DNA of 64,000 nt, from assembly GCA_903869265.1 (NCBI GenBank), contig CAIPYE010000010.1:62001-126000 (forward strand), written 5' to 3'. The position numbers and the translations under genes were made by a program. Under the pieces are notes generated by a model. That model was not told the DNA's origin. It did no database searches and worked only from the letters and a program-made list of their open reading frames with translations. Positions 1 to 64,000 of this stretch are shown piece by piece. Positions within the stretch are counted from its first letter, which is position 1. Each line of letters opens with the position of its first letter. The DNA comes from an uncultured delta proteobacterium. Lineage in GTDB: Bacteria; Desulfobacterota; Desulfobulbia; Desulfobulbales; Desulfurivibrionaceae.

Positions 1-76
1 AATACACGCTGCCCCGGCTAATGCCGGCCAACTGGGCCTGACGGTTGGCTGAAAGTGCGTGGTGGCCGTCAATCAT
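1..76 (-). CDS. IS3-family transposase OrfB, N-terminal fragment (runs off window)
   Basis: Reading the minus strand from the ATG at 76-74 gives [20 protein letters not shown], then continues to the window edge. This is the usual start of IS3-family OrfB, the DDE integrase half of the transposase, with its N-terminal helix-turn-helix. The ATG overlaps the OrfA stop in an ATGA arrangement, so translation is probably coupled. IS3 elements usually also make an OrfAB fusion by -1 frameshifting; I did not identify a slippery site. Only about 25 residues are visible, so integrity cannot be judged. Confidence 0.8.
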
Positions 77-387
77 CGCTTTGCGCTCAGCAATCCCACC
101 TTGGTGAGCGCGCTTTCTAAAAAATCATTCTCCAGCGTCAGCTGCCCTATCTTGGCATGCAAAACTTTCAGATCAACAGCCGGTTCGGCCACACCGGAGC
201 CACCAAACACGTCGGTCGCTCGCTCGCTGAGTTGCCGCTTCCACTCCGTAATCTGGTTTGGATGCACTTCAAACCGTTGCGCCAGTTCGGCCAGCGTCTT
301 GTCTCCCGCCATCGCTGCCAGCGCCACCTTGGCTTTGAACACCGCTGAGTGTTTCCGTCTCGTTCTTTTTGCCATCTTCTGCTCCAT
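73..387 (-). CDS. IS3-family transposase OrfA (helix-turn-helix)
   Basis: A 104-residue protein with a basic N-terminus ([20 protein letters not shown]), then a helix-turn-helix ([22 protein letters not shown]) and a C-terminal leucine-rich helix ([19 protein letters not shown]). This is the typical layout of IS3/IS911-type OrfA, which binds the terminal inverted repeats of the element. It overlaps OrfB by the ATGA junction. The likely start is the ATG at 387; a second ATG four codons later is equally possible. A GCCCC-TGT-GGGGC hairpin lies just upstream and may limit read-in transcription. The gene sits at the downstream end of the glycan operon. Confidence 0.88.
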
Positions 388-422
388 GGTTAAGCCCCAC
401 AGGGGCCTTCAAAAGGTAGCAG

Positions 423-453
423 ATTTTCCACTTAGCGGCTTGTTCAAATTTCC
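423..453 (-). repeat. 31-bp IS-associated repeat, copy 1
   Basis: The minus-strand sequence GGAAATTTGAACAAGCCGCT, extending to 31 bp, is identical to 6359-6389 on the plus strand. Weaker identity (AGAAGTGG) continues just upstream of both copies. Copy 1 lies between OrfA and the truncated-looking aminotransferase. The two copies are inverted and about 5.9 kb apart. Confidence 0.85.
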
Positions 454-468
454 AGGACCACTTCTGTG

Positions 469-1737
469 TCAGGTGAATACTATATCTGTACAATTTACGT
501 GACGAACCAGATTTTCTTTTGAGATACATAAAAGAAATCCCTTTATTGCACGCATCTCCCTATCCGACATTGACCAATAACACGGAACATTAATTATCTG
601 TTCGGCAATTTCTATAGCCTTATTCGCAGAAACAATAACACAATCGCTTTGTTTATAATTCGGCGGACACTCACTAAACCAGCGCCCCGCCTCAACGCCG
701 AGTTGTTCTGCAATAGTCAATACTTTTTCCACAACGTATTTATCAACAAGGATTGACAACCTGGGTGCTACGAGATACTCGCCATCTCTTCGCCGTATCG
801 GACAATTGAGTCCCAGAATCGTAGCGTAATCCTCTAACTCTTCAAGATTTCTGTGGGTTTTACTTATCATTGAACCCATCCGTGGGATCATGAATTTGTA
901 TAAAGCAAGCGAAGAAAATCCTAGCTTTGCCAATGTATTCTTGATTCTCTTTTGGCTCGTGGAAGACTTTCTAAATATCTGCGTACCATAAAGAAAATAC
1001 CAAACAACAAAACCACCCCATGGTTGCCACCTCGTCATTAAAACACTAAACCAAAGTTGAAAAAGCCTTCGGATATCCTGCATTATGGAGACCCTACACA
1101 GGGTATTATAGTAGCCAACTATTCTACTGAGATACACTGCATTATTTATAGTCAACACCCCCCCCCATCCAATAGTTATGGTTTTCGACACTTCTAACGA
1201 AAAGACACTGACATCCCCCCAAGAACCAAATACCGTTGAATTAAGACTACTACCAACAGATAAGCAATTATCCTCTATTACCAATAAGCCTAAATCCTTC
1301 ATCCTCTTTATCGCTGGTGGCTGCATGCCTAGTCGCCCAAAAGTATTTTGGATAATAATTGCTTTTGTTCGATCAGTGATGGCTATCGTGACACACTTCT
1401 CATTCATTGTTAAGTCGTCGTTAATATCAACATAAACGACTCTTGCCCCGGTTTCACAAACAGCATACGTGACTGCATCACATGTAAAAGAAGAGACAAT
1501 TACATCGTCACCATCGCCTATATTGCATGCAAAAAGAGTCGCTGCAATTGCTGAGCGCCCTGACTCAAATACCAAGCTAAACGCATCTTCTACAATTTCA
1601 TTATTTACACTTAACCTAACTTTACCATTGATGGTTTCCAAAATGAACTGATTTATTGTAGAGATATCGTTTCCACGCCAAAGCGAAGAAATACCTGATG
1701 AAAATCTGGATGGACTTATTTTAATTTTCATCAACAT
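469..1737 (-). CDS. DegT/DnrJ/EryC1/StrS-like PLP protein, divergent
   Basis: 422 residues with the fold markers of sugar aminotransferases of the DegT family: an SGRSAI loop near residue 60, VIEDN with the cofactor-binding Asp at 156, and a Schiff-base lysine at 185 in FSLEVSKTITIGWGG. The canonical GEGG after the lysine is GWGG here, so activity is less certain than for the other DegT proteins in the locus. A G9 run (1158-1166 on the plus strand) encodes exactly this WGG segment, so any slippage would end the protein at the active-site loop. The last residues run up to the IS3 element and may not be the native C-terminus. It probably modifies a nucleotide sugar of the surface glycan; the substrate is unknown. 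Confidence 0.7.
   Translation of the reverse strand: MLMKIKISPSRFSSGISSLWRGNDISTINQFILETINGKVRLSVNNEIVEDAFSLVFESGRSAIAATLFACNIGDGDDVIVSSFTCDAVTYAVCETGARVVYVDINDDLTMNEKCVTIAITDRTKAIIIQNTFGRLGMQPPAIKRMKDLGLLVIEDNCLSVGSSLNSTVFGSWGDVSVFSLEVSKTITIGWGGVLTINNAVYLSRIVGYYNTLCRVSIMQDIRRLFQLWFSVLMTRWQPWGGFVVWYFLYGTQIFRKSSTSQKRIKNTLAKLGFSSLALYKFMIPRMGSMISKTHRNLEELEDYATILGLNCPIRRRDGEYLVAPRLSILVDKYVVEKVLTIAEQLGVEAGRWFSECPPNYKQSDCVIVSANKAIEIAEQIINVPCYWSMSDREMRAIKGFLLCISKENLVRHVNCTDIVFT
1158..1166 (-). repeat. G9 homopolymer in coding strand (candidate phase-variation tract)
   Basis: Nine consecutive C on the plus strand, read as G9 in the aminotransferase. The reading frame is open at this length. The tract encodes the glycine loop directly after the PLP lysine. 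Confidence 0.75.
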
Positions 1738-1764
1738 GTATCAAAAAGAAATCCGCTATTGACT

Positions 1765-2862
1765 TTAAATCACTTCAATTATTTTTGAGGTGATTTGGGC
1801 AACCTGCTCTCTAGTCAAACCCGGATAACTTGGCAGATTCAACCCGCGACTACTTAATGATTCGGCAACAGGGTAGGTGTCTTCAGTTTTGAATGCGGGC
1901 ATGGTGTGCGCCGGATAAAACAGGGGGCGGGTTTCTATGTTATTGTTTTTCAGGTGCTGCCGAATATGATCGCGCTCTATCGCATCTTTCGCCAAAATGG
2001 ACACCATCCAGTAAGAATTCATCGCATCCTGACTATCTGCCTGAAACACTAGCGAAGTTCCTGCAAGATCAGCCCGATACCAGTCAGCCAGCTCTCGCTT
2101 TTTAGGAAGGATCTTGTCCGCATGCTCAAGCTGGGCCACGCCAATGGCGGCGCATATATTAGTCATTCTGAAATTGAAGCCAATCTCGTCGTGCCAATAC
2201 TCGCGCGTAAGAGAGACCGCCTGGCTTTTCAAATAGACTGCTCGCTCAATCAGTGCCTGCCGATTAGAAACAACCATTCCACCTTCCCCTGTGGTGATAG
2301 TCTTGTTACCAAAAAAACTAAATGTTGAAATATCGCCAAAGCTTCCCGCGTATTGTCCGCGATATTTAGTGCCAAATGCTTCCGCCGCATCTTCGATCAG
2401 GAATAGGTTATGTTCCCTGCAAACGTCAGAAATTGAATCCATATCGCACGGTGCCCCATACAGATGAACAGCGAGAATAGCCTTAGTTTTTTGTGAAATC
2501 TTCGCGGTTATCTTTCCAGGATCAATATTCCAGGAACTCTCCTCGGAGTCGACAAACACAGGCGTAGCGCCCACATAGGCGATGGCATTGACAGACGCAA
2601 TATAGGTGAGTGTCGGCACGATCACCTCATCATCCGGGCCGATACCCAGAGTTTTAAGCGCAAGGTGCAACGCGACCGTCCCATTGCTCACTGTTGTCGC
2701 ATGACGGATATTCAAATACGCAGCGAATTCTCTTTCAAAGCGTGTAACAAACTCACCTTTAGATGATATCCATGACGAGTCAAAGCATTGGCCAACGTAC
2801 TGCCTTTCTCGCCCAGAAAGTTGCGGTTGATAGACCGGGATGAATTCATTCTTAATACTCAT
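1765..2862 (-). CDS. DegT-family sugar aminotransferase (perosamine-synthase-like)
   Basis: 365 residues from the start MSIKNEFIPVYQPQLS; an ATG five codons upstream is also possible. Motifs are complete: VSNGTVALHLAL near 58-69, IEDAAEAFG with Asp158, and FFGNKTITTGEGGM with the PLP lysine at 187. The FFGNKTITTGEGGM block is the one typical of GDP-perosamine synthases and related 4-aminotransferases. The enzyme would transfer an amino group from glutamate to a 4-keto-6-deoxy nucleotide sugar. No matching 4,6-dehydratase for a GDP sugar is in the window, so the substrate is open. It lies 27 bp upstream of the previous aminotransferase, in the same operon direction. Confidence 0.82.
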   Translation of the reverse strand: MSIKNEFIPVYQPQLSGRERQYVGQCFDSSWISSKGEFVTRFEREFAAYLNIRHATTVSNGTVALHLALKTLGIGPDDEVIVPTLTYIASVNAIAYVGATPVFVDSEESSWNIDPGKITAKISQKTKAILAVHLYGAPCDMDSISDVCREHNLFLIEDAAEAFGTKYRGQYAGSFGDISTFSFFGNKTITTGEGGMVVSNRQALIERAVYLKSQAVSLTREYWHDEIGFNFRMTNICAAIGVAQLEHADKILPKKRELADWYRADLAGTSLVFQADSQDAMNSYWMVSILAKDAIERDHIRQHLKNNNIETRPLFYPAHTMPAFKTEDTYPVAESLSSRGLNLPSYPGLTREQVAQITSKIIEVI

Positions 2863-2914
2863 TAAAATCACTTCCAAATGATAATACGTGTTTTATCTAG
2901 TATTTTTTTGCCAT

Positions 2915-3633
2915 CTAGCCTTTTATGACAAATTGCAACATAGATATTCTTCCCGAAGGATAAGCGTAATCACTTCGACTAGTACAGCTATAAAATTCAG
3001 AAGAAATATTAATTAGATATTCAATGTTTCTTCTGAATCCTTTATCATACTGTTGTTTTTTATTCATTTTAATGGCATACCGCATTCGTTTTTTTGTCAG
3101 AAACGAATAAATATATTGATGCAAAAATTCAAGAAACTTCACTGGATTTTTATTGACATAGTAAAGAGAAGGCGAAAATAGAATGATATTCGCCACGTTC
3201 ATTCTGTTGAATATCGCGAATATCTCCTTTAATTCCAAGTCGTTAAAACAATAGTCAACTTGCGTCATCAACCCTAATTCACACCCCCCCCCCCCGCAAA
3301 TACGCTTAAGCATGATTCTTCGAATCTAAAAAAATCGCTATGCCGGTATTTTATTTTCTTCCCCAATCGAAATGCCGCTTTATTACAAATTTCTACTGCA
3401 TGGGCGTCAATATCTAATACGGTAAGATCTAAACCGTTGACGACGGACACAATGCTATCTTTAAGTAAATCTAAGCCTATGGATAATGCCACTTTATTAT
3501 CTAGACCTTTATCATGAATAAAGTTGCTCAATTTTCCGGCATGAAGAAGGGTGTGTGGTTCGTTAACACTATATTGCAGAAAAAGATCTTCCAATGTATT
3601 TGTATGCTTCATACATTTGTTTTCTAAGTCCAT
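2915..3633 (-). pseudogene. SAM-dependent methyltransferase-like gene, frameshifted at a G12 tract (phase-OFF?)
   Basis: The 5' frame (3633 to 3274) gives 119 residues with a SAM-binding pattern (VALSIGLDLL, then LTVLDIDAHAVEICN) and then stops right after a run of G codons. The 3' frame (from 3313 to 2915) continues with VDYCFNDLELKEIFAIFNRM and a plausible C-terminal half. The two halves meet at a G12 run (3284-3295). Adding one G, or losing two, would fuse them into a protein of about 239 residues. This is the classic form of a slipped-strand phase-variable gene in its OFF state; an assembly error in the homopolymer is the alternative. It neighbours another methyltransferase and two aminotransferases in the glycan operon. 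Confidence 0.75.
3284..3295 (-). repeat. G12 homopolymer in coding strand (phase-variation tract)
   Basis: Twelve consecutive C on the plus strand. At G12 the upstream frame ends in AGGGGVN-stop, whereas G10 or G13 would read on into CELGLMTQVDYC. It is the longest homopolymer I noticed in the window. Confidence 0.85.
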
Positions 3634-3728
3634 ATTCGACAGGCTGAGTGAGGAAACTGACGCTCTTAAATGGAATTGCGCAGCGTGCCAGAAAACGTGG
3701 CAATGAAAATTTAGTCTTATTATTCATA

Positions 3729-4499
3729 TCATGACTTTTGCGCTAGGGATGTAACGAAAAATGACTGCCCGAATGTTGAGTAGGCCTTCCATTCCTGCAA
3801 CTTAAAGGACGGATTGGCCTCACAAAATTCTTTGACTGCCCGCAACTCGCCCATATTGGCGCCCGGCGGGAAGCAATACCAGTCATCGAAAATCAATATC
3901 GCACCCACCACCAATAAAGGCTTAATAAATTCCAACACATCGACTGTAGATGAATACAAATCCACGTCGATGTGCACCACCCCTGCCTTGGGCAGGCGGG
4001 CTTGTATTTCTGGGGTCAAACTGTCGCAGTAATAGCCTTGAACAATATGATTATCATCGAGCCGCAAGCCCGTTTTCTTCTCCACGATACGCACAAAATC
4101 AGTGCGTCCCGTACAAAACGTGCCGGTCTTGAAATATCCGTCGACCTCAGGATTGGTTTCTGGCAGGCCTTCGAAAGAATCAAAGGCATAAAACTCAGCA
4201 TTGCTCATACCCAGAAACTTGGCGGCCCGCACCGCCACAGAAAACGTGCGCCCTGAATGACAACCAAACTCAAAATAAGTTTGTGGCAGCCCCCCCCCCG
4301 CTCCAGCAACACGCAGATAATTCAGCGCCTCAAGAATATGAACAAATTTGAGATGCTCATCGGTGTATGTATAGTCATCCAGAGCGGGCATCAGCTTAGG
4401 CTGAAACAACCTAACCAACATGCGGTAGAAGAAAGTTTGCACCGACTCAGGAAAAAGCTGGCGCACAGGGCGGAGAACAGATTTTATTTTATAAAACAT
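3729..4499 (-). CDS. TylF/macrocin-type O-methyltransferase
   Basis: 256 residues. The pattern YFEFGCHSGRTFSVAVRAAK is the SAM-binding loop, AFDSFEGLPETN is a strong TylF-family signature, and GVVHIDVDLYSSTVDVLEF with ILIFDDWY supplies the metal-binding acidic residues typical of this family. TylF-like enzymes methylate sugar hydroxyls and are common in surface polysaccharide clusters. A G10 run (4290-4299) encodes part of AGAGGGLP ahead of the catalytic domain. The frame is open at this length, so the gene is currently ON. The acceptor sugar is not known. Confidence 0.85.
   Translation of the reverse strand: MFYKIKSVLRPVRQLFPESVQTFFYRMLVRLFQPKLMPALDDYTYTDEHLKFVHILEALNYLRVAGAGGGLPQTYFEFGCHSGRTFSVAVRAAKFLGMSNAEFYAFDSFEGLPETNPEVDGYFKTGTFCTGRTDFVRIVEKKTGLRLDDNHIVQGYYCDSLTPEIQARLPKAGVVHIDVDLYSSTVDVLEFIKPLLVVGAILIFDDWYCFPPGANMGELRAVKEFCEANPSFKLQEWKAYSTFGQSFFVTSLAQKS
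4290..4299 (-). repeat. G10 homopolymer in coding strand (candidate phase-variation tract)
   Basis: Ten consecutive C on the plus strand inside the TylF-type methyltransferase, encoding glycines in AGAGGGLP. The frame is intact at G10; a change of one or two bases would truncate the enzyme before its SAM site. Confidence 0.78.
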
Positions 4500-4561
4500 T
4501 TCTTGGAATCTTTATTGTTTTAAATAATTAGCTATAATCTAATGACCGAATATGTATTATG

Positions 4562-6244
4562 TTAAATATCCGGCCAAGCTTCTGGCACCGTGTTGTCCTT
4601 GTCCAAAATGCAGTTGCAAAGATGATCCAGATAACGGTCTTTCCCTGGGATTAAATCTTCTAGCGAGTTAAAGCTGAATCCATCAAAATCATCTGCATAG
4701 GCTTGTTTTGTCAACCTCCATGGAATAAGCGTACGGATGAAATAGAAGTAGGCAAAAAGTTCCAGTTGGTCGTAATTGACTGCGGGGGGCTTAGTTTCGC
4801 CCAGCAGCAACGCTCGATAGGCATTGATGCTCTCAGGCTCCGCTGCCAAGTTTAAACCCTTGTGGGACGTGAGGCCTGTTGAGATAACAGGAATGCCAGC
4901 CAGCATCATTTCAAGGCCGAGTGTGCCGGTGAATATTACCCCAACATCGATAAATGGGAACAGATCGTAGGGCTTGAGCCTCCATTCAGGTTCAATAATG
5001 GTTACGTTCTCAGGAAGCACTGGGTATTTTTCTTTTATGAACTGTGAAACCCCCTTGCTGGACCTCACTCCGAATACTTCGGCAGGGTGAGGCTTGATAT
5101 ATAAGTGGCAATTATCGTCTTTCCTACATAATTCAACAGTACCGAGCACCCATTGGAGCACATCGGGGTAAAGGCCACCGTTGTCCGATAGACCAACATC
5201 CCAAAAGATATTCGGGAAGAGGAAGATATTCCTCTTCCCGGGAAAGATTTTCAACTTGGCTTTCAATACATCATCACCGACAGGCAATTTAGCAAACGAT
5301 CCCAAGTCCTTAAATATCTCAGCTTGACCAGTAGTTCGTTCCCGGAGAAACTGTTGCAAATATACCTTTTCTTTTGTCGACAAGGTAACGTTTTGCCGAC
5401 TTTTATTATATCTAACAAACCGCCGTGATGACTGGAATAAATTCGGAAGATTAAACCTGATACAACGATAATCTAAAGGGGTCATTGACATCGTAATAAA
5501 TCGATTACCCATTTTTTCATAGAAACGGAAAAATGGCTCCCAGGCTGAATAACAACCCATATTATTAAACACAACATCCGGGGTCCACGCATCATCAATC
5601 CGCTTGGCTATCTCAATTGACATGAAAGCCGTCTTGATATGCTTCCGCCTAATCTCTTTCACCGTCCCCTTGTCTAGAGGAACGCCTCCGTAGAAGTAGC
5701 GGACAACAGAGTCCTCAATACACTGAAACAAATTAACCCCATGCCTAGTTATTGCTATAACATCAGAGGAAAAAGCTTTCGTTGCAGCATCTCCTAATTC
5801 CAGAACTTCTTCCTTCACTAATACATCTTTAATACGGATAACTTCCAAACCAAAAAGCGGGACAATGTTACGTTCGTTAAATCGACACGTCCAGCATGGA
5901 TCATTATCATGTTCATTTCTCAAGGATTTAATTTCACAACCATCTAGACTTTGCCCGCAGATCAGCACTTTCACCTCGGCACCTCTTAGCTGAAGCGCCT
6001 TTGCAATAATAAGAATCTGCAAATACTGGTAATGGGATGTTTCAATAAGCGGCACTAACACTCTCATGCCTTTTGTCTTTGAAGCCACAACCCAACTCTT
6101 CGAATTGCTTGACAGCTGCCTCATGAGAACTGATCGCAAGAACAGATAATACCTAAGCAAATGGCGCAGACGTTGCACTATCAAATTGCGAGATCCTATT
6201 TTCACTAAAAAATCAGGGGCAAATCTTTTTATAATTTTTATCAT
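4562..6244 (-). CDS. Capsule/surface-polysaccharide GT-B-like protein
   Basis: 560 residues. The N-terminal half starts a Rossmann-like segment at MRVLVPLIETSHYQYLQILI and contains a Cys cluster (ICGQSLDGC and DPCWTCRFNE). The C-terminal half has NIFLFPNIFWD, YIKPHPAEVFG and FTGTLGLEMMLAGIPVISTG, which resemble the donor-binding half of capsule-type glycosyltransferases (KpsS/KpsC-like and polysialyltransferase-like GT-B folds). I infer transfer of a sugar, possibly the nonulosonic acid, to the glycan. The donor and acceptor cannot be read from sequence. Its start lies next to a short IS-derived remnant. Confidence 0.6.
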   Translation of the reverse strand: MIKIIKRFAPDFLVKIGSRNLIVQRLRHLLRYYLFLRSVLMRQLSSNSKSWVVASKTKGMRVLVPLIETSHYQYLQILIIAKALQLRGAEVKVLICGQSLDGCEIKSLRNEHDNDPCWTCRFNERNIVPLFGLEVIRIKDVLVKEEVLELGDAATKAFSSDVIAITRHGVNLFQCIEDSVVRYFYGGVPLDKGTVKEIRRKHIKTAFMSIEIAKRIDDAWTPDVVFNNMGCYSAWEPFFRFYEKMGNRFITMSMTPLDYRCIRFNLPNLFQSSRRFVRYNKSRQNVTLSTKEKVYLQQFLRERTTGQAEIFKDLGSFAKLPVGDDVLKAKLKIFPGKRNIFLFPNIFWDVGLSDNGGLYPDVLQWVLGTVELCRKDDNCHLYIKPHPAEVFGVRSSKGVSQFIKEKYPVLPENVTIIEPEWRLKPYDLFPFIDVGVIFTGTLGLEMMLAGIPVISTGLTSHKGLNLAAEPESINAYRALLLGETKPPAVNYDQLELFAYFYFIRTLIPWRLTKQAYADDFDGFSFNSLEDLIPGKDRYLDHLCNCILDKDNTVPEAWPDI

Positions 6245-6263
6245 CGGCTCTTCATAAGTGACA

Positions 6264-6522
6264 TCGGTCGGAAATAGTGGAGACCAAATCGTTCACGCCG
6301 CAAATTGTTTTTCGTAGTATCACCGCTCATTGGCTGCCGGAGAAAGAGAAGTGGCCACGGAAATTTGAACAAGCCGCTAAGTGGAAAATATGTCACCACC
6401 TTCACCGCCTCTTCCCGGAACTCTTTCGTGTATCTTCCGTTAGGAATCCTCTCAATTCTGACACCTCCGTTTTCTGCTTAAAGAAACAGCGCATTGGTGT
6501 CCACTTTTTTCAACCGACCTCA
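6264..6522. mobile_element. Small non-coding IS remnant with imperfect terminal inverted repeats
   Basis: This gap between two glycosyltransferase-like genes holds no credible gene. Its left end (GGTCGGAAATAGTGGAGACC) resembles the reverse complement of its right end (GGTCGG, TTG, AAAAAAGTGGACACC), giving imperfect inverted repeats about 255 bp apart. Inside lies the 31-bp sequence that also flanks the IS3 element at 423-453. The right end overlaps the last codons of the next gene. I read it as an internally deleted IS or MITE-like remnant. Confidence 0.5.
6359..6389 (+). repeat. 31-bp IS-associated repeat, copy 2
   Basis: Identical over 31 bp to the reverse complement of 423-453. It lies inside the 255-bp remnant between two glycan genes. 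Confidence 0.85.
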
Positions 6523-7412
6523 TATTTAATCGCTAACACATCCTGAAGGCTGACAATATCTGTATGGGGCAAAACACAAGATCTACCTCCACATGGAATA
6601 CAACTAACCACTTTTTTCCCGGCGAGCAAAGCTATGACCATCGCCATCGATTCACAACCAACCACAAGATCGTTATCCGCAATTTCTTCTATCAGAGGAC
6701 GCCCCCCGCCTATTTCAATCGGTAGGTCGAATTCTCGCCGAGCCCAACTATATTTTTCTGGCCGTTCAGATGGATGTGGACGAATCAGGATACGCTCAAT
6801 TGGTTGACCTAAAGCTGAGGCGTTCGAAAGAAAATAACGCAGTGCCTCCTCCTCCACATACCCCCAAAAATGTGCGTCACCATATCGTATCAAAGCGTGT
6901 TCACTCACCGGTTCACAGACATAGAGTATGGAAACTGAATCCGGGTTGGGCAAACGATGCGTTTGGATTGCGGCCAGTTCTTGCTGAATATCCTGCACAT
7001 AAGGGTTATCTACCAATGTAACTGGGAGGTTCGGAAAGATTTCCTTTACCATTGCTTCAGCCATGACATCGCCAACCCATATCTCATCAGGAATAATTAT
7101 TTCACCCGACCGGACAAATCGATCACGATAGTTAACCCAATGATCAAGAAAAGCTATGGAACGCTTGCCTAGCGAGCGCGCCAATTTTATGGCATTCAAC
7201 TCAATATCTGATTGCCAACTGGTACCGCAAAGAATAGATGTCGACTGTTGAATTGCTGCTTCGAGAGGGATGGCTTCAATGGACCCTAGCTTGCGCTCAA
7301 ATATCTTGCGTGCGGGGCCACCCAACACATAAATGAAATCCAAGCCTTGCTGACGTACATAGCTACTTAGAATCTCAGCGCCACCAGCATCGTGAGATAT
7401 CAACGCAATCAT
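6510..7412 (-). CDS. GT-B-like surface glycan protein, family not identified
   Basis: 300 residues. It starts with a nucleotide-binding-like strand (MIALISHDAGGAEILSSYV). A HW-NYRDRF segment follows near 100, then IRPHPSERPEKYSW near 210, and a C-terminal VVGCESMAMVIALLAGKKVV resembling the donor-site helix of GT-B transferases and PseG-like proteins. It begins in an ATGA overlap with the acetyltransferase gene upstream, so the two are translationally coupled. It may transfer or modify the pseudaminic acid derivative; this is inferred only from context and weak motifs. The C-terminal residues fall inside an IS remnant. Confidence 0.5.
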   Translation of the reverse strand: MIALISHDAGGAEILSSYVRQQGLDFIYVLGGPARKIFERKLGSIEAIPLEAAIQQSTSILCGTSWQSDIELNAIKLARSLGKRSIAFLDHWVNYRDRFVRSGEIIIPDEIWVGDVMAEAMVKEIFPNLPVTLVDNPYVQDIQQELAAIQTHRLPNPDSVSILYVCEPVSEHALIRYGDAHFWGYVEEEALRYFLSNASALGQPIERILIRPHPSERPEKYSWARREFDLPIEIGGGRPLIEEIADNDLVVGCESMAMVIALLAGKKVVSCIPCGGRSCVLPHTDIVSLQDVLAIKYEVG

Positions 7413-7951
7413 GAGCCTAGGTTTTCCCTAAACTCAGCCCGTAAAATTCCATATTCCAGCATATCGACCCTGGAGCCTTCAAGAAAGAAATGCTGACGCC
7501 GAGTACCCTCAAGAGTCATGCCCATGGCATTAGCAAGTCTTTTCATCCCTTCATTGTTCGCAGTAGTTCCGCAGAATATTCGCTCCAGATTCAGTTTATT
7601 AAATCCGTGCTCAAGTAATTTTCTCCCCACTAAAACCCCGACCCCTTTGCACCAATGCCGCTTGTCACCCAATAGAATTGCAAATTCCGCCGTTCGGTTG
7701 ATTAGGGATATTTGCTGAAGACTTACATTGCCAATATGACCATCCTCAATATGGCAAATCGCCCAGACAACACGGTCTTCCCGGCTTAATTCATTCAGAT
7801 ACTCTTTAAAGTAGGATCTCGTCTTAAAAAACTTCCCATGAGAGTTATATCGGCACACGTCCTGATCTTCGAACCAACTTGGATAAGATCCGTCCAGATC
7901 GTCTTCAGCAAGAGGTCGAACGAAGTAATCGTCACTGAGTTTGTAAATCAT
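7409..7951 (-). CDS. GNAT-family N-acetyltransferase (RimJ/RimL-like)
   Basis: 180 residues of the Acetyltransf_3 type: YFVRPLAEDDLDGSYPSWF at the start, IGNVSLQQISLINRTAEFAI (beta strands 4-5), then the acetyl-CoA binding segment DKRHWCKGVGVLVGRKLLEH and a final LEGTRRQHFFLEGSRVDML. Such enzymes acetylate amino sugars or sialic-acid-like sugars in glycan clusters. The locus already has a PseH-like domain fused to PseG, so this second GNAT may add an acyl group at another position. It overlaps the downstream gene by four bases. Confidence 0.8.
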   Translation of the reverse strand: MIYKLSDDYFVRPLAEDDLDGSYPSWFEDQDVCRYNSHGKFFKTRSYFKEYLNELSREDRVVWAICHIEDGHIGNVSLQQISLINRTAEFAILLGDKRHWCKGVGVLVGRKLLEHGFNKLNLERIFCGTTANNEGMKRLANAMGMTLEGTRRQHFFLEGSRVDMLEYGILRAEFRENLGS

Positions 7952-8028
7952 TTCAAATTTCCCCTTTGATCCCGACCCTAAGAGAACAACATTAGGCTTG
8001 GCACCATAACGCTGAACATTTTTGTATT

Positions 8029-9393
8029 CTACGATACATTTTCGTCAATGGCCCTGACCGCATCGTAAAGCATCCCCGAAGCTAAGCCCGCTAACGAATC
8101 CTTTAACTCGCGTATACCACCCACAACCTTTTCGATTGCATCAGCGAAATCTTTGATATCATCGATGTCCATGCCTTCCCGCACTAGCGGTGACAGTAGC
8201 AATTCCTTTTCATACAGCTTTTCAGTTACCGGGCATAATCCTTTAGGATAATCATAAGTGACGCCCGGATTAAAATTGAAAGGGAACCCCTTTTTCCCGA
8301 TGGCTATTTTTTTCTGGTATAATGGATTGAGGTAGAGCGGCTTTACATATCCCTCCGCAAACGGTGTTGTATCCCAAAACTTTGGCTTCGGCAGCTCAAG
8401 TGCCACTGCACGCAAAAACAGGTTTCGTGATATTCCCACAATCTCCTCATCAAAACGAACCGGATACATGTAATAGGAATGGGTGCTGCCGCTTTCAATC
8501 TGCTGTATGGTCAGGCCGGGAATAGACTTCAATCTGCGATCAAGATAGTGACCCAGCTTTGTCCGGTGAGCCAGGATTCCCTTCAGCTTTTTGAATTGTT
8601 CAATTCCGATAGCCGCTTGAAGCTCCGTGAAACGGTAGTTGCTTCCGATCATGTTCGATATCTCTTCCACCCCGTATGCTTCAGTGGCATTCTCGCCATG
8701 ATTCCGTATTAACCGACATCGAAGCGCAATTTCATCGTTATTAGTGACCAGGAGTCCGCCCTCTCCGGTATGGATGTGTTTGTGGAAGTTCAGGCTGAAT
8801 CCACCTATATCCCCAATCGTACCGACCGACCTTCCCTTGTAGTAAATGCCGGGTGCTTGCGCCGCATCTTCAATAACGCTTAAACCGTGTTTGGCCGCGA
8901 TCTTCATGATTGCATCCATATCAGCGGGATAACCGAATAAATGGACAACCAAAATTGCCTTGGTTCTGGGCGTAATGCGACGCTCAATAGATGCCGGGTC
9001 CAGAGTAAAACGATTTTGATCAAGGTCGGCGAAGATCGGGATGCCGCCGTAGAACAAGACAGAGGTCGCGCTTGCAGACATACTGTACGGGGAACATATC
9101 ACTTCATCCCCCGGCTCGATGCCAACCGCGCCCACCGCAGTCTGCAATCCGGTGGTTAACGAATTGACACTGATTGCATTCTTGAATCCGTATGTTTGCG
9201 CCCACAGATTTTCAAACTCAACGACCTCTTTGCCACCATTGAAAAACTTACCCGCGGCTCCCACAAATCCGGAAAGAATATCCGAATCCAACACGCGCAG
9301 CGCCGCGCTTTTTTCCTCGCTCCCCATCGAAACTCTGTTGGGAAATTCTTTCGTTCTTACGGGCGTTCCACCCAATATCGCAAGTTTACTCAT
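8029..9393 (-). CDS. DegT/DnrJ/EryC1/StrS aminotransferase, long form
   Basis: 454 residues, longer than the 360-400 usual in the family because of C-terminal additions. Motifs: GEEPGD-like VGIEPGDEVICSPYSMSASA, VIEDAAQAPG with Asp176, and GFSLNFHKHIHTGEGG with the PLP lysine at 205. The N-terminal MSKLAILGGTPVRTKEFPN is typical of the StrS-like branch acting on nucleotide sugars or inositols. It stops 4 bp after the preceding oxidoreductase, which could supply its keto substrate. Together they look like an oxidation-transamination pair acting on a glycan precursor. Confidence 0.85.
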   Translation of the reverse strand: MSKLAILGGTPVRTKEFPNRVSMGSEEKSAALRVLDSDILSGFVGAAGKFFNGGKEVVEFENLWAQTYGFKNAISVNSLTTGLQTAVGAVGIEPGDEVICSPYSMSASATSVLFYGGIPIFADLDQNRFTLDPASIERRITPRTKAILVVHLFGYPADMDAIMKIAAKHGLSVIEDAAQAPGIYYKGRSVGTIGDIGGFSLNFHKHIHTGEGGLLVTNNDEIALRCRLIRNHGENATEAYGVEEISNMIGSNYRFTELQAAIGIEQFKKLKGILAHRTKLGHYLDRRLKSIPGLTIQQIESGSTHSYYMYPVRFDEEIVGISRNLFLRAVALELPKPKFWDTTPFAEGYVKPLYLNPLYQKKIAIGKKGFPFNFNPGVTYDYPKGLCPVTEKLYEKELLLSPLVREGMDIDDIKDFADAIEKVVGGIRELKDSLAGLASGMLYDAVRAIDENVS

Positions 9394-9397
9394 GAAA

Positions 9398-10342
9398 TTA
9401 ACGTCCCTGGAGTTTTAAAATGCGTTCTGAAATGCTTACGCTTTCCAAAAAATTATCACGCGGCTCCACCGCCTTCAACATGCCCTTCGCATGGGAGACC
9501 ACATTCATCATATAGTTTTCAAGTACCCCGCCCTGTCGGCTCCGCAAGCAGAGCTTCGGATAGAAATTTCCGATTTGGGCTGACGTGGAAAGCAGTTCAA
9601 GCTCATTACCACAGTCCTTTATCAATACTGCCTTTCGGACAAAATAGAGAGCGATCTCAAAATGAGTAAACTCCACACCTGTAAGACCGATGAATTGCAC
9701 ATTTGCACCATTCCAAACACAAGACACACTCAGAGTGGGATCTGTATCAAATTCATCCAAAACATTGTGATTTACACTAGCATCGGAAAGGTCAATCGTT
9801 GAGCCGAAAAGGAATTCCAGTAAATCGATTGCATGACTGGCATTATTATGAAATCCACGTTGATAGGTGACTACAATGTTAGTACAGCGTTCCTCAGCTA
9901 GGATAGATTCAACTTCCTGCTTTAGTTGAATAATTCCTGGTTGAAAACGACGGAAAAAATTCACCATCACCTTGGTGTTCGTTTTACGATAAAGTTGGAG
10001 TAGCTGCGCCAGCCGGACACGATTAATGTCCACCGGCTTCTCGCAGAACACCAAGGGGGGCCCCTGTTCAAGCATGAGAGAAAGATAATGGTAGTGCGTC
10101 ACCGTTGGAGTGCTGATCACCACAATGTCATAGTTCTGATATGTTGCAGGGTCCAACTCATGCAAGCACCGCACACCATAACGCTCTGCGACTCTATGGG
10201 AGACTTCGGTGTCGATATCATAAACCTCAAACTCAATCTCAGAGTCAAGGTGGAATGCCTTCGCATAAGTCGATACAGACTCGGTTTCAAAGTCATACAT
10301 CGCGCCAATGTTTCCACATCCAATGATCAAGGCTTTATACAT
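9398..10342 (-). CDS. Gfo/Idh/MocA-family NAD(P)-dependent oxidoreductase
   Basis: 314 residues. The N-terminal Rossmann motif is ALIIGCGNIGAMYD. The second half of the fold includes YDIVVISTPTVTHYHYLSLM and the family hallmark CEKPVD near residue 100, and HNNASHAIDLLEFLFG carries the conserved His-Asp pair of the substrate domain. It would oxidise or reduce a ring hydroxyl of a nucleotide sugar. It lies directly between pseI and the DegT aminotransferase, 4 bp from the latter, which suggests a shared substrate. Confidence 0.85.
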   Translation of the reverse strand: MYKALIIGCGNIGAMYDFETESVSTYAKAFHLDSEIEFEVYDIDTEVSHRVAERYGVRCLHELDPATYQNYDIVVISTPTVTHYHYLSLMLEQGPPLVFCEKPVDINRVRLAQLLQLYRKTNTKVMVNFFRRFQPGIIQLKQEVESILAEERCTNIVVTYQRGFHNNASHAIDLLEFLFGSTIDLSDASVNHNVLDEFDTDPTLSVSCVWNGANVQFIGLTGVEFTHFEIALYFVRKAVLIKDCGNELELLSTSAQIGNFYPKLCLRSRQGGVLENYMMNVVSHAKGMLKAVEPRDNFLESVSISERILKLQGR

Positions 10343-10348
10343 AATTCT

Positions 10349-11404
10349 TCAATGGAACGCATTCCAACTCAGCGCTGTTCCGCGCTTCATATCCTGCGTA
10401 ACCTTCATTCCCAACACTTGCTCCAGATACTTCGCAGGTAAACCTAGTCCTGGTCGTATTGCGCGCACATTCTCGCGCGTCAGTACATCTCCCGCTTTAA
10501 GATCTTGCACCACATATAGCGAGCGGCGGAACTGAAGAGATTTCTTTTCGGCGTCAACAGGGCCGTAGCTCACTCGCCCAAGCGCCTGCCAAGCCCGTTC
10601 AATTTCCACGAACAGTTGCGTCATTTCGGCAGGTTCCATGGAAAAAGTGCTATCCACCCCGCCATCGCCGCGATTTAGGGTAAAGTGTTTTTCGATAACA
10701 GTCGCCCCCAGTGCCACGCTGGCCACAGACACGCCTATGCCCATGGTGTGATCAGACAGACCCACTTCGCAGCCGAACAATTCACGCAGATGCGGGATGG
10801 TCAAAATATTGGTGTTCGCTGCCGTAGCGGGATAGGTGCTGGTACATTTGAGCAGGACCAACTCTTTACAACCTGCCTCGCGTGCGGCACGCACAGTCTC
10901 ATCCAGCTCGGCCACTGTAGCCAAGCCGGTGGAAATAATCAGCGGCTTGCCGGTTGCCGCTACACGGCGAATCAGCGGCAGGTCTGTGTTCTCAAACGAA
11001 GCAATCTTGTAGCACGGCACATTGAGACTTTCAAGGAAATCGACCGCCGTATCATCAAACGGGGTACTGAAAGCGATGATGCCCAATTCGTGCGCACGAT
11101 CAAAAATCGGCTTGTGCCATTCCCACGGAGTGTAGGCCTCCCCGTAGAGTTTGTAGAGCGAAGTCCCCGTCCACAGGCTGTTCGGATCGCTGATGTAAAA
11201 CTCACGCTCATCCAAATCCAGCGTCATGGTATCCGGGGTGTAGGTCTGTATCTTCAGTGCGTGCGCACCCGTTCTAGCCGCTGCCTCAACGATTTCCAAG
11301 GCGCGATCTAACGACTGATTATGGTTTCCGGACAGTTCGGCGATGACAAAAGGAGCCTTGTTTCGACCAATAATCCGATCGGCAATTTTAATTGATTTAT
11401 TCAT
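10349..11404 (-). CDS. pseI: Pseudaminic acid synthase
   Basis: About 351 residues of the NeuB superfamily. FVIAELSGNHNQSLDRALEI is the pseudaminate-synthase version of the NeuB N-terminus. HALKIQTYTPDTMTLD, PCYKIASFEN, LLKCTSTYPA, GLSDHTMGIGVSVASVALGA and EKHFTLNRGDGGVDSTFSM follow, and a C-terminal antifreeze-like (SAF) domain closes it (RRSLYVVQDLKAGDVLTREN). It condenses 2,4-diacetamido-2,4,6-trideoxy-L-altrose with phosphoenolpyruvate. The ATG at 11404 is preferred; a TTG two codons upstream overlaps the pseG-pseH stop. It sits in a complete pse set. Confidence 0.95.
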   Translation of the reverse strand: MNKSIKIADRIIGRNKAPFVIAELSGNHNQSLDRALEIVEAAARTGAHALKIQTYTPDTMTLDLDEREFYISDPNSLWTGTSLYKLYGEAYTPWEWHKPIFDRAHELGIIAFSTPFDDTAVDFLESLNVPCYKIASFENTDLPLIRRVAATGKPLIISTGLATVAELDETVRAAREAGCKELVLLKCTSTYPATAANTNILTIPHLRELFGCEVGLSDHTMGIGVSVASVALGATVIEKHFTLNRGDGGVDSTFSMEPAEMTQLFVEIERAWQALGRVSYGPVDAEKKSLQFRRSLYVVQDLKAGDVLTRENVRAIRPGLGLPAKYLEQVLGMKVTQDMKRGTALSWNAFH

Positions 11405-11406
11405 TT

Positions 11407-12915
11407 TCAATGCAATTTTTTCGAGTAGTAGGTGGATTCAATTTGGTATCCAGCTCCGGAAAACAACCTCTGTGAACGCTCATTTTCCCCCAGCACATGC
11501 GCGCAAATTTTGCGAATTTCTGGATGATTAGCCACAAGCCATTGCTCGGCACTTTGCAACAAGCTTTGCCCCAGACCAAAAGATGTGCTATCTGGAACAA
11601 CGTAAATCGAAATTTCCGCCTCATCGTTCCGCTTATCAAAGCGAACAACCCCAACCGGAGATTCCGACCGCTGTCCTATGAGCAGCATTTTCTCGGGATC
11701 GTCCAACACAGAAGCAAACCAACTTTGGTGATCCTGCCAGTCGATCACATCCGCGTTACGGGAAACCTCTCTAATACTTGGGTGATTACGCCACTGAAAT
11801 AACTTTCTCGAATCTTCCGGTCTTGCCACCCGAATTTCAATATCACTTATGCCCAAACTTGCAATGGCCAGCAATGCCCCGCGACCATTGACAACTTGCA
11901 TGCTATTGCGAGAAACAAGCTCTCTCAATCTAGCATTTTCAATCAGCGCACAGGCATGTCTTAGGATAACTTGCTTCAAATCAGCTTTGATTTCTGGAAA
12001 ATATAGCAAACCCTCACGGGCAGCATCTGCAAGCTGCTTCTGCTGGTTGACTGCGGTACAAAAAACCAATGTAGGCAAACCCAAGCAACAACGCTCCCAT
12101 GTTGCCGAGCCCCCCGCACCAATGGCGAGATCGGCTGCTGCGATCAACTCCGCCATCTTCTCGGTTTGCACATAACATATAAACCCATGCTGTACACATG
12201 CCACTTTGATTTTTTCAAGGCAAGGATGCAGTGCACCGATCACCACATCGACATAAAGACCGCGAATGTCGATCTCGGAGAGCGCCTCAATTGCTTGCCC
12301 CGTATAGTTGTCGGCATCTACACCGCCAAAAAACACCAGAATTCGTTTGACCGGCCCTGTGCGCGGCTTGACTTGCCCACGCAGCTTTCGGAACTCATCC
12401 CGCAGCAAAGCATAGCGAGGACCCAGTAGCAACTGACAATGCGCTGGCACTTTATCGGCATAACGAGTCTGCATATCAGCATAAAAATTCTGATCCAGCA
12501 GCACATCGCAATCGTGTTGACGGTCGGCGATATCATCGACGACCATGATCTTTTTTGCCGTTTCACGCAAGGCACTTTCCCAGCGCGCATCCAATGCATA
12601 GTGGTCAACAACCAGCCAATCCCAAACCTGACCAGACAGCGCCTGAATAGTTACTTGCGCATCCTGCGCTTGACTGCTTCCCAGCCAACTCGCATGAGCC
12701 AGATCATCAGCGGGATACGGGATTGCATCACTACCCAGCGATACGAGCTCCATGTCTTTTGCGGATAGCATATCGCGCAAATACACCAGCAGACCGCAGC
12801 TGACAAAGCGAATGTGCGCACCTCGCTGCTTCAGTGCATCAGCCAAAGTCAAGCAACGCATGAAATGTCCGGTGCCGATTTGGTTTGATGCGTCTACGCG
12901 AAATGCAATATTCAT
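11407..12915 (-). CDS. pseG: PseG-PseH fusion: UDP-sugar hydrolase plus N-acetyltransferase
   Basis: About 502 residues with two domains. Residues 1-330 are PseG-like: NIAFRVDASNQIGTGHFMRC at the start, VDHYALDARWE, FFGGVDADNYT and GAGGSATWERCCLGLPTLVF, the GT-B-like UDP-sugar hydrolase that releases UDP from UDP-2,4-diacetamido-trideoxy-altrose. Residues 345-502 form a GNAT domain (IRVARPEDSRKLFQWRNHP, VGVVRFDKRNDEAEISIYV, GLGQSLLQSAEQWL, HVLGENERSQRLFSGAGY) matching PseH, the N4-acetyltransferase acting one step earlier. In Campylobacter and Helicobacter these are separate proteins. The start ATG at 12915 fits the conserved N-terminus. Confidence 0.9.
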   Translation of the reverse strand: MNIAFRVDASNQIGTGHFMRCLTLADALKQRGAHIRFVSCGLLVYLRDMLSAKDMELVSLGSDAIPYPADDLAHASWLGSSQAQDAQVTIQALSGQVWDWLVVDHYALDARWESALRETAKKIMVVDDIADRQHDCDVLLDQNFYADMQTRYADKVPAHCQLLLGPRYALLRDEFRKLRGQVKPRTGPVKRILVFFGGVDADNYTGQAIEALSEIDIRGLYVDVVIGALHPCLEKIKVACVQHGFICYVQTEKMAELIAAADLAIGAGGSATWERCCLGLPTLVFCTAVNQQKQLADAAREGLLYFPEIKADLKQVILRHACALIENARLRELVSRNSMQVVNGRGALLAIASLGISDIEIRVARPEDSRKLFQWRNHPSIREVSRNADVIDWQDHQSWFASVLDDPEKMLLIGQRSESPVGVVRFDKRNDEAEISIYVVPDSTSFGLGQSLLQSAEQWLVANHPEIRKICAHVLGENERSQRLFSGAGYQIESTYYSKKLH

Positions 12916-12934
12916 AGTCACACAAGACGGCAAG

Positions 12935-13630
12935 TTAGATGTTTTTTTTACTCAGGAAGCAAGCCTTTGCCATTTCAAGATCCTCTGCATCGTCAATATC
13001 CATCGCTGACATCCAGCTTAGTTCATGAAATATGTGACTTGGCACGTAAAATGTTTTTGCAGACTTAAGCGCTGGAGCCCGAGCAACCCATATTGCGCCG
13101 CTCGGGCAATATAAAGGTGGCAAATCTTGAGAACGGGCGACCCGGGCCTCTGGGAATAAGTAATCAGGCACACCCTGCTCATTCAGTTTGGCTGCCCACC
13201 AGGGATTCATCCAACCAAAACGAAAACTGCTAATCTGTGATTCGGCGTTTCGATTTTCAAAATTCTGAATTGAAGCCGTTATGTCCTTTGCATCACGGAG
13301 TGGACAATTCGCCATCAGTTGCGACACAATATCAAACTGTTCACCCCAGTATTGTTCTGCCTGCCTGAGCGCCGCAAGGGTTGCCTCACTCGACGGCGTT
13401 ATGTCATCGGCTGCCGAGTCACGCAGAAAAGGCACCGCAGCACCAAATGAACGAGCTATCTCCGCGATTTCATGATCATCTGTTGACACAACCACCTGAT
13501 CAAATTGACACGATTGCAATGCAGCTTCCACGCTCCATGTCAACATGGGTTTCCCATGAAAATCCAAAATATTCTTGTGGGGCAGTCGCTTCGAGCCGCC
13601 GCGGGCCAAGATGATCGCAATATGTTTCAT
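12935..13630 (-). CDS. pseF: CMP-pseudaminic acid cytidylyltransferase
   Basis: 231 residues of the CMP-NeuNAc synthetase family. It starts IAIILARGGSKRLPHKNILD (nucleotide-binding loop), followed by DQVVVSTDDHEIAEIARSFG, QLMANCPLRDAKDI and a C-terminal MDIDDAEDLEMAKA with the metal-binding Asp pair. The chosen ATG at 13630 overlaps the SDR stop codon (TAATG), which fits both the family N-terminus and coupling. It activates pseudaminic acid with CTP, the last step before transfer to the glycan or flagellin. PseF is preferred over NeuA/LegF because of the neighbouring pse genes. Confidence 0.9.
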   Translation of the reverse strand: MKHIAIILARGGSKRLPHKNILDFHGKPMLTWSVEAALQSCQFDQVVVSTDDHEIAEIARSFGAAVPFLRDSAADDITPSSEATLAALRQAEQYWGEQFDIVSQLMANCPLRDAKDITASIQNFENRNAESQISSFRFGWMNPWWAAKLNEQGVPDYLFPEARVARSQDLPPLYCPSGAIWVARAPALKSAKTFYVPSHIFHELSWMSAMDIDDAEDLEMAKACFLSKKNI

Positions 13631-14391
13631 TACCAAATCCCCCATCCACCATCCACTGCAAAAATATGCCCCGTAACACCCGAGCATTTGTCTGACAACA
13701 TCATGTCCACTGGGTCGACCACTTCGTTGTCTCTCAACATTCGCCCCATTGGACAAAGCTGCGCATAACGTTGTTTGAAAGCCTCATCAACACGTCCCTC
13801 TACCCCGCCAAACGCAACACAATTAACTTGAATGCCTTTCTCAGCCAGACGAACCGCTAACTCCTTGGTCAAATGCGCGAGAGCAGCCTTTGCCACACCA
13901 TAGTGCACCGGCGATTGTTTAATCGGATCGGTGTACAAATGCGGGTTCGCGGCGACCGTTCCATACTGCGAGCCGATGTTTACAACTCTGCGTATTTGGC
14001 TATCTTTCTGGGTAGTCAAAGCCATCGTTAACTCGTAAGGCACGATAACATCGAGCAAATATTCATTAGCAAAATTCTCTCGGCTTACCAGACCCTCTTC
14101 TCCAATTTTCAGAAAGCCGATGCTTCGCGCATTGTTAACCAGACAATCAGGCTGAATGTCCTGACGATCAAGCTGCTCTCGAAGAGTTTTTATCGCGTCA
14201 GTTTCCGTAAGGTCTACCTTAATCCCCACGAATCTCTCACCATGGTGCGCATGCTCCGCCGCCAACTTCTCTAAAGATTCATGTGTTCGACAGGTGGTAA
14301 TGACACGATCTCCGGTAACCAAAAAATGACTAACCAGAGAACGCCCAAACTTGCCGCCCCCCCCCGTAATCAATATTGTTCTTGGATTCAC
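13630..14391 (-). CDS. Short-chain dehydrogenase/reductase of the glycan locus
   Basis: 253 residues, a classical SDR. It has TILITGGGGKFGRSL as the nucleotide-binding loop, KVDLTETDAI, CLVNNARSIG, a catalytic Ser in RRVVNIGSQYG, HYGVAKAAL with the YxxxK pair, and a C-terminal GHIFAVDGGWG. The start is a GTG at 14391 in a GTGA overlap with the upstream oxidoreductase. PtmA-like SDRs occur beside nonulosonic-acid genes in Campylobacter, but the substrate here is unknown. A G9 run (14357-14365) encodes the TGGGG loop at residues 9-13, so slippage would switch the gene off almost at the start. Confidence 0.85.
   Translation of the reverse strand: MNPRTILITGGGGKFGRSLVSHFLVTGDRVITTCRTHESLEKLAAEHAHHGERFVGIKVDLTETDAIKTLREQLDRQDIQPDCLVNNARSIGFLKIGEEGLVSRENFANEYLLDVIVPYELTMALTTQKDSQIRRVVNIGSQYGTVAANPHLYTDPIKQSPVHYGVAKAALAHLTKELAVRLAEKGIQVNCVAFGGVEGRVDEAFKQRYAQLCPMGRMLRDNEVVDPVDMMLSDKCSGVTGHIFAVDGGWGIW
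14357..14365 (-). repeat. G9 homopolymer in coding strand (candidate phase-variation tract)
   Basis: Nine consecutive C on the plus strand, read as G9 about ten codons into the SDR gene, within its NAD(P)-binding glycine loop. The frame is open at this length. Confidence 0.77.
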
Positions 14392-15284
14392 AGCACTCTC
14401 CCGGACTCGATCATGTTGACGACTTCCAGCATAAAATCCGGATCGATACGCACATCCCGATGAATGATTCCCTGAACAAACTCAAACAACGCGCTCTTGA
14501 AAGCAAAGTAGCTGTCCTGAAAAAACAAATCCTTCCAGTCAAATTCACCAATAACTCGCAGCGTAAGTGGCGCACAAGATGAACCCATCGCACTTACGAG
14601 CACCTGCAACCCCTCGCTGTATCTAACGGCCAATGTTGTCGAATCATCGTTTCGCCAAGTTTGAATAAGCTCTACCGAACCCCGTTCGCTGGCAAGCAAC
14701 AGCAGTGGCTCAATGACATGTACGGCATACTTTTCCCAATCTTTTGGAGTTGTGGCGTGAATATGGCGCAGACGACCAATCTGAGTCAAGTCTGCCCCGG
14801 ACAACTGAAATTCCTTCGCATACCTCAAAGGCGAACAAGAAAATAGTTGGCCGGGGTATTGCTGACGGTCAAGTAACCGTCTTGCTTCAGTGACTGACAG
14901 TGCAAGTGGTTTGTCCACGTAAATTGGAATGCCGGCATCAAGAAATGGCGCAGCATATTCGTAATGCGTTTCTGCATCATCACGTGCCAGCAGAATCCCG
15001 TCTACCTGACCGATCATGTCAGTGTAGTGGTCGACCACTGTTTCGATTAGTGAGGCTTTGGCGATATTCGATGCGATCTTTTTGTCTTGTGCCCATACAT
15101 GCGTAACTTTAGCTTCGGCTATCGCGTCTTTTGGAAATTGCTGCTTCTCAAGGTAGCGGGGAATAATGGGGAAGCCACATCCCTCCATTGCCACGGGATC
15201 ATAGCCGTTAAAAATAGCTGGCCATGAATAGGGATGTCCATTACCGGATGAAAGGCCGATAACCCCAAGACGAATTAAGCTCAA
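14388..15284 (-). CDS. Gfo/Idh/MocA-family oxidoreductase, second copy
   Basis: 298 residues. The Rossmann start is LIRLGVIGLSSGNGHPYSWP. QVDGILLARDDAETHYEYAA and IPIYVDKPLALSVTEARRLL are the family motifs (the usual EKP is DKP here). It starts with a TTG at 15284 behind GGAGAG. It ends in an overlap with the SDR, so the pair is coupled and may act in sequence on one intermediate. It is unlike the other Gfo/Idh/MocA protein at 9398-10342, so it is probably not a recent duplicate. Confidence 0.8.
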   Translation of the reverse strand: MSLIRLGVIGLSSGNGHPYSWPAIFNGYDPVAMEGCGFPIIPRYLEKQQFPKDAIAEAKVTHVWAQDKKIASNIAKASLIETVVDHYTDMIGQVDGILLARDDAETHYEYAAPFLDAGIPIYVDKPLALSVTEARRLLDRQQYPGQLFSCSPLRYAKEFQLSGADLTQIGRLRHIHATTPKDWEKYAVHVIEPLLLLASERGSVELIQTWRNDDSTTLAVRYSEGLQVLVSAMGSSCAPLTLRVIGEFDWKDLFFQDSYFAFKSALFEFVQGIIHRDVRIDPDFMLEVVNMIESGRVL

Positions 15285-15285
15285 A

Positions 15286-16167
15286 CTAGACTCTCCAAAG
15301 AGCGGGGTTTACAAACAAGATGTCATTGCAGGCTAAATTTGATGCATCGAAGCTAGCATCGACAGAAAAAGCTTCAACACATGAATGGAGCTGCGCCAGA
15401 TTCTCTACACCAACCAAAACCGCGTCCACGTATGGAATATCTCGCACAAACGATAGAGCTGCCTGGCTGAGGGTCATACCTTGCTCTTGAGCGGCAGCAT
15501 GCCATTTGGCCAGTAGTGGTCGAATAGAATCAAAGTACGCAGGAATCTGACTCAACGGCATCAATAACAAGCCCTGCAAGAATACTGATCTAACGTGAAT
15601 TTCAACCCCTTCTTTTTTTAGTCGCTCCAATTGTCCATGCACCAGCATTCTTTGATCCAGAACGCTAACGGGGAGCTGAACGATGTCTGGTTTGAATATT
15701 TCCAGAACCGCATCGGCTTGAGCTCCATCGTAGACCGAAACGCCGATGTTCTCTACAAAACCTTTTGCTTTTAGTTCCAACAGAGCATCGACCAGCTTTG
15801 AACCACCGGGCACAAGAAGGTCATTTGCATGGTGAACCAGAAGTCCATCTATTCTTTGGCACGCTAGGCGTTGAAGTGACTGCTGAAACACCTGGATAAG
15901 CTGAGACGCTTGCTCATTTATTATAACTGGTGTCCCAAACCTCGGTGTTTTTGAAATTATGCGAAACATCTGCAATGGATTGGCGCCCAATACCGATTCT
16001 GCTTCACCATATAAAGATGCAGTATCCAAGACTTGAATCCCGCAATTTTGTGCCTCAACCAGTATAGCTGTTACTGTTCCTGGCTCGGTAATTCCAGACT
16101 GGTTGGCAACCCCATAGTGAAGACCCCACTGAACGGTTCCCAACCCAAGCTTATTAATACTTTTCAT
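15286..16167 (-). CDS. Aldo/keto reductase-family protein
   Basis: 293 residues with a TIM-barrel AKR layout: KLGLGTVQWGLHYGVANQ at the start, IQVLDTASLYGEAESVLG (the catalytic Asp and Tyr), GLLVHHANDL (His), VENIGVSVYDGAQADAVLEI and VDAVLVGVENLAQLHSCVEA. The ATG at 16167 forms an ATGA overlap with the stop of pseC, so it was chosen over an upstream start inside pseC. AKR proteins of this branch are frequent in nonulosonic acid clusters, where they reduce sugar intermediates. The exact step is unknown. Confidence 0.82.
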   Translation of the reverse strand: MKSINKLGLGTVQWGLHYGVANQSGITEPGTVTAILVEAQNCGIQVLDTASLYGEAESVLGANPLQMFRIISKTPRFGTPVIINEQASQLIQVFQQSLQRLACQRIDGLLVHHANDLLVPGGSKLVDALLELKAKGFVENIGVSVYDGAQADAVLEIFKPDIVQLPVSVLDQRMLVHGQLERLKKEGVEIHVRSVFLQGLLLMPLSQIPAYFDSIRPLLAKWHAAAQEQGMTLSQAALSFVRDIPYVDAVLVGVENLAQLHSCVEAFSVDASFDASNLACNDILFVNPALWRV

Positions 16168-17333
16168 TCTGCTAAAGCTGCATGCAAGGCGTGAACTACA
16201 ATGTCTTGCTGGCCCCAAGTCAATGCCGGATACATGGGTACACTGATCGCCTCTGAATAATATTGCTCGGCTTGCGGGCAGTGTCCCGCTCTGAAACCCA
16301 TCTGCTCATAATAGGGCTGGCGATAGACTGGGATATAGTGCAAATTTACGCGTACCCCTGCCGCATGCATCACTTCATAGACTTGGCGTTGCGTCTTGTT
16401 GATTTCACCCAACCTCAAACGAATAACGTAAAGGTGGTAACCGGAATAGCTGTCTGCGTGTTGCCACGGACACTGTACTGGCAGACTAGATAACCTCTGA
16501 TCGTAACGCTTTGCAATAGCGTGGCGACTCGTAACAAACTCGTCCACCCGCTGCATCTGACTCAAACCCAATGCCGCTTGTATATCGGTCATACGGTAGT
16601 TGAAGCCCAGACCAATCTGTTGATAGTTCCAAATTTCTTCCGGTGGACGGGGGCACATTTCTGCTGCGCTGCTGGAGATTCCGTGGCTGCGCAGCAGGCG
16701 CATTTCCTTAGCCACAGACTCGTCGTTGGTCAACGCCATCCCACCTTCACCGGTAGTGATAATCTTGACCGGATGAAAGCTGAACACGGTAATGTCGCTA
16801 TATCGACAATTACCGATGAGTTCCCCTTTGTAACGGCCCCCGATAGCGTGCGATGCGTCTTCGATGATCTTGAAACCGTATTGCTGGCTGAGCGCGTGAA
16901 TACCAGCCATGTCGCAAGGTTGGCCGCAGAGGTGAACGGGGATGACAACCTTGGGCAAAGTGCCCGCTTTTTTCGCTATGAATAACTTTTCAGCTAAAAG
17001 CTCCACGCTCAGGTTGTAAGTATTCGGATTGATATCTATAAAATCCACCGTCGCGCCGCAATAAAGCGCACAGTTAGCGCTGGCGACGAAGGTGACAGGT
17101 GTGGTCCAAACTAGGTCGCCTTTGTCGACGCCCAAGGCCAGACAGGCAATATGCAGCGCACTAGTAGCGCTGTTTACTGCCACCGCATGCTGCGCACCGC
17201 AGTAAGTGGCGACGACTTTTTCAAAAGCGGGAACGACCGAGCCTTGGGTCAGGAAGTCCGAGCGCAAAACTTCTACGACTGCATCAATGTCTGCTTGGTT
17301 AATGTCTTGGCGTCCGTAGGGGATCATGGTCAT
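16164..17333 (-). CDS. pseC: UDP-4-amino-4,6-dideoxy-N-acetyl-beta-L-altrosamine transaminase
   Basis: 389 residues, DegT family. IPYGRQDINQADIDAVVEVL is the PseC N-terminal signature. Further motifs are AVNSATSALHIACLALGV, TTPVTFVASANCALYCGA, IIEDASHAIGG with the cofactor Asp159, and FSFHPVKIITTGEGGM with the PLP lysine at 190. It aminates the 4-keto product of PseB. The start is the ATG at 17333 in an ATGA overlap with pseB. Immediate coupling to pseB makes the assignment firm. Confidence 0.95.
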   Translation of the reverse strand: MTMIPYGRQDINQADIDAVVEVLRSDFLTQGSVVPAFEKVVATYCGAQHAVAVNSATSALHIACLALGVDKGDLVWTTPVTFVASANCALYCGATVDFIDINPNTYNLSVELLAEKLFIAKKAGTLPKVVIPVHLCGQPCDMAGIHALSQQYGFKIIEDASHAIGGRYKGELIGNCRYSDITVFSFHPVKIITTGEGGMALTNDESVAKEMRLLRSHGISSSAAEMCPRPPEEIWNYQQIGLGFNYRMTDIQAALGLSQMQRVDEFVTSRHAIAKRYDQRLSSLPVQCPWQHADSYSGYHLYVIRLRLGEINKTQRQVYEVMHAAGVRVNLHYIPVYRQPYYEQMGFRAGHCPQAEQYYSEAISVPMYPALTWGQQDIVVHALHAALAE

Positions 17334-18331
17334 CAAATCTTTCCAATGTAGTCTCGGTTTTGTGCAATCCATGCCCGCAAGGTGTCGATACTCATCCAAT
17401 CAATATTGTTATCCGAGCAGTAGATAAAATCAGGGGCTACCAATTTGCCGCCGCTGATACGCTTGGGGTCGCGACTCCAGCCATGGATGGCTGGCAGGAC
17501 TTTGTAGTACTCGGCGTATTCGTAGGTATGCGGGGCGTCCTCGGGGCCGATCATCTGCTCGTGCAGCTTTTCGCCAGGGCGAATACCAACGATCTCGTGT
17601 GTGGCGGCAGGGACGGAAGCCAACGCGACATCAGTGATTTTCATTGATGGAATTTTTTTCACATAAATCTCGCCGCCGACCATGTCCTCAAAGGCATGCC
17701 AAACAAGATCCACGCCTTGCTCTAGGGTGATCATGAACCGGGTCATTCGGGCATCAGTAATGGGAAGCACACCCTTGTCGGCAAGAGTCAGAAAGAAAGG
17801 AATGACCGATCCGCGCGAACCCATGACGTTGCCGTAACGCACCACGGAAAAACGGGTCTCGCTATGGAGAGAGTATGAGTTCCCGGCAATAAACAGTTTG
17901 TCCGAAGTCAGCTTGGTGGCGCCATACAAATTGGCCGGACTGCTGGCCTTGTCGGTCGAAAGCGCGACCACCCGTTTCACTCCTTGATCGATACAAGTAT
18001 CAATAAGATTCATGGCACCAAACACATTGGTCTTAACACATTCAAAAGGATTGTATTCGGCAGTGGGCACAATCTTGGTAGCTGCTGCGTGGACAACGTA
18101 ATCGACATCACTAAGCGCCCGTGCGAGACGGTCTTTATCGCGCACATCGCCAATGAAAAAACGAACGCGTTTGTCATCGCAATAAAGCTTGGCCATCTCC
18201 CATTGCTTCATCTCATCACGCGAATAAATAACAAGCCGACGCGGGTTGTATTTAGCTAGCGTCATGGGAATGAAGGTGTGGCCAAAAGAGCCGGTACCGC
18301 CGGTGATAAGGATGGAGGAGTTAGTTAGCAT
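17333..18331 (-). CDS. pseB: UDP-N-acetylglucosamine 4,6-dehydratase (inverting)
   Basis: 332 residues, an extended SDR of the PseB/FlaA1 type. It has ILITGGTGSFGHTFIPM (NAD loop), RRLVIYSRDEMKQWEMA, HAAATKIVPTAEYNPFECVK, VALSTDKASSPANLYGATK (catalytic Lys) and GSRGSVIPFFL. It converts UDP-GlcNAc to UDP-2-acetamido-2,6-dideoxy-beta-L-arabino-hexos-4-ulose, the first step to pseudaminic acid. The ATG at 18331 (MLTNSSIL) is preferred over one five codons upstream. Coupled to pseC by ATGA. Confidence 0.95.
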   Translation of the reverse strand: MLTNSSILITGGTGSFGHTFIPMTLAKYNPRRLVIYSRDEMKQWEMAKLYCDDKRVRFFIGDVRDKDRLARALSDVDYVVHAAATKIVPTAEYNPFECVKTNVFGAMNLIDTCIDQGVKRVVALSTDKASSPANLYGATKLTSDKLFIAGNSYSLHSETRFSVVRYGNVMGSRGSVIPFFLTLADKGVLPITDARMTRFMITLEQGVDLVWHAFEDMVGGEIYVKKIPSMKITDVALASVPAATHEIVGIRPGEKLHEQMIGPEDAPHTYEYAEYYKVLPAIHGWSRDPKRISGGKLVAPDFIYCSDNNIDWMSIDTLRAWIAQNRDYIGKI

Positions 18332-18411
18332 AGCGAGATATTGCACCTTGTGGAGTAACTAAATTATTAAAAAACCATGGGTGATGACTTGTTTGATTTA
18401 AGCGCGCCGTG

Positions 18412-19749
18412 TTATTTCTGTCTCAACAATATATTATTCAATTTTCTCGCCTCATCTGCAAAAAAACCGTAGAGATAATAAAGATCTTGCCAGCGAATCA
18501 TTAAGTCCTGTTTGAATACACAGCCGGAAAGTCTCATGAACATCCATATGCTAATCAATGAAAATAGCAACATCCCGCTTACTAATGCCAACGCTGCACC
18601 TTTGATGCCAAATTCAGGAATGAGAATCAAAGACAGCACAAGCTGCAAAATTAGAGGGAAGAGTGGCAGCGTGATTCCGAGATCCGCCCTGTTGACCCCC
18701 ATAAAGTATTGCATGAATGTTGTGGTTGCCCCCACAAGAACGATACCAGGAATCAAAATCAAAAATGGCATAACAAGCGGAAGAAATTCTGCTCCGTAAA
18801 GGATGTACACGACGGGCTTGATCAAGGCGAAGGCTATCACGCCGGCGATAACAAGCAACACAAAAATCAATCTGAACGCTCTAGCCGATAAATGTGCGAC
18901 TTCTTCCGGCCCTGCTGTTTTCATGAGTCGGGGAAACAAAATTGTGTTCAGGGCCGAAGGCACTTTATTAAGCAACTCCCCCAACCCTCTTGCCAGTGAG
19001 AAGAAAGCCACTTGCGCCGGAACGAGGTAAAGTGCTACAAGCAAATTAGTAATATAAATCTGAAAATGGCCGATCAGCCCCCCCACATATAACTTGGATC
19101 CATATTGGAACAAATCGCGGATCAAGGGGATGTTGACAATGCGTGCTGGCCTCTCGGTTGGACCTAACCTGTATGAGCCGTAGAGAAGGCCCAGAAAAAT
19201 GGACAACACCGAAGCCCCAACCATTGCCAAAAGATCAAGGTCGAATACAAAAATCAGCACAATTGCCACAACCGAAGAAACCAGCGATTTGATAATAATC
19301 ATCCAGTTGTATGTCTTTATATCTTCATTATGAATCAGAAGATAACTGTAATTCATGTACAAATTCGTTAACGGGATCTGTAACAGGATAAGATACAACA
19401 TGGATCTGGCATCAATTGTGCTTTTTGAGAACAACAAACCATAGAGCCAATCGAATTGCCATAGGATGAGAATAACGATCAATGCGCTGGTAATGATGGC
19501 CAACACATTCAAGGTTAGAGCTACTTCTCCCATACTGTATTTATTTTTACCCAAAAAATATACGGCGGCAACATCAAACTTCATTCTGCCAAATGACTCG
19601 GCATAAGAAGGAATCATGCCGATAATCAGCCAGACGCCCATCATTTCCGGCCCTAATTTTCGGGCGATAACCACATTGGTAATTATCTGAGTAACAAATA
19701 AAAAAGCATCTCTTTTAAATATTGAAAATGCTTTATTGGCAAGACTCAT
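18412..19749 (-). CDS. Wzx-type polysaccharide/oligosaccharide flippase
   Basis: About 445 residues from MSLANKAFSIFKRDAF, with roughly twelve hydrophobic segments (for example VLAIITSALIVILILWQFDW, FVLLVIAGVIAFALIKPVVY and GAALALVSGMLLFSLISIWM). The first residues of a MOP-superfamily flippase (KRDAFLFVTQIITNVVIARKLGP) are recognisable. It would move the lipid-linked repeat unit across the inner membrane. With Wzz present, a Wzx/Wzy pathway is implied, but no Wzy polymerase is visible in the window. Longer starts exist up to 19833. Confidence 0.82.
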   Translation of the reverse strand: MSLANKAFSIFKRDAFLFVTQIITNVVIARKLGPEMMGVWLIIGMIPSYAESFGRMKFDVAAVYFLGKNKYSMGEVALTLNVLAIITSALIVILILWQFDWLYGLLFSKSTIDARSMLYLILLQIPLTNLYMNYSYLLIHNEDIKTYNWMIIIKSLVSSVVAIVLIFVFDLDLLAMVGASVLSIFLGLLYGSYRLGPTERPARIVNIPLIRDLFQYGSKLYVGGLIGHFQIYITNLLVALYLVPAQVAFFSLARGLGELLNKVPSALNTILFPRLMKTAGPEEVAHLSARAFRLIFVLLVIAGVIAFALIKPVVYILYGAEFLPLVMPFLILIPGIVLVGATTTFMQYFMGVNRADLGITLPLFPLILQLVLSLILIPEFGIKGAALALVSGMLLFSLISIWMFMRLSGCVFKQDLMIRWQDLYYLYGFFADEARKLNNILLRQK

Positions 19750-19907
19750 TTTTTTAGTTTCATGTGTATTGTAAATTCGTAATTTAGAAAACATATGGCA
19801 TACTGCGTACACGAATGAATTCGATGGACGCAAATTGGATCACAACAGTCTACGGCCTGCAGTCTGCGATGCCGAAAAATAAAGGGTTTTTTGCAATTTC
19901 TTTTTCC

Positions 19908-19938
19908 CTAAGGACACTGTTCGGGCCTCAGTCCTTAG
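19908..19938. other. Inverted repeat between wzx and wzz
   Basis: CTAAGGAC at 19908-19915 pairs with GTCCTTAG at 19931-19938 around a 15-base loop, overlapping the wzz stop codon. Plus-strand T6 follows the second arm, so it looks like a terminator only for transcripts coming from the wzx side on the plus strand. On the operon strand the hairpin is followed by a purine run, so it is unlikely to stop the operon. Confidence 0.45.
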
Positions 19939-20990
19939 TTTTTTGCCTTCTGCTGTTGCACAAGATTGATGACAAACGCTACAAATATGCCCAGCATCCA
20001 CCCCAACACAACACTAAGGCCAAACACATGCATCCGCCTCGGCTTCACAGGACTTTTGGACTGAATCGCCGACTGATCAACAGTAGCCGCACGAAAAATT
20101 ACCCTTGCCTCCCGCAACGCCTTCAAACCCGTATTCAATTGCGCCAAGTGCTCTTGTTTATCCCGGAACCCGACAATAAACGGCTCATCATTCTTTCGCT
20201 TTTCCAGTTCTTCCTTTTCAGCCGTTAGCTCCTTGACACCCCGCATATACAGCGGCTCCTGCACGGTGTTCAACGTCACACCAAGAAGGCTTTGACTCGC
20301 CATCGTTGAATAGCTGGGGAGTTTCCTGTCGAAAATCTTCAAAGCGCGGGCAATAGCGATCTGGTCCTCCAGCAGGACAATCCTGTCCTGACGGCGTTGG
20401 CCCGCAAAATCCCGTCCTATCTGGAGCTGATTCTCTATCTCTGTTTTTTGATTGGCTATTTTTATTTCAATACCATCAAAAAAATCACCGATAGTTTTTC
20501 TCTCGGCCAACAAAATGAAGCCGTTCACCCAATCCGCCACGAGTTTGGGATCGTAGCCCTGAAGGCTCAGAAAAACGGAACCAACGTCTTTTTTTTCCCC
20601 CTCCTTGATATTCGGCACGGTCCCTCGCAAAGAAGAGAACTGTGGATTTTCATCAACAAACTGCTGGCGCAGAGAACTGCTTATGAGATTCCCTGTAAAC
20701 TTGGCGAAAATATCAGCGCTGGAAATCTCGCTGATGCCAGGGATATTCAAGACCTCCACGTATTTGCTCTCAGGCTGCTTCACAACCGCTTGCGCTTCAT
20801 AGACCGGGGGAGTCAAAAATACATAGGCAACAGCCCCCAGAACCGCCAGGCCGGTGATCGCGCCAATCACCTTCCACTGCCGCAACAGAACACGCCCGAG
20901 TTCAAGCAGGTTGATTTCATCCTCTGAGCAGGCATCAGGATATATCTGAAACGATGCATGATGAGGCTGTTGTTCCCTTTGCTCTTCCAT
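19935..20990 (-). CDS. Wzz-type chain-length determinant / polysaccharide co-polymerase
   Basis: 351 residues. N-terminal DEINLLELGRVLLRQWKVIG leads into a membrane helix (AITGLAVLGAVAYVFLTPPV) ending in PPVYEAQAVV, the Wzz signature. A long periplasmic coiled-coil region follows (KIANQKTEIENQLQI, ELTAEKEELEKRKND), and a second membrane helix near the end (FGLSVVLGWMLGIFVAFVIN) follows KSPVKPRR, the usual proline-rich motif. It sets glycan chain length in the inner membrane. The start at 20990 is chosen for the AGGAAGAGAG site before it. An ops-like element and a promoter lie directly upstream. Confidence 0.88.
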   Translation of the reverse strand: MEEQREQQPHHASFQIYPDACSEDEINLLELGRVLLRQWKVIGAITGLAVLGAVAYVFLTPPVYEAQAVVKQPESKYVEVLNIPGISEISSADIFAKFTGNLISSSLRQQFVDENPQFSSLRGTVPNIKEGEKKDVGSVFLSLQGYDPKLVADWVNGFILLAERKTIGDFFDGIEIKIANQKTEIENQLQIGRDFAGQRRQDRIVLLEDQIAIARALKIFDRKLPSYSTMASQSLLGVTLNTVQEPLYMRGVKELTAEKEELEKRKNDEPFIVGFRDKQEHLAQLNTGLKALREARVIFRAATVDQSAIQSKSPVKPRRMHVFGLSVVLGWMLGIFVAFVINLVQQQKAKN

Positions 20991-21043
20991 CTCTCTTCCT
21001 CTCTGAAAAATAATACTCGGCATATTCAATGAGTCAAGAAAAT

Positions 21044-21057
21044 GGCATGCTACCGCC
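21044..21057 (-). promoter_or_regulatory. ops-like RfaH recruitment element
   Basis: On the minus strand the leader of wzz contains GGCGGTAGCATGCC. The E. coli ops core is GGCGGTAGCGTG; eleven of twelve positions match. It lies 54 bp upstream of the wzz start, about 26 bp downstream of a predicted transcription start, and directly below an RfaH-type gene. RfaH binds ops in the non-template strand and then suppresses termination over long glycan operons. The rest of the JUMPstart sequence is not recognisable. Confidence 0.65.
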
Positions 21058-21089
21058 ATTCGGGTGAACATCTATTCAACCGTTGCCCC

Positions 21090-21119
21090 GGTATACATGA
21101 CATTTTCAGCCAGTGTCAA
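21090..21119 (-). promoter_or_regulatory. Predicted sigma-70 promoter of the glycan operon
   Basis: Minus strand TTGACA (21119-21114), an 18-base spacer, then TATACC (21095-21090). A start near 21083 would put the ops-like element in the early transcribed leader, the arrangement expected for RfaH control. A weaker second candidate (TTGACT, 16 bases, TATTAT) lies between ops and wzz. Confidence 0.5.
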
Positions 21120-21164
21120 ACAAAAACGGGGCTTGAACAAAAATGGTGGGACAGCCTAAACGCC

Positions 21165-21686
21165 TTATTGCCGTTGCACCCTCTCCAAAGGAAGTGTGGC
21201 CTTCACCTGGCGGTTGAGAAAGCTTAAAAGCACCACCACATTTTCCTGGCCGGAGAATGAATAAAATAACCCCTGGGCAGAGGTGTCATCATCAAGCTGC
21301 ACCGCAACCGCCACGCCTGGGGTCAGTCCTTTTTTCTGCAATTCCGCCAAGGGGACTGCGCCGCTCCCGTCTTCCTTGGCCTGTAGGTCGGCGATGATCC
21401 AGTCCGGCACCGGCACATACTGCTCGCCAAAGCATATCGGCCCGAGGGCGCCACGGGTGGAGGAGATCGCCACCCAGTTCCGTTCGGGCGGGGCAAGATG
21501 CAGAAAGAGATAACCGGGAAAAAATGGTTTGAGCTTCTCCTCTGTCCGTCGGGCGTGCCGGACAATGGTTCGCATCATGGGTAGATAGACCACATACCCC
21601 TGCCGTTGGTAATGCAGTTTGGCAACCTGTTCTTGTTGGGGCTTGGTGCGGATGGCGAACCACTCTCTTGGTGCGTCCTGTGTCAT
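21165..21686 (-). CDS. rfaH: RfaH/NusG-family transcription antiterminator
   Basis: 173 residues from MTQDAPREW. The N-terminal NGN domain is clear: EWFAIRTKPQQEQVAKLHYQ, YVVYLPMMRTIVRHARR, KLKPFFPGYLFLHLAP and VAISSTRGALGPICFGEQYV. A C-terminal domain of about 60 residues ends in a KOW-like region (GVAVAVQLDDDTSAQGLFYS). It is a specialised NusG paralogue expected to bind RNA polymerase at ops and raise processivity through the 21-kb glycan operon below. The ATG at 21686 overlaps the stop of a short upstream reading frame; a GTG at 21734 would add 16 residues. Confidence 0.85.
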   Translation of the reverse strand: MTQDAPREWFAIRTKPQQEQVAKLHYQRQGYVVYLPMMRTIVRHARRTEEKLKPFFPGYLFLHLAPPERNWVAISSTRGALGPICFGEQYVPVPDWIIADLQAKEDGSGAVPLAELQKKGLTPGVAVAVQLDDDTSAQGLFYSFSGQENVVVLLSFLNRQVKATLPLERVQRQ

Positions 21687-21748
21687 GCGATGCAGATGGA
21701 TACTGATATTAAAAGGCTGGCCCATGTCGGCCACAGCAGGAATGCCAT
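21683..21748 (-). CDS. Short hydrophobic leader peptide coupled to the antiterminator gene
   Basis: A 21-codon frame starts at an ATG preceded by TTAGGAGAAAAA, the strongest ribosome site in this leader. It encodes MAFLLWPTWASLLISVSICI and one alanine, then stops in a CATGA overlap with the ATG of the antiterminator gene. The antiterminator ATG has no good site of its own, so its translation may depend on this frame. The peptide itself is hydrophobic and may be irrelevant. It was found by reading the minus strand; no homologue is known to me. Confidence 0.5.
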   Translation of the reverse strand: MAFLLWPTWASLLISVSICIA

Positions 21749-21799
21749 TTTTTCTCCTAACCCCATAAAAGGTCCTGCGGGATCTTTATTCCGGCAAGA

Positions 21800-21892
<93 letters not shown>

Positions 21893-21932
21893 GTTTCAAA
21901 CACAGCATCGCGGTTGAATCCGCCTCCGTTTT

Positions 21933-22403
21933 TCACTTTGCCACTATTCCGCCTCTTCTCTGCCGGAAAAACTCCTTCAGCAGAATGGCGCTCTCTTCGG
22001 CCAGCAGCCCGCCTTCCACGGCCAGCAGATGATTGAGCCGCGTGTCCTGCCCGACCTGAAAAAGAGAGACCACCCCGCCAGCCTTAGGGTCGATAGCCCC
22101 ATAGACCAGACGGCTCACCCGGGCATGCACCAAGGCGCCGGCGCACATCACGCAGGGTTCGAGAGTAACATAGAGGGTGGTGTCGGGCAATCGGTAATTC
22201 CCCAGCAATCTGCCCGCCTGCCGCAGCACCAGCATCTCCGCGTGCGCTCCTGGGTCACACAGTTCGATGGTGCGGTTGCCATCCTGGGCGATGATCTGTC
22301 CGGCATCATCCACCAGCACCGCGCCGATGGGCACCTCACCCCGCTCCGCCGCAAGCCGTGCCTCGGCAAGGGCAATCTCCATATACTGCTCTGGGGAAGC
22401 CAT
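21933..22403 (-). CDS. tadA: tRNA adenosine(34) deaminase
   Basis: 156 residues from MASPEQYMEIALAEARLAAE. The deaminase signatures are complete: GAHAEMLVL supplies the zinc-binding His54 and catalytic Glu56, and EPCVMCAGAL supplies Cys84 and Cys87. It converts A34 to inosine in tRNA-Arg(ACG). Upstream in-frame starts would extend into the flavoprotein gene and were rejected. Length is normal. It is followed by tRNA-Ser on the same strand, so the two may share a transcript. Confidence 0.92.
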   Translation of the reverse strand: MASPEQYMEIALAEARLAAERGEVPIGAVLVDDAGQIIAQDGNRTIELCDPGAHAEMLVLRQAGRLLGNYRLPDTTLYVTLEPCVMCAGALVHARVSRLVYGAIDPKAGGVVSLFQVGQDTRLNHLLAVEGGLLAEESAILLKEFFRQRRGGIVAK

Positions 22404-22422
22404 CGATAATGAATCCGGCACG

Positions 22423-23346
22423 CTACTTGCTTTCCAGCTTACGTGTGAGCCGGTTGGCATGATTGGCAGCCTCCCAGCCAGCCACGCATCCCTCACCCAC
22501 TGCCTTGGCCATCTGCCAGGGAGGCCCGGCGATGTCGCCCGCTGCGTAGATGCCGGGGATATTGGTTTCCTGCTTCTTGTTGGTCTCGATAAAGGAGAAT
22601 GTTTCCGTGTCGAGCAGGACGCCGATGCTGGTGGCAAGCTCCATGGCCCCTTTGGCCCCGAGTTCGACAAAGACCCCGTCCACCGCAAGGGTCTCACCGC
22701 TGTCCAACAGGAGTCCGCTCACCGCCTTTTCGCCGACAATCTCCTTGACCCATATCCCCTTATGTACCACCACCGAGCTGGCGGCCAGCTTTTCGCCAAG
22801 TTCCTTGGTGACCGCCATATCCTTACAAACCAGATGAACCTCGGCGGCATACTTGGTAAGGGTCAGGGCTCCATCCACCGCGGCAGATTCATTGCCCACC
22901 ACTGCCACTTTGGCGTTGCGATAGAAATTGGCATCGCAATCCACGCAGTAGCTGACCCCACGACCCAGCAGCTCCTTTTCGCCCGGAACTTTAAGCTTTT
23001 TACGCGAGGTCCCGGTGGCGAGGATCAGGGTCCGAGCCATGACCTGCCGCCCGCTTTCCACCTTGACCGTGAACAGCTCGCCTTCCTGCCCAAGATGCAG
23101 GACATCTTCCGACCACACCTCCGCGCCGAAACGGTTGGCTTGGGCCTGGGCGACCCGCATCAACTCCGCTCCGCCGGTCACGCCATCGACACAGAGATAA
23201 TTCTCAACATGGGCCTGATAGATGCTGCTGTTTTCCACCCGCCCCAAGACAAGCACCGAAGCCTTTTTCCGGACAGCATGCACGGCGGCCTGTAGCCCTG
23301 CCGGGCCAGCGCCGATAATCACCACGTCTGTTATCTGTTCAACCAT
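22423..23346 (-). CDS. Thioredoxin-reductase-like FAD/NAD(P)H oxidoreductase
   Basis: 307 residues. DVVIIGAGPAGLQAAVHAVR is the FAD-binding loop and YLCVDGVTGGAEL matches the TrxR substrate-domain linker. SYCVDCDANFYRNAKVAVVG carries a CVDC pair where TrxB has CATC, followed by the NAD(P)-binding segment. IPGIYAAGDIAGPPWQMAKA is the second FAD motif. The low-molecular-weight TrxR architecture is clear, but the altered active site and the lack of a thioredoxin neighbour leave its partner unknown. A related protein with the same CVDC motif is at 62211-63101. Confidence 0.82.
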   Translation of the reverse strand: MVEQITDVVIIGAGPAGLQAAVHAVRKKASVLVLGRVENSSIYQAHVENYLCVDGVTGGAELMRVAQAQANRFGAEVWSEDVLHLGQEGELFTVKVESGRQVMARTLILATGTSRKKLKVPGEKELLGRGVSYCVDCDANFYRNAKVAVVGNESAAVDGALTLTKYAAEVHLVCKDMAVTKELGEKLAASSVVVHKGIWVKEIVGEKAVSGLLLDSGETLAVDGVFVELGAKGAMELATSIGVLLDTETFSFIETNKKQETNIPGIYAAGDIAGPPWQMAKAVGEGCVAGWEAANHANRLTRKLESK

Positions 23347-23521
23347 TTCCGGTCTCCCTCTCTTTAAAAAACATTCGAAATGAACTGCTCAATATATAGC
23401 GATTTTCTCAAGGGAAGGCCACCCTTTTCCGCAGGAAAATAGGGCGTGGACAGGAAGAGGGAATCTGTGTAAGATTCATCGATTAACGTCGGTTTTCCTT
23501 TTTTAAAACGGCTTCGAAAAA

Positions 23522-26500
23522 ATGCGCTATATCGCTGACCTTCATATCCACTCCCCCTTCTCCCGTGCGACCAGCAAGGCCGGAAACCTGCAAGGTCTTG
23601 CCGCCTGGGCCAGGGTCAAAGGAATCCATCTGCTCGGTACCGGCGATTTCACCCATCCCGGCTGGTTCAGTCAGCTCAAGGAGCAGCTTGTCCCTGCCGA
23701 ACCAGGGTTCTTCAAGCTCAAAGATGAGGCAATCTCCCCGGCCCTGCCTCAGGTAACGCCGGAGGCTCTTCCCTGCCGTTTTCTGCTCACCGCCGAAATC
23801 AGTTCCATTTACAAACGCCACGGTGCGGTGCGCAAGGTCCACAATCTGCTCTACGTTCCCGATTTCGCCTCGGCGGAACGAATAAACAGTGTCCTGGCCG
23901 GCATCGGCAACATCGAGTCCGACGGCCGCCCCATCCTGGGCCTTGATTCCCGCGATCTCCTCGAAATCCTGCTTGAGAAGGCGCCGGAGGGTTTTCTGGT
24001 TCCGGCCCACATCTGGACGCCGTGGTTCTCCCTGTTCGGCTCCCGCTCCGGCTTTAACACCATTGAAGAATGCTACGGCGATCTTAGCCCGCACGTTTTT
24101 GCTCTCGAAACCGGCCTCTCCTCGGATCCGGACATGAACCGGCTCATCCCGGCCCTGGACCGCTTCGCCCTGATCTCTAATTCCGATTGCCATTCTCCCG
24201 GCAAGTTGGGGAGAGAGGCCAATATCTTCAACACCGGTTTCAGCTTTTTTGCTCTGCGCGAAGCCCTGAAAAATCCCCTGACCGACGCCTTTGCCGCCAC
24301 GATAGAATTCTACCCGGAAGAAGGGAAATACCATGCCGACGGCCACCGCAACTGCCAAGTCTGTCTTGAGCCCGCCGAAACCAGAAAAATCGGGGCAATC
24401 TGCCCGGTCTGCGGCAAGCCCCTCACCGTGGGAGTATTGCACCGGGTCATGGAGCTGGCCGAACGGACAGAGCCCTACTATCCACCCGGCTCCCCTGCGG
24501 TGCACAGCCTTATCCCGCTGCCCGAGGTGCTGGGCGAAATCCTCGGCGCGGGTCCTGCCACCAAGGGTGTGATGGCCCTGTACGCAAAAGTCATTGACCG
24601 CTTCGGTTCGGAGTTCAACCTGCTGCTCAACACCCCGGTGGACGAAATCAACCAAATGTCCCCGGTGCTGGGCGAAGCAGTGGCCCGCATCCGCACGGGC
24701 AGAGTCATCCGCACTCCTGGTTACGATGGGGAATTCGGGGTGATCCGGGTCTTTGCGGAAGGAGAGAAGGAGGAGCTGGCTGGCCAGATCAGCCTGTTTG
24801 CCGGGAAAAAGACAAGCCCGCCAGCCAAAAAACAGAGCAAGCCACTGCCCCTTGAAAAAAAGCCCTCTTCCTCCACCGGCCAGCCTCTGCCTCCGCGAAA
24901 GCCCAATCCAGAGCAGCTGGCCGCCATCACCAGCAGGGCCGAAACCATTCTGGTGGCTGCCGGGCCGGGCACCGGCAAGACTTTTACCCTGGTGGCCAGA
25001 ATCGAACATCTGCTGACTGCGGAGAATGCCCGCCCCGAAGAGATGGTGGCCATCACCTTCACCAACCGGGCAGCCCGCGAGATGCAAGAGCGCCTGAGCC
25101 GGAATCTCGGCGAGGTGGCCCAGGCCATCTTCGTGGGCACCTTCCATGCCTATTGCCTGACCCTATTGCGCAAGGAAACCCCCGATCTCGTGGTCATCGG
25201 CGAGGACGAATGCGACCTTTATCTACGCAAGGCCTTCCCGGACTGGCACCGAGCCGAGCACCATGTCCTCAAAAAACAACTGGCCGCCCACGTTGACCAG
25301 TTGAACCGGGGGACGCTGCCCACCGACGCCGCCCTGCCCGATCTCCTTGATCGCTATCTCGCCTCGCTTGCACCGAACAAGGCCATTGACCTTGATCTGG
25401 TCATCCCGTGGTGTGTGGAGCGTCTGAGCCCTGACTCCTCCTCTGCCAGGCAGGTCACTGGCCGGGTAGCCCATCTCTTTGTTGACGAATTTCAGGATCT
25501 CAACCATTCCCAGTACCAGCTGGTTCTGTTGCTTGGCGAGCAGGCGCGGGTATTCGCCATCGGCGACCCCAACCAGGCCATTTACGGATTCCGCGGCAGC
25601 GACCTCACCCTGTTTCAGCGGTTCCGCGGAAAGCCGGGCGTCACCACCCTGGCCCTAATCCGCAACTACCGTTCCGCCCCGGCCATTATCGACGGCGCGG
25701 CCGCCCTCATCCGTCGGAACCGGCAGAGCGGCGACACCCAACTTGTTGCCCAAAGCACCAGCACGGCTCTCATCGAATGGCATCAGGCGGCAAGCGCCCA
25801 GGCCGAGGCGGAGTTTATTGTACGCCGTATCGAAGAGGGCCTGGGCGGCATCAGCAGCCTTTCCCTGCATACGGACCGGAGCGGTGGCCAGATCCGAAGC
25901 TTTGCCGATTTCGCCGTGCTCTACCGGCTCAGCCAGATAGCCGAACCCATTGCCGACGCCCTGCACCGCAAGGGCATCCCCTTCCAGCTCGTTGGCGCAA
26001 CGCCTTTTTACCTGAAACCCGCACTGAAGGCCGCCTGCCATTTTCTCTTGGCCAGCGCAGCGGGCGCGAGCTTAAGCGAGCATCTCTTGCTGATTGCAGG
26101 CCTTCCTGGGGTCGGCGAGACAACCATTTCCCTGCTTGAAAAAGAACTCCCTTTGCGCTGTCTTGATTTTTATAGCGCCGCGCTCGCCCTTGCCCTGCCA
26201 GCCAACGCGGCAACAAACATCCGGAAGATGAGCGAGATCCTGACAACTTTCCGCAAGGCAGCGGAACACGACCTTGCCCAACCCCTGACCGAGGCCATGC
26301 CCGTGCTGGGCATCGACCCCCAGGAACCGGAGGCTAAACGCCTGCTCCAGCTTGCCAACGTCTTTGGCAACAATCTCCAGGCCTTTTGCGAACACCTTAG
26401 ACAAAACGCCCAGGCCACCGCCTACGATGAACGGGCCGAAGCCGTGGCCCTCATGACCATGCATGCCGCCAAGGGGCTGGAGTTCCCGGTGGTCTTTCTG

Positions 26501-26770
26501 CCCGGAATTGAAGAGGAAATCCTCCCCTGCACCATTGCCAATCTGCACAGCGATGTGGAAGAAGAACGCCGTCTCCTCTATGTTGCCATGACCAGGGCGC
26601 AGGAAAATTTGATTGTAAGCGCCGCTGCAAACCGCACCATCTTCAATCGGACAACCGGCCACCAACCCTCCCGCTTTATCCAGGAAATTCCGACCACCCT
26701 GCTGAGCGAGGTTGAACACCCCCTGGCCAAGCAACGGAATGCCAGCGGTAAGCAGCTGCAACTTTTTTAG
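23522..26770 (+). CDS. PHP-domain (EndoQ-like) nuclease fused to UvrD-type helicase
   Basis: 1082 residues in two parts. Residues 1-395 match the archaeal/bacterial endonuclease Q type. They hold YIADLHIHSPFSRATSK (metal-binding His8 and His10), GTGDFTHPGW, a SNSDCHSPGKLG motif near 220, and a zinc ribbon CQVC...CPVCG near 277-296. Residues 460-1082 form an SF1 helicase: AAGPGTGKTFTL (Walker A near 480), FVDEFQDLNHSQY, GDPNQAIYGFRGSD, NYRSAPAI, TMHAAKGLEFPVVFLPG and LYVAMTRAQENL. EndoQ cleaves DNA 5' of deaminated bases; a joined helicase would unwind from that nick. Role in repair is inferred. The start is the ATG at 23522. Confidence 0.88.
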   Translation: MRYIADLHIHSPFSRATSKAGNLQGLAAWARVKGIHLLGTGDFTHPGWFSQLKEQLVPAEPGFFKLKDEAISPALPQVTPEALPCRFLLTAEISSIYKRHGAVRKVHNLLYVPDFASAERINSVLAGIGNIESDGRPILGLDSRDLLEILLEKAPEGFLVPAHIWTPWFSLFGSRSGFNTIEECYGDLSPHVFALETGLSSDPDMNRLIPALDRFALISNSDCHSPGKLGREANIFNTGFSFFALREALKNPLTDAFAATIEFYPEEGKYHADGHRNCQVCLEPAETRKIGAICPVCGKPLTVGVLHRVMELAERTEPYYPPGSPAVHSLIPLPEVLGEILGAGPATKGVMALYAKVIDRFGSEFNLLLNTPVDEINQMSPVLGEAVARIRTGRVIRTPGYDGEFGVIRVFAEGEKEELAGQISLFAGKKTSPPAKKQSKPLPLEKKPSSSTGQPLPPRKPNPEQLAAITSRAETILVAAGPGTGKTFTLVARIEHLLTAENARPEEMVAITFTNRAAREMQERLSRNLGEVAQAIFVGTFHAYCLTLLRKETPDLVVIGEDECDLYLRKAFPDWHRAEHHVLKKQLAAHVDQLNRGTLPTDAALPDLLDRYLASLAPNKAIDLDLVIPWCVERLSPDSSSARQVTGRVAHLFVDEFQDLNHSQYQLVLLLGEQARVFAIGDPNQAIYGFRGSDLTLFQRFRGKPGVTTLALIRNYRSAPAIIDGAAALIRRNRQSGDTQLVAQSTSTALIEWHQAASAQAEAEFIVRRIEEGLGGISSLSLHTDRSGGQIRSFADFAVLYRLSQIAEPIADALHRKGIPFQLVGATPFYLKPALKAACHFLLASAAGASLSEHLLLIAGLPGVGETTISLLEKELPLRCLDFYSAALALALPANAATNIRKMSEILTTFRKAAEHDLAQPLTEAMPVLGIDPQEPEAKRLLQLANVFGNNLQAFCEHLRQNAQATAYDERAEAVALMTMHAAKGLEFPVVFLPGIEEEILPCTIANLHSDVEEERRLLYVAMTRAQENLIVSAAANRTIFNRTTGHQPSRFIQEIPTTLLSEVEHPLAKQRNASGKQLQLF

Positions 26771-26783
26771 CAGCAGGAATCCC

Positions 26784-27302
26784 ATGGAAAGCCAGGACAG
26801 ACCCGCGCCTCGAACCATCCGAATCGGCACAGCTAATGTTGGCCTGATCGGTCTTGACCAGGCCCTGAGCACGGCCCTGGCTGGCCAGATGCAGGAAGAC
26901 GAGGCGGTGGATTTTCTTTTTGCTGCTATTGCCAAGGAAAATTACGTGCCCGTAACGGCGGAGCCAATCTATCGCGAGGCCTTATGCGCCGAATACCGAC
27001 GCCGCCAGGGGATACAAGGCGCCGACTCGGGAATCCTCACCATCCGGGTGCTGGGCTCAGGCTGCGTGACCTGCAACAAACTCAGCGCCATGCTCTTTGA
27101 AGCCCTACAAAAATTCGGTCTGGCCGCTGACATGGAGTCGGTGCACGATCTGGATGAGATCTGGCGCTTCGGGGTAACAAAAACTCCGGCTCTGATCATC
27201 AATGGCACGGTGAAATGCGCCGGGCGGATGCCATCCCCGGCGGAGATCGAAGAGTGGACAAAGGAAGAAAGTGAGAAGTTACGAATGAAGAGTGTTGCCT
27301 GA
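26784..27302 (+). CDS. Thioredoxin-like redox protein with extra N-terminal domain
   Basis: 172 residues. The C-terminal 80 form a redox-active-disulfide/glutaredoxin-like fold of the MTH895/TM0996 type: LTIRVLGSGCVTCNKLSAML with a CxxC, then FGVTKTPALIINGTVKCAGR with the cis-proline. The first 85 residues (NVGLIGLDQALSTALAGQMQ and on) form a separate helical domain that I do not recognise. The start at 26784 has GCAGGAATCCC before it and lies 13 bp after the helicase gene. It probably shuttles electrons to an unknown partner. Confidence 0.72.
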   Translation: MESQDRPAPRTIRIGTANVGLIGLDQALSTALAGQMQEDEAVDFLFAAIAKENYVPVTAEPIYREALCAEYRRRQGIQGADSGILTIRVLGSGCVTCNKLSAMLFEALQKFGLAADMESVHDLDEIWRFGVTKTPALIINGTVKCAGRMPSPAEIEEWTKEESEKLRMKSVA

Positions 27303-27344
27303 AAAATATTTTAACGAACCATCACACCCAGGAGGACTTTCCCC

Positions 27345-27467
27345 ATGAGCGCACACGATCACCACGACGACCCCCACGGCTACGGCCACGATGAACCGGA
27401 AGCCTGCTTCAAGGTAGGGATTATTTTTCTCTGCGTTGTTGCGGCGCTGTATCTAATTTCGTTTTAG
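27345..27467 (+). CDS. Small His-rich single-pass membrane protein
   Basis: 40 residues read directly from the sequence behind AGGAGGACTTTCCCC, a very strong ribosome site. The N-terminal 20 residues are rich in His and Asp (MSAHDHHDDPHGYGHDEPEA). The rest is a membrane helix (VGIIFLCVVAALYLISF). The single Cys lies at the boundary. A metal-binding or complex-assembly role is possible, but no family is recognised. It follows the thioredoxin-like gene by 42 bp. Confidence 0.7.
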   Translation: MSAHDHHDDPHGYGHDEPEACFKVGIIFLCVVAALYLISF

Positions 27468-27558
27468 CAGGAAGATCGTTTGCGGGCAGGATCTGGCGCA
27501 TTGCCCTATCCTGCCCGCAGCCCTTTTCCGAATTTCCCACACATCCACCGAGGTGACC

Positions 27559-27945
27559 ATGGATATTGCCCAAAAAATAGCAGCCGCTGAAACCCGCATC
27601 ACCAAGGCGGTCTTCCCCAACACCACCAACCACTACGCCACCCTGTTCGGCGGCACGGCCCTCCAGTGGATGGACGAAGCGGCCTTTATCACCGCCACCC
27701 GCTTTTCCCGACAAAAGACCGTCACGGTCTGCTCGGACCGCATCGATTTCAAGACCCCGATCCCGGCCGGAACCTTTGTCGAGCTGGTCGGCCAGGTGGT
27801 CAAGGTCGGCAACACCAGCATCCAGGTGCAGGTAACCGTGTATCTTGAGCAAATGTACGACGAAACCAGGGAAAAAGCCATTGAGGGGCTGTTCACCTTT
27901 GTCGCAGTTGACGATGCCATGCGCCCGATTCCGGTGAAGAAATAG
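27559..27945 (+). CDS. Acyl-CoA thioesterase, hotdog fold (YciA-like)
   Basis: 128 residues. It has the hotdog pattern of YciA/BFIT-type acyl-CoA hydrolases: VFPNTTNHYATLFGGTALQWMDEAAFITA, with the conserved N and GG-x-x-W-MDE stretch, then CSDRIDFKTPIPAGTFVELV, and a C-terminal FTFVAVDDAMRP. It cleaves fatty acyl-CoA thioesters in the cytoplasm. The ATG at 27559 follows GAGGTG; a GTG two codons earlier is possible. It appears to be a single gene with no metabolic neighbour. Confidence 0.85.
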   Translation: MDIAQKIAAAETRITKAVFPNTTNHYATLFGGTALQWMDEAAFITATRFSRQKTVTVCSDRIDFKTPIPAGTFVELVGQVVKVGNTSIQVQVTVYLEQMYDETREKAIEGLFTFVAVDDAMRPIPVKK

Positions 27946-28002
27946 AATCTGCCGACTCTGACTAGGATGGTCGCGAAAAATTGCCCCCAGCCACTTTATT
28001 TT

Positions 28003-28030
28003 TTGATTCGCCCCGGAGAATCTGTATACT
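28003..28030 (+). promoter_or_regulatory. Candidate promoter upstream of 28097 gene
   Basis: TTGATT (28003-28008), 16-base spacer, TATACT (28025-28030). It lies about 65 bp before the next gene in an otherwise empty interval. Confidence 0.35.
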
Positions 28031-28096
28031 ATAAAATAAGAGCTTCGATACGGTTGTTGCCGACACGGCAATCAGCACACGGCGCAGAGGTCAGCC

Positions 28097-28435
28097 ATGC
28101 CCCTCTCCAATTTTCCCCAAGCGGTAATTCGTTTTGAAATCCAGGTGTACCAGCGCCCCAGCGACGAAAAACGGTTGCGCGACACCCACATCGCCTTTTC
28201 CGGCGCGCCCCAGAAACATCCGACCAACCCGCAGAAGATCATCCTGGTGGTCGACCCTTACAGCGACAACACCTTTTATTACGAATTCAACACACCGGAT
28301 ATTTCCTTCGTTGAGGAACTAGCCAACATCGTCACCATGGACGGCGATGTTATTCCCATGGCCAGAATCTGGGTCAAGAAAAAAAGTATTGCCATACGCA
28401 GCACCCCCTTTGTGGTGGCTAGCACCAAACCATAA
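28097..28435 (+). CDS. Conserved hypothetical protein
   Basis: 112 residues, soluble, no signal peptide. Distinct blocks are FPQAVIRFEIQVYQRPSDE, KHPTNPQKIILVVDPYSDN, FYYEFNTPDISFVEELANIV and MARIWVKKKSIAIRSTPFVV. I believe similar short proteins occur in other Desulfobacterota, but I do not recognise a characterised family. The even mix of beta-strand segments suggests a compact beta-rich fold. It is upstream of a universal stress protein gene on the same strand. Confidence 0.6.
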   Translation: MPLSNFPQAVIRFEIQVYQRPSDEKRLRDTHIAFSGAPQKHPTNPQKIILVVDPYSDNTFYYEFNTPDISFVEELANIVTMDGDVIPMARIWVKKKSIAIRSTPFVVASTKP

Positions 28436-28484
28436 ATCTGCCATCAAGATTGTTCCAACATCTCTTTCCAAGGGAGGCTCGGCC

Positions 28485-28931
28485 ATGAACAACATCACAA
28501 AAATTCTGGTTCCCACGGATTTCTCCGAACATTCAAACCGGGTTCTCCAGGCGGCCACCATGATAGCCCGCAAATTCGGAGCGGCTATCGAGGTGGTTTT
28601 TGTGGTGGAAAGCCTTGATGCCTATGCCGGTTTTGCCGTGCCCCACCTACCTTTGGAAAAATTGGAAAAAGACCTGCTCGATCGGGCCAAACACAAGATG
28701 ACGGAATTCGTCAACGAACACATGGCCAAGGACATCCCCCATGCGAACGCGGTGCTCAACGGCAATGTCCCGAAAGAGATCGTCCGCCACGCCGAGGCCG
28801 CGGGCTGCGACCTGATCATGATCGGCACCCAGACCTGCAAAGGGGTGGAAAAGGCCCTGTTCGGTAGCGTTACCGAACGGGTAATCAAAACCGCCCACTG
28901 CCCTGTGCTCAGCATGAATCCCTGTATTTGA
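28485..28931 (+). CDS. Universal stress protein, UspA family
   Basis: 148 residues. ITKILVPTDFSEHSNRVLQA is the Usp N-terminus, and CDLIMIGTQTCKGVEKALFG followed by SVTERVIKTAHCPVLSM is the ATP-binding motif (G-x2-G-x9-G-S/T pattern, with the first Gly in IGTQ). The chosen ATG at 28485 follows AGGGAGGCTCGGCC. Cytoplasmic; probably binds ATP and responds to stress or growth arrest. Confidence 0.88.
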   Translation: MNNITKILVPTDFSEHSNRVLQAATMIARKFGAAIEVVFVVESLDAYAGFAVPHLPLEKLEKDLLDRAKHKMTEFVNEHMAKDIPHANAVLNGNVPKEIVRHAEAAGCDLIMIGTQTCKGVEKALFGSVTERVIKTAHCPVLSMNPCI

Positions 28932-28978
28932 AGATACGGATCCCCAACATCATTCCCAATATCCACGGAGGTTTCTCC

Positions 28979-29161
28979 ATGAAAATGACCGACATCAAAG
29001 AAAAAGCAAAAGCGATTGGCCTGAAGCCTGGCAAGATGAAAAAAGAGGATCTGATTCGCGCCATCCAGGAGAAAGAAGGCAACTTTCCCTGTTTTGGCTC
29101 GGCCCTGGAGCATTGCAGCCAGGAAGACTGCAGTTGGCGGGAGGATTGCCTGTTTATGTAA
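28979..29161 (+). CDS. Small SAP-like protein with C-terminal cysteine cluster
   Basis: 60 residues behind GGAGGTTTCTCC. Residues 1-35 (TDIKEKAKAIGLKPGKMKKE) form a helix-extended loop-helix like a SAP DNA/RNA-binding motif. The C-terminal part has four Cys in NFPCFGSALEHCSQEDCSW and REDCLFM, which could bind metal. Proteins of this pattern recur in Desulfobacterota; their function is not established. Too small to classify further. Confidence 0.7.
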   Translation: MKMTDIKEKAKAIGLKPGKMKKEDLIRAIQEKEGNFPCFGSALEHCSQEDCSWREDCLFM

Positions 29162-29192
29162 CACAATTTCGCTTTCCCCAAACGGAAAACCC

Positions 29193-29498
29193 ATGCCGCC
29201 CGATACTGAACCCATTGAAGGCAACTGGTACGAGGCCATCGAGGATGGCGCCCGCTTCTTCGTGGTCACCGTTGACGAAGAGGAAGGGATTGTCGAACTC
29301 CAGCATGACGATGGGGCAACAGAAGAAATTACCCTCGAAGCCTGGTACGAGGCCGATCTTGTCGCAATTTCCCCGCCAGACGAAGTAGCGCTGTTCGATG
29401 ATTTGGCTGCTCAGGACGATGAGGCACAAGGTTGTCGTCAAACAGAAAATCCAGAGGATGACGTTTGGGGGGAGCCGTTGACCGAGCTTGACGAGTGA
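29193..29498 (+). CDS. DUF6763-like small acidic protein
   Basis: 101 residues. The first 65 hold the conserved pattern GNWYEAIEDGARFFVVTVDE, EGIVELQHDDGATEEITLEA and WYEADLV, a small beta-rich domain that I recall as DUF6763. The C-terminus is strongly acidic (DDLAAQDDEAQG, NPEDDVWGEPLTELDE). Function is unknown. The ATG at 29193 was chosen because the conserved block begins just after it; the ribosome site is weak. Confidence 0.65.
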   Translation: MPPDTEPIEGNWYEAIEDGARFFVVTVDEEEGIVELQHDDGATEEITLEAWYEADLVAISPPDEVALFDDLAAQDDEAQGCRQTENPEDDVWGEPLTELDE

Positions 29499-29569
29499 TG
29501 TTTGTCCGCGGGCAGGTCTTTGCGGAAAATCACCCTGCATGATGACTTCATAAAAAATTATTGCGGCCC

Positions 29570-29971
29570 TCAACCAGCCCCCGGGCCTAGAGTAAAAACC
29601 TTCTCAATACTCTCCCGCAGATTCTCCCTGGTGAAGGGCTTGACCACATAATCACTGACCTTGGCTCGAATCGCTTCGAGAATCAAATGCGGCTGCGCCT
29701 CGGCTGTCACCATGATAAAGGGAATATCCTTGGTAGCTTCATTTTTCCGAACACTGCGCAGCACCTCTATGCCGTGCATGACCTGCATGCACCAGTCGGA
29801 AAAAATCAGGCCCACCTGTTCTTTCTCCAAAATCTGCAACGCCTTTTTGCCGTTTTCCGCCTCAAGGATATTGGAATACCCCAACGCCCGCAGGTGATTG
29901 GTGATGATCCGACGCATGACCAGCGAATCATCAACCACCAACACCTTCATGTTCGGATCAGGTTCCATCAT
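29570..29971 (-). CDS. CheY-like single-domain response regulator
   Basis: 133 residues, a stand-alone receiver domain. MKVLVVDDSLVMRRI gives the acidic pair at 14-15, LIFSDWCMQVMHG gives the phosphoacceptor Asp59, IMVTAEAQ gives Thr89 and YVVKPFTRENL gives Lys111. There is no output domain. It could act in chemotaxis or in a phosphorelay. No histidine kinase or che gene is nearby. A later ATG at 29950 is an alternative start. Confidence 0.87.
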   Translation of the reverse strand: MMEPDPNMKVLVVDDSLVMRRIITNHLRALGYSNILEAENGKKALQILEKEQVGLIFSDWCMQVMHGIEVLRSVRKNEATKDIPFIMVTAEAQPHLILEAIRAKVSDYVVKPFTRENLRESIEKVFTLGPGAG

Positions 29972-30167
29972 TTCGCAGCATGTCTACCATGTGGCGGCTT
30001 TTCGCCAGGTTATCCCGCAGGCCGAGCTCCTGTAACACCACTAATTTACCGATTATAGCGGAGGCCGGAAAGGAAGCAAAGCAATACATGGAACAAATCA
30101 CCCTCCTCCCTCGGCGAATGAGGAGCAAGGTCTCGGGAAGATCCTCCAAACCATGGGGCCTCCCCAC

Positions 30168-30200
30168 AAAAAAAGGAACCAGTCTTTCATGACTGATTCC
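30168..30200 (-). terminator. Rho-independent terminator, original 3' flank of tRNA-Arg
   Basis: On the minus strand GGAATCAGTC pairs with GACTGGTTCC around ATGAAA and is followed by T7. It lies 11 bp below the displaced tRNA-Arg 3' fragment and was probably the terminator of the intact gene before the element inserted. Confidence 0.8.
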
Positions 30201-30211
30201 TTATATTTTCG

Positions 30212-30258
30212 TGGTGGGCGGAGCGGGGATCGAACCCACGACCTTTGGCTTCGGAGGC
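30212..30258 (-). repeat. attL: displaced 3' half of tRNA-Arg
   Basis: 47 bp identical to 40530-40576, covering the encoded CCA, acceptor, T-arm and anticodon stem-loop of tRNA-Arg. The identity breaks at the anticodon stem (GGAGGC followed by TAAATA here and CAACAC in the intact gene). No 5' half is present here, so this copy is not a functional tRNA. It marks the left end of the integrated element. Confidence 0.92.
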
Positions 30259-30288
30259 TAAATAAATATTTCGCAATTACTTGTTTTA

Positions 30289-30316
30289 TTGACTTAAAAA
30301 AAATAACTGTTATTTT
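30289..30316 (+). promoter_or_regulatory. Candidate integrase promoter
   Basis: TTGACT (30289-30294), 16-base spacer, TATTTT (30311-30316), about 50 bp upstream of the integrase ATG in an AT-rich stretch just inside attL. Confidence 0.4.
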
Positions 30317-30366
30317 TTGGTGACACTCTTGGGACACTAAGCCCGAAAAAAGGAGACTCACCAAAC

Positions 30367-31362
30367 ATGGCAACTTTTGAGAAAAGAGGCCCCTATCAAA
30401 TCCGCGCAAAGGTCCGCAAACTCGGTCACAGAACTATTTCCAAAACCTTCAACAACAAACGAGATGCTGAGGCTTGGGCCAGAGGAGTTGAGGCGGACAT
30501 GGACCGGGGGGCCTTTATCCCGTCTACCACTGCGCAACGAACCACAGTTCGTGCAGCCTTGGAGCGATACCAAAAAGAAGTCTTCCCCCGCCTGGCCCAA
30601 GGCGGTCAGTGTGAAGTTTCACGAGCACGGCGGCTAATCGCTGCCCTCGGGGAATTATCTCTGACGGCCCTGGAACCTTCTCACGTCGCCGCCTACCGAG
30701 ACCGTCAGTTGCAAGCCGGATCAGCCCCGCAAAGCGTGAAACATGACATCGGACTGCTTGGCCGAGTCCTCAAACATTGCGTGATTGATTGGGGCATCCC
30801 ACTCACCCGTGGGATCGTCACCACCCAAGTACGAAAACCCGCCCTCCCCTCAGGGCGAGATCGCCGACTTATTGATGATGAGGAAGTGCGGTTACTCGAT
30901 GCAGCCAAGATGTCCAAAAGCAATGATATCGGAAGTATCATCATTATCGCCTTAGAGACGGCTGCTCGACGTGGCGAAATTGCGGCCATGACATGGGAGC
31001 ACATCAATCTTGCCCGCCGCACCTGGCACATCCCAAACACCAAAAACGGCACAGCTCGCACTGTACCGTTATCGTCACGGGCAATTGAAACACTACAGAG
31101 ATTACCACGACTAATCGATGGTGGTGTGTGGACCTTGCGGCGAGCCGACGGCATCACGCAGGCCTTTGATCGTATCTGCCAGCAGGCCGAAATCGAAAAA
31201 CTCCACTTCCACGATCTCCGTCACGAAGCGACCAGCCGACTTTTTGAACTCGGCACTCTGGGGATAATGGAAGTGGCCAGCATCACCGGTCACAAGGATC
31301 TCAAGATGCTGAAAAGGTATACTCACCTCCGAGCCGAGGATTTGGCTGCAAAGTTGGGATGA
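30367..31362 (+). CDS. int: Tyrosine recombinase / integrase
   Basis: 331 residues. The N-terminal region has an arm-binding-like start (FEKRGPYQIRAKVRKLGHRT) and a core-binding SAM-like domain near 60-150. The catalytic domain has ETAARRGEIAAM (first catalytic Arg, near 200), FHDLRHEATSRLFELG (HxxR box, near 281), ITGHKDLKMLKRYTHL (final His and the nucleophilic Tyr near 318). It would catalyse site-specific integration and excision at tRNA-Arg. The ATG at 30367 follows AAAGGAGAC. Its position just inside attL is typical. Confidence 0.93.
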   Translation: MATFEKRGPYQIRAKVRKLGHRTISKTFNNKRDAEAWARGVEADMDRGAFIPSTTAQRTTVRAALERYQKEVFPRLAQGGQCEVSRARRLIAALGELSLTALEPSHVAAYRDRQLQAGSAPQSVKHDIGLLGRVLKHCVIDWGIPLTRGIVTTQVRKPALPSGRDRRLIDDEEVRLLDAAKMSKSNDIGSIIIIALETAARRGEIAAMTWEHINLARRTWHIPNTKNGTARTVPLSSRAIETLQRLPRLIDGGVWTLRRADGITQAFDRICQQAEIEKLHFHDLRHEATSRLFELGTLGIMEVASITGHKDLKMLKRYTHLRAEDLAAKLG

Positions 31363-31429
31363 GTACTTTTTTATTTCGGCGAAAAAAGCGGAATATTTCC
31401 ATGCAGGTCCGCATAAAAAACGAACTATG

Positions 31430-31948
31430 TTAATCAGTCTTCTTCTTCGTTTTAGGAAGGGTAGTTTTTGACTTTGATACGGTTCTTTTCTCTTTCGAAA
31501 CAGCCGCACCTTTAGTTTTTTGTGCCGCCTGGGGCAAAAAGGATACCGTAGGCAAATACACAGAGGGATAAGGCCCTCTTGAAGTGAGATTATATATAAA
31601 TTCTCTAGCCGCCCCTAACAAAAGAGTGGGCCCTAAGATGGAGACCATTTCTTGTACTTTTTCTGGGGTATTATGCCTCTGAAATTCTTTCTCAACTTCA
31701 AAAAAACCTGCAATAACGACATCAATTTCGTAACCGAAAACAGCGCCTTTAATTTCACTTGAACTAATCTGCACTTGGACTTGATATGCTCGTTCATCCT
31801 CAGTTGCCTGAAGCAATTTAACATCAAAATTAAATCCGCAACCGAACTTTACCCCCTCTTGCCCGATTTTATCTTTCGCCTCGGGCTGGGCAACAAGCAC
31901 AACCTTCGGAAATATATGATCTTTAAGCTGCAATGGCGGTATGTGCAT
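31430..31948 (-). CDS. SecB-like chaperone of a toxin-antitoxin-chaperone (TAC) module
   Basis: 172 residues. The SecB pattern is recognisable: PLQLKDHIFPKVVLVAQPEA at the start, FGYEIDVVIAGFFEVE (core strand), then LGPTLLLGAAREFIYNLTSR and GPYPSVYLPTVSF, which match the SecB C-terminal helix and following strand. A lysine-rich tail ends the protein (SKEKRTVSKSKTTLPKTKK). Canonical SecB is found mainly in Proteobacteria as an export chaperone; a copy overlapping an antitoxin gene by 26 bp is the mark of a TAC chaperone, which protects the antitoxin from degradation. Likely not the housekeeping SecB. Confidence 0.78.
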   Translation of the reverse strand: MHIPPLQLKDHIFPKVVLVAQPEAKDKIGQEGVKFGCGFNFDVKLLQATEDERAYQVQVQISSSEIKGAVFGYEIDVVIAGFFEVEKEFQRHNTPEKVQEMVSILGPTLLLGAAREFIYNLTSRGPYPSVYLPTVSFLPQAAQKTKGAAVSKEKRTVSKSKTTLPKTKKKTD

Positions 31949-32351
31949 CTTGCGTAGCCCTCACCATTTCAAGAACCTTATATTTCATAGAAAGATTTTC
32001 ATGACCAAATTTCTTTTCTTGAGATTTAACATACCCTAACCATTGCACTTCCTGATGCGAAGAAATAATCTTCGTGTTCACCTCTCCGCCTAAAGCAAAA
32101 ACAATCTTTGTAAGAGTCTTCAAAGTCATATTGGCATCACCTCGAAGAATTTTACTAACAAACGCTTTTGAGCTTCCAAGCTTCTCTGCCAGCTCTGTCT
32201 TATTGATGCTTACACTTTCCATAAGTTCTGATATTTGATCAGAAATATCAAATGCATACTTATGAAATTCCCATTCATCATTATCTATAGATTTGGCAAT
32301 ATCTGCCATTTCTCCATAAAATGTCACTTCGCTATTTTTCATCTTCTTCAT
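31923..32351 (-). CDS. higA: HigA-like XRE antitoxin of the TAC module
   Basis: 142 residues from MKKMKNSEVTFYGE, chosen for the GGGAGG site before it. Residues 40-100 form an XRE helix-turn-helix (ISELMESVSINKTELAEKLG, SKAFVSKILRGDANMTLKTL). The C-terminal 45 residues (SHQEVQWLGYVKSQEKKFGH and on) are an extension without DNA-binding features. In TAC systems such a tail (ChAD) is bound by the SecB-like chaperone. The Mycobacterium one has a similar E-V-x-W pattern. It overlaps the toxin gene by 20 bp and the chaperone gene by 26 bp. Confidence 0.8.
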   Translation of the reverse strand: MKKMKNSEVTFYGEMADIAKSIDNDEWEFHKYAFDISDQISELMESVSINKTELAEKLGSSKAFVSKILRGDANMTLKTLTKIVFALGGEVNTKIISSHQEVQWLGYVKSQEKKFGHENLSMKYKVLEMVRATQDAHTAIAA

Positions 32352-32706
32352 AATATGCCTCCCGAAGCCTTTGTGCTTTTGCAATGTCTTGCGATCGAAG
32401 GTCATTTCTCTTTTTTCGTACACACAGTAAAACAACAAACGAACCGGATATCTTAATTCCCAACAGACGTAATTGTGCTGTTGGCTTCATCTCATAAATA
32501 TCATCTTCGAGTAACTTAAATTTTTCCCTACTCTTCGGATAACCACTCTCTGTATAAATTCTTAATGCGATAGTAATCTTTTTTTTGTCTGCAGGGGTCA
32601 CCCTGGGACAGCTAAAAAAACCATCCTGAAGATCACGTTCTTCAGCGGCCGGAACCCATCTCAATATTTTCAATATCGGCCCGTCGGCCAAAATTCTTAA
32701 AGGCAT
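32332..32706 (-). CDS. higB: HigB-like toxin of the TAC module (RelE/ParE superfamily, Gp49-like)
   Basis: 124 residues. The order KKITIALRIYTESGYPKSRE, KFKLLEDDIYEMKPTAQLRL and SFVVLLCVRKKRNDLRSQDI corresponds to HigB/phage Gp49-type toxins: the basic strand with R-x-L, the variable loop, and the final helix carrying the K-K-R cluster. Such toxins cut ribosome-bound mRNA. It is the first gene of a toxin-antitoxin-chaperone operon. The start codon lies only 3 bp from an inverted repeat that is a likely operator. Confidence 0.8.
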   Translation of the reverse strand: MPLRILADGPILKILRWVPAAEERDLQDGFFSCPRVTPADKKKITIALRIYTESGYPKSREKFKLLEDDIYEMKPTAQLRLLGIKISGSFVVLLCVRKKRNDLRSQDIAKAQRLREAYYEEDEK

Positions 32707-32708
32707 TG

Positions 32709-32724
32709 TTAACTTATAGGTTAA
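32709..32724 (-). promoter_or_regulatory. Inverted-repeat operator candidate of the TAC operon
   Basis: TTAAC, six bases, GTTAA immediately upstream of the toxin ATG. Arms are perfect. HigA-type antitoxins autoregulate by binding such repeats over their promoter. The short leader would make the toxin mRNA nearly leaderless. Confidence 0.5.
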
Positions 32725-33401
32725 GTTTGAGGGGCAGCGTTGTCAATAACTAAAATTCAGCACATTGTCAACAACCTCTTTTTTCAAAATAATACTCAGG
32801 TAATGAAGGGGTTCAACCTACCCGAACATCTTCACCTTTGTGGGCACTCACAAGGAATCATACTATCGTAGCATTTAATTCCTGACCACCCTATCACGTT
32901 TTGACCGTTATATCCTATGAGTTTTTTTGACGAGCCCTCCGCTTATCGTCCCAAATTTCATTATATGATTATCAGTTAGGTACAGGTGCTTTCTTCCGAC
33001 CTTTTGCTTTTGAAGGGGGGAATGAAAACTATTCAAAAACGCATGAAAAGGCCCCAATTGGCTTTCTCGGATCAGCAAAGCGCCGTGACATCGAGTCCGC
33101 GGTGGCCTTCAGCACTCCGCGCAGCGCCCACACTCCTCCGGCAAGACCTTCCCGTTTCCTGCACTGAGCGCTTCGCTTTTTTAGACCGAAGGCATCGGTG
33201 ACGCCAGCCAACGAACTAGTCGAAGAAAGCCGACAAAAGCTCTTTCCGCAGTCTTTGACTTGGTGCCTGCCTGACAACCAGATATATTTTCTCTTCACTA
33301 TTTCCGTAGGCTTCATATATTATGAACCTGGGGAACAATGAACCATTAATATGGGGTTGTCCCGCATTTCCGCGCAGTTCCACAAAGAGGGAGGCAGGAA
33401 A
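32725..33401. other. 677-bp interval without a credible gene, holding dispersed repeat copy A
   Basis: No reading frame here has a convincing start, ribosome site and coding character. The stretch about 33080-33230 is similar to 36170-36320: both share TTTCCTGCACTGAGCGCT, a following run of T, and GACCGAAGGC or GGCCGAAAGGC. The repeat pair brackets the tandem secreted-protein genes. The rest is AT-rich and could hold the promoter of the first secreted-protein gene. Confidence 0.5.
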
Positions 33402-34004
33402 ATGACTAAGACGAAAACATTTTATTTAATCATTGTTCTTGTTTTATTGGCAGTATCGGATGTTATGTCTTCCGGAATTGCCTGTGCCGACGAGGTGCCG
33501 GATGGTTTTGTTGGGATACCTTGGGGAGCGAATAGAAATCAGATTACTAACGCCATGCGCGAACGAGGCTACAATGAATTAATATCAGACCCCCCAACAC
33601 CAGACACATTGGAATTCGAGGGTGCTTTCGCCGGATATCCCTGCATGCTGATGTTTAAGTTGACTGCCAATTCTTTCTATTGGGGCATCGCTAGCTCCTG
33701 CGCAAAAAGTCCTTATCGTGATTTTCCCCAAAGATACTTTGAAAGAGTAGTAAACACGCTTAGCAAAAAATACGGCCCGCCCGCCGAGAGATACATAGTT
33801 GAAAAGGATAGGAGCAACATTACCGCAGCGATTAGCCTTGAAACGGCTAAATGGGCTCTCATTGATAACAGAACATTAGACAAGTATAGCATAGATGTTA
33901 ATATTGGCAGAAGTTGGTTTTCCAGCGGTACGCTTAAATACTCCGTCGGCATCTCCTATCAAGCAGATAGCCTAATGAAACGGCTCGAAATGAAGGAATT
34001 TTGA
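33402..34004 (+). CDS. Tandem secreted protein, copy 1
   Basis: 200 residues. The signal peptide (KTFYLIIVLVLLAVSDVMSS, cleaved after ACA) leads into DEVPDGFVGIPWGANRNQIT. Two Cys follow in FAGYPCMLMF and SSCAKSPYRDFP. The C-terminus is YSVGISYQADSLMKRLEMKE. The protein is expected in the periplasm or outside the cell. I recognise no characterised family. It is one of three related genes in ~755-bp repeats that include the ribosome-binding leader. RBS is GGGAGGCAGGAAA. Confidence 0.8.
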   Translation: MTKTKTFYLIIVLVLLAVSDVMSSGIACADEVPDGFVGIPWGANRNQITNAMRERGYNELISDPPTPDTLEFEGAFAGYPCMLMFKLTANSFYWGIASSCAKSPYRDFPQRYFERVVNTLSKKYGPPAERYIVEKDRSNITAAISLETAKWALIDNRTLDKYSIDVNIGRSWFSSGTLKYSVGISYQADSLMKRLEMKEF

Positions 34005-34156
34005 GCAAGTTCTTATCCGGTTTGGGAACAGAAAAAAGTGTAAATTCGCCACGGAGATATAGAAACACGATAAGAATTACTTTAGGAGGATCGGGGTCAC
34101 GGCAAAAGGGGGTTATCCTGCATTTTCGATCAGTTCCCCAAAGGGGAGGCCGAAAA

Positions 34157-34759
34157 ATGAATACGACGAAAACGTTTTATTTACTCATTGTTCTTGTTTT
34201 ATTGGCAGTATCGGATGTTACATTCTTCGGAATAGTCCGGGCCGGCGAGGTGCCGGATGGGTTTGCCGGGATACCCTGGGGGGCGAATACAAATCAGATT
34301 ACCAAAGCCATGCGCGAACGAGGTTACAAAGAATTCACAGGAGAGCCCAAACCAGGCGAATTGAAATTCGATGGAGATTTCGCCGGAGTTCCCTGCCTAC
34401 TGCTATTTGATTTGACTGCCAATTCTTTCTATAGTGGCTCAGCTGACTACTGCGCAAAAAGTCCTTATCGTCAGTTTCCGCAAAGTCATTTTGAAACAGT
34501 GGTAAACAAACTTAACGCAAAATATGGCCCACCCCAAAATCGCAAATCTTTCGTGAATGAGAACGGAGGAGGGGCGGAATTACTTGAGAAGGCTCAATGG
34601 ACTTTCGTTGATAGCGACACATCGGACAATTATAGCATAGATGTTCTCCTCTTTAGAAGTTCGTTTTTTGACGGTATGCACGGTTCGATTCAGTACTTCG
34701 TCAGCATCACTTATCAAGCTGACAGCCTAAAGAAAAATCTAGAAATGAAGGAATTTTGA
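34157..34759 (+). CDS. Tandem secreted protein, copy 2
   Basis: 200 residues, very similar to copy 1 through most of its length: signal peptide ending GIVRA, then GEVPDGFAGIPWGANTNQIT, FAGVPCLLLFDLTANSFYSG, DYCAKSPYRQFPQ and VSITYQADSLKKNLEMKEF. Both cysteines are kept. The spacing from the start of copy 1 is 755 bp, and the upstream leader is also duplicated. Function unknown. Start is the ATG at 34157 behind GGGGAGGCCGAAA. Confidence 0.8.
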   Translation: MNTTKTFYLLIVLVLLAVSDVTFFGIVRAGEVPDGFAGIPWGANTNQITKAMRERGYKEFTGEPKPGELKFDGDFAGVPCLLLFDLTANSFYSGSADYCAKSPYRQFPQSHFETVVNKLNAKYGPPQNRKSFVNENGGGAELLEKAQWTFVDSDTSDNYSIDVLLFRSSFFDGMHGSIQYFVSITYQADSLKKNLEMKEF

Positions 34760-34912
34760 GCTAGTCTTTATACGGTTTGAGAACAGAGAAAAGTGTAAGT
34801 TCGCCACGGAGATATAGAAACACAGTGACAATTAGCATAGGAGAATCGGGGTCACGGCAAAAGGGGGTTGCCCCGCATTTCCGCTCAGTTCCCCAAAAAG
34901 GGAGGCAGGAAA

Positions 34913-35518
34913 ATGAATAAGACGAAAACATTTTATTTAATCATTGTTCTTGTTTTATTGGCAGTATCGGATGCTATATTTTCCGGAATTGTCCGTGCCG
35001 ACGAGGTGCCGGATGGGTTTGCCGGGATACCCTGGGGAGCCAGCCGTGCTACTGTGGAAAAAGCAATGGCTGAGCGGTATTACCCAAAAGATTCTGATTC
35101 AAAAGCCGATGTATACATATATCAAGGCGAATTTGCTGGGTATAAGGCATGGTTAATTTTTCGTTTTACAAACAACAAGGTTTATGAGGGCGCCGCTCTT
35201 TTTCTTTGGCACGAAGCTAGCCGAGATCTTATTGATCGATATTTCAATGAGTTTGAGGTTCAGCTTATTAAGAAATATGGCAATCCTCGGTTGCTGTACA
35301 GAGCAGAGGGAGGTGAGGATTGGAAACCTTGGAATGATGAATGGGAAATAATTAATTCGAACACCACCATCCACTTAGTTTTATCTAAACAATATGAGTA
35401 CAAAGACCATAATCCTAGATCAATGCCGAGAGAGGTCACAGGGAATGTACAAATTTCTTACACAAACAAAACATTGAAGCAAGAAGAAATGAAACGTGCT
35501 AACAATAAAGATCTATAA
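34913..35518 (+). CDS. Tandem secreted protein, copy 3 (diverged)
   Basis: 201 residues. The leader, ribosome site and signal peptide are nearly those of copy 1 (MNKTKTFYLIIVLVLLAVSD, cleavage near VRA), as is DEVPDGFAGIPWGASRATVE. After about residue 45 the sequence departs: FAGYKAWLIFRFTNNKVYEG and LFLWHEASRDLIDRYFNEFE keep the outline but both cysteines are lost. The pattern resembles recombination of a conserved export cassette with a different mature domain. Distance from copy 2 start is 756 bp. Confidence 0.78.
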   Translation: MNKTKTFYLIIVLVLLAVSDAIFSGIVRADEVPDGFAGIPWGASRATVEKAMAERYYPKDSDSKADVYIYQGEFAGYKAWLIFRFTNNKVYEGAALFLWHEASRDLIDRYFNEFEVQLIKKYGNPRLLYRAEGGEDWKPWNDEWEIINSNTTIHLVLSKQYEYKDHNPRSMPREVTGNVQISYTNKTLKQEEMKRANNKDL

Positions 35519-35544
35519 ACTTTAACAGAAAACGAAGATGGCGA

Positions 35545-35649
35545 ATGAAACAAATTATATTGGTATTTACTGTATTAATTGATTTAATATTATTGACAGT
35601 AGCTGATGATACAATCAGGGAATGTAGAGTTGTGCTGGCTACTTGTTGA
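35545..35649 (+). CDS. Short frame resembling a signal-peptide remnant
   Basis: 34 residues starting MKQIILVFTVLIDLILLTVA. The hydrophobic start resembles the signal peptides of the three genes just upstream but with no mature domain, so it may be the residue of a fourth unit. The ribosome site is weak, and the 3' end overlaps the converging small gene by 11 bp. Coding status is doubtful. Confidence 0.3.
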   Translation: MKQIILVFTVLIDLILLTVADDTIRECRVVLATC

Positions 35650-35929
35650 AAATCGTGCACTCTTGGCGAATAGAATCGTATTTATCCCGTGCATCTTTCA
35701 AGCATTTCTTATGTTCGTTAGTATCCCCCTTGTTTTTCATGTCACACTCGGCTACTGCTTGCCTGTTACATTCAGCGCATACATCCATGCACTCCGAATA
35801 GGTTAATGGTATGGGCCTCGCCTCCATTGGATTATCGCATTTATCAGCAGCACAAATATTTACAGATATCAACCCGACCATCACGAAGAAACTGAATGAA
35901 ATCAAGAACACCATTCTTAATTTTTTCAT
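35639..35929 (-). CDS. Small secreted cysteine-rich protein
   Basis: 96 residues behind GGAGGAACAATATC. A signal peptide (KLRMVFLISFSFFVMVGLIS, cleaved near ICAAD) precedes a mature domain with seven Cys: KCDN, ECMDVCAEC, ECDM, KCLK and ECTIF. The helical, charged mature part (HKKCLKDARDKYDSIRQECT) suggests a disulfide-linked helical hairpin. No family recognised. It converges on the tandem secreted genes. Confidence 0.65.
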   Translation of the reverse strand: MKKLRMVFLISFSFFVMVGLISVNICAADKCDNPMEARPIPLTYSECMDVCAECNRQAVAECDMKNKGDTNEHKKCLKDARDKYDSIRQECTIFNK

Positions 35930-36459
35930 GATATTGTTCCTCCAATTAAAGATTAATTGTTATGGGAATCATCCAAACTTCCCGAGAATATAACGACAAC
36001 AACGGGTTCAACTTTTTTACGATTACACAATTTAGCCTATCATATACCACCCACCGCACAATACAAAAAAATGGGTCACGACAGTGAAATATTCCCAATT
36101 GTCAAGGGCAATCATGTTCGCAAGGAAAAGGATACGGCCTGTTACCTTGTCAGGCCGGGAGGGGGATGACTGGTCAGCGACGGCCTTCATCGCTATGCGA
36201 AGCGGCCACCTTTCTCCGGCAACGCCTTCTCTTTCCTGCACTGAGCGCTCCGTTTTTTAGGCCGAAAGGCCTCTGTGCCGTCAGTCGGGAACCGGGTCGA
36301 AGAAAACTGGCGCTCGGTCGCCAGGCCGTGAAGCCAGTTAAAGATCCATACCCACGGAGGGAGGCCCCGCCAGGGGGCACCCTCCCTTTCCAAGAAAATG
36401 AAAGCCCCGGCTGCGGACAGTCGTGGATTTGCAAGCGCGCATAGCGCGAAGGAAGGTAG
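35930..36459. other. 530-bp interval holding dispersed repeat copy B
   Basis: No credible gene. About 36170-36320 matches 33080-33230, sharing CTTTCCTGCACTGAGCGCT, a T run and GGCCGAAAGGC. GGAGGGAGGCCCCGCCAGGG near 36355 lies in a GC-rich stretch able to form stems, and GCGCGCATAGCGCG near 36436 is a small inverted repeat 3' of the replication gene. Confidence 0.45.
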
Positions 36460-37074
36460 TTATTCCTGGGTCTGCTCGTCGTCACCATCAACCAGCAGCC
36501 GCAGTCGTTTTTGCCGCAGCATTCTCACATCGGTTTTTGCTGTTTCGAATGTTCCGCTTCCCCCTTCGATAACAGACAACCCGCGCCGGACCATTTCTTC
36601 GATAATTGCACTCTGATGCTGTTTGTTTGGCCCCTTCCAGCCAAATAACGGATTGAGACGGTATGTGCAATGCAAGCCGACTTTTGGCCCTGGATTCAAT
36701 ATTCCCAGATCCTCCAACCTTCCAATAGAACGATTGACGTGCTGTTTTTTCATAGCCAAGGATCGGGCAAACTCGACCTGGTTAATCTCGATCCAATTTT
36801 GCTGATCTAACAAGGCGACAAGTCGAAAAAGCACTGCCGCATCTTTTCCTGTCATCTTCCCCCGGGCAAAGAATTCTGCTGTTGCGTCAGCAGCGGCTTG
36901 ACTCATGGTGTAGAATCCCTCCTGTTTCGAAAAAGCATTATGGCGGGGCTTTGGGATAAAAAGCGCCGTGCCATCCTCCTTTCCATCAATGATGTCCCCT
37001 GTTTCTGAATCTTGCAGCACTTGGCGAAATTTTCGCTTTTTCCCGCCGTACTGTTCCAAAAAAGGTAGTTTCAT
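36460..37074 (-). CDS. RepL-like plasmid replication protein
   Basis: 204 residues. The centre is a winged helix: GKDAAVLFRLVALLDQQNWI, EINQVEFARSLAMKKQHVNR and SIGRLEDLGILNPGPKVG. It ends in HCTYRLNPLFGWKGPNKQH, whose NP-x3-WKG block is a mark of RepL-type replication initiators. The N-terminus (EQYGGKKRKFRQVLQDSETG) is also typical. It would initiate replication of the excised circular form. Start has AAGGAGAAGA. A 47-bp palindrome lies 18 bp upstream and is a natural target for this protein. Confidence 0.65.
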   Translation of the reverse strand: MKLPFLEQYGGKKRKFRQVLQDSETGDIIDGKEDGTALFIPKPRHNAFSKQEGFYTMSQAAADATAEFFARGKMTGKDAAVLFRLVALLDQQNWIEINQVEFARSLAMKKQHVNRSIGRLEDLGILNPGPKVGLHCTYRLNPLFGWKGPNKQHQSAIIEEMVRRGLSVIEGGSGTFETAKTDVRMLRQKRLRLLVDGDDEQTQE

Positions 37075-37091
37075 TCTTCTCCTTATCCTCT

Positions 37092-37138
37092 CAAAGTAAC
37101 CATATTTGGTTACCGGGTAACCAAATATGGTTACTTTG
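37092..37138. promoter_or_regulatory. 47-bp perfect palindrome upstream of repL-like gene
   Basis: Arms of 23 bp (37092-37114 and 37116-37138) are perfectly complementary around one central G. The arms contain GTAACC and GGTTAC repeated, so several copies of a short site are arranged symmetrically. It could be an operator for autorepression, the replication origin, or a transcript-end cruciform. Its place directly above the replication gene favours the first two. Confidence 0.8.
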
Positions 37139-37251
37139 GCGCCTGGAAATCCGCGGCAGTGGCCAAACTAGGAAGTCTCTCTTATAATTATATCTTTTAG
37201 TAAGGGGTGAAATTGCCCCTGGCCCTGCTTGTGCGAATAGCACACGGGCGG

Positions 37252-37497
37252 TTATCCCTGGGTCAAATCTGCGGGCTTACCATCCGCCCTGGGTTGCTTT
37301 ATCACCCTGCCTTTCGCTCGGCTTTTTCTCTGGCTCCGGCCTGACCCCAATGCCTTTTCACATAAAAACCCGGTCAACCGATGGCGTGTGAAATTATCAA
37401 AAACCTCTTCAGGAAGCGCAGAGCAGGCGGCAAGGTCCAGCGCTTTGTGCCATAAAACAAGCCATTCCTCGTGACTTGGGGCGGTTACTTTTTCCAT
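37252..37497 (-). CDS. Small hypothetical protein of the mobile element
   Basis: 81 residues. The first 50 are helical (APSHEEWLVLWHKALDLAAC, PEEVFDNFTRHRLTGFLCEK). The end is basic and disordered (SQRKSRAKGRVIKQPRADGK). It lies between the relaxase and the replication gene, 18 bp below the relaxase stop, so it is likely cotranscribed. No family recognised; a small DNA-binding accessory is possible. Confidence 0.5.
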   Translation of the reverse strand: MEKVTAPSHEEWLVLWHKALDLAACSALPEEVFDNFTRHRLTGFLCEKALGSGRSQRKSRAKGRVIKQPRADGKPADLTQG

Positions 37498-37515
37498 GAT
37501 GCTTTTCCCTCCTTA

Positions 37516-39057
37516 TTATGCGCCTGGCTGCGGGGCGGTGTTTTGGGCCTGCTGCATCTGCTCACGTTGCACATCTCGTGCTTCGTTCTTCTCGCGCTCC
37601 TCTGCTTGTTCGATTGCATCCATCAGGTCAGGATTACCAGCGGCAAAGCTTTTGAGGTATTCCATCACCTGTTTTTCCCCTGCGATTTGGCCATCCGGCG
37701 GGGTAGCCGGGTCCAGCGCCGCCTCAACTCCCTTTTCGTATAAAATTTCGGCGACATCCTTGACGGTGGCACCGTCCATTAACAACCCGGTCGCCACCTT
37801 GCCTTCTATTTCTCGCCAATCGGCTTGCTCGACGGTCTGCTTTCGTTGCCGGAGTTCATCCATGCAGTCCATGGCAAAATAATCCTCCCAGTAGAGAGCA
37901 TCTGGCCGCTTCAGGGCGGCTTCCTCTGTCCGCCGGATCATTTCTTCGATCCGCTTTTTTTGCTCTTCGGAGAGCCGCCTCTGCTGCTTTTCTTCCTCTT
38001 GCCGCTGGGCCATCAAGCGGCGCACACGCAAAAACTCTTGATATTCTGCTGCTGAGAGCATGTCTTCTGTCCCTCCTTGATTGTTCAGGTTCACCGGCTC
38101 AACAGTCGGTCGAGTAGGTTTTTCGGCTTTTGCTGATAATGTTTGTGTTGGTGCAGGTGCTTTTTCAAAGTTCGGCTCATGGCCTCGAATTGATTTTGTA
38201 GGGATCTGATTTGTTGGTTGGCAGCCTGGAGTTGCAGTTCCAAGGCCTCGAATTGCTGTGGCAGGCTGCGGGCCTTTCGGATTCTTTCCAAGGCGCTGTT
38301 CATCCTGAATTTCCTTCTCAAGTAATTTCAATTCTTCGAGTTGATTGTTGGCTCGGGCGATTTGGAGAGCTCGCTCGCCAAGGTCTGTGCGGATTCCTCG
38401 CTGCTCCATCTCGATTACCGCTTGGCCGAGGTGGACCTGCGGGATACGATCGATGCCCTGCTCCTCAAGGGTCCTGTGGTCCCAGGTAGGCTCAAATCCT
38501 GCTGATTCCAGGGCGCGGTTTGTATGCACGGCCCACTGCTCGCGCCATGTTTCAAGCAGTGATGTTCTGTTCCAGTCTCGTTTTTTATCACCAAACCCCT
38601 CTATGCTGATTTCGCGCATTGTCGCCAAGAGGTGGAGATGGTGATTGTCTTGGTTTTTACCCTGTTCCGGGTCGTGGACCGCAAAATCAGCAACCATGCC
38701 ACGAGAGACAAACTGTTCCTGAATAAACGTTCGCGCATACTCCACGCGCTGCTCGCGGGTCAGCTGGCGGGGAAGAGCGAGTATGAATTTTCGAGCGATT
38801 TGGGCGTCTTTCCTTTTCTCAGCCATCTCCGCCTGGTTCCAAAGCGCCCCTCGATTCCTAGCCCAGCCTGGCGCGTGATCGGGGGCTAAGATTTCGGCAT
38901 ACCGCACTCCTTTTTTCTTGGAGTAGTTGTGCCGTCGATCGGTGCGTTCGTCGTGGAGTTTTTCACCAGCTTGATACGCCGCACTGGCCACGGCGGATTG
39001 CCCCTTGGAGCGCTGCACCACCTTTGCTTTGAAAGAGTACGGATTTTTTGTAGGCAT
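37516..39057 (-). CDS. mobA: MobQ-family (MobA/MobL) relaxase
   Basis: 513 residues. The relaxase domain is residues 1-220: SKGQSAVASAAYQAGEKLHD (motif I region), ARKFILALPRQLTREQRVEY, and GKNQDNHHLHLLATMREIS, the metal-binding His cluster at 139-142. The C-terminal half is charged and coiled-coil rich (RRLMAQRQEEEKQQRRLSEE, KKRIEEMIRRTEEAALKR). It would nick at oriT and lead DNA transfer. No primase domain is visible. The oriT candidate lies 38 bp upstream of its start. Confidence 0.9.
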   Translation of the reverse strand: MPTKNPYSFKAKVVQRSKGQSAVASAAYQAGEKLHDERTDRRHNYSKKKGVRYAEILAPDHAPGWARNRGALWNQAEMAEKRKDAQIARKFILALPRQLTREQRVEYARTFIQEQFVSRGMVADFAVHDPEQGKNQDNHHLHLLATMREISIEGFGDKKRDWNRTSLLETWREQWAVHTNRALESAGFEPTWDHRTLEEQGIDRIPQVHLGQAVIEMEQRGIRTDLGERALQIARANNQLEELKLLEKEIQDEQRLGKNPKGPQPATAIRGLGTATPGCQPTNQIPTKSIRGHEPNFEKAPAPTQTLSAKAEKPTRPTVEPVNLNNQGGTEDMLSAAEYQEFLRVRRLMAQRQEEEKQQRRLSEEQKKRIEEMIRRTEEAALKRPDALYWEDYFAMDCMDELRQRKQTVEQADWREIEGKVATGLLMDGATVKDVAEILYEKGVEAALDPATPPDGQIAGEKQVMEYLKSFAAGNPDLMDAIEQAEEREKNEARDVQREQMQQAQNTAPQPGA

Positions 39058-39094
39058 TTTCCCTTATCCTTGAAGCCTCTCCGCAGGAGCGCAC

Positions 39095-39128
39095 ACGTTC
39101 GGCCAGCCGAACGTATAAGTGCGCCCTC
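39095..39128 (-). other. oriT: RSF1010/R1162-type oriT (inverted repeat plus nic-like core)
   Basis: ACGTTCGGC, CA, GCCGAACGT (39095-39114) is a perfect inverted repeat, followed one base later by TAAGTGCGCCCTC (39116-39128). RSF1010/R1162-family oriT has an inverted repeat next to a TAAGTGCGCCCT nick region cleaved by its MobQ relaxase. The orientation is given by that core on the plus strand as written; the relaxase reads divergently. It lies between the relaxase and its accessory gene, as in mobilizable plasmids. Confidence 0.82.
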
Positions 39129-39396
39129 ACTCTGTTTCGGGGGTGCTCAGGAGTAGCGGCGGCAAATTGAAAAGCACGCGGTCCTGGGGGCGGATCAGGG
39201 ATTTATCCAAGGCTGTAACAAAAACATTTTTGGAGATACCCACCTCTCGCTCCACCATGCTTAAAATCAGCGCTCCGGCCAGAATTTTGCGCCGGGTGTC
39301 TGACTTGCGCTCCGCCGCCGCCTCCCTGCCCCGGATGCGTTGTATTTCCGCAGCAATTTTGGCCTTGCGCTGCTCAAGTTTTTCCAGGCGAGACAT
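39127..39396 (-). CDS. Relaxosome accessory protein, TraD/MobC-like
   Basis: 89 residues. The beginning SRLEKLEQRKAKIAAEIQRI is a coiled coil, followed by SDTRRKILAGALILSMVERE, a TRRKILAGA block typical of small TraD/MobC-type proteins encoded beside MobQ relaxases. It probably binds oriT with the relaxase. Its 3' end overlaps the nic-like core. An ATG two codons earlier is also present. Confidence 0.7.
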   Translation of the reverse strand: MSRLEKLEQRKAKIAAEIQRIRGREAAAERKSDTRRKILAGALILSMVEREVGISKNVFVTALDKSLIRPQDRVLFNLPPLLLSTPETE

Positions 39397-39402
39397 GGTC
39401 AA

Positions 39403-39747
39403 CTATCCTTTTGGGTTTTGATCAGAGATAGAGATGTTGCGCCCCGAAACGGCAGTTTGCTCTGCTCTCTGCCGCGCTAACGCCTCAGAAAGCATTCTTT
39501 TCCAAAAATTCTCTTCCCATTCCTCCTCTCTTTTTTGGGGAGCGGGAGGAAGCATTTGGACCAAATACTTCAATAAGGCCAACAACTCTTCTTTAGTCAG
39601 CGATTGCGCCGCGCTTGCCAAACAACTTAAAATAGGTACCAGCAATGCTGCTGATACGTCGCGCCCAAGCAAGCGCGCCAACAGCGTGACTTCCGCAACA
39701 GACACATCCACTATGTCTTGTTGCTCCTTGAATTCTGCCTCTGTCAT
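39403..39747 (-). CDS. Hypothetical protein of the mobilization operon
   Basis: 114 residues, mostly helical: VDVSVAEVTLLARLLGRDVS, LSCLASAAQSLTKEELLALL and KREEEWEENFWKRMLSEALA. No signal or membrane segment. It is immediately upstream of the relaxosome accessory gene, so a role in mobilization is possible. No family recognised. Confidence 0.55.
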   Translation of the reverse strand: MTEAEFKEQQDIVDVSVAEVTLLARLLGRDVSAALLVPILSCLASAAQSLTKEELLALLKYLVQMLPPAPQKREEEWEENFWKRMLSEALARQRAEQTAVSGRNISISDQNPKG

Positions 39748-39770
39748 TTCTCCACCTCCTTGTATTTTGG

Positions 39771-39998
39771 TTATTTTGTTTTTCGCGGTCGGCCAGGGCC
39801 ACGTTTCTTGATTGCCGCGCCACCCGCAGCTATCAGGTTGTGGATGTCTGAGAGCCGGTACCTCACAGCCCGCCCCAGGCGGATCACTGGCACTGGGCCG
39901 GTGCCAGTGGAGCTGTAGCTCCTCATGGTTTTGGGGCTGAGACCCAAGAGCGATGCTGCATCTGCAGTTTTAATAAGTCTATCCTCTAGTTCGATCAT
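39771..39998 (-). CDS. AlpA/MerR-like helix-turn-helix protein (excisionase candidate)
   Basis: 75 residues. LIKTADAASLLGLSPKTMRS is the winged helix-turn-helix start, then VIRLGRAVRYRLSDIHNLIA is the usual DNA-binding wing of AlpA/Xis-like proteins, and a basic tail (KKRGPGRPRK) resembles an AT-hook. It is the last gene before the repeat array and attR, where an excisionase is expected. It could instead repress or activate the mobilization genes. Confidence 0.7.
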   Translation of the reverse strand: MIELEDRLIKTADAASLLGLSPKTMRSYSSTGTGPVPVIRLGRAVRYRLSDIHNLIAAGGAAIKKRGPGRPRKTK

Positions 39999-40483
39999 TT
40001 ACATTGCACCTCATTTTTTATTGTTGCTGTTCACCTAAGTTTGCCTGATGTCTTTGTTGTAATACTTATATTTTCATCGTGCAACAAAAAATTACGTTAT
40101 ATTAAGTAGTTACGTCGTCGCATCGTCGCGTCGTCGCATCAACTTTCTAGCTTTTCACATTTCTAACGGTCTAGGCTAACACCTCAGCTAAACGGCCTAG
40201 GCTAAGATATTAGCCTAGGAAAACCTTAGCCTAGCCAGAGACGGCCTAGGCTAAAAATGAACGGCCTAACCTGTCTGGACGGTCTAACAACTGCACTTTT
40301 GTTTTGTATTAGATGTATTATACAGAAATTAACAATTGATTAAAAATTACTACAATAGTGAATGGGACATTTGAGGGACACGATGAAATTGTTGCGGGAT
40401 AGACAAAGAAGGACAACGATGGGACTTTTGGGACAATTATGGGACAGCGAGGTGTCCCATACAACGATTTTAGACCCAAAACG
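39999..40483. other. Non-coding right end of the mobile element
   Basis: No gene in this 485-bp interval. It contains tandem GTCGTCGCAT/GTCGCGTC repeats at about 40112-40140, the iteron-like array at 40166-40288, and an AT-rich stretch at 40300-40370. This is the expected position of integrase/excisionase arm sites and possibly of a replication origin. Confidence 0.6.
40166..40288. repeat. Iteron-like array of ACGGCCTAGGCTAA sites
   Basis: Direct copies ACGGTCTAGGCTAA at 40166, ACGGCCTAGGCTAA at 40192 and 40241. Inverted cores TTAGCCTAGG at 40210 and TTAGCCTAG at 40226. Shorter forms ACGGCCTAAC at 40261 and ACGGTCTAAC at 40279. Seven related sites in 123 bp, mixed orientations, between the excisionase candidate and attR. 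Likely binding sites for a replication, excision or integration protein. Confidence 0.82.
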
Positions 40484-40517
40484 AAAAAACCCGACAGGCT
40501 TTTAACCTATCGGGTTT
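40484..40517 (-). terminator. Rho-independent terminator of reconstituted tRNA-Arg
   Basis: On the minus strand AAACCCGATAGG pairs with CCTGTCGGGTTT (one G-T pair) around TTAAAAG and is followed by T-rich sequence. It lies 12 bp below the tRNA 3' end and is supplied by the element, replacing the original terminator left at 30168-30200. Confidence 0.8.
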
Positions 40518-40529
40518 ACGTTGTTTTTT

Positions 40530-40576
40530 TGGTGGGCGGAGCGGGGATCGAACCCACGACCTTTGGCTTCGGAGGC
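40530..40576 (-). repeat. attR: 3' half of the intact tRNA-Arg
   Basis: 47 bp identical to 30212-30258. Here it completes a full tRNA with its 5' half to the right. After integration this half came from the element. Confidence 0.92.
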
Positions 40577-40606
40577 CAACACTCTATCCAACTGAGCTAC
40601 CCGCCC
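40530..40606 (-). tRNA. tRNA-Arg (anticodon CCG)
   Basis: The minus strand gives a full cloverleaf: acceptor GGGCGGG pairs with TCCGCCC, D-arm GCTCAGTTGGATAGAGT, anticodon loop CTCCGAA, T-arm GTGGGTTCGATCCC, and encoded ACCA. It reads CGG arginine codons. The tRNA follows tilS on the same strand by 27 bp. Its 3' half is the integration site of the 10.3-kb element, and the gene was kept intact by the element's copy. Confidence 0.96.
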
Positions 40607-40633
40607 TCGGGTTTTCATGTTCGCAGTGGCAAG

Positions 40634-42109
40634 TTACTTACCATGTATCGCTTTTCCAGTAAAGCCATTTTCACCGCCAGCCATGGGGTGCAGGCTTACG
40701 GCGAGAATCCTTCTGGTGCAGGGGGTGATGGCCGCCCGCTGGTCAGGGCGCATGCCAAGAATGGCGATGATTCCCTTCTGGTCCGTCAAAATGGGTATCC
40801 GCCTCCGTTGGACTGCGGGAACCTTCTGGTCGGTGAAAAAATCGCCGACCTTTTTCCGGCCCGGCGCCCCCAGGGGATGAAACCGATCTCCCTCTTGGAA
40901 TGACCGGACCATCAGGGGAAAACAGACTGTATCGGCATCGCAGTATAGTGTCGTCGGAGCCTGCGTTTCCCATCCCTCGGAAAGCGCACCCAAAAAACGG
41001 AGCGCCAGCATTTTCCCAATCTCTTCAAGGGAATACGCCCCAGGTTCGGGAATTTCCCTGGCAAAAAACCTTTCTTCCGTGCCCGTTTCCGAAAGGTTTC
41101 CGCGCACAGCCTGCCGCCCCTGCGCATAGCGAATACTCAGCAGCCCACCTGCCTTGACAGCCCGCAGCCCACGGGCCAGATGCAACTCCGCCCCCTCAGC
41201 TCCGGTTTCTGCCAGGGAAAGCAACTGGGCAATCTGCCGAAACGAGGGCCGACAGTCCATATGCCAGCAAACGGTTTCCAGGATACGCCGCCGAATGGCC
41301 AGGGGCTGCCGCAAAAAATCCGGCAGCTGGATGGTCAACCCGGCAGGCTCGCCACTCTCCTCTGTAACCACTTTGACATAGGCCTGAGTGGCCATCTCGG
41401 CCAGCAGCTCTTCTTCCCCCTGTAAAATCGCCGCTGTTTCCCGCAGGGAGTTGCCGATATTGGGGTTGAAATGTTCCTGCAAATAGGGGAGCAGATCGAG
41501 CCTGATTCGGTTGCGCAGGTAAATCCGCTGGTGGTTGGAGCTGTCGATGCAATAGGAAATGTTTTCCGCGGCAAGATATCCAAGAATCTTTTCCTTGGAT
41601 ATCTCCAAAAAAGGCCGAATCACAAGGCCATCGCGCAGCCTCGCCATCCCGGTCAGACCCGCACGGCCAGTGCCCCGGATAAGCCGCAGCAGGATCTCCT
41701 CTGCCTGATCATCCGCCGTATGGGCCACGGCAATCTTGGTGGCACGGTGTCGCGCCGCCACATCATTAAAAAATCCGTAACGCAAATCGCGGGCAGCATG
41801 TTCACGACTCAGCCCCTGCTCCCTGGCATAAGCGGCAACATCCACCCTGCCGCACTCACAGGCAAGCCCCAGCCCCTGGGCCGCTTCCTGCACCAGGCGC
41901 GCTTCCGCTTCCGCCTCCTCGGGCCGCAAGCCATGGTCCACATGGGCAACCACCAAAGAAAAATCAAGGCCCAGGGCCAATTGCGCCAAGGCATGAAGCA
42001 GGGCCATGGAATCCGGGCCGCCGGATACCGCAACGACCCAGCGCTCTCCGGCGGCAAGAAGCTTCTCGCCTCGGATAATTTCTTCTACCTTTTTTACGAA
42101 AAAATGCAT
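40634..42109 (-). CDS. tilS: tRNA(Ile)-lysidine synthase
   Basis: 491 residues. The N-type ATP pyrophosphatase loop VAVSGGPDSMALLHAL is at 27-42, followed by VVAHVDHGLRPEEAEAEARL, HAARDLRYGFFN, AHTADDQAEEILLRLIRGTG and IRPFLEISKEKILGYL. The C-terminal substrate domain ends in FPLMVRSFQEGDRFHPLGAP and KKVGDFFTDQKVP. It modifies C34 of tRNA-Ile(CAU) to lysidine so that it reads AUA. Length is normal for the long form. The stop lies just before the tRNA-Arg gene. Confidence 0.95.
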   Translation of the reverse strand: MHFFVKKVEEIIRGEKLLAAGERWVVAVSGGPDSMALLHALAQLALGLDFSLVVAHVDHGLRPEEAEAEARLVQEAAQGLGLACECGRVDVAAYAREQGLSREHAARDLRYGFFNDVAARHRATKIAVAHTADDQAEEILLRLIRGTGRAGLTGMARLRDGLVIRPFLEISKEKILGYLAAENISYCIDSSNHQRIYLRNRIRLDLLPYLQEHFNPNIGNSLRETAAILQGEEELLAEMATQAYVKVVTEESGEPAGLTIQLPDFLRQPLAIRRRILETVCWHMDCRPSFRQIAQLLSLAETGAEGAELHLARGLRAVKAGGLLSIRYAQGRQAVRGNLSETGTEERFFAREIPEPGAYSLEEIGKMLALRFLGALSEGWETQAPTTLYCDADTVCFPLMVRSFQEGDRFHPLGAPGRKKVGDFFTDQKVPAVQRRRIPILTDQKGIIAILGMRPDQRAAITPCTRRILAVSLHPMAGGENGFTGKAIHGK

Positions 42110-42226
42110 ACGTTCCGGCTGGTGGTCATTATTCCCTTGAAGAAGGGGTTGTCTTTGGCTATGTGATATACCATAGTTACTGCGTATCCTTTTTTTTCAG
42201 AAAAACACTCAGCAGCGGGTCTTATT

Positions 42227-43096
42227 ATGAACGTACGCAAAGCTGTTATCCCGGTGGCCGGCAAGGGCACCCGCTTTCTCCCGGCCAGCAAGGCTATCCC
42301 CAAGGAAATGCTCACCATCGTCGACAGGCCGACCATCCAGTATATTGTCGAAGAGGTGGTCGCCTCGGGGATCGAAGAAATCGTTTTTGTCACCAGCCAG
42401 GGCAAGTCTGCCATTGAAAATCATTTTGACTATGATTTCGAGCTCGACACCATCCTCAGACAGAAGGGCAAGGACGCGCTCTGCGAAGAAATCAACCACA
42501 TCTCAAACCTCATCGACATTACCACGGTCCGCCAGAAAAAACCATTGGGTCTGGGCCACGCCATCTGGACCACCAGAAATGTCATCGGCAACGAGCCCTT
42601 CCTGGTTCTGCTGGGCGACGACCTGGTGTTGAGCAAGGTTCCATGCTGCCAGCAGATGCTTACCCTGCACGAAGAAATGGACGCACCCATCGTGGCTATC
42701 CAGAAAGTACCGGCAACGGAAACCAACCAATACGGAATCGTTGAGGGAACCAAGATCCGTGATGGAGTGTACCAAGTGGACCGCATGGTGGAAAAACCAG
42801 CGCCCGGCACCACCGACTCCGATCTGGCGATCATTGGCCGCTATCTCCTCACCCCGGAAATATTCCCCATGCTTGAAAAAACAACGCCAGGCCACGGCGG
42901 GGAGATCCAGCTCACCGACGCTCTGCTGGCCCTGGCCAAGCAGCGCCCCATGTATGCTTATGAATTTACCGGCACCCGCTTCGACGCCGGAGACAAGCTC
43001 GGCTACCTCAAGGCGATCGTCGCCTATGCCCTGCGGCACCCCGTGATCTCCAAGGAATTCAGGAAACACATCAAGGAAGTATGCGCTGATTTTTAA
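42227..43096 (+). CDS. galU: UTP-glucose-1-phosphate uridylyltransferase
   Basis: 289 residues. VRKAVIPVAGKGTRFLPASK is the nucleotide-binding start; PKEMLTIVDRPTIQYIVEEV, GLGHAIWTTRNVIGNEPFLV, LLGDDLVLS, ATETNQYGIVEG and RMVEKPAPGTTDSDLAIIGR complete the GalU pattern. It makes UDP-glucose for cell-surface polysaccharides. Length matches the family. It reads divergently from tilS. The ribosome site is weak. Confidence 0.95.
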   Translation: MNVRKAVIPVAGKGTRFLPASKAIPKEMLTIVDRPTIQYIVEEVVASGIEEIVFVTSQGKSAIENHFDYDFELDTILRQKGKDALCEEINHISNLIDITTVRQKKPLGLGHAIWTTRNVIGNEPFLVLLGDDLVLSKVPCCQQMLTLHEEMDAPIVAIQKVPATETNQYGIVEGTKIRDGVYQVDRMVEKPAPGTTDSDLAIIGRYLLTPEIFPMLEKTTPGHGGEIQLTDALLALAKQRPMYAYEFTGTRFDAGDKLGYLKAIVAYALRHPVISKEFRKHIKEVCADF

Positions 43097-43108
43097 TTTT
43101 CTCAAGGT

Positions 43109-43228
43109 AATCCCCCCTTTACAAATGGGGGGCAAGGGGGGATTTTTTGGACGGTGGCGAGCGAATCCAGCGTTTTCAAACGCCGTTAGCACTGCTCCCC
43201 CTCGATCCCCCTTTGTTAAAGGGGGAGG
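43109..43228. repeat. MITE/REP-like element with two CCCCCTTT hairpins
   Basis: CCCCCC at 43112-43117 pairs with GGGGGG at 43127-43132, and CCCCCTTT at 43207-43214 pairs with AAAGGGGG at 43218-43225. GCGTTTTCAAACGC lies between. Such paired C-rich/T-rich hairpins recur as short dispersed repeats in many bacterial genomes. It fills most of the galU-priA gap and may act as a transcript end. Confidence 0.6.
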
Positions 43229-43333
43229 CAAATGACCGTGTGGCCGCCTTGGGCGCCTCTGCGACGTTGCGTTTCTTTTTTTAGTTGTTATCAGATCCTC
43301 AATCTTTGTTGCACAATCCACCGACAACGCGCC

Positions 43334-45784
43334 ATGCCCGCATCCCCCCCATATCTTGAAGTCGCCGTGGCCGCGCCCCTGCCGCAAACCCTGACCTACG
43401 CCATCCCGACCAGCGGGGAGATTCCCGTCCCAGGGCAACGGGTGCTGGTTCCCTTGAGCGGACGGTTACTCACCGGCTATGTGCTGGCCTTAAGCGAAGA
43501 AAAACCCGAATTCCGGCTCAAGCCAGTGGCCGACATCCTCGATGATTTCCCGGTGTTCCCAGAAGCCCTGGTCCCCTTTTTTCGCTGGGTGGCCCGCTAC
43601 TATCATTATCCCATCGGCGAGGTGATCCGCGGCGCGCTGCCCGGCGGACTCACCTCGCAAAGCGGCCGCCAGCTCAAGGTTACCGAGACGGGACAGCGCT
43701 ATTTTATTGTTGAACAGCCGCAGCTTGCCCAGGATTATTCCTGGCTTGCCAATCTGCTGGCCAACAAAAAACTGAGCCCCTCGACGGTCCGTAAGCTCTG
43801 GCGGGGCAAGGAAAGGCGGCTCATCGAGCAGTGGGGTGAGCAGGGATTGATCTCGGTGGAACAGATTATCTCCGGGGCGTCCATTGGTCAAAAAACCGAA
43901 ACCTGTGTGCTCCTTGCCGACGAACCGCTTGCCCCGGAGGGGCTGGCCAGCCTCAAGCCCTCGGAAACAAAAACCCTCGCCCTCATTAAGGATCTGCTGC
44001 CAGATTCAACCCATGGGCTTCCCCGGAGGGAACTGACTCGAGTCTACAGTGGCGCGGCAAAACCCATCGCCTCTCTAGCCGCCAAAGGCATCATCCGCCT
44101 GGCAGAACGCCCGGTGTACCGCGACCCCTTTGGCGAGACCCCGCTTTTTTACCCCAGACCCGCCAAACTGACTGCTGATCAGCAAACCGCCCTGGCCCAA
44201 CTGAACCCGGCCATCAGCGAAAAAAAATACGCAGCCTTTCTCCTGCACGGCGTCACCGGCAGCGGCAAGACCGAGGTCTACCTGCAGGCTGCGGAAACCA
44301 CCCTGGCCTTGGGCCGCAGCGTTCTGGTCCTGGTGCCGGAGATCGCCCTGGCAACCCAGTTGGAGGCGCATTTTCTTTCCCGCTTCGGCGAGACGGTGGC
44401 CCTGCTCCACAGCGGCCTGGCCCGGGGTGAGCGCTTTGACCAGTGGCAGCGGGTTGTTTCCGGGGAAGCGCGCATCGTGATCGGCGCCCGCTCCGCCATC
44501 TTCGCGCCCCTTGGTGACCCAGGGTTGATCATCGTCGACGAAGAACACGACGGCGCCTACAAGCAGGAAGACAGCCTGCGCTACCAAGGCCGCGATCTGG
44601 CCCTGGTCCGGGGCAGCCAGGGCGGAGCCACGGTGCTGCTCGGTTCGGCCACCCCATCGCTGGCCAGCTATCAGCATGCGCTCAACGGCAAGTACACCCT
44701 GCTCAGCCTGCCGACCCGCATAGAAAACCGGCCTCTGCCCCAGGTGGAGCTGGTCGATTTGCAGGCGGTGAACACGGTCTCCGGCCGACCGCCGCTTTTT
44801 TCCCCCCAGCTCAAGCAGGCGCTGCGGGCAACCCTGGCCCGGCAGGAGCAGAGCCTCGTCTTTTTAAACCGCCGCGGCTTTGCCGGCTGCATGCTCTGCT
44901 CGGACTGCGGCCAGGCAGTGCAATGCCCCCATTGCCGGATAACCCTGACCCTGCACAAGGGGAGGGGCGAACTGGTCTGCCATTACTGCGGCTTTGCCAC
45001 CAACAGCCGCACGGTCTGCACCAATTGCCGCTCCATCAACCTGGCGCCCATCGGTTTTGGCACCGAACGCATCGAAGAGGAACTTACGGGGATGTTCCCC
45101 AAGGCCCGCATCGCCCGACTCGACCACGACACCACCCGCAACCGTCAGGATTTCCTCCGCATCCTCCGGGCGGTGCATGACCGGGAGGTGGACATTCTGG
45201 TGGGCACCCAGATGATCACCAAGGGCCACCATTTCCCCCATGTCACCCTGGTGGGCATCGTCTGGGCCGATGCCGGGCTGGGCATGCCCGATTACAAGGC
45301 AGGCGAACGCACCTTCCAGCTCCTGGCCCAGGTGACTGGTCGGGCAGGGAGGGGCGAGCAGCCTGGCCGGGTCATCGTCCAGACCCACCAGCCCGGCCAT
45401 TACAGCATTGCCGCAGCCCGCGACCACGATTACCCCCGTTTTTTTGCCAAAGAAACCGGGCTGCGCAAGGCCTTGGGTTATCCGCCTTTCAGCCGTCTCA
45501 TCAATCTGGTCCTTGACGGCGAACAGGAAGAGGCAGTGCAAACCCGGGCAGAATCCCTCGCCGCCAAGGGCAAAACGCTACGCCGCTATCGAAAAACCGC
45601 CATCCTCGGCCCAGCCCCTGCGCCCCTTGCCCGATTGCGGTCCAGATTCCGCTGGCAGATCCTGCTCAAGGGTCCGGATCTTGAAGAGCTGCATGGTCTC
45701 TGCCTGGAACTGGAACAGGAGCACGCCCGCCTGGGTGGAGCGGTGAATTTGTCGGTGGACGTTGACCCGGAAAATATGTTGTAG
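43334..45784 (+). CDS. priA: Primosomal protein N' (replication restart helicase)
   Basis: 816 residues from MPASPPYLEVAVAAPLP. The N-terminal 3'-DNA-binding domain leads to an SF2 helicase: LLHGVTGSGKTEVYLQAAE (Walker A near 305), IIVDEEHDGAYKQED, LLGSATPSLAS and FLNRRGFAGCMLCSDCG. Zinc-binding cysteine pairs run from about 515 to 565 (CSDCG, CPHC, CHYCG, CTNC). Later motifs are GTERIEEEL, VGTQMITKGHHFPHVTLV and QVTGRAGRGEQPG. It reloads the replisome at stalled forks. The frame is open upstream but no better start is seen. Confidence 0.95.
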   Translation: MPASPPYLEVAVAAPLPQTLTYAIPTSGEIPVPGQRVLVPLSGRLLTGYVLALSEEKPEFRLKPVADILDDFPVFPEALVPFFRWVARYYHYPIGEVIRGALPGGLTSQSGRQLKVTETGQRYFIVEQPQLAQDYSWLANLLANKKLSPSTVRKLWRGKERRLIEQWGEQGLISVEQIISGASIGQKTETCVLLADEPLAPEGLASLKPSETKTLALIKDLLPDSTHGLPRRELTRVYSGAAKPIASLAAKGIIRLAERPVYRDPFGETPLFYPRPAKLTADQQTALAQLNPAISEKKYAAFLLHGVTGSGKTEVYLQAAETTLALGRSVLVLVPEIALATQLEAHFLSRFGETVALLHSGLARGERFDQWQRVVSGEARIVIGARSAIFAPLGDPGLIIVDEEHDGAYKQEDSLRYQGRDLALVRGSQGGATVLLGSATPSLASYQHALNGKYTLLSLPTRIENRPLPQVELVDLQAVNTVSGRPPLFSPQLKQALRATLARQEQSLVFLNRRGFAGCMLCSDCGQAVQCPHCRITLTLHKGRGELVCHYCGFATNSRTVCTNCRSINLAPIGFGTERIEEELTGMFPKARIARLDHDTTRNRQDFLRILRAVHDREVDILVGTQMITKGHHFPHVTLVGIVWADAGLGMPDYKAGERTFQLLAQVTGRAGRGEQPGRVIVQTHQPGHYSIAAARDHDYPRFFAKETGLRKALGYPPFSRLINLVLDGEQEEAVQTRAESLAAKGKTLRRYRKTAILGPAPAPLARLRSRFRWQILLKGPDLEELHGLCLELEQEHARLGGAVNLSVDVDPENML

Positions 45785-45794
45785 ATGCGCAATG

Positions 45795-45823
45795 TTGACA
45801 TAGTGCACCACTAGTGTTACATT
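45795..45823 (+). promoter_or_regulatory. Promoter of the RelBE-like module
   Basis: TTGACA (45795-45800), 17-base spacer, TACATT (45818-45823). The palindrome CACTAGTG lies in the spacer and could be the operator of the antitoxin. It is 25 bp before the antitoxin start. Confidence 0.65.
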
Positions 45824-45847
45824 TTGAGAAAAATAGAGGAGCACACC

Positions 45848-46075
45848 ATGCCGACACCCAACCCCCGCATCCATGTTGTCTGCGAAAAGGACATGTATGC
45901 AACCATCGCCAAATTGGCCGCGCAAGACGGTGCGTCCCTTTCTTCGGTGGCCCACGATCTACTGCTGGAATCATTGGAACTGCGCGAGGACATCGCCCTG
46001 ACCAAAGTGGCTGATACCAGGGCGGCAAATTTTGACCGGGACAAGGCGCTGACTGTAGACCAGGTTTTTGGCTGA
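45848..46075 (+). CDS. Antitoxin of a RelBE-like pair (ribbon-helix-helix type)
   Basis: 75 residues. NPRIHVVCEKDMYATIAKLA is the N-terminal strand and first helix of a ribbon-helix-helix DNA-binding fold; LSSVAHDLLLESLELREDIA is the second helix. The C-terminal part (DKALTVDQVFG) is the usual toxin-binding tail. RBS GAGGAGCACACC. The stop overlaps the toxin ATG (TGATG), as expected of coupled antitoxin-toxin genes. Confidence 0.82.
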   Translation: MPTPNPRIHVVCEKDMYATIAKLAAQDGASLSSVAHDLLLESLELREDIALTKVADTRAANFDRDKALTVDQVFG

Positions 46076-46347
46076 TGCCCTTTCCCGTTATTTTTCATCC
46101 AGAGGTCAAGGATGATGCCGCTACCCTTTCCAAGACCATGCGGGAGCGGATCAAAAATGCCATAGAGACCCGCCTGACCTCCGACCCGTCTCGTTACGGC
46201 AAACCGCTACGGGGCACGCTGGCAGGATATTGGAAACTTCGCGTGGGAGACTGGCGGGTGGTGTATGCCATTCGCAACAACGAGGTGGTGGTGTTTGCCA
46301 TCAAACACCGCAACCGGATTTATGAAGAGGTGCACGGCAGGGTGTAA
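46075..46347 (+). CDS. RelE/ParE-family toxin
   Basis: 90 residues. PFPVIFHPEVKDDAATLSKT, PSRYGKPLRGTLAGYWKLRV and GDWRVVYAIRNNEVVVFAIK are characteristic of RelE: the G-x-W-R-V-V-Y strand, and HRNRIYEEV at the end, which supplies the basic/aromatic residues. RelE toxins cut mRNA in the ribosome; ParE poisons gyrase. The sequence favours RelE. Coupled to the upstream antitoxin. Confidence 0.88.
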   Translation: MPFPVIFHPEVKDDAATLSKTMRERIKNAIETRLTSDPSRYGKPLRGTLAGYWKLRVGDWRVVYAIRNNEVVVFAIKHRNRIYEEVHGRV

Positions 46348-46406
46348 CTAACCGGGATGTTCTCGGTTTTCATTTTCAAAGCGTCAACCATAGTTAAGGA
46401 CACACC

Positions 46407-46922
46407 ATGGCTCTACGAGAAATCGTCACCTACCCTTTTCCCATTCTCAAAGACACGGCCAAGCCGGTGACCGACTTCGGCGAGGAGCTCAAAAAGCTGG
46501 TGGCCGATATGGCGGAAACCATGTACGACGCCCCCGGCGTAGGCTTAGCAGCCCCGCAGATCAACATCCCCCTGCAACTTTGCGTCATTGATATCTCGCC
46601 CAAGGACGAGCCCAGGGAGCTGATCGTGCTTGCCAACCCAAAAATCATCAAGGGCGAGGGCCAAGAGATCGACGAAGAGGGCTGTCTCAGCGTGCGGGAG
46701 TATTGCAGCAACGTGCCCCGCTATACAAAGATATGGGTCGAGGCCCAGGACATCACCGGCCAGCCGCTGAGTTTTGAGGCGGAGGGGTATTATGCCCGGG
46801 TGATCCAGCACGAGCTTGATCACCTCAATGGCACCCTGTTCATCGACCGGATCAGCTCCCTCAAGCGGACGCTGTACAAAAAGAAGCTCAAGAAGATGCT
46901 CAAGGCCGAAGAGGGGAAATAA
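46407..46922 (+). CDS. def: Peptide deformylase
   Basis: 171 residues. The three motifs are complete: GVGLAAPQ at 44-51, DEEGCLSVRE with the metal-binding Cys near 92, and IQHELDHLNGTLFIDRI with the HExxH-like HELDH near 134. It removes the formyl group from new proteins. It is followed three bases later by fmt, the usual pairing. ATG at 46407 behind AAGGACACACC. Confidence 0.96.
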   Translation: MALREIVTYPFPILKDTAKPVTDFGEELKKLVADMAETMYDAPGVGLAAPQINIPLQLCVIDISPKDEPRELIVLANPKIIKGEGQEIDEEGCLSVREYCSNVPRYTKIWVEAQDITGQPLSFEAEGYYARVIQHELDHLNGTLFIDRISSLKRTLYKKKLKKMLKAEEGK

Positions 46923-46925
46923 CCG

Positions 46926-47873
46926 GTGGCAACCAGCAGGTACCGCATCATCTTCATGGGCACCCCGGAATTTGCCGTGCCCTCGCTCCAGGCCCTTCTC
47001 GACCACGGGGAACAGGTGGTGGCCGTGGTCTGCCAGCCGGACAAGCCCAAGGGCAGGGGCCGCAAGCTGAGCCCGCCGCCGGTCAAGGAACTGGCCCTGG
47101 ATGCGGGCATCCCGGTGCTCCAACCCACCAAAGTCAGAACCACGGAGTTTCTCGAAGAGCTCCGCAGTTATCACCCGGACCTCATGGTGGTGACCGCCTA
47201 TGGCCGCATCCTGCCCGGACCACTCCTTAACCTGCCGCGCTTAGGCACCATCAACGTACACGGCTCGCTCCTCCCAAAATATCGGGGCGCGGCTCCGGTC
47301 CAATGGGCGGTGCTCAACGGTGACACGGAAACCGGCATCACCATCATGCAGATGGACGAGGGCATGGACACCGGCGACATCCTCCTGCCGGGGAGCCTGG
47401 CCATCGAACCCGAAGACACCGCAGGCACCCTGGCCGTGAAGATGGCCGACCTCGGGGGCAGGCTGCTCATCGAGGCCCTGGAACGGCTTAAGGCAGGAAA
47501 TCTCCCCCCGCAGAAACAGGACGAAAGCCTGGTCACCCTGGCGCCCCCGCTTTCCAAAGAGTTGAGCGCGATCGACTGGCAGAGATCGGCTCAAGAAATC
47601 AGCTGCCAAATCAGGGGGCTGGACCCATGGCCCATGGCCCACACCACCCTGGAGGGCAAATGGCTGCGGTTTTTTGCCCCGCAGGTAATTGCAGGCCCTG
47701 TGCGCGAAGCGCCCGGCACCCTATGCCGAGCCAACAAGAATGGACTGGTGGTGGCCACGGGCGAAGACTATCTCCGGTTGGGCGAGGTACAACTTGAGGG
47801 CTCCAAGCGGATGAGCGCGGACGCCTTTCTGAGGGGCAGGCCACTCAATCCGGGCCTCCGGTTCCCCTCATGA
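46926..47873 (+). CDS. fmt: Methionyl-tRNA formyltransferase
   Basis: 315 residues, GTG start. YRIIFMGTPEFAVPSLQALL, QPDKPKGRGRKLSPPPVKEL, NVHGSLLPKYRGAAPVQWAV (catalytic Asn-His and SLLP loop), MQMDEGMDTGDILLPG and the C-terminal LSAIDWQRSAQEISCQIRGL, PWPMAHTTLEG are the Fmt pattern. It formylates initiator Met-tRNA. Overlaps the next gene by ATGA. Confidence 0.95.
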   Translation: MATSRYRIIFMGTPEFAVPSLQALLDHGEQVVAVVCQPDKPKGRGRKLSPPPVKELALDAGIPVLQPTKVRTTEFLEELRSYHPDLMVVTAYGRILPGPLLNLPRLGTINVHGSLLPKYRGAAPVQWAVLNGDTETGITIMQMDEGMDTGDILLPGSLAIEPEDTAGTLAVKMADLGGRLLIEALERLKAGNLPPQKQDESLVTLAPPLSKELSAIDWQRSAQEISCQIRGLDPWPMAHTTLEGKWLRFFAPQVIAGPVREAPGTLCRANKNGLVVATGEDYLRLGEVQLEGSKRMSADAFLRGRPLNPGLRFPS

Positions 47874-48616
47874 CCAGATTTCTGAAAAGCCGCATCTTCT
47901 ACCTTGTTCTCATCCTTGCCGGGATTGGGGCCGTTGCCCTCTATGCCTTCCAGCCGGACAACATCTTTGGCAAGGTTCTTTCTTACCTGCAAAATTCGCG
48001 GCAACACGGGGAACAGCTCCGGGAGGCCATCCTGGCCAAAGGCGCCTTTGCCCCCCTTATCTTCATCACCCTCCAGATTCTTCAGGTGGTTGTCGCGCCC
48101 ATCCCCGGCGAGGCAAGCGGCGTTTTGGGCGGCTACCTTTTCGGCGCCCTGCCGTCCTTTGTCTATTCCACCATCGGGCTTACCATCGGGTCCTGGCTGG
48201 CCTTCATGGTCGGTCGACTGCTCAGCGATCTGGTCCGCCGCCGGTTGGAGCACACCGTCATCTACAAGCGGTTCAACCATCTGGTTAGCAAGGGAGATTT
48301 TGCCATCCCCTTTGTCCTTTTTCTCCTACCCGGCTTCCCCAAGGACTCCCTGGCCTATCTGCTGGGCATGAGCCACATGCCGCTGCCGGTTTTTTTGTTC
48401 ATTACCTTTGTGGGCCGGATGCCGGGCACCCTGCTCCTTTCCTTCCAGGGGGCCGAGATTTATCAGGGCGACTATCTGAAATTTGCGTTGCTGCTGGGGG
48501 TTTCGGCCCTGATCGCCCTCCCATATGCCTTCTACCACAAACGGATTCTCGCCTGGCTCACCCACTACAACAAGCGGACCTTTCCCGACGATGGCTCAGC
48601 GAAGAAAAATGACTGA
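47870..48616 (+). CDS. TVP38/TMEM64-family membrane protein
   Basis: 248 residues with five to six hydrophobic segments (FYLVLILAGIGAVALYAFQP, FAPLIFITLQILQVVVAPIP, GLTIGSWLAFMVGRLLSDLV, LLGVSALIALPYAFYHKRIL). VVAPIPGEASGVLGGYLFG and LFLLPGFPKDSLAYLLGMSH are the conserved re-entrant loops of the VTT (SNARE-associated/DedA-like) domain. These proteins are linked to lipid scrambling or transport. Starts in an ATGA overlap with fmt and ends 8 bp into larC. Confidence 0.85.
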   Translation: MTRFLKSRIFYLVLILAGIGAVALYAFQPDNIFGKVLSYLQNSRQHGEQLREAILAKGAFAPLIFITLQILQVVVAPIPGEASGVLGGYLFGALPSFVYSTIGLTIGSWLAFMVGRLLSDLVRRRLEHTVIYKRFNHLVSKGDFAIPFVLFLLPGFPKDSLAYLLGMSHMPLPVFLFITFVGRMPGTLLLSFQGAEIYQGDYLKFALLLGVSALIALPYAFYHKRILAWLTHYNKRTFPDDGSAKKND

Positions 48617-49802
48617 CCAGCACAACATCGCCTACATCGACTGTTTTTCCGGGATCAGCGGCGACATGTTCCTTGCAGCCCTGCTCGATGCCGGCCTGTC
48701 CATCGAGGAGTTGCGCGGGCAACTGGACCTGCTTGGCCTTGACGGCTATACCCTGACCATGGGCAAAAAAACCTGCGGGGCCATCGCCGCCACCACCCTC
48801 TCGGTCCAAACTGCCGAAAAACATCCGCACCGCTCCTGGGGGGATATCCGGCAGCTCATCACCGCAAGCAGCCTCGCACCCCCAGTCAAGAAAACAACGC
48901 TTTCCATCTTCTCCCTGCTGGCCGAGGCCGAGGCCAAGGTGCATGGCAGGCCGGTGGATACCGTCCATTTCCATGAAGTCGGCGGTATCGACTCAATTGT
49001 TGATATAGTCGGCGCAGCCATCGGCCTTGATTTTCTGCACATCACCAGCCTGCAGTGTGCCCCCCTGCCCATGCCGCGCGGCTGGGTCCAGTGCGCCCAC
49101 GGTCTGCTGCCCCTGCCAGCGCCCGCGGTCTGCGAGCTACTGCAAGGGGTGCCTGCCTATGGGGTTGAGCTGAGCCAGGAGCTGGTCACCCCGACCGGCG
49201 CGGCCATTGTTAAGGCTCTGTCCACCGGTTATGGCCCCATGCCAGCCATGACCATAACCGGGGTGGGCTACGGGGCTGGCAGCCAGGAGCTGGCCAATGG
49301 TCAGCCCAATCTCCTGCGCTTGGTCCTCGGCACCGCCCGGACCGCAATCGAGGCCCAGGAGGTGGAGGTGATCGAAACCCATCTGGACGACTGGTCGCCG
49401 GAAACCTTTCCCTATCTCAGCGAACAGCTCTTCGCCCTGGGCGCTCTGGACGTGGCCCTGATCCCCATCCAGATGAAAAAGGGGCGACCCGGCTTCCTCC
49501 TGCGGGTGATCTGCGACCGGGCTGCATCCCTGGCAGCGAAGGAATGCATCCTGAGCGAGACCACGGCCATCGGGTTGCGTTTCCGCACGGAGCAGCGCTG
49601 GACCCTGCCCAGGGAGAGTGGCACGGTTCCCACCCGCTGGGGTAGGGTGCGGATAAAAAAGATAACGACTCCAGCGGGGGAGGTATTGACCCCGGAATAT
49701 GAGGATTGCAAACGGGTGGCAATCACGCACCACGTCCCGATCAAAGAGGTGTACGCCGAGGTGGGGTGCGCCGAACGTGAAAAGTTTAAAGGGGAAAAGT
49801 AA
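48609..49802 (+). CDS. larC: Nickel insertion protein LarC (Ni-pincer cofactor synthesis)
   Basis: 397 residues from MTDQHNIAYIDCFSGISG. DCFSGISGDMFLAALLDAGL opens the family; VHFHEVGGIDSIVDIVGAAI, LVTPTGAAIVKALSTGYGP and GYGAGSQELANGQPNLLRLV, and ETHLDDWSPETFPYLSEQLF follow. LarC inserts nickel into the pincer nucleotide cofactor of lactate racemase and related enzymes. No larA, larB or larE is in the window. Here it is one undivided gene, whereas in Lactobacillus it is made by frameshifting from two. Confidence 0.9.
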   Translation: MTDQHNIAYIDCFSGISGDMFLAALLDAGLSIEELRGQLDLLGLDGYTLTMGKKTCGAIAATTLSVQTAEKHPHRSWGDIRQLITASSLAPPVKKTTLSIFSLLAEAEAKVHGRPVDTVHFHEVGGIDSIVDIVGAAIGLDFLHITSLQCAPLPMPRGWVQCAHGLLPLPAPAVCELLQGVPAYGVELSQELVTPTGAAIVKALSTGYGPMPAMTITGVGYGAGSQELANGQPNLLRLVLGTARTAIEAQEVEVIETHLDDWSPETFPYLSEQLFALGALDVALIPIQMKKGRPGFLLRVICDRAASLAAKECILSETTAIGLRFRTEQRWTLPRESGTVPTRWGRVRIKKITTPAGEVLTPEYEDCKRVAITHHVPIKEVYAEVGCAEREKFKGEK

Positions 49803-50258
49803 ATGGATCGTTTATTCATGACCATTGCCACCGGTTTCGGCGCGGGCTATCTGCCAAAGGCTCCCGGCACTTGGGGGTCGCTAGTGGCCCTGCCCCTGCA
49901 TTATTTTCTGCGGCAACTGGCGCCGAACCATTATGCCCTTGCCTTGGGTGGTATCTTTTTCATCGCCGTGATCACGGCCGGGCAGGCGGAAAAGATCCTG
50001 GACCGCAAAGATCCAGGCGTGGTGGTGATCGACGAGGTCATCGGCATGCTCATCACCCTCATCGCCGCACCGAACAACCCCCTGATCTGGCTGCTGGGTT
50101 TTCTGATCTTTCGTTTTTTCGACATCTTCAAGCCCTACCCCATCCGCCTCATCGACCAGCGGGTCAACGGCGGCATGGGCATTGTCTTAGATGATGTGCT
50201 GGCCGGGATTTACAGCCTCATCGTTCTGCAAATTTTCTGTTATGCTATAATCGGGTAG
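49803..50258 (+). CDS. pgpA: Phosphatidylglycerophosphatase A
   Basis: 151 residues. TGFGAGYLPKAPGTWGSLVA at the start, then VIDEVIGMLITLIAAP, LIFRFFDIFKPYPIRLIDQR and GGMGIVLDDVLAGIYSLIVL, with several membrane helices. This is the complete PgpA pattern, including the FFDIFKP block. It removes phosphate from phosphatidylglycerophosphate in phospholipid synthesis. It starts directly after the larC stop (TAAATG). Confidence 0.93.
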   Translation: MDRLFMTIATGFGAGYLPKAPGTWGSLVALPLHYFLRQLAPNHYALALGGIFFIAVITAGQAEKILDRKDPGVVVIDEVIGMLITLIAAPNNPLIWLLGFLIFRFFDIFKPYPIRLIDQRVNGGMGIVLDDVLAGIYSLIVLQIFCYAIIG

Positions 50259-50325
50259 AGAAAAACTTCCTGCCCCAGGCCTTGCAGCCCTCCGTTCCAG
50301 GCACGCTTTCCCCCGGAGAACGCTT

Positions 50326-53300
50326 TTGCCAAAGAGTAGCAAAACAGCCCGACACCCCTTTTTGCTGCCGCCAACCTGGCGCCGCCGCCTCTCTCTTTTG
50401 GCTTTCTGCCTTGCCTCGCTGCTCACTGTCTACACCCTGGCAGGGTTCTTCCTGGCGCCCTATCTCGTCACCCGGTATGCCCGCACTGCGGCGGAACCGC
50501 TTCATCTCCAGCTCCGACTCGGTCAGGTGCGGATCAACCCCTTGCTTTTTTCCTGCGAGATCAAGGAACTCAGCCTGCAAAACAACGACGACGAACCGCT
50601 CCTCTCGGTGCAACGGCTCTTTGTCGACTTGGAGATGGAAAGCCTTTTTCGCCGGGCCTGGACCTTTGCCGATCTTACCGTCGAAAGCCCGTCCCTGCAT
50701 CTGGTGATCGATGCGGATGGCTGCCTCAACCTGGCGAAGCTCATCGAGACCCTGCCACAGTCAACAGAGCCGCCGAGCGTTGAAAAAAAAGCCCCCCTGC
50801 GATTGCTGCTCAAACACCTGGCCCTGTCCGGTGGCACGGTGCAGGTGGACGATTATTCCAAACCCAAGCCCTCACAAACCACGATTACGCCCATCACCCT
50901 TGAGTCCAACGGAATCTCCACCCTTCCCGAACATCGCGGCTCCTATACTGTTTCCGCCTCCTTCCCCGACGGTGGAATCCTGGGCTGGAAGGGGGAAATG
51001 TCGCTCCAGCCGATCTCAGCCACTGGCGCCATCGAACTGAAGGATTTCAAGGTAGCCACAATCTGGGACATTTTCCGGGACCGCCTGAATCTTGAGGAAC
51101 CAAGCGGCACAGCGCAACTGACTGCAGGCTATCACTTTTCCTCAAAAAATGGAGCCTCTGCCCTTGAGGTGAACCCGCTCGGCTTCACGGTGCGCGGCCT
51201 GTCTCTCACCGAAAAAGGCGCACCCCAACCGTTCCTGAAACTGGAAAGCCTCACCGCTTCGGAAGGACAGATCAACTTTGCCTCCCGCCGGATGATTTTC
51301 CCGAGCATCACGCTCAAGGGCGGGCGGGTGGCAGCCCTGGTCAACAAGGCAGGCGTCGGCAACTGGCAGAGGCTTGTCAGGGCAGCGCCACAATCTCAGG
51401 CCACCACGACCAAACCCTCCGACCACGAAGCGGTGCCCTGGCGGATTGCCATCAAGTCCTTCACCGCCAGCGACCTTGGCCTGCGCTACGGCGATGCAAG
51501 CCGCGACACCCCCATCAGTCTGGCGGCGGATCTGGCCCTCTCGCTGACCGAAAGCAACCTCGACCTTGGCAAGCAGGAGGCTTTTATCAAACGGATTGCC
51601 CTTACTGGCGGCGGCATTACCTTTACCCAGGCTCCCGCCAACCCCGGCAACGCAGCGGAACGCAAAAAAGATTCGCCAGAGGCCGAGGCCAGCAAACGCC
51701 CATGGAAGCTGGCGCTCAACCAGTTTTCCGTGTCCGGCTTTCATCTTGGCTTTGTTGACCAGGGAAACAAACCGCCCCTGGCCTATGATCTAACCGGTCT
51801 GCAGGCAGAGGTGAATGATTTTGGCAATCCGGGCGGAAAGCCGATCTCTTTCGAGGCCCAGACCGGAATACGGCAAGGCGGCTCGGCCAGCCTGCACGGG
51901 ACCATGTCTCAAGTGTCTCAAGCAAATGGGCCGGTCAGCCAAATCGAGGCACAGGTCTCCATTGCGCAGCTCAACCTCAAACCGCTGCAATCCCTGCTTG
52001 CCAAGCGCGCGGCCCTCACCCTTGCTTCCGGCGATTTCTCGGCAGAGACGCATCTGCTCTATGCTGCAAACGAACCTCAACCTTTGCTCAGTATCGAGGG
52101 CGAGGCAAAAATCAGCAAGCTCCTGCTCAACGAGGAAAATACAGGGGAGCGCTTTCTTGCCTGGAAAGAACTTGCGGCCAGCGGCCTTGACTTCGGGCTC
52201 AACCCGGACCATTTAACGATCAAGGAACTCCAGTTCCAGGAGCCAGGAGCAAAAATTACCATCTTTAAGGACAAAAGCCTCAACCTGACCAAAATCCTCA
52301 GGAAAAAAACCGAGGAAACAGAGAAGCCCCCTTTTCCCGTGGCTATAGACCGGGTCCGGCTGAAAAACGGGGAGGTCGATTTTGCCGATTTCAGCCTGGT
52401 TCTGCCTTTTGCCACCCGCATCACCGAGTTTAAGGGCGCAGTCAGCGACATCTCGACAAAACCAGCCAGCCGCGCCGCGCTCAAGTTCGAAGGGAGGGTC
52501 GGTGAGTTCGGTCAAGCCAAGGCCAATGGCAGCCTAATCCCGTCCAACCCCAAACAGTTCACCGACATCAAGGTGAGCTTCCGCAATGTCGCCATGTCCC
52601 CCCTGTCCCCATACAGCGCCACCTTCGCCGGACGGATCATCGCCTCGGGAAAACTCAACCTCGAGCTGGGCTATAATATCAAGGAGAGTGAACTGCTGGG
52701 CGAAAACTCGGTGGTACTGGAAGATTTCACCTTGGGAGACCGGGTCGAAAGCCCCAGCGCCATGGACCTGCCCCTGGACCTGGCCATTGCCCTGCTCACC
52801 GACAGCGAGGGCAAGATCGATATCGCCGTGCCCATCCGCGGCAACATAGACCACCCGGAATTCTCTTACGGGCAAGTCTTCAGGCAGGCGCTGACCAATT
52901 TGCTCACCAAGATCGTGACCTCGCCGTTTCGTGCCTTGGGCGCCCTGTTCGGCAGCCATTCCGAAAATATGGATACAATCCTCTTTGAACCGGGCCGAGC
53001 AAAACTGGCCCCGCCGGAACAGGAGAAGCTTAAAAATGTAGCAGAAGCTCTCGGGAAGAAGGAACAGCTCAAACTCACCGTACATGGGGGTTTTGAGCCT
53101 GTCCTTGACGGCAGGGCACTCAAGACTTCACAAATCCGCCGGACTCTGGTGCAGAAGTTTGGAGTAAAACCGGGGCCGATGGTCTATGACAATGCCAAGA
53201 CCCAGCGCGCTTTGGAAGAACTGGCTGGAGACAAGCTAACCGCTTTCCAGGCCGGCTATGAAGAAACCACCGGTCAAAAAGTCAAGCGGGTCAACCCGGC

Positions 53301-53553
53301 CCTGGCTCTGTTCGGGAAAGCAAGCGAGGATCTCGAGTTCTACCAAGCCCTGTCTGACTATCTGGTAGAGACAGCGCCTTTGACCCAAGCTGAGCTAGAG
53401 ACCCTGGCCGAGAAGCGGGGGCTGGCAATTGTTCAGGACTTAAGGAGTCGACCCGGAGCTGATGCAGCCCGGATTACTGTCGGGCGGCCTGCCATGCAGA
53501 CCGAAGAACAGGACGAGGGTGTCCCTTCCAAGCTGGAATTAGGGGTGCGCTGA
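50326..53553 (+). CDS. DUF748/AsmA-like envelope protein
   Basis: 1075 residues with a TTG start behind GGAGAACGC. One N-terminal membrane helix (LSLLAFCLASLLTVYTLAGF) anchors a long periplasmic beta-rich chain: VRINPLLFSCEIKELSLQNN, LFVDLEMESLFRRAWTFADL and repeated KLN-type strands. RVRLKNGEVDFADFSLVLPF, NSVVLEDFTLGDRVESPSAM and IDIAVPIRGNIDHPEFSYGQ are strong DUF748 blocks. A C-terminal segment (ILFEPGRAKLAPPEQEKLKN) looks OmpA-like. AsmA-like proteins are thought to move lipids between membranes or control outer-membrane assembly. Confidence 0.82.
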   Translation: MPKSSKTARHPFLLPPTWRRRLSLLAFCLASLLTVYTLAGFFLAPYLVTRYARTAAEPLHLQLRLGQVRINPLLFSCEIKELSLQNNDDEPLLSVQRLFVDLEMESLFRRAWTFADLTVESPSLHLVIDADGCLNLAKLIETLPQSTEPPSVEKKAPLRLLLKHLALSGGTVQVDDYSKPKPSQTTITPITLESNGISTLPEHRGSYTVSASFPDGGILGWKGEMSLQPISATGAIELKDFKVATIWDIFRDRLNLEEPSGTAQLTAGYHFSSKNGASALEVNPLGFTVRGLSLTEKGAPQPFLKLESLTASEGQINFASRRMIFPSITLKGGRVAALVNKAGVGNWQRLVRAAPQSQATTTKPSDHEAVPWRIAIKSFTASDLGLRYGDASRDTPISLAADLALSLTESNLDLGKQEAFIKRIALTGGGITFTQAPANPGNAAERKKDSPEAEASKRPWKLALNQFSVSGFHLGFVDQGNKPPLAYDLTGLQAEVNDFGNPGGKPISFEAQTGIRQGGSASLHGTMSQVSQANGPVSQIEAQVSIAQLNLKPLQSLLAKRAALTLASGDFSAETHLLYAANEPQPLLSIEGEAKISKLLLNEENTGERFLAWKELAASGLDFGLNPDHLTIKELQFQEPGAKITIFKDKSLNLTKILRKKTEETEKPPFPVAIDRVRLKNGEVDFADFSLVLPFATRITEFKGAVSDISTKPASRAALKFEGRVGEFGQAKANGSLIPSNPKQFTDIKVSFRNVAMSPLSPYSATFAGRIIASGKLNLELGYNIKESELLGENSVVLEDFTLGDRVESPSAMDLPLDLAIALLTDSEGKIDIAVPIRGNIDHPEFSYGQVFRQALTNLLTKIVTSPFRALGALFGSHSENMDTILFEPGRAKLAPPEQEKLKNVAEALGKKEQLKLTVHGGFEPVLDGRALKTSQIRRTLVQKFGVKPGPMVYDNAKTQRALEELAGDKLTAFQAGYEETTGQKVKRVNPALALFGKASEDLEFYQALSDYLVETAPLTQAELETLAEKRGLAIVQDLRSRPGADAARITVGRPAMQTEEQDEGVPSKLELGVR

Positions 53554-53677
53554 AGGCTGTTCTCGCCAAAGAAATATCCCTCTTGAAAAACTCTGCACCC
53601 TTGTCCAGGGGAGAAGGGCCGGACAAGGGTGCAGTCGCCCCGGCTACGGAGGGGGGCGCAGCCGGTGCTGAGGGCGA

Positions 53678-54109
53678 TCACTGGGCGCGGACTTTGCCGC
53701 CGATCATAAAAGCCGCGCTCACCAAAAAGAGATTCTTCACGATGTATTGCCCTTCCAGGGACAGCCCGAAAGGCGGATGGGTAAAGCAGATTTCCGGCAG
53801 CAGGATCAGAGGCAGCATCGTCCCAGGCAACTGGAGAAGCAAAAGCAAAAGAGCGATGCGGATCAGCGGCCGATAGAGCAGACACAGACCGATAGTTACC
53901 TCCCACCAGCCAAGAACCGGCAGGAAAATCTGCGGCGAAACCCAGTACACCGTCCGCTTGATGAGTTCCGCCTCCGGGCTTATTCCCAAAGGTTTCAACA
54001 CGCCAAACCAGATGAAGATGAGAGCGATGGAATATCGCATCAAAGGCTGGCAATACCTGTCCATCCCCTCGGAAATCCTGATATCAGCGCGATCAAGCCA
54101 AGCGTACAT
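53678..54109 (-). CDS. DoxX/DUF417-like membrane protein
   Basis: 143 residues, chosen start ATG at 54109 because GGAGG lies nine bases upstream. Four membrane helices are predicted, with LMRYSIALIFIWFGVLKPLG as the DoxX-like first helix; LGWWEVTIGLCLLYRPLIRI, ALLLLLLQLPGTMLPLILLP and GQYIVKNLFLVSAAFMIGG follow. Such proteins are of uncertain function and are often linked to redox or quinone systems. It overlaps the PilZ gene by 17 bp. Confidence 0.68.
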   Translation of the reverse strand: MYAWLDRADIRISEGMDRYCQPLMRYSIALIFIWFGVLKPLGISPEAELIKRTVYWVSPQIFLPVLGWWEVTIGLCLLYRPLIRIALLLLLLQLPGTMLPLILLPEICFTHPPFGLSLEGQYIVKNLFLVSAAFMIGGKVRAQ

Positions 54110-54698
54110 CCAAGCGGTCCTCCATTGCTTGCACTTTTCTGTCCGTAGAAATCGGTCCGACTGGGGCATAAACGGATTTGTACTCCGCGTACCGGGTATC
54201 GTAGGAAAATTGCGGGATATGGGCATTGTTCAGGATAAAGCTTTCCAGTTGCCGCACCTGTTGCTCGGAAAGCTCGCCAAAGCGGACCCGTCTTTCCCGA
54301 ACGAAATAGTCGCTTAAGAAAAACCGTGAATGCACGTCATCACCCACGATTTCAAAGGAAATTCCCTGGATGTGCTGGCCATTGTGGGTAAAGAGTATCC
54401 CCTCCTTCGGCAGATCTTCCGGCGAGTTATTGTCGGCAATGTATGAAAACGACACGCCGCCCATGCTGATGTCGAGCACCCGACCAACCCCTTGATGAAA
54501 CACATACATCTCCTGGCGCGGGGTGAACCGGGGAAATTTTCCGTGGTGCTCGCCCGGCGCATTGTTGGCGTGGGCATGTTTGCCGCCCCCGGTATCGAGC
54601 CAATTCCCTGTCCGGATTCCCGGCGCTTCTCCGCTTCTAACCGAAGAGGTGTTGTGAAACGGGGCAATCCTGCAGATACCATTTTCTGACTTTCCCAT
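54093..54698 (-). CDS. PilZ-domain protein (c-di-GMP receptor)
   Basis: 201 residues. The PilZ signature is clear: FPRFTPRQEMYV has an RxxxR-like site (R-F-T-P-R) and VLDISMGGVSFSY has the D/N-x-S-x-x-G site, both in the order of a c-di-GMP binder. The first 55 residues are low-complexity (GGGKHAHANNAPGEHHGK). The start at 54698 lies seven bases from GGAGG. It probably binds c-di-GMP and affects motility or adhesion. Confidence 0.82.
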   Translation of the reverse strand: MGKSENGICRIAPFHNTSSVRSGEAPGIRTGNWLDTGGGKHAHANNAPGEHHGKFPRFTPRQEMYVFHQGVGRVLDISMGGVSFSYIADNNSPEDLPKEGILFTHNGQHIQGISFEIVGDDVHSRFFLSDYFVRERRVRFGELSEQQVRQLESFILNNAHIPQFSYDTRYAEYKSVYAPVGPISTDRKVQAMEDRLDVRLA

Positions 54699-54878
54699 GA
54701 CCATTCCTCCTTGTGCTGACGTATCTTTATGGCTTGACCAGGCGACAGTAAAGACACTGTAACGAACCCTAATAATAAATAAAAATGAATAATATAAATG
54801 TTTATAGCAAGTTTAACTTATGATACCGTCACAGGAAAAAGTGCGTCCAACCACCCGCCATTGAACGAGGAATTCCCC

Positions 54879-55853
54879 ATGAGTATTACCCTGAGACAAC
54901 TGGAGATCTTTGTCGCCGTGGCCGAAACCCAGCAGGTGACCAAGGCAAGCGAAAAGCTGTTCCTGACCCAATCGGCGGTGAGCATGGCCCTCAACGAGTT
55001 GCAGAATCAACTGGGCGGCCCTCTTTTTGACCGGCGGGGCCGCGTCCTGCTGATCAATGACCGTGGCCGCTACCTCCTGCCGTTTGCCAAGGAGATCCTC
55101 TGCCAGATCAACAATATCGAGACCCTGATGACCGAGAAAAAGGACAAGGTTGTCGGCGCCCTCAAAATCGTGGCCAGCTCCACCGTTGGCAATTACGTCC
55201 TGCCCTACCTGATCGGCGCCTTCAAACAGATGCATCCCTCTGTCTCCATCGATATGGAAGTCTGCAACACCTGCCATGCCGAGGAACTCGTCGTGGACGG
55301 CAGCATGGATCTGGGTTTTGTGGAGGGCGAGGTCAGCAATGACCAGATATCAACAATCCCCTGGCTTCAGGATGAACTGATGGTGATAGCCAGTCCAACC
55401 AGCGAAATAGGCGCTCAGAAAACCTTCCGGGTGCCGGAGGATCTGGAAAGATGCGAATGGGTCATGCGGGAAAAAGGCTCGGGCACGGCCCAAATCTTCA
55501 AGAAAAAGCTGGGCCGCCATGTAACCGGACTCAAGGTGATCATGGAACTGGGCCACACCGAGGCCATAAAAAAGGCGGTGGAATCGGGGGCCGGGGTCGC
55601 CTGCCTCTCAAAGCTTGCGGTCTGCCGGGAGGTGGAACAGGGATGGCTGGCGGGGCTGCCTGTGGAGGGCATCGACATGAAACGGACCTTGCAGATCATT
55701 CAGTACAAGAAAAAAGCCACCACCAACCTGATGGAGGAATTCATCAACTTCTGCGCCGTGCTCAACGAGTGCAGTCAGGGCTGCATCTGTCTGTCCTCGC
55801 CTTGGAAGTTGCAGGATCTGCTGGCAAAATCCTGTCAGCAGCCGGGAGCATGA
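54879..55853 (+). CDS. LysR-family transcriptional regulator
   Basis: 324 residues. The N-terminal helix-turn-helix is SITLRQLEIFVAVAETQQVT, KASEKLFLTQSAVSMALNEL. The effector domain includes ALKIVASSTVGNYVLPYLIG, VDGSMDLGFVEGEVSNDQIS and KAVESGAGVACLSKLAV. It resembles the CysB/YeiE-type branch. The ligand is unknown; a cysteine-rich tail (NECSQGCICL) is unusual. Starts behind GAGGAATTCCCC. The neighbouring YhcH-type gene, 111 bp downstream on the same strand, could be a target. Confidence 0.88.
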   Translation: MSITLRQLEIFVAVAETQQVTKASEKLFLTQSAVSMALNELQNQLGGPLFDRRGRVLLINDRGRYLLPFAKEILCQINNIETLMTEKKDKVVGALKIVASSTVGNYVLPYLIGAFKQMHPSVSIDMEVCNTCHAEELVVDGSMDLGFVEGEVSNDQISTIPWLQDELMVIASPTSEIGAQKTFRVPEDLERCEWVMREKGSGTAQIFKKKLGRHVTGLKVIMELGHTEAIKKAVESGAGVACLSKLAVCREVEQGWLAGLPVEGIDMKRTLQIIQYKKKATTNLMEEFINFCAVLNECSQGCICLSSPWKLQDLLAKSCQQPGA

Positions 55854-55964
55854 GGTGTTTTGCAGGGATTTTGCGATACTGACACACATCTTGACAGGGT
55901 GGGGTTGCCCCTGTAAACACAGTTGCATGCAGAATTTGGACAACATATAAAGGAGTTATCAGCC

Positions 55965-56429
55965 ATGATCGTTGATCGTTTATCGCATTACAAATCGTAC
56001 CCGTTTGGCAAGGCATGGCAATTGGCCTTTGATTTTCTCCTCTCGTTGCCTCAGGACGCGGAAGAAAAAAAATACCCCCTGCTTGGCGATGACCTGTTCG
56101 CCATTGTCATGCGCTATGAGACATGCTCATCGGAAACTGCCGAGATTGAAGCGCACCGGAAATATCTGGATATTCAAGCGGTTATTACGGGAGAAGAGGC
56201 GATTGGCTGGTGTCAGGCCGATGAACTGGAGATTGACTCACCCTATGACGCTTCGAAGGATGCGGAGTTATACAAACGCCCCGAGCAAGGGTTGCTGCGG
56301 GTGGACCTGTTCCCAGGAAATTTCATGACCCTGTTCCCCCACGATGCCCACATGCCATCGCTCATGACCCAACAGGTTCCGGTCTTTACCAAAAAGGTGG
56401 TTGTAAAGGTGGGCATGCATCTCTTGTAA
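55965..56429 (+). CDS. YhcH/YjgK/YiaL family protein (NanQ-like anomerase)
   Basis: 154 residues. The family pattern is present: MIVDRLSHYKSYPFGKAWQL, ETAEIEAHRKYLDIQAVITG (H-x-x-x-x-D), EEAIGWCQADELE, LRVDLFPGNFMTLFPHDAHM and TKKVVVKVGMHLL at the end (metal-binding His and Glu residues). E. coli NanQ/YhcH is an N-acetylneuraminate anomerase. A link to the sialic-like pseudaminic acid is attractive but not shown. RBS AAAGGAGTTATC. Confidence 0.85.
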   Translation: MIVDRLSHYKSYPFGKAWQLAFDFLLSLPQDAEEKKYPLLGDDLFAIVMRYETCSSETAEIEAHRKYLDIQAVITGEEAIGWCQADELEIDSPYDASKDAELYKRPEQGLLRVDLFPGNFMTLFPHDAHMPSLMTQQVPVFTKKVVVKVGMHLL

Positions 56430-56475
56430 AGAGATATGACTCCTCGACGTTTTGTGTGGAAACGGATAAGAGTTT

Positions 56476-57192
56476 TTGAGAATTCGCCGTATTCCGCATA
56501 AGATGCCCAGGAAGGACACAAAATGGATTTTCAGGGAGTTTTTCCCCTTTTGGCATCCAAAAAGCCGAGAACGAAATGGCGAAGAAGTGTCACAAAAGGA
56601 AATCCGTATAATATTAATGTTATGTTACATTCGGAGATTACTGGTGATTGAAGACTCGGTGCCCTGGAAAAAAGAGTTGCTAAAAATAGCAGCGAAGCTG
56701 GAATCAAGGTACAACCAAAAACGTTGGTCTCAGCAGTCTTTTTTTGCTCTAGAAAAGGAGCTTTTTCTTGGGTTTTTCAGTGCAAGAAAACTATTTGAGT
56801 CCAACAAAATTTCTAGAACTGTCGAGACAACACGTTTCGAGTTGGCGGCCTATCCGGTGGGAGAGAAAGAAGTAACATTAATGAATCAACATCGCTTTCC
56901 CGAACTTTACGATCTCTATGCCGGGCTCACAGAAGAGTTAACTATTCGCGACCTTGCAAACCAATTCGTACACAGCGCAATTCTCAGCCCATTTGTTCCC
57001 TCTGGTCAGTCTCTAGTTGGTGTTTTTATCGCATCTGATCGAGCAAAGAAGAAAATGCTGTTTTACGTACCATTGAACAAAATTATTGGGGCCCTTAGAT
57101 CAGTTGCGAATGACAATCCAACCAAATATGAAGCGCACTTCGATGACGAAAAAAAAGAGTACGTTGTCGTCCTTTCTACGGAGACAACATAA
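56476..57192 (+). CDS. Orphan hypothetical protein, AT-rich
   Basis: Up to 238 residues; the preferred start may be the ATG at 56617, giving 191. No family is recognised. The middle is helical (EDSVPWKKELLKIAAKLESR, QQSFFALEKELFLGFFSARK). The C-terminal part (SAILSPFVPSGQSLVGVFIA) leads into a beta-rich end (YEAHFDDEKKEYVVVLSTE). No signal peptide or membrane segment. Base composition is AT-richer than the core genes around it and the upstream gene ends 46 bp before, so it may have been acquired recently. Confidence 0.55.
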   Translation: MRIRRIPHKMPRKDTKWIFREFFPFWHPKSRERNGEEVSQKEIRIILMLCYIRRLLVIEDSVPWKKELLKIAAKLESRYNQKRWSQQSFFALEKELFLGFFSARKLFESNKISRTVETTRFELAAYPVGEKEVTLMNQHRFPELYDLYAGLTEELTIRDLANQFVHSAILSPFVPSGQSLVGVFIASDRAKKKMLFYVPLNKIIGALRSVANDNPTKYEAHFDDEKKEYVVVLSTETT

Positions 57193-57325
57193 CCAATCAT
57201 TCCAGCGGATCGCCTTTGGCTTCCGCTGAATTCAATCGTTCTGCCTGATCGATTCACCCACTCAGGATTTGCTCAAATCCTCATGAAAAGTCAAAGAACC
57301 AAAGATATCCGAGTCTAAAAAATTT

Positions 57326-59149
57326 TTAATCCTCCTCCGCGGTTGTCTCACAAAACCCCTGAATCTCGGCAAGAAACTCTGCTCCGTAGCGTTCGAGCTT
57401 ATGGGCGCCGACGCCGTGAATCCGCAAGAAACCCTCGTTGTCGGTGGGCAGATGGGCAGCCATCTCAGCCAGGGCGACATCGCTGAAAATGACAAAGGGC
57501 GGGATCCCGGCCGCATCGGCCAGTCCCTTCCGCACCGCGCGCAGCCTGTCAAACAGATCCTGATTGTACTCAAGATCGCCGACCTTGCGCCGCACCGGTT
57601 TGGGCAGGGCAACAACCTTCGCCCTGGGCTTGGCCATACTGAGTGTTTGCTCTCCGCGCAACAGGGGTCGGGCAGACTCGCTCAGTTTGAGCACCGAGTA
57701 ATTGGACACATCCTGTTCCAGATACCCTTGCTGCACCAGATGCCGCAGGATGCTGCCCCAGTACTCCTGGCTTTTGTCCGCGCCGATGCCGTAGGTGGAA
57801 AGGTGGTCGTGCCCCAGTTGCAGGAGCCGCTCTTTTTTGGAGCCGCGCAACACCTCGATCACATACCCCACCCCGAACCGCTGATCCACCCGAAAGACGC
57901 AGGACAAGGCCTTGCGGGCGTCCTCCGTCACATCGACCAGCTCCGGCGGGTTGAGGCAGATATCGCAATTTCTACAGTCTTGCGCCAACCGATCGCCGAA
58001 ATAGCCGAGCAGCACCTGCCGCCTGCAGCTCATGGCCTCGGCAAATCCCACCATGGTGTTGAGCTTGTGGAGTTCGATGCGCTTCTGTTCGGCATTGTCA
58101 CTGTTTTCTATCAAGCCGCGGGCCAGGGCGATATCGCCGTACCCGAACAGCAACAGGGCTTCGGCCGCCAGTCCGTCGCGGCCGGCACGGCCTGTTTCCT
58201 GATAATAACTTTCGAGGTTCTTGGGGATGTCGTAATGCACCACATAGCGGATATTGGATTTGTCGATGCCCATGCCAAAGGCCACCGTGGCCACGATGAT
58301 CTGAACATCGTCCCGCAGGAAATCCTCCTGCACCCTTTGCCGCTGCGCCGCAGGCAGCCCGGCGTGGTAGGAGGCCGCGGAAAACCCGGCCTCGCGCAAC
58401 TGTTCCGTCACCTTCTCCACCCGCTTCCGACTCAGGCAGTAGACGATCCCAGCTTCCTCCCGCCGCCCCTGCAAAAAATGGGAGAGCTGAGCAAAGGGTT
58501 TGTGTTTTTCCAGCACGGTGTAGCGGATATTGGGTCGGTCAAAGCCGGAGACATAACACTGGTTCGAGCGTAAGCCCAGACGCTCAAGGATGTCCTTGCG
58601 GGTGTGGGGCTCGGCCGTGGCAGTGAGGGCGATCAGGGGGATGTCGGGGAAGAGCTTGCGCAGTTGGCCAAGCTTGCTGTATTCGGGACGGAAGTCGTGC
58701 CCCCACTGGGAGATGCAGTGCGCTTCGTCGATGGCGAACAGGGCGATGGGGATCTCGCGAAGCCGCTCGACAAACCCGTCGCTCATCAACCGCTCCGGCG
58801 CGACATAGAGCAGGTCCAGCTCTTCCCGATGCAGCTGGGCAAGAACCTGGCGGGCCTCTTCGCTTTTGAGAGAAGAATTGTAAAAAGCTGCTCGGACTCC
58901 GCAGGCCAACAGGGCATCCACCTGATCCTTCATCAGGGAAATCAGAGGGGAAATCACGATCCCCACGCCTTTACGGTGCAGGGCCGGAATCTGGTAGCAC
59001 AGCGACTTGCCGCCGCCGGTGGGCATCAGAACAAAGGCGTCTTCGCCCCGGATGAGTCCTTCAATGATCTCCTGCTGCGGGGGCCGAAAGGTGGTGTAGC
59101 CGAATATCTTCTTGAGGCTTTCCAGGGGGGTGCCATGCATGCGATTCAA
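57326..59149 (-). CDS. recQ: ATP-dependent DNA helicase RecQ
   Basis: 607 residues. FGYTTFRPPQQEIIEGLIRG, LMPTGGGKSLCYQIPAL (Walker A near 44), FAIDEAHCISQWGHDFRPEY (DEAH near 139), IALTATAEP, GAGRDG-type motif VI (QETGRAGRDGLAAEAL). The zinc-binding C-terminal region has CRRQ, CRNCDIC and the winged helix VLRGSKKERLLQLGHDHLST. An HRDC domain ends the protein (LFDRLRAVRKGLADAAGIPP, IHGVGAHKLERYG). It repairs stalled forks and gaps. The TTG at 59149 has GAGG in range; the ATG at 59140 is an alternative. Confidence 0.95.
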   Translation of the reverse strand: MNRMHGTPLESLKKIFGYTTFRPPQQEIIEGLIRGEDAFVLMPTGGGKSLCYQIPALHRKGVGIVISPLISLMKDQVDALLACGVRAAFYNSSLKSEEARQVLAQLHREELDLLYVAPERLMSDGFVERLREIPIALFAIDEAHCISQWGHDFRPEYSKLGQLRKLFPDIPLIALTATAEPHTRKDILERLGLRSNQCYVSGFDRPNIRYTVLEKHKPFAQLSHFLQGRREEAGIVYCLSRKRVEKVTEQLREAGFSAASYHAGLPAAQRQRVQEDFLRDDVQIIVATVAFGMGIDKSNIRYVVHYDIPKNLESYYQETGRAGRDGLAAEALLLFGYGDIALARGLIENSDNAEQKRIELHKLNTMVGFAEAMSCRRQVLLGYFGDRLAQDCRNCDICLNPPELVDVTEDARKALSCVFRVDQRFGVGYVIEVLRGSKKERLLQLGHDHLSTYGIGADKSQEYWGSILRHLVQQGYLEQDVSNYSVLKLSESARPLLRGEQTLSMAKPRAKVVALPKPVRRKVGDLEYNQDLFDRLRAVRKGLADAAGIPPFVIFSDVALAEMAAHLPTDNEGFLRIHGVGAHKLERYGAEFLAEIQGFCETTAEED

Positions 59150-59271
59150 AGATCCTCTTTCTTATTTTTAAGCGATTATCGATTGTACCCATCACGGCAA
59201 CACTCCCGCTACCCTTTATCGCCCATCCTAAAAAAAATTACCCGCTCGTCGGCATATATCCTGACAAACTT

Positions 59272-60123
59272 CTAAACATACCCCTGCATTATCTGCCGCA
59301 ACCCCTCCCGAGAGACCTCCTGCCGGGCGAGCGGCCGATTTTTGAGGACAGCAAACTGATCCTCAAAAATCGGCCCTTCTTTTTTATAAATAACGCCCAG
59401 CGGGATGCGCTCCCCGAATTCCATAGCCGTGCGAAGGGCCACGGCTTGGTCGGCAGGATCATGGTCCTCACCAAACGCATAACAATGTTCTTTGTACCAT
59501 TGATAGGTGTTGACCTTGTTAAACGACACGCAGGGTTGCAGAATGTCCACCAGGGCTGTGCCCCGATACTTGATGGCCTGGGCGATGAGGTCGGCGAGAT
59601 GCTCCGGCATTCCGGCATAGCCCCGAGCCACAAAGGAGGCGCCCATGGTCACCGCCACGGCCACCGGGTTGAAGGGCGCGGCAAAAACGCCGTGGGGCTG
59701 AGCCTTGGTCACGAAACCCTGCTCCGAAGTGGGGCTGGCCTGCCCCTTGGTAAGACCGTACACCCGGTTGTCGTGCGCCAGGATGGTAAGGTTGAGATTG
59801 CGGCGCAGGGCGGCAAGAAAATGGTTGCCCCCCTCCCCGTACATGCAGCCATCGCCGCTTTCGGCGATCACGGTGAGTTCCGGGTTGGCGAGCTTTGCCC
59901 CGATCGCCACCGGCAGACTGCGGCCATGCAGGCCGTTAAAGACATTGGCCTTCAGATAATGCGGGGTTTTGGCCGCCTGGCCGATGCCGGAGACCAACAA
60001 CACCTGATGGGGCTGAAGTTCGCAGGCAACCAGGGCCTGTTTCAGGGACTTGAGAATTCCGAAATTGCCGCAGCCAGGGCACCAGGCGGTCTCGTATTTA
60101 CCGTACTCCTCAATGGATATCAT
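59272..60123 (-). CDS. korB: 2-oxoacid:ferredoxin oxidoreductase, beta subunit
   Basis: 283 residues. YETAWCPGCGNFGILKSLKQ and VSGIGQAAKTPHYLKANVFN and LHGRSLPVAIGAKLANPELT, SGDGCMYGEGGNHFLAALRR carry the thiamine pyrophosphate site (GDG...N). HDNRVYGLTKGQASPTSEQG and PCVSFNKVNTYQWYKE complete the pattern. It oxidises 2-oxoacids with CoA, reducing ferredoxin. The Kor (2-oxoglutarate) naming is by similarity of the subunit pair; a branched-chain (Vor) or indolepyruvate enzyme is possible. Starts in an ATGA overlap with the alpha subunit. Confidence 0.85.
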   Translation of the reverse strand: MISIEEYGKYETAWCPGCGNFGILKSLKQALVACELQPHQVLLVSGIGQAAKTPHYLKANVFNGLHGRSLPVAIGAKLANPELTVIAESGDGCMYGEGGNHFLAALRRNLNLTILAHDNRVYGLTKGQASPTSEQGFVTKAQPHGVFAAPFNPVAVAVTMGASFVARGYAGMPEHLADLIAQAIKYRGTALVDILQPCVSFNKVNTYQWYKEHCYAFGEDHDPADQAVALRTAMEFGERIPLGVIYKKEGPIFEDQFAVLKNRPLARQEVSREGLRQIMQGYV

Positions 60124-61826
60124 GCTTTTCTCCCCATGGCTGCAAGGCTTGTCAGACGATCCAGGATGTAGCGGGCTGTGAAAGGCAGACCGTCGTAGCG
60201 CGCTATCCGGCTTGGCATGGCAAATCCGGTCTCCCGCTGGATGAGCCGGGCAAACTGGCCGGTGGCGTTGCCCTCCACGCAGACTACTTCGCCTGCGGCC
60301 TGGAGAATATCGAGGAATTGGTGCGAAACCAAGGGCCAGACCTGGGAAAAATGCAGGCTGGCGACTTTCCGACCCTGGCCACGCAGAAGAGCAACGGCCT
60401 CAAGCACGGGTCCCTGGCTGGAGCCCCAGGAGACGAGCAGGAGTTCCGCGCTTTTTTCTCCATCAAGAGAGGGTGCAATGGCCTCCTGCTTGAGGATCTC
60501 CATTTTGCGAAGCCGTTTATCCACCATGGCGATACGCACCCCATGGTCTTCGCTGATATGGCCGTCTTCGTCATGTTCGTCGCTGTCCGCCACCACCAGA
60601 TGCGTTGACATGCCCGGCAAAAGGCGGGGCGAAAGACCGTTTTCCGTTAGACGATAGCGTTGGTAGGGGGTTGGCACCGCACTTGGCTCAACCCCCGCCA
60701 CAACCGGAGCGATGACCGCCGGATCAAAAGGCGCGACCGGCCGGGCCGAATCGGCCAGGAACTGGTCGGTCAGGAGAAAAACCGGGGATTGGGATCGCTC
60801 GGCCATGGCCAATGCGTGCTGGGTGAGACGGTAGCACTCTTCGATGCTGCCCGGAGCAAAAATCGCCCGGGGAAATTCACCATGCCCGGCGTGGAGGACA
60901 AATTCCAAATCCCCCTGCTCGGTGCGGGTGGGCAGGCCGGTGGCAGGCCCTGGCCGCTGGGCTACTGCAACAAGCACCGGCGTTTCGGTCATGGCCGCCA
61001 GGCTCACCCCCTCGGCCATCAGGGCAAAACCGCCGCCCGAGGTGGCCGCCATGCTGACCGCTCCTGCATAGGAAGCGCCGATGGCCATGTTGATGGCAGC
61101 AATCTCATCCTCCGCCTGCTCAAACACGCAGCCCATAGTCTCCGCATGGGCGATAAGCTCAAGAACAATTGAGGTGGCCGGAGTCATGGGATAAAAGGCG
61201 CAGAACTTGAGGCCGCCAGCCAGAGCGCCCAAAGCAATGGCCTGGTTGCCGTTCAACAAAAGACGGTCCGCAGCGGGAGCGCCGCCAGCCAGAGTGAAGC
61301 CATGCTTTGGCACATGGGCCGCAGCCCAAACCCGACTTTTCTCCATGATTTCCCTGTTTTCAACAAGGGTTTCCGGATGTTTTTTGCCGAGCATCGCCTC
61401 CAAAGCCTGGTAGAGCGAAGCAGAGGGAAGGTCCAGGATCCTGCCAAGCAGGCCAAGGGCTACGGTATTCCAGAGGTGCTCTGGACCCAGCTCGGCAAAA
61501 GGCACCGAAATTGTCCCCGGCAGGTCGGGAGCAAAGGCAGAGTCGGCAATAAGCAACGCCTGCTCGGTCAGCTGGCCGCGATGCAACTGCACGGTTTCCG
61601 CATTGAGCGCCATCAGGATATCAATGGACTCGCGGGGCGCACAAAAAGGCCCAGCACCCAACCGGATGGAAAAGGTGTTGTGCCCGCCGCGAATCCTGGA
61701 ATGGTAACTCTGGCTGACAAAAATCTCATAACCAGCCCGGACCAGGGCCTTACCGAGCAACTGGCCTATGGTCACCAGGCCCTGGCCGGCTTCACCGCCA
61801 ATGAGCAGATGGATGTCCAATGACAT
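60120..61826 (-). CDS. korA: 2-oxoacid:ferredoxin oxidoreductase, fused gamma-alpha subunit
   Basis: 568 residues. Residues 1-190 are the gamma domain: LIGGEAGQGLVTIGQLLGKA, YHSRIRGGHNTFSIRLGAGP and RESIDILMALNAETVQLHRG. Residues 200-568 are the alpha domain: NQAIALGALAGGLKFCAFYP, MTPATSIVLELIAHAETMGC, EDEIAAINMAIGASYAGAVS, MAATSGGGFALMAEGVSLAA. The fused gamma-alpha form is typical of KorA in many bacteria. It pairs with korB downstream; a small four-Cys ferredoxin subunit (delta) is not seen next to them. Confidence 0.9.
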   Translation of the reverse strand: MSLDIHLLIGGEAGQGLVTIGQLLGKALVRAGYEIFVSQSYHSRIRGGHNTFSIRLGAGPFCAPRESIDILMALNAETVQLHRGQLTEQALLIADSAFAPDLPGTISVPFAELGPEHLWNTVALGLLGRILDLPSASLYQALEAMLGKKHPETLVENREIMEKSRVWAAAHVPKHGFTLAGGAPAADRLLLNGNQAIALGALAGGLKFCAFYPMTPATSIVLELIAHAETMGCVFEQAEDEIAAINMAIGASYAGAVSMAATSGGGFALMAEGVSLAAMTETPVLVAVAQRPGPATGLPTRTEQGDLEFVLHAGHGEFPRAIFAPGSIEECYRLTQHALAMAERSQSPVFLLTDQFLADSARPVAPFDPAVIAPVVAGVEPSAVPTPYQRYRLTENGLSPRLLPGMSTHLVVADSDEHDEDGHISEDHGVRIAMVDKRLRKMEILKQEAIAPSLDGEKSAELLLVSWGSSQGPVLEAVALLRGQGRKVASLHFSQVWPLVSHQFLDILQAAGEVVCVEGNATGQFARLIQRETGFAMPSRIARYDGLPFTARYILDRLTSLAAMGRKA

Positions 61827-61844
61827 GATCTCTGGCTCCCTTCG

Positions 61845-62141
61845 CTATTTTTTGGCTGCCTTGTAACGGGCGTACAGATCGTGGATGCGATGGCGCAAAT
61901 CGCTGAGCTTTTTGGAATCTTCCTTGGCGAACCAACGCGGTTCGCTGATCGCAAAAACGACCTTGGCCAGCTCATCGAGCACTCCCTCGGTGGCCAAGCA
62001 CCACTCATCGGTGCAGATATGCGTCATCTCCTTGGCCTCATCAATGTCCTGGGCCACGAGATTGAGGGATTTTTCGAGATTTTCCAAAAATTCCCGATGT
62101 GCACGGAGCATGGTTGCTTCCATTTCGACCTGACGTTTCAT
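61845..62141 (-). CDS. Small helical protein upstream of korA
   Basis: 98 residues behind AAGGAGGAGTATC, a strong ribosome site. The protein looks wholly helical: HREFLENLEKSLNLVAQDID, EWCLATEGVLDELAKVVFAI and KKLSDLRHRIHDLYARYKAA. No signal or membrane segment. It ends 19 bp before korA, so it is probably cotranscribed with the oxidoreductase. No family recognised. Confidence 0.65.
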   Translation of the reverse strand: MKRQVEMEATMLRAHREFLENLEKSLNLVAQDIDEAKEMTHICTDEWCLATEGVLDELAKVVFAISEPRWFAKEDSKKLSDLRHRIHDLYARYKAAKK

Positions 62142-62210
62142 GATACTCCTCCTTTTTTGGTTGGTTCATGATCAACGGACGGGGAAAATCCCATCTCGCC
62201 CGTTATCTGT

Positions 62211-63101
62211 TCACAGCTCCAGCAAACGGTGGTTGATCTCAATGCCCACCATGGCTCCCTGGCCAGCGGCAATAATGGCCTGGGCCTTGCCCGCTTTGAG
62301 GGCTCCCAGGGCAAACAGGTTTTTAACAGACGTTTCGCAACCAGGGTCGGTTGCAAGTTGGGCTCCATTGCCATCCCGTGCAAGATCAAGCCCAGCAAGG
62401 CAAGAATCGTTTAAAGTGTAATCATAACTGAGCATGACCATCTCGCAGGCAACCTCCTGCCCGTCTGTCAGCTTCACGCCGGTCAATACCGCATCGCCAA
62501 GAAATTCCTGCGGAGTACCGACAAGAAAGGCAATGCCGTCTTCGGCCAGCAGCTCGGCGTGGTCGTCCGGCATGAGACCAGCCGGAAGGACAAGGGTGAT
62601 ATACGGGGTGAACATCTGTCGCATGGCAAAGGCAAGGCGCATGGCGTCGAGGGAATCGCCGAGGATGACGAGTTTTTTTCCGGTTGTGTGGTAGCCGTCG
62701 CAGTCAACACAGGTAAAGATCGTTCGGCTGAAAAATTTATTCATCCCCCTGATTTTGGGCGGATGCTCAACAGCCCCAGCGGAAACGATGGCATAGGGTG
62801 CCTGGTACTGGCCCTTGTCCGTGCTGACAACAAAACCATTCTCGGCCCGCACCGAGGCAACATGCTCACGTCTGAATTCGGCGCCAAAGGATTTGATCTG
62901 CCGGATGCCGGTATCAACGAGCTCTTTGCCAGAGGTGATTTCAAGACCGAGATAGTTTTCAATGTGCAGGGCATGGCGGGTCCGACCGCCGCCCTGATCA
63001 ATAAGGATGACCTTGCGGTTGTAGCGGGCAAGATGGATGGCGGCCTGCAAACCGCCAGGCCCTGCTCCGATGATGATGCAGTCGTAACGGTTTTCTTTCA
63101 T
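62211..63101 (-). CDS. Thioredoxin-reductase-like flavoprotein with CVDC motif
   Basis: 296 residues. YDCIIIGAGPGGLQAAIHLA (FAD loop), HIENYLGLEITSGKELVDTG, IFTCVDCDGYHTTGKKLVIL with a CVDC pair, and TSVKNLFALGALKAGKAQAI as the FAD-binding C-terminus (AGD is replaced by LGA). The fold is that of low-molecular-weight TrxR, but the redox site is nonstandard. It shares the CVDC pattern with 22423-23346. Adjacent upstream is the candidate selenoprotein, which could be its partner. Confidence 0.78.
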   Translation of the reverse strand: MKENRYDCIIIGAGPGGLQAAIHLARYNRKVILIDQGGGRTRHALHIENYLGLEITSGKELVDTGIRQIKSFGAEFRREHVASVRAENGFVVSTDKGQYQAPYAIVSAGAVEHPPKIRGMNKFFSRTIFTCVDCDGYHTTGKKLVILGDSLDAMRLAFAMRQMFTPYITLVLPAGLMPDDHAELLAEDGIAFLVGTPQEFLGDAVLTGVKLTDGQEVACEMVMLSYDYTLNDSCLAGLDLARDGNGAQLATDPGCETSVKNLFALGALKAGKAQAIIAAGQGAMVGIEINHRLLEL

Positions 63102-63208
63102 AGGCTTTCCTGATCCTCCCCCCGGTGGCAGGAAATCGCTTACAAGACACGACAGCGGAAAAGCCCGAAGCCGAGAGTCGGCCCCCAGACTTTTCCGCTA
63201 ACACGGAC

Positions 63209-63778
63209 TCACAGGAGCCGATAGGGATAGGCGCGTTTGGTCCATTCGCTGTCGGGAAACGCAGCGGTCAGCTTTTCGTAGGCTTCCTTCAACGGTTTGG
63301 AATCATGCGAGCACTTGTAACGGCAGACGCCGCACAAAAAAATGGCCTCCGGGGCGCTGCCGCTTTGCGCATACCCGTCAACCAGTTGTTCAAGGCGAAC
63401 CAGGGCCTCGTCAAAACGATCATTTTCATAATGATATTTACCCAGCCCCAGCAGGAGCGAGGGAATCAACTCCTCTGGCCCAAAAAAACCCACGGTCCGG
63501 TGATGCTCCTGAGCTTCCGGGCTCAAGGTGATCAGAGTGGGCGTCCACTTGACGTTGTACTTCTCCGAATAGGGCTTGCTGTCGGACAAAAGCCGCAGCG
63601 GGATAAAATTTTCCTCGATGAACCGGACAACCTTGCTTTCGGGATACGTAACTGTATCCATCTGTTGGCAGCCAATTCAGTTGGGGTTAAAAAAATCAAG
63701 CAGGATCGGTTTGCCCGCCTTTTGCCCCAGACACAGGGCATCGTCCATTTCCGTTCGCCATTGGATTTTTGCTGTCAT
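63209..63778 (-). CDS. Thioredoxin-fold selenoprotein candidate (UxxC motif, TPR-like tail)
   Basis: 189 residues if UGA at 63679-63677 is read as selenocysteine. MTAKIQWRTEMDDALCLGQK leads to KPILLDFFNPN, then UGA as residue 34, then IGCQQMDTVTYPESKVVRFI. The pattern is U-I-G-C inside a thioredoxin fold, with the cis-proline in KWTPTLITLS. A TPR-like tail follows (LLGLGKYHYENDRFDEALVR). A hairpin GGATAC, AGTTAC, GTATCC begins 17 bases after the UGA and fits the bacterial SECIS pattern. Start behind AAGGGGGAAATC. Alternative: a nonsense mutation. Confidence 0.75.
63642..63659 (-). promoter_or_regulatory. SECIS-like hairpin downstream of in-frame UGA
   Basis: On the minus strand GGATAC (63659-63654), loop AGTTAC, GTATCC (63647-63642): six perfect base pairs. 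The loop has a G at its second position followed by U, as in bacterial SECIS loops. The distance from UGA to the loop (23 bases) is in the known range of about 16-37. A shorter TTGG, CTG, CCAA stem lies just before it. Confidence 0.65.
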
Positions 63779-63847
63779 GATTTCCCCCTTTTGAGGTTTG
63801 CCACTGAAATCAGCCTATTACACAATCTACGCTCAAAAGACTGGGTG

Positions 63848-64000
63848 TCAGCCGCCGACCTCATAGTCGAAAAACTCGCGGGCAGTCTCCTCGTACTTGT
63901 TCCCAAGATCCGCCATCTTCCCTTTGATTTCCTTCCGCGCCGGACTCCACTCCGTCGGGCATGCAGTACGCAACTGATCCAGCCGGTCATCAAGCTCGGT
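63848..64000 (-). CDS. C-terminal end of an unidentified protein (runs off window)
   Basis: The last 50 residues are visible: TELDDRLDQLRTACPTEWSP, KEIKGKMADLGNKYEETARE and FFDYEVGG. Charged, helical, one Cys. The start is outside the window. It lies 69 bp upstream of the selenoprotein candidate in the same direction and may belong to the same transcript. No family recognised. Confidence 0.6.
   Translation of the reverse strand, partial: TELDDRLDQLRTACPTEWSPARKEIKGKMADLGNKYEETAREFFDYEVGG

Follow-up and report, generated by a model that had tools for sequence, protein, structure and literature searches.

A coding G12 tract splits a putative glycan methyltransferase gene in a Desulfobulbales bacterium: a candidate phase-variable gene

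Results

We have found that positions 2915-3633 on the minus strand of the window, meaning the whole 64-kb stretch of DNA analysed, contain one gene that is split at a run of twelve G. What we show is the sequence with its two reading frames, one homologue that spans both halves, and long G runs in excess at this locus. On balance, we favour the view that it is a glycan-modifying gene, probably for a sugar methyltransferase, that switches between ON and OFF as its coding G tract changes length by strand slippage, and that it was assembled in the OFF state.

The tract, read directly from the sequence, occupies positions 3284-3295 at the frame junction (G12 on the minus strand, C12 on the plus strand). 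The N-terminal half (3274-3633, minus strand) comprises 119 codons, passes through the G12 and meets a stop just beyond it, so that the upstream frame ends ...SCLSVFAGGGGVN at a stop (119 aa). The C-terminal half (2915-3313, minus strand) lies in a different frame, runs from an internal ATG shortly before the G12, reads ...GGGGCELGLMTQ... and ends at the stop at 2915. Both halves were delimited by their open reading frames and codon usage, and the codon-usage log-odds indicated coding on each side in differing frames (+11 on the left, +13 on the right). When the frames were recomputed for tract lengths of 9-14 G, a single protein was obtained only at 10 (238 aa) and 13 (239 aa), indicating that the joined reading frame needs a tract length of 1 mod 3. 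This agrees with the earlier note, which had described a G12 split that G10 or G13 would restore to about 239 residues. The G12 sits within one gene, and unit length changes make or break the frame; it exceeds the Campylobacter hypermutability cut-off of at least 7 G/C (PMC6321876). Under an order-3 composition model, about 0.009 runs of at least 12 C are expected in the 64-kb window. The G+C content around the split gene is 39%. The C-terminal half has 122 codons without a stop at about 31% G+C, for which the chance is 3e-5 to 5e-5. Considering that this half is still open across 122 A+T-rich codons, any break is recent.

A search of 395 phylum genomes gave one intact homologue of 235 aa, in a distant genome (G273), with an E value of 3.2e-6 in the genome search and 2e-9 pairwise, and 25% identity at residues 15-157. 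The alignment runs across the junction, and the homologue is gapped near the tract, indicating that the G12 is probably part of an insertion or loop. Whether homologues span both halves had been proposed as a check on the gene, and this one (n = 1) does, which favours one gene. By inspection, the homologue is flanked by radical-SAM-like and glycosyltransferase-like genes; the relatives of G273 lack it. No close homologue of the fused protein was found in 58 relatives, in 258 class genomes, in plasmids, or in GTDB species genomes by a peptide pattern search, and a profile built from the fused protein and the G273 homologue gained nothing convincing.

In terms of function, the fused protein matched no Pfam, NCBIfam or PHROGs family at threshold. 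The best sub-threshold matches were methyltransferases, namely PrmC for the fused protein (E 0.21) and MTS for the homologue (E 0.11). The methyltransferase label first given to the gene has weak support from these sub-threshold hints, and is plausible but unproven. A PLP-acyltransferase reading of the N-terminal half (E 0.0027) was unsupported by Pfam and by the homologue, and was rejected. The single-sequence fold of the N-terminal half was of low confidence and was set aside.

The split gene belongs to a glycan locus on the minus strand. Immediately downstream of it is a DegT/DnrJ-family sugar aminotransferase gene (1765-2877, minus strand; PF01041, E 4e-123), and a DegT/DnrJ-family aminotransferase-like gene (469-1737, minus strand) carries an in-frame G9 at 1158-1166. 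Next to the split gene on its upstream side, an intact TylF-like methyltransferase of 256 aa (3729-4499, minus strand; PF05711, E 5.5e-12) has an in-frame G10 at 4290-4299 (minus strand), in a linker ahead of the conserved YFEFG motif, and this G10 was missing in all 11 of the homologues compared. A class-I methyltransferase gene about 9 kb from the split gene, past the window edge (L009:13832-14638), also has an in-frame G10; two true methyltransferase genes near the split gene thus carry such a run. The short-chain dehydrogenase gene (13630-14391, minus strand) has an in-frame G9 at 14357-14365, which falls in its glycine-rich nucleotide-binding motif. NCBIfam models assigned pseI, a pseG-pseH fusion and pseF at 10349-13756 and pseC with pseB at 16164-18346, both on the minus strand. 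PseB, PseC, PseG and PseI exceed their cut-offs; PseF (178.9 vs 205.7 bits) and PseH (76 vs 93.1) fall below theirs. The pseudaminic-acid context named in the earlier note accordingly holds, since the split gene comes after the run of pse genes and four Pse proteins pass. By inspection, transposase-like ORFs lie on either side of the locus. Window positions 4562-6244 and 6510-7412 encode intact glycan-locus proteins of 560 and 300 aa, for which neither Pfam nor NCBIfam gave a family match at the thresholds applied.

We counted long runs across the genome (2.82 Mb, 17 contigs, 99% complete), in which the window is G000:C10:62001-126000. There are 26 G/C runs of at least 9 against about 25 expected from composition, and 6 of at least 10, matching the composition prediction. 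Accordingly, the idea that long runs are in excess across the genome was rejected, and with the total at chance level the signal is clustering rather than the total. Besides the G12, the long runs of the window (G9 at 1158, G10 at 4290, G9 at 14357) are all in glycan genes, and a further G10 (C10:56182-56191) is located 5.8 kb outside the window edge. The locus contains 5 of the 26 runs of at least 9 inside 20.2 kb (scan p 6e-4) and 3 of the 6 runs of at least 10 inside 10.1 kb (scan p 8e-4); the locus was picked post hoc, and the scan statistic covers any genome position. In every clustered case, G is on the coding strand. Synonymous-codon resampling of 30 locus genes gave an expectation of 0.24 G runs of at least 9, whereas 4 are present, a number reached in 0 of 1000 resamplings. 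These figures leave out the split gene; the resampling was also run with it. Runs of 5-7 in the locus genes equalled expectation, and the 19 other window genes showed no long-run excess under the same resampling. An excess confined to long runs is expected if slippage lengthens runs or selection retains them, and the same pattern would arise from neutral expansion where the locus is under weak constraint.

Split genes with long runs were also found elsewhere. Within this genome, a C10 (L012 2001-2010; G000:C14:87410-87419) in a proline-rich linker splits pilQ, whereas the gene is open and without the C10 in the 13 genus-mates having full-length matches. Its nearest named matches, at 80-87% identity, include Desulfobulbaceae bacterium UBA2273 and Desulfurivibrio sp. 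S2_56 (metagenome-assembled Deltaproteobacteria), which probably places the genome in the Desulfobulbales. In genus-mate G013, an N6/N4 DNA methylase gene is split at a G16 right before its DPPY motif (L120 1501-1516), from which phase variation of this methylase is possible, and in genus-mate G007 a TPR-secretin gene is split by a G11 (L101 1501-1511). A C13 in a pseudopilin gene of G013 is in frame, as are the long runs in the housekeeping-like genes lon, yidC and a cysteine-desulfurase-like gene. The yidC of G015 had been a candidate split gene and was rejected, as its frame continues through the tract. By hand count, about 8 such genes concern the surface or DNA modification, of which 4 are split, vs 0 of about 7 others, which is suggestive and not significant.

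Several other runs were observed. Two species, G015 and G007, share a C10 at the beginning of a PilX-like pilus gene (L114, L116), in frame in both. Further runs are intergenic, such as a G11 upstream of a sigma-54-type regulator gene (L013 2001-2011; G000:C14:149772), where it could alter promoter spacing. G10 matches per genome are very uneven across the order, from 0 to over 200 (G016, G034, G039), and a 24-C run adjoins a block of N in L048.

Discussion

On the favoured reading, slipped-strand replication would change the length of the G tract in the coding sequence and thereby turn the gene ON or OFF. With 12 G, the product would be a 119-residue fragment ending just past the tract (OFF), and with a tract length of 1 mod 3 the whole protein would be made (ON). 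Together with the two in-frame G10 methyltransferase genes, the split gene would give rise to cell-to-cell differences in the decoration of the glycan, which probably contains pseudaminic acid. Variation of the tract length within the population, its reversibility, the activity of the enzyme and the effect on the glycan are what we infer.

On the one hand, the two coding frames, the intact second half, the homologue across the junction, the clustering and resampling excess of long G runs, the genus splits in pilQ, the secretin and the DNA methylase, set against in-frame housekeeping-like genes, and the Campylobacter precedent of tract-bearing methyltransferases favour switching. On the other hand, the chance-level genome total, the unconserved tracts, the weak methyltransferase identity, the single spanning homologue and MutS speak against it. 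MutS is encoded and intact, so that repair of slippage may be more effective here than in bacteria without it. Weighing both sides, we consider slipped-strand phase variation the most likely explanation, followed by an assembly length error and then by a fresh pseudogene.

An assembly error, in which the real tract has a fixed in-frame length and the gene is simply intact, is in our judgement unlikely, even considering that consensus errors are most frequent at long homopolymers and that both split coding runs in the genome (the G12 and the C10 of pilQ) have a length of at least 10. Two further coding runs of this genome that are 10 long and the runs in genus-mate housekeeping genes are in frame, and a coding tract of G10-G13 would stay slippage-prone anyway. 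We also doubt, and rank behind it, that the gene is a fresh pseudogene, with a single frameshift in a glycan locus that was acquired horizontally and is poorly conserved, and runs grown by neutral slippage with no selected switching. Such a history would suit a gene that no relative in the class has kept (258 class genomes searched), a locus of low G+C with transposase-like ORFs on both sides and tracts unconserved in homologues, but the C-terminal half carries no additional damage and several intact genes of the locus also show the long-G-run excess. Moreover, a break at G12 is revertible in principle and thus grades into phase variation. It is very improbable that transcriptional or ribosomal slippage at the 12 G yields some full-length protein, so that the gene is never fully OFF. 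RNA polymerase can slip on long runs and the downstream frame is intact, but the neighbours' runs are in frame, and slippage there would do no more than waste product.

Beyond this gene, we tentatively suggest that free-living Desulfobulbales may have a small phasome, in which poly-G/C tracts would act as switches of glycan methyltransferases, of type IV pilus and secretin genes and of DNA methylases. Such phase variation would be independent of a host and could be directed, for instance, against phages. If the tracts vary, surface glycans and pili would be switched in environmental bacteria without a known animal host, and phage predation or biofilm life could then be tested as a driver of this mechanism, for which host immunity is the usual explanation. 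The mechanism itself is already known, mainly from pathogens such as Campylobacter. In the open full-text literature, whose coverage is incomplete, we found no description of phase variation with Desulfobacterota, and the lineage seems new for it within what was searched. The earlier view that such tracts are little described outside a few lineages is accordingly fair for this lineage and too strong in general, considering that a general role of such a mechanism in prokaryotes has been proposed for homopolymeric tracts, mainly poly-A/T (PMC2831843).

Among the phase-variable genes of Campylobacter, those for SAM-dependent methyltransferases with a G7-G13 tract are common (PMC6321876). The split gene resembles Campylobacter poly-G/C genes (PMC6321876, PMC8355987) in having a G tract of 7-13 within the coding sequence. 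Its setting is similar as well, since the typical carriers in Campylobacter are SAM-dependent methyltransferases and surface-glycan genes in a pseudaminic- or legionaminic-acid context. In Campylobacter, cell-to-cell length variation is documented, whereas the present tract is known from one assembled sequence; unlike Campylobacter, this genome has no genome-wide excess of long tracts, and MutS is present. The likeness to phasevarions, which are based on phase-variable DNA methyltransferases (PMC7394358), concerns the genus-mate DNA methylase split at G16, which belongs to a different species and is distinct from the split glycan gene. As in the switch proposed in PMC2831843, a homopolymer frameshift would inactivate the gene reversibly; the emphasis there is on poly-A/T near gene starts, whereas here the tract is poly-G in mid-gene.
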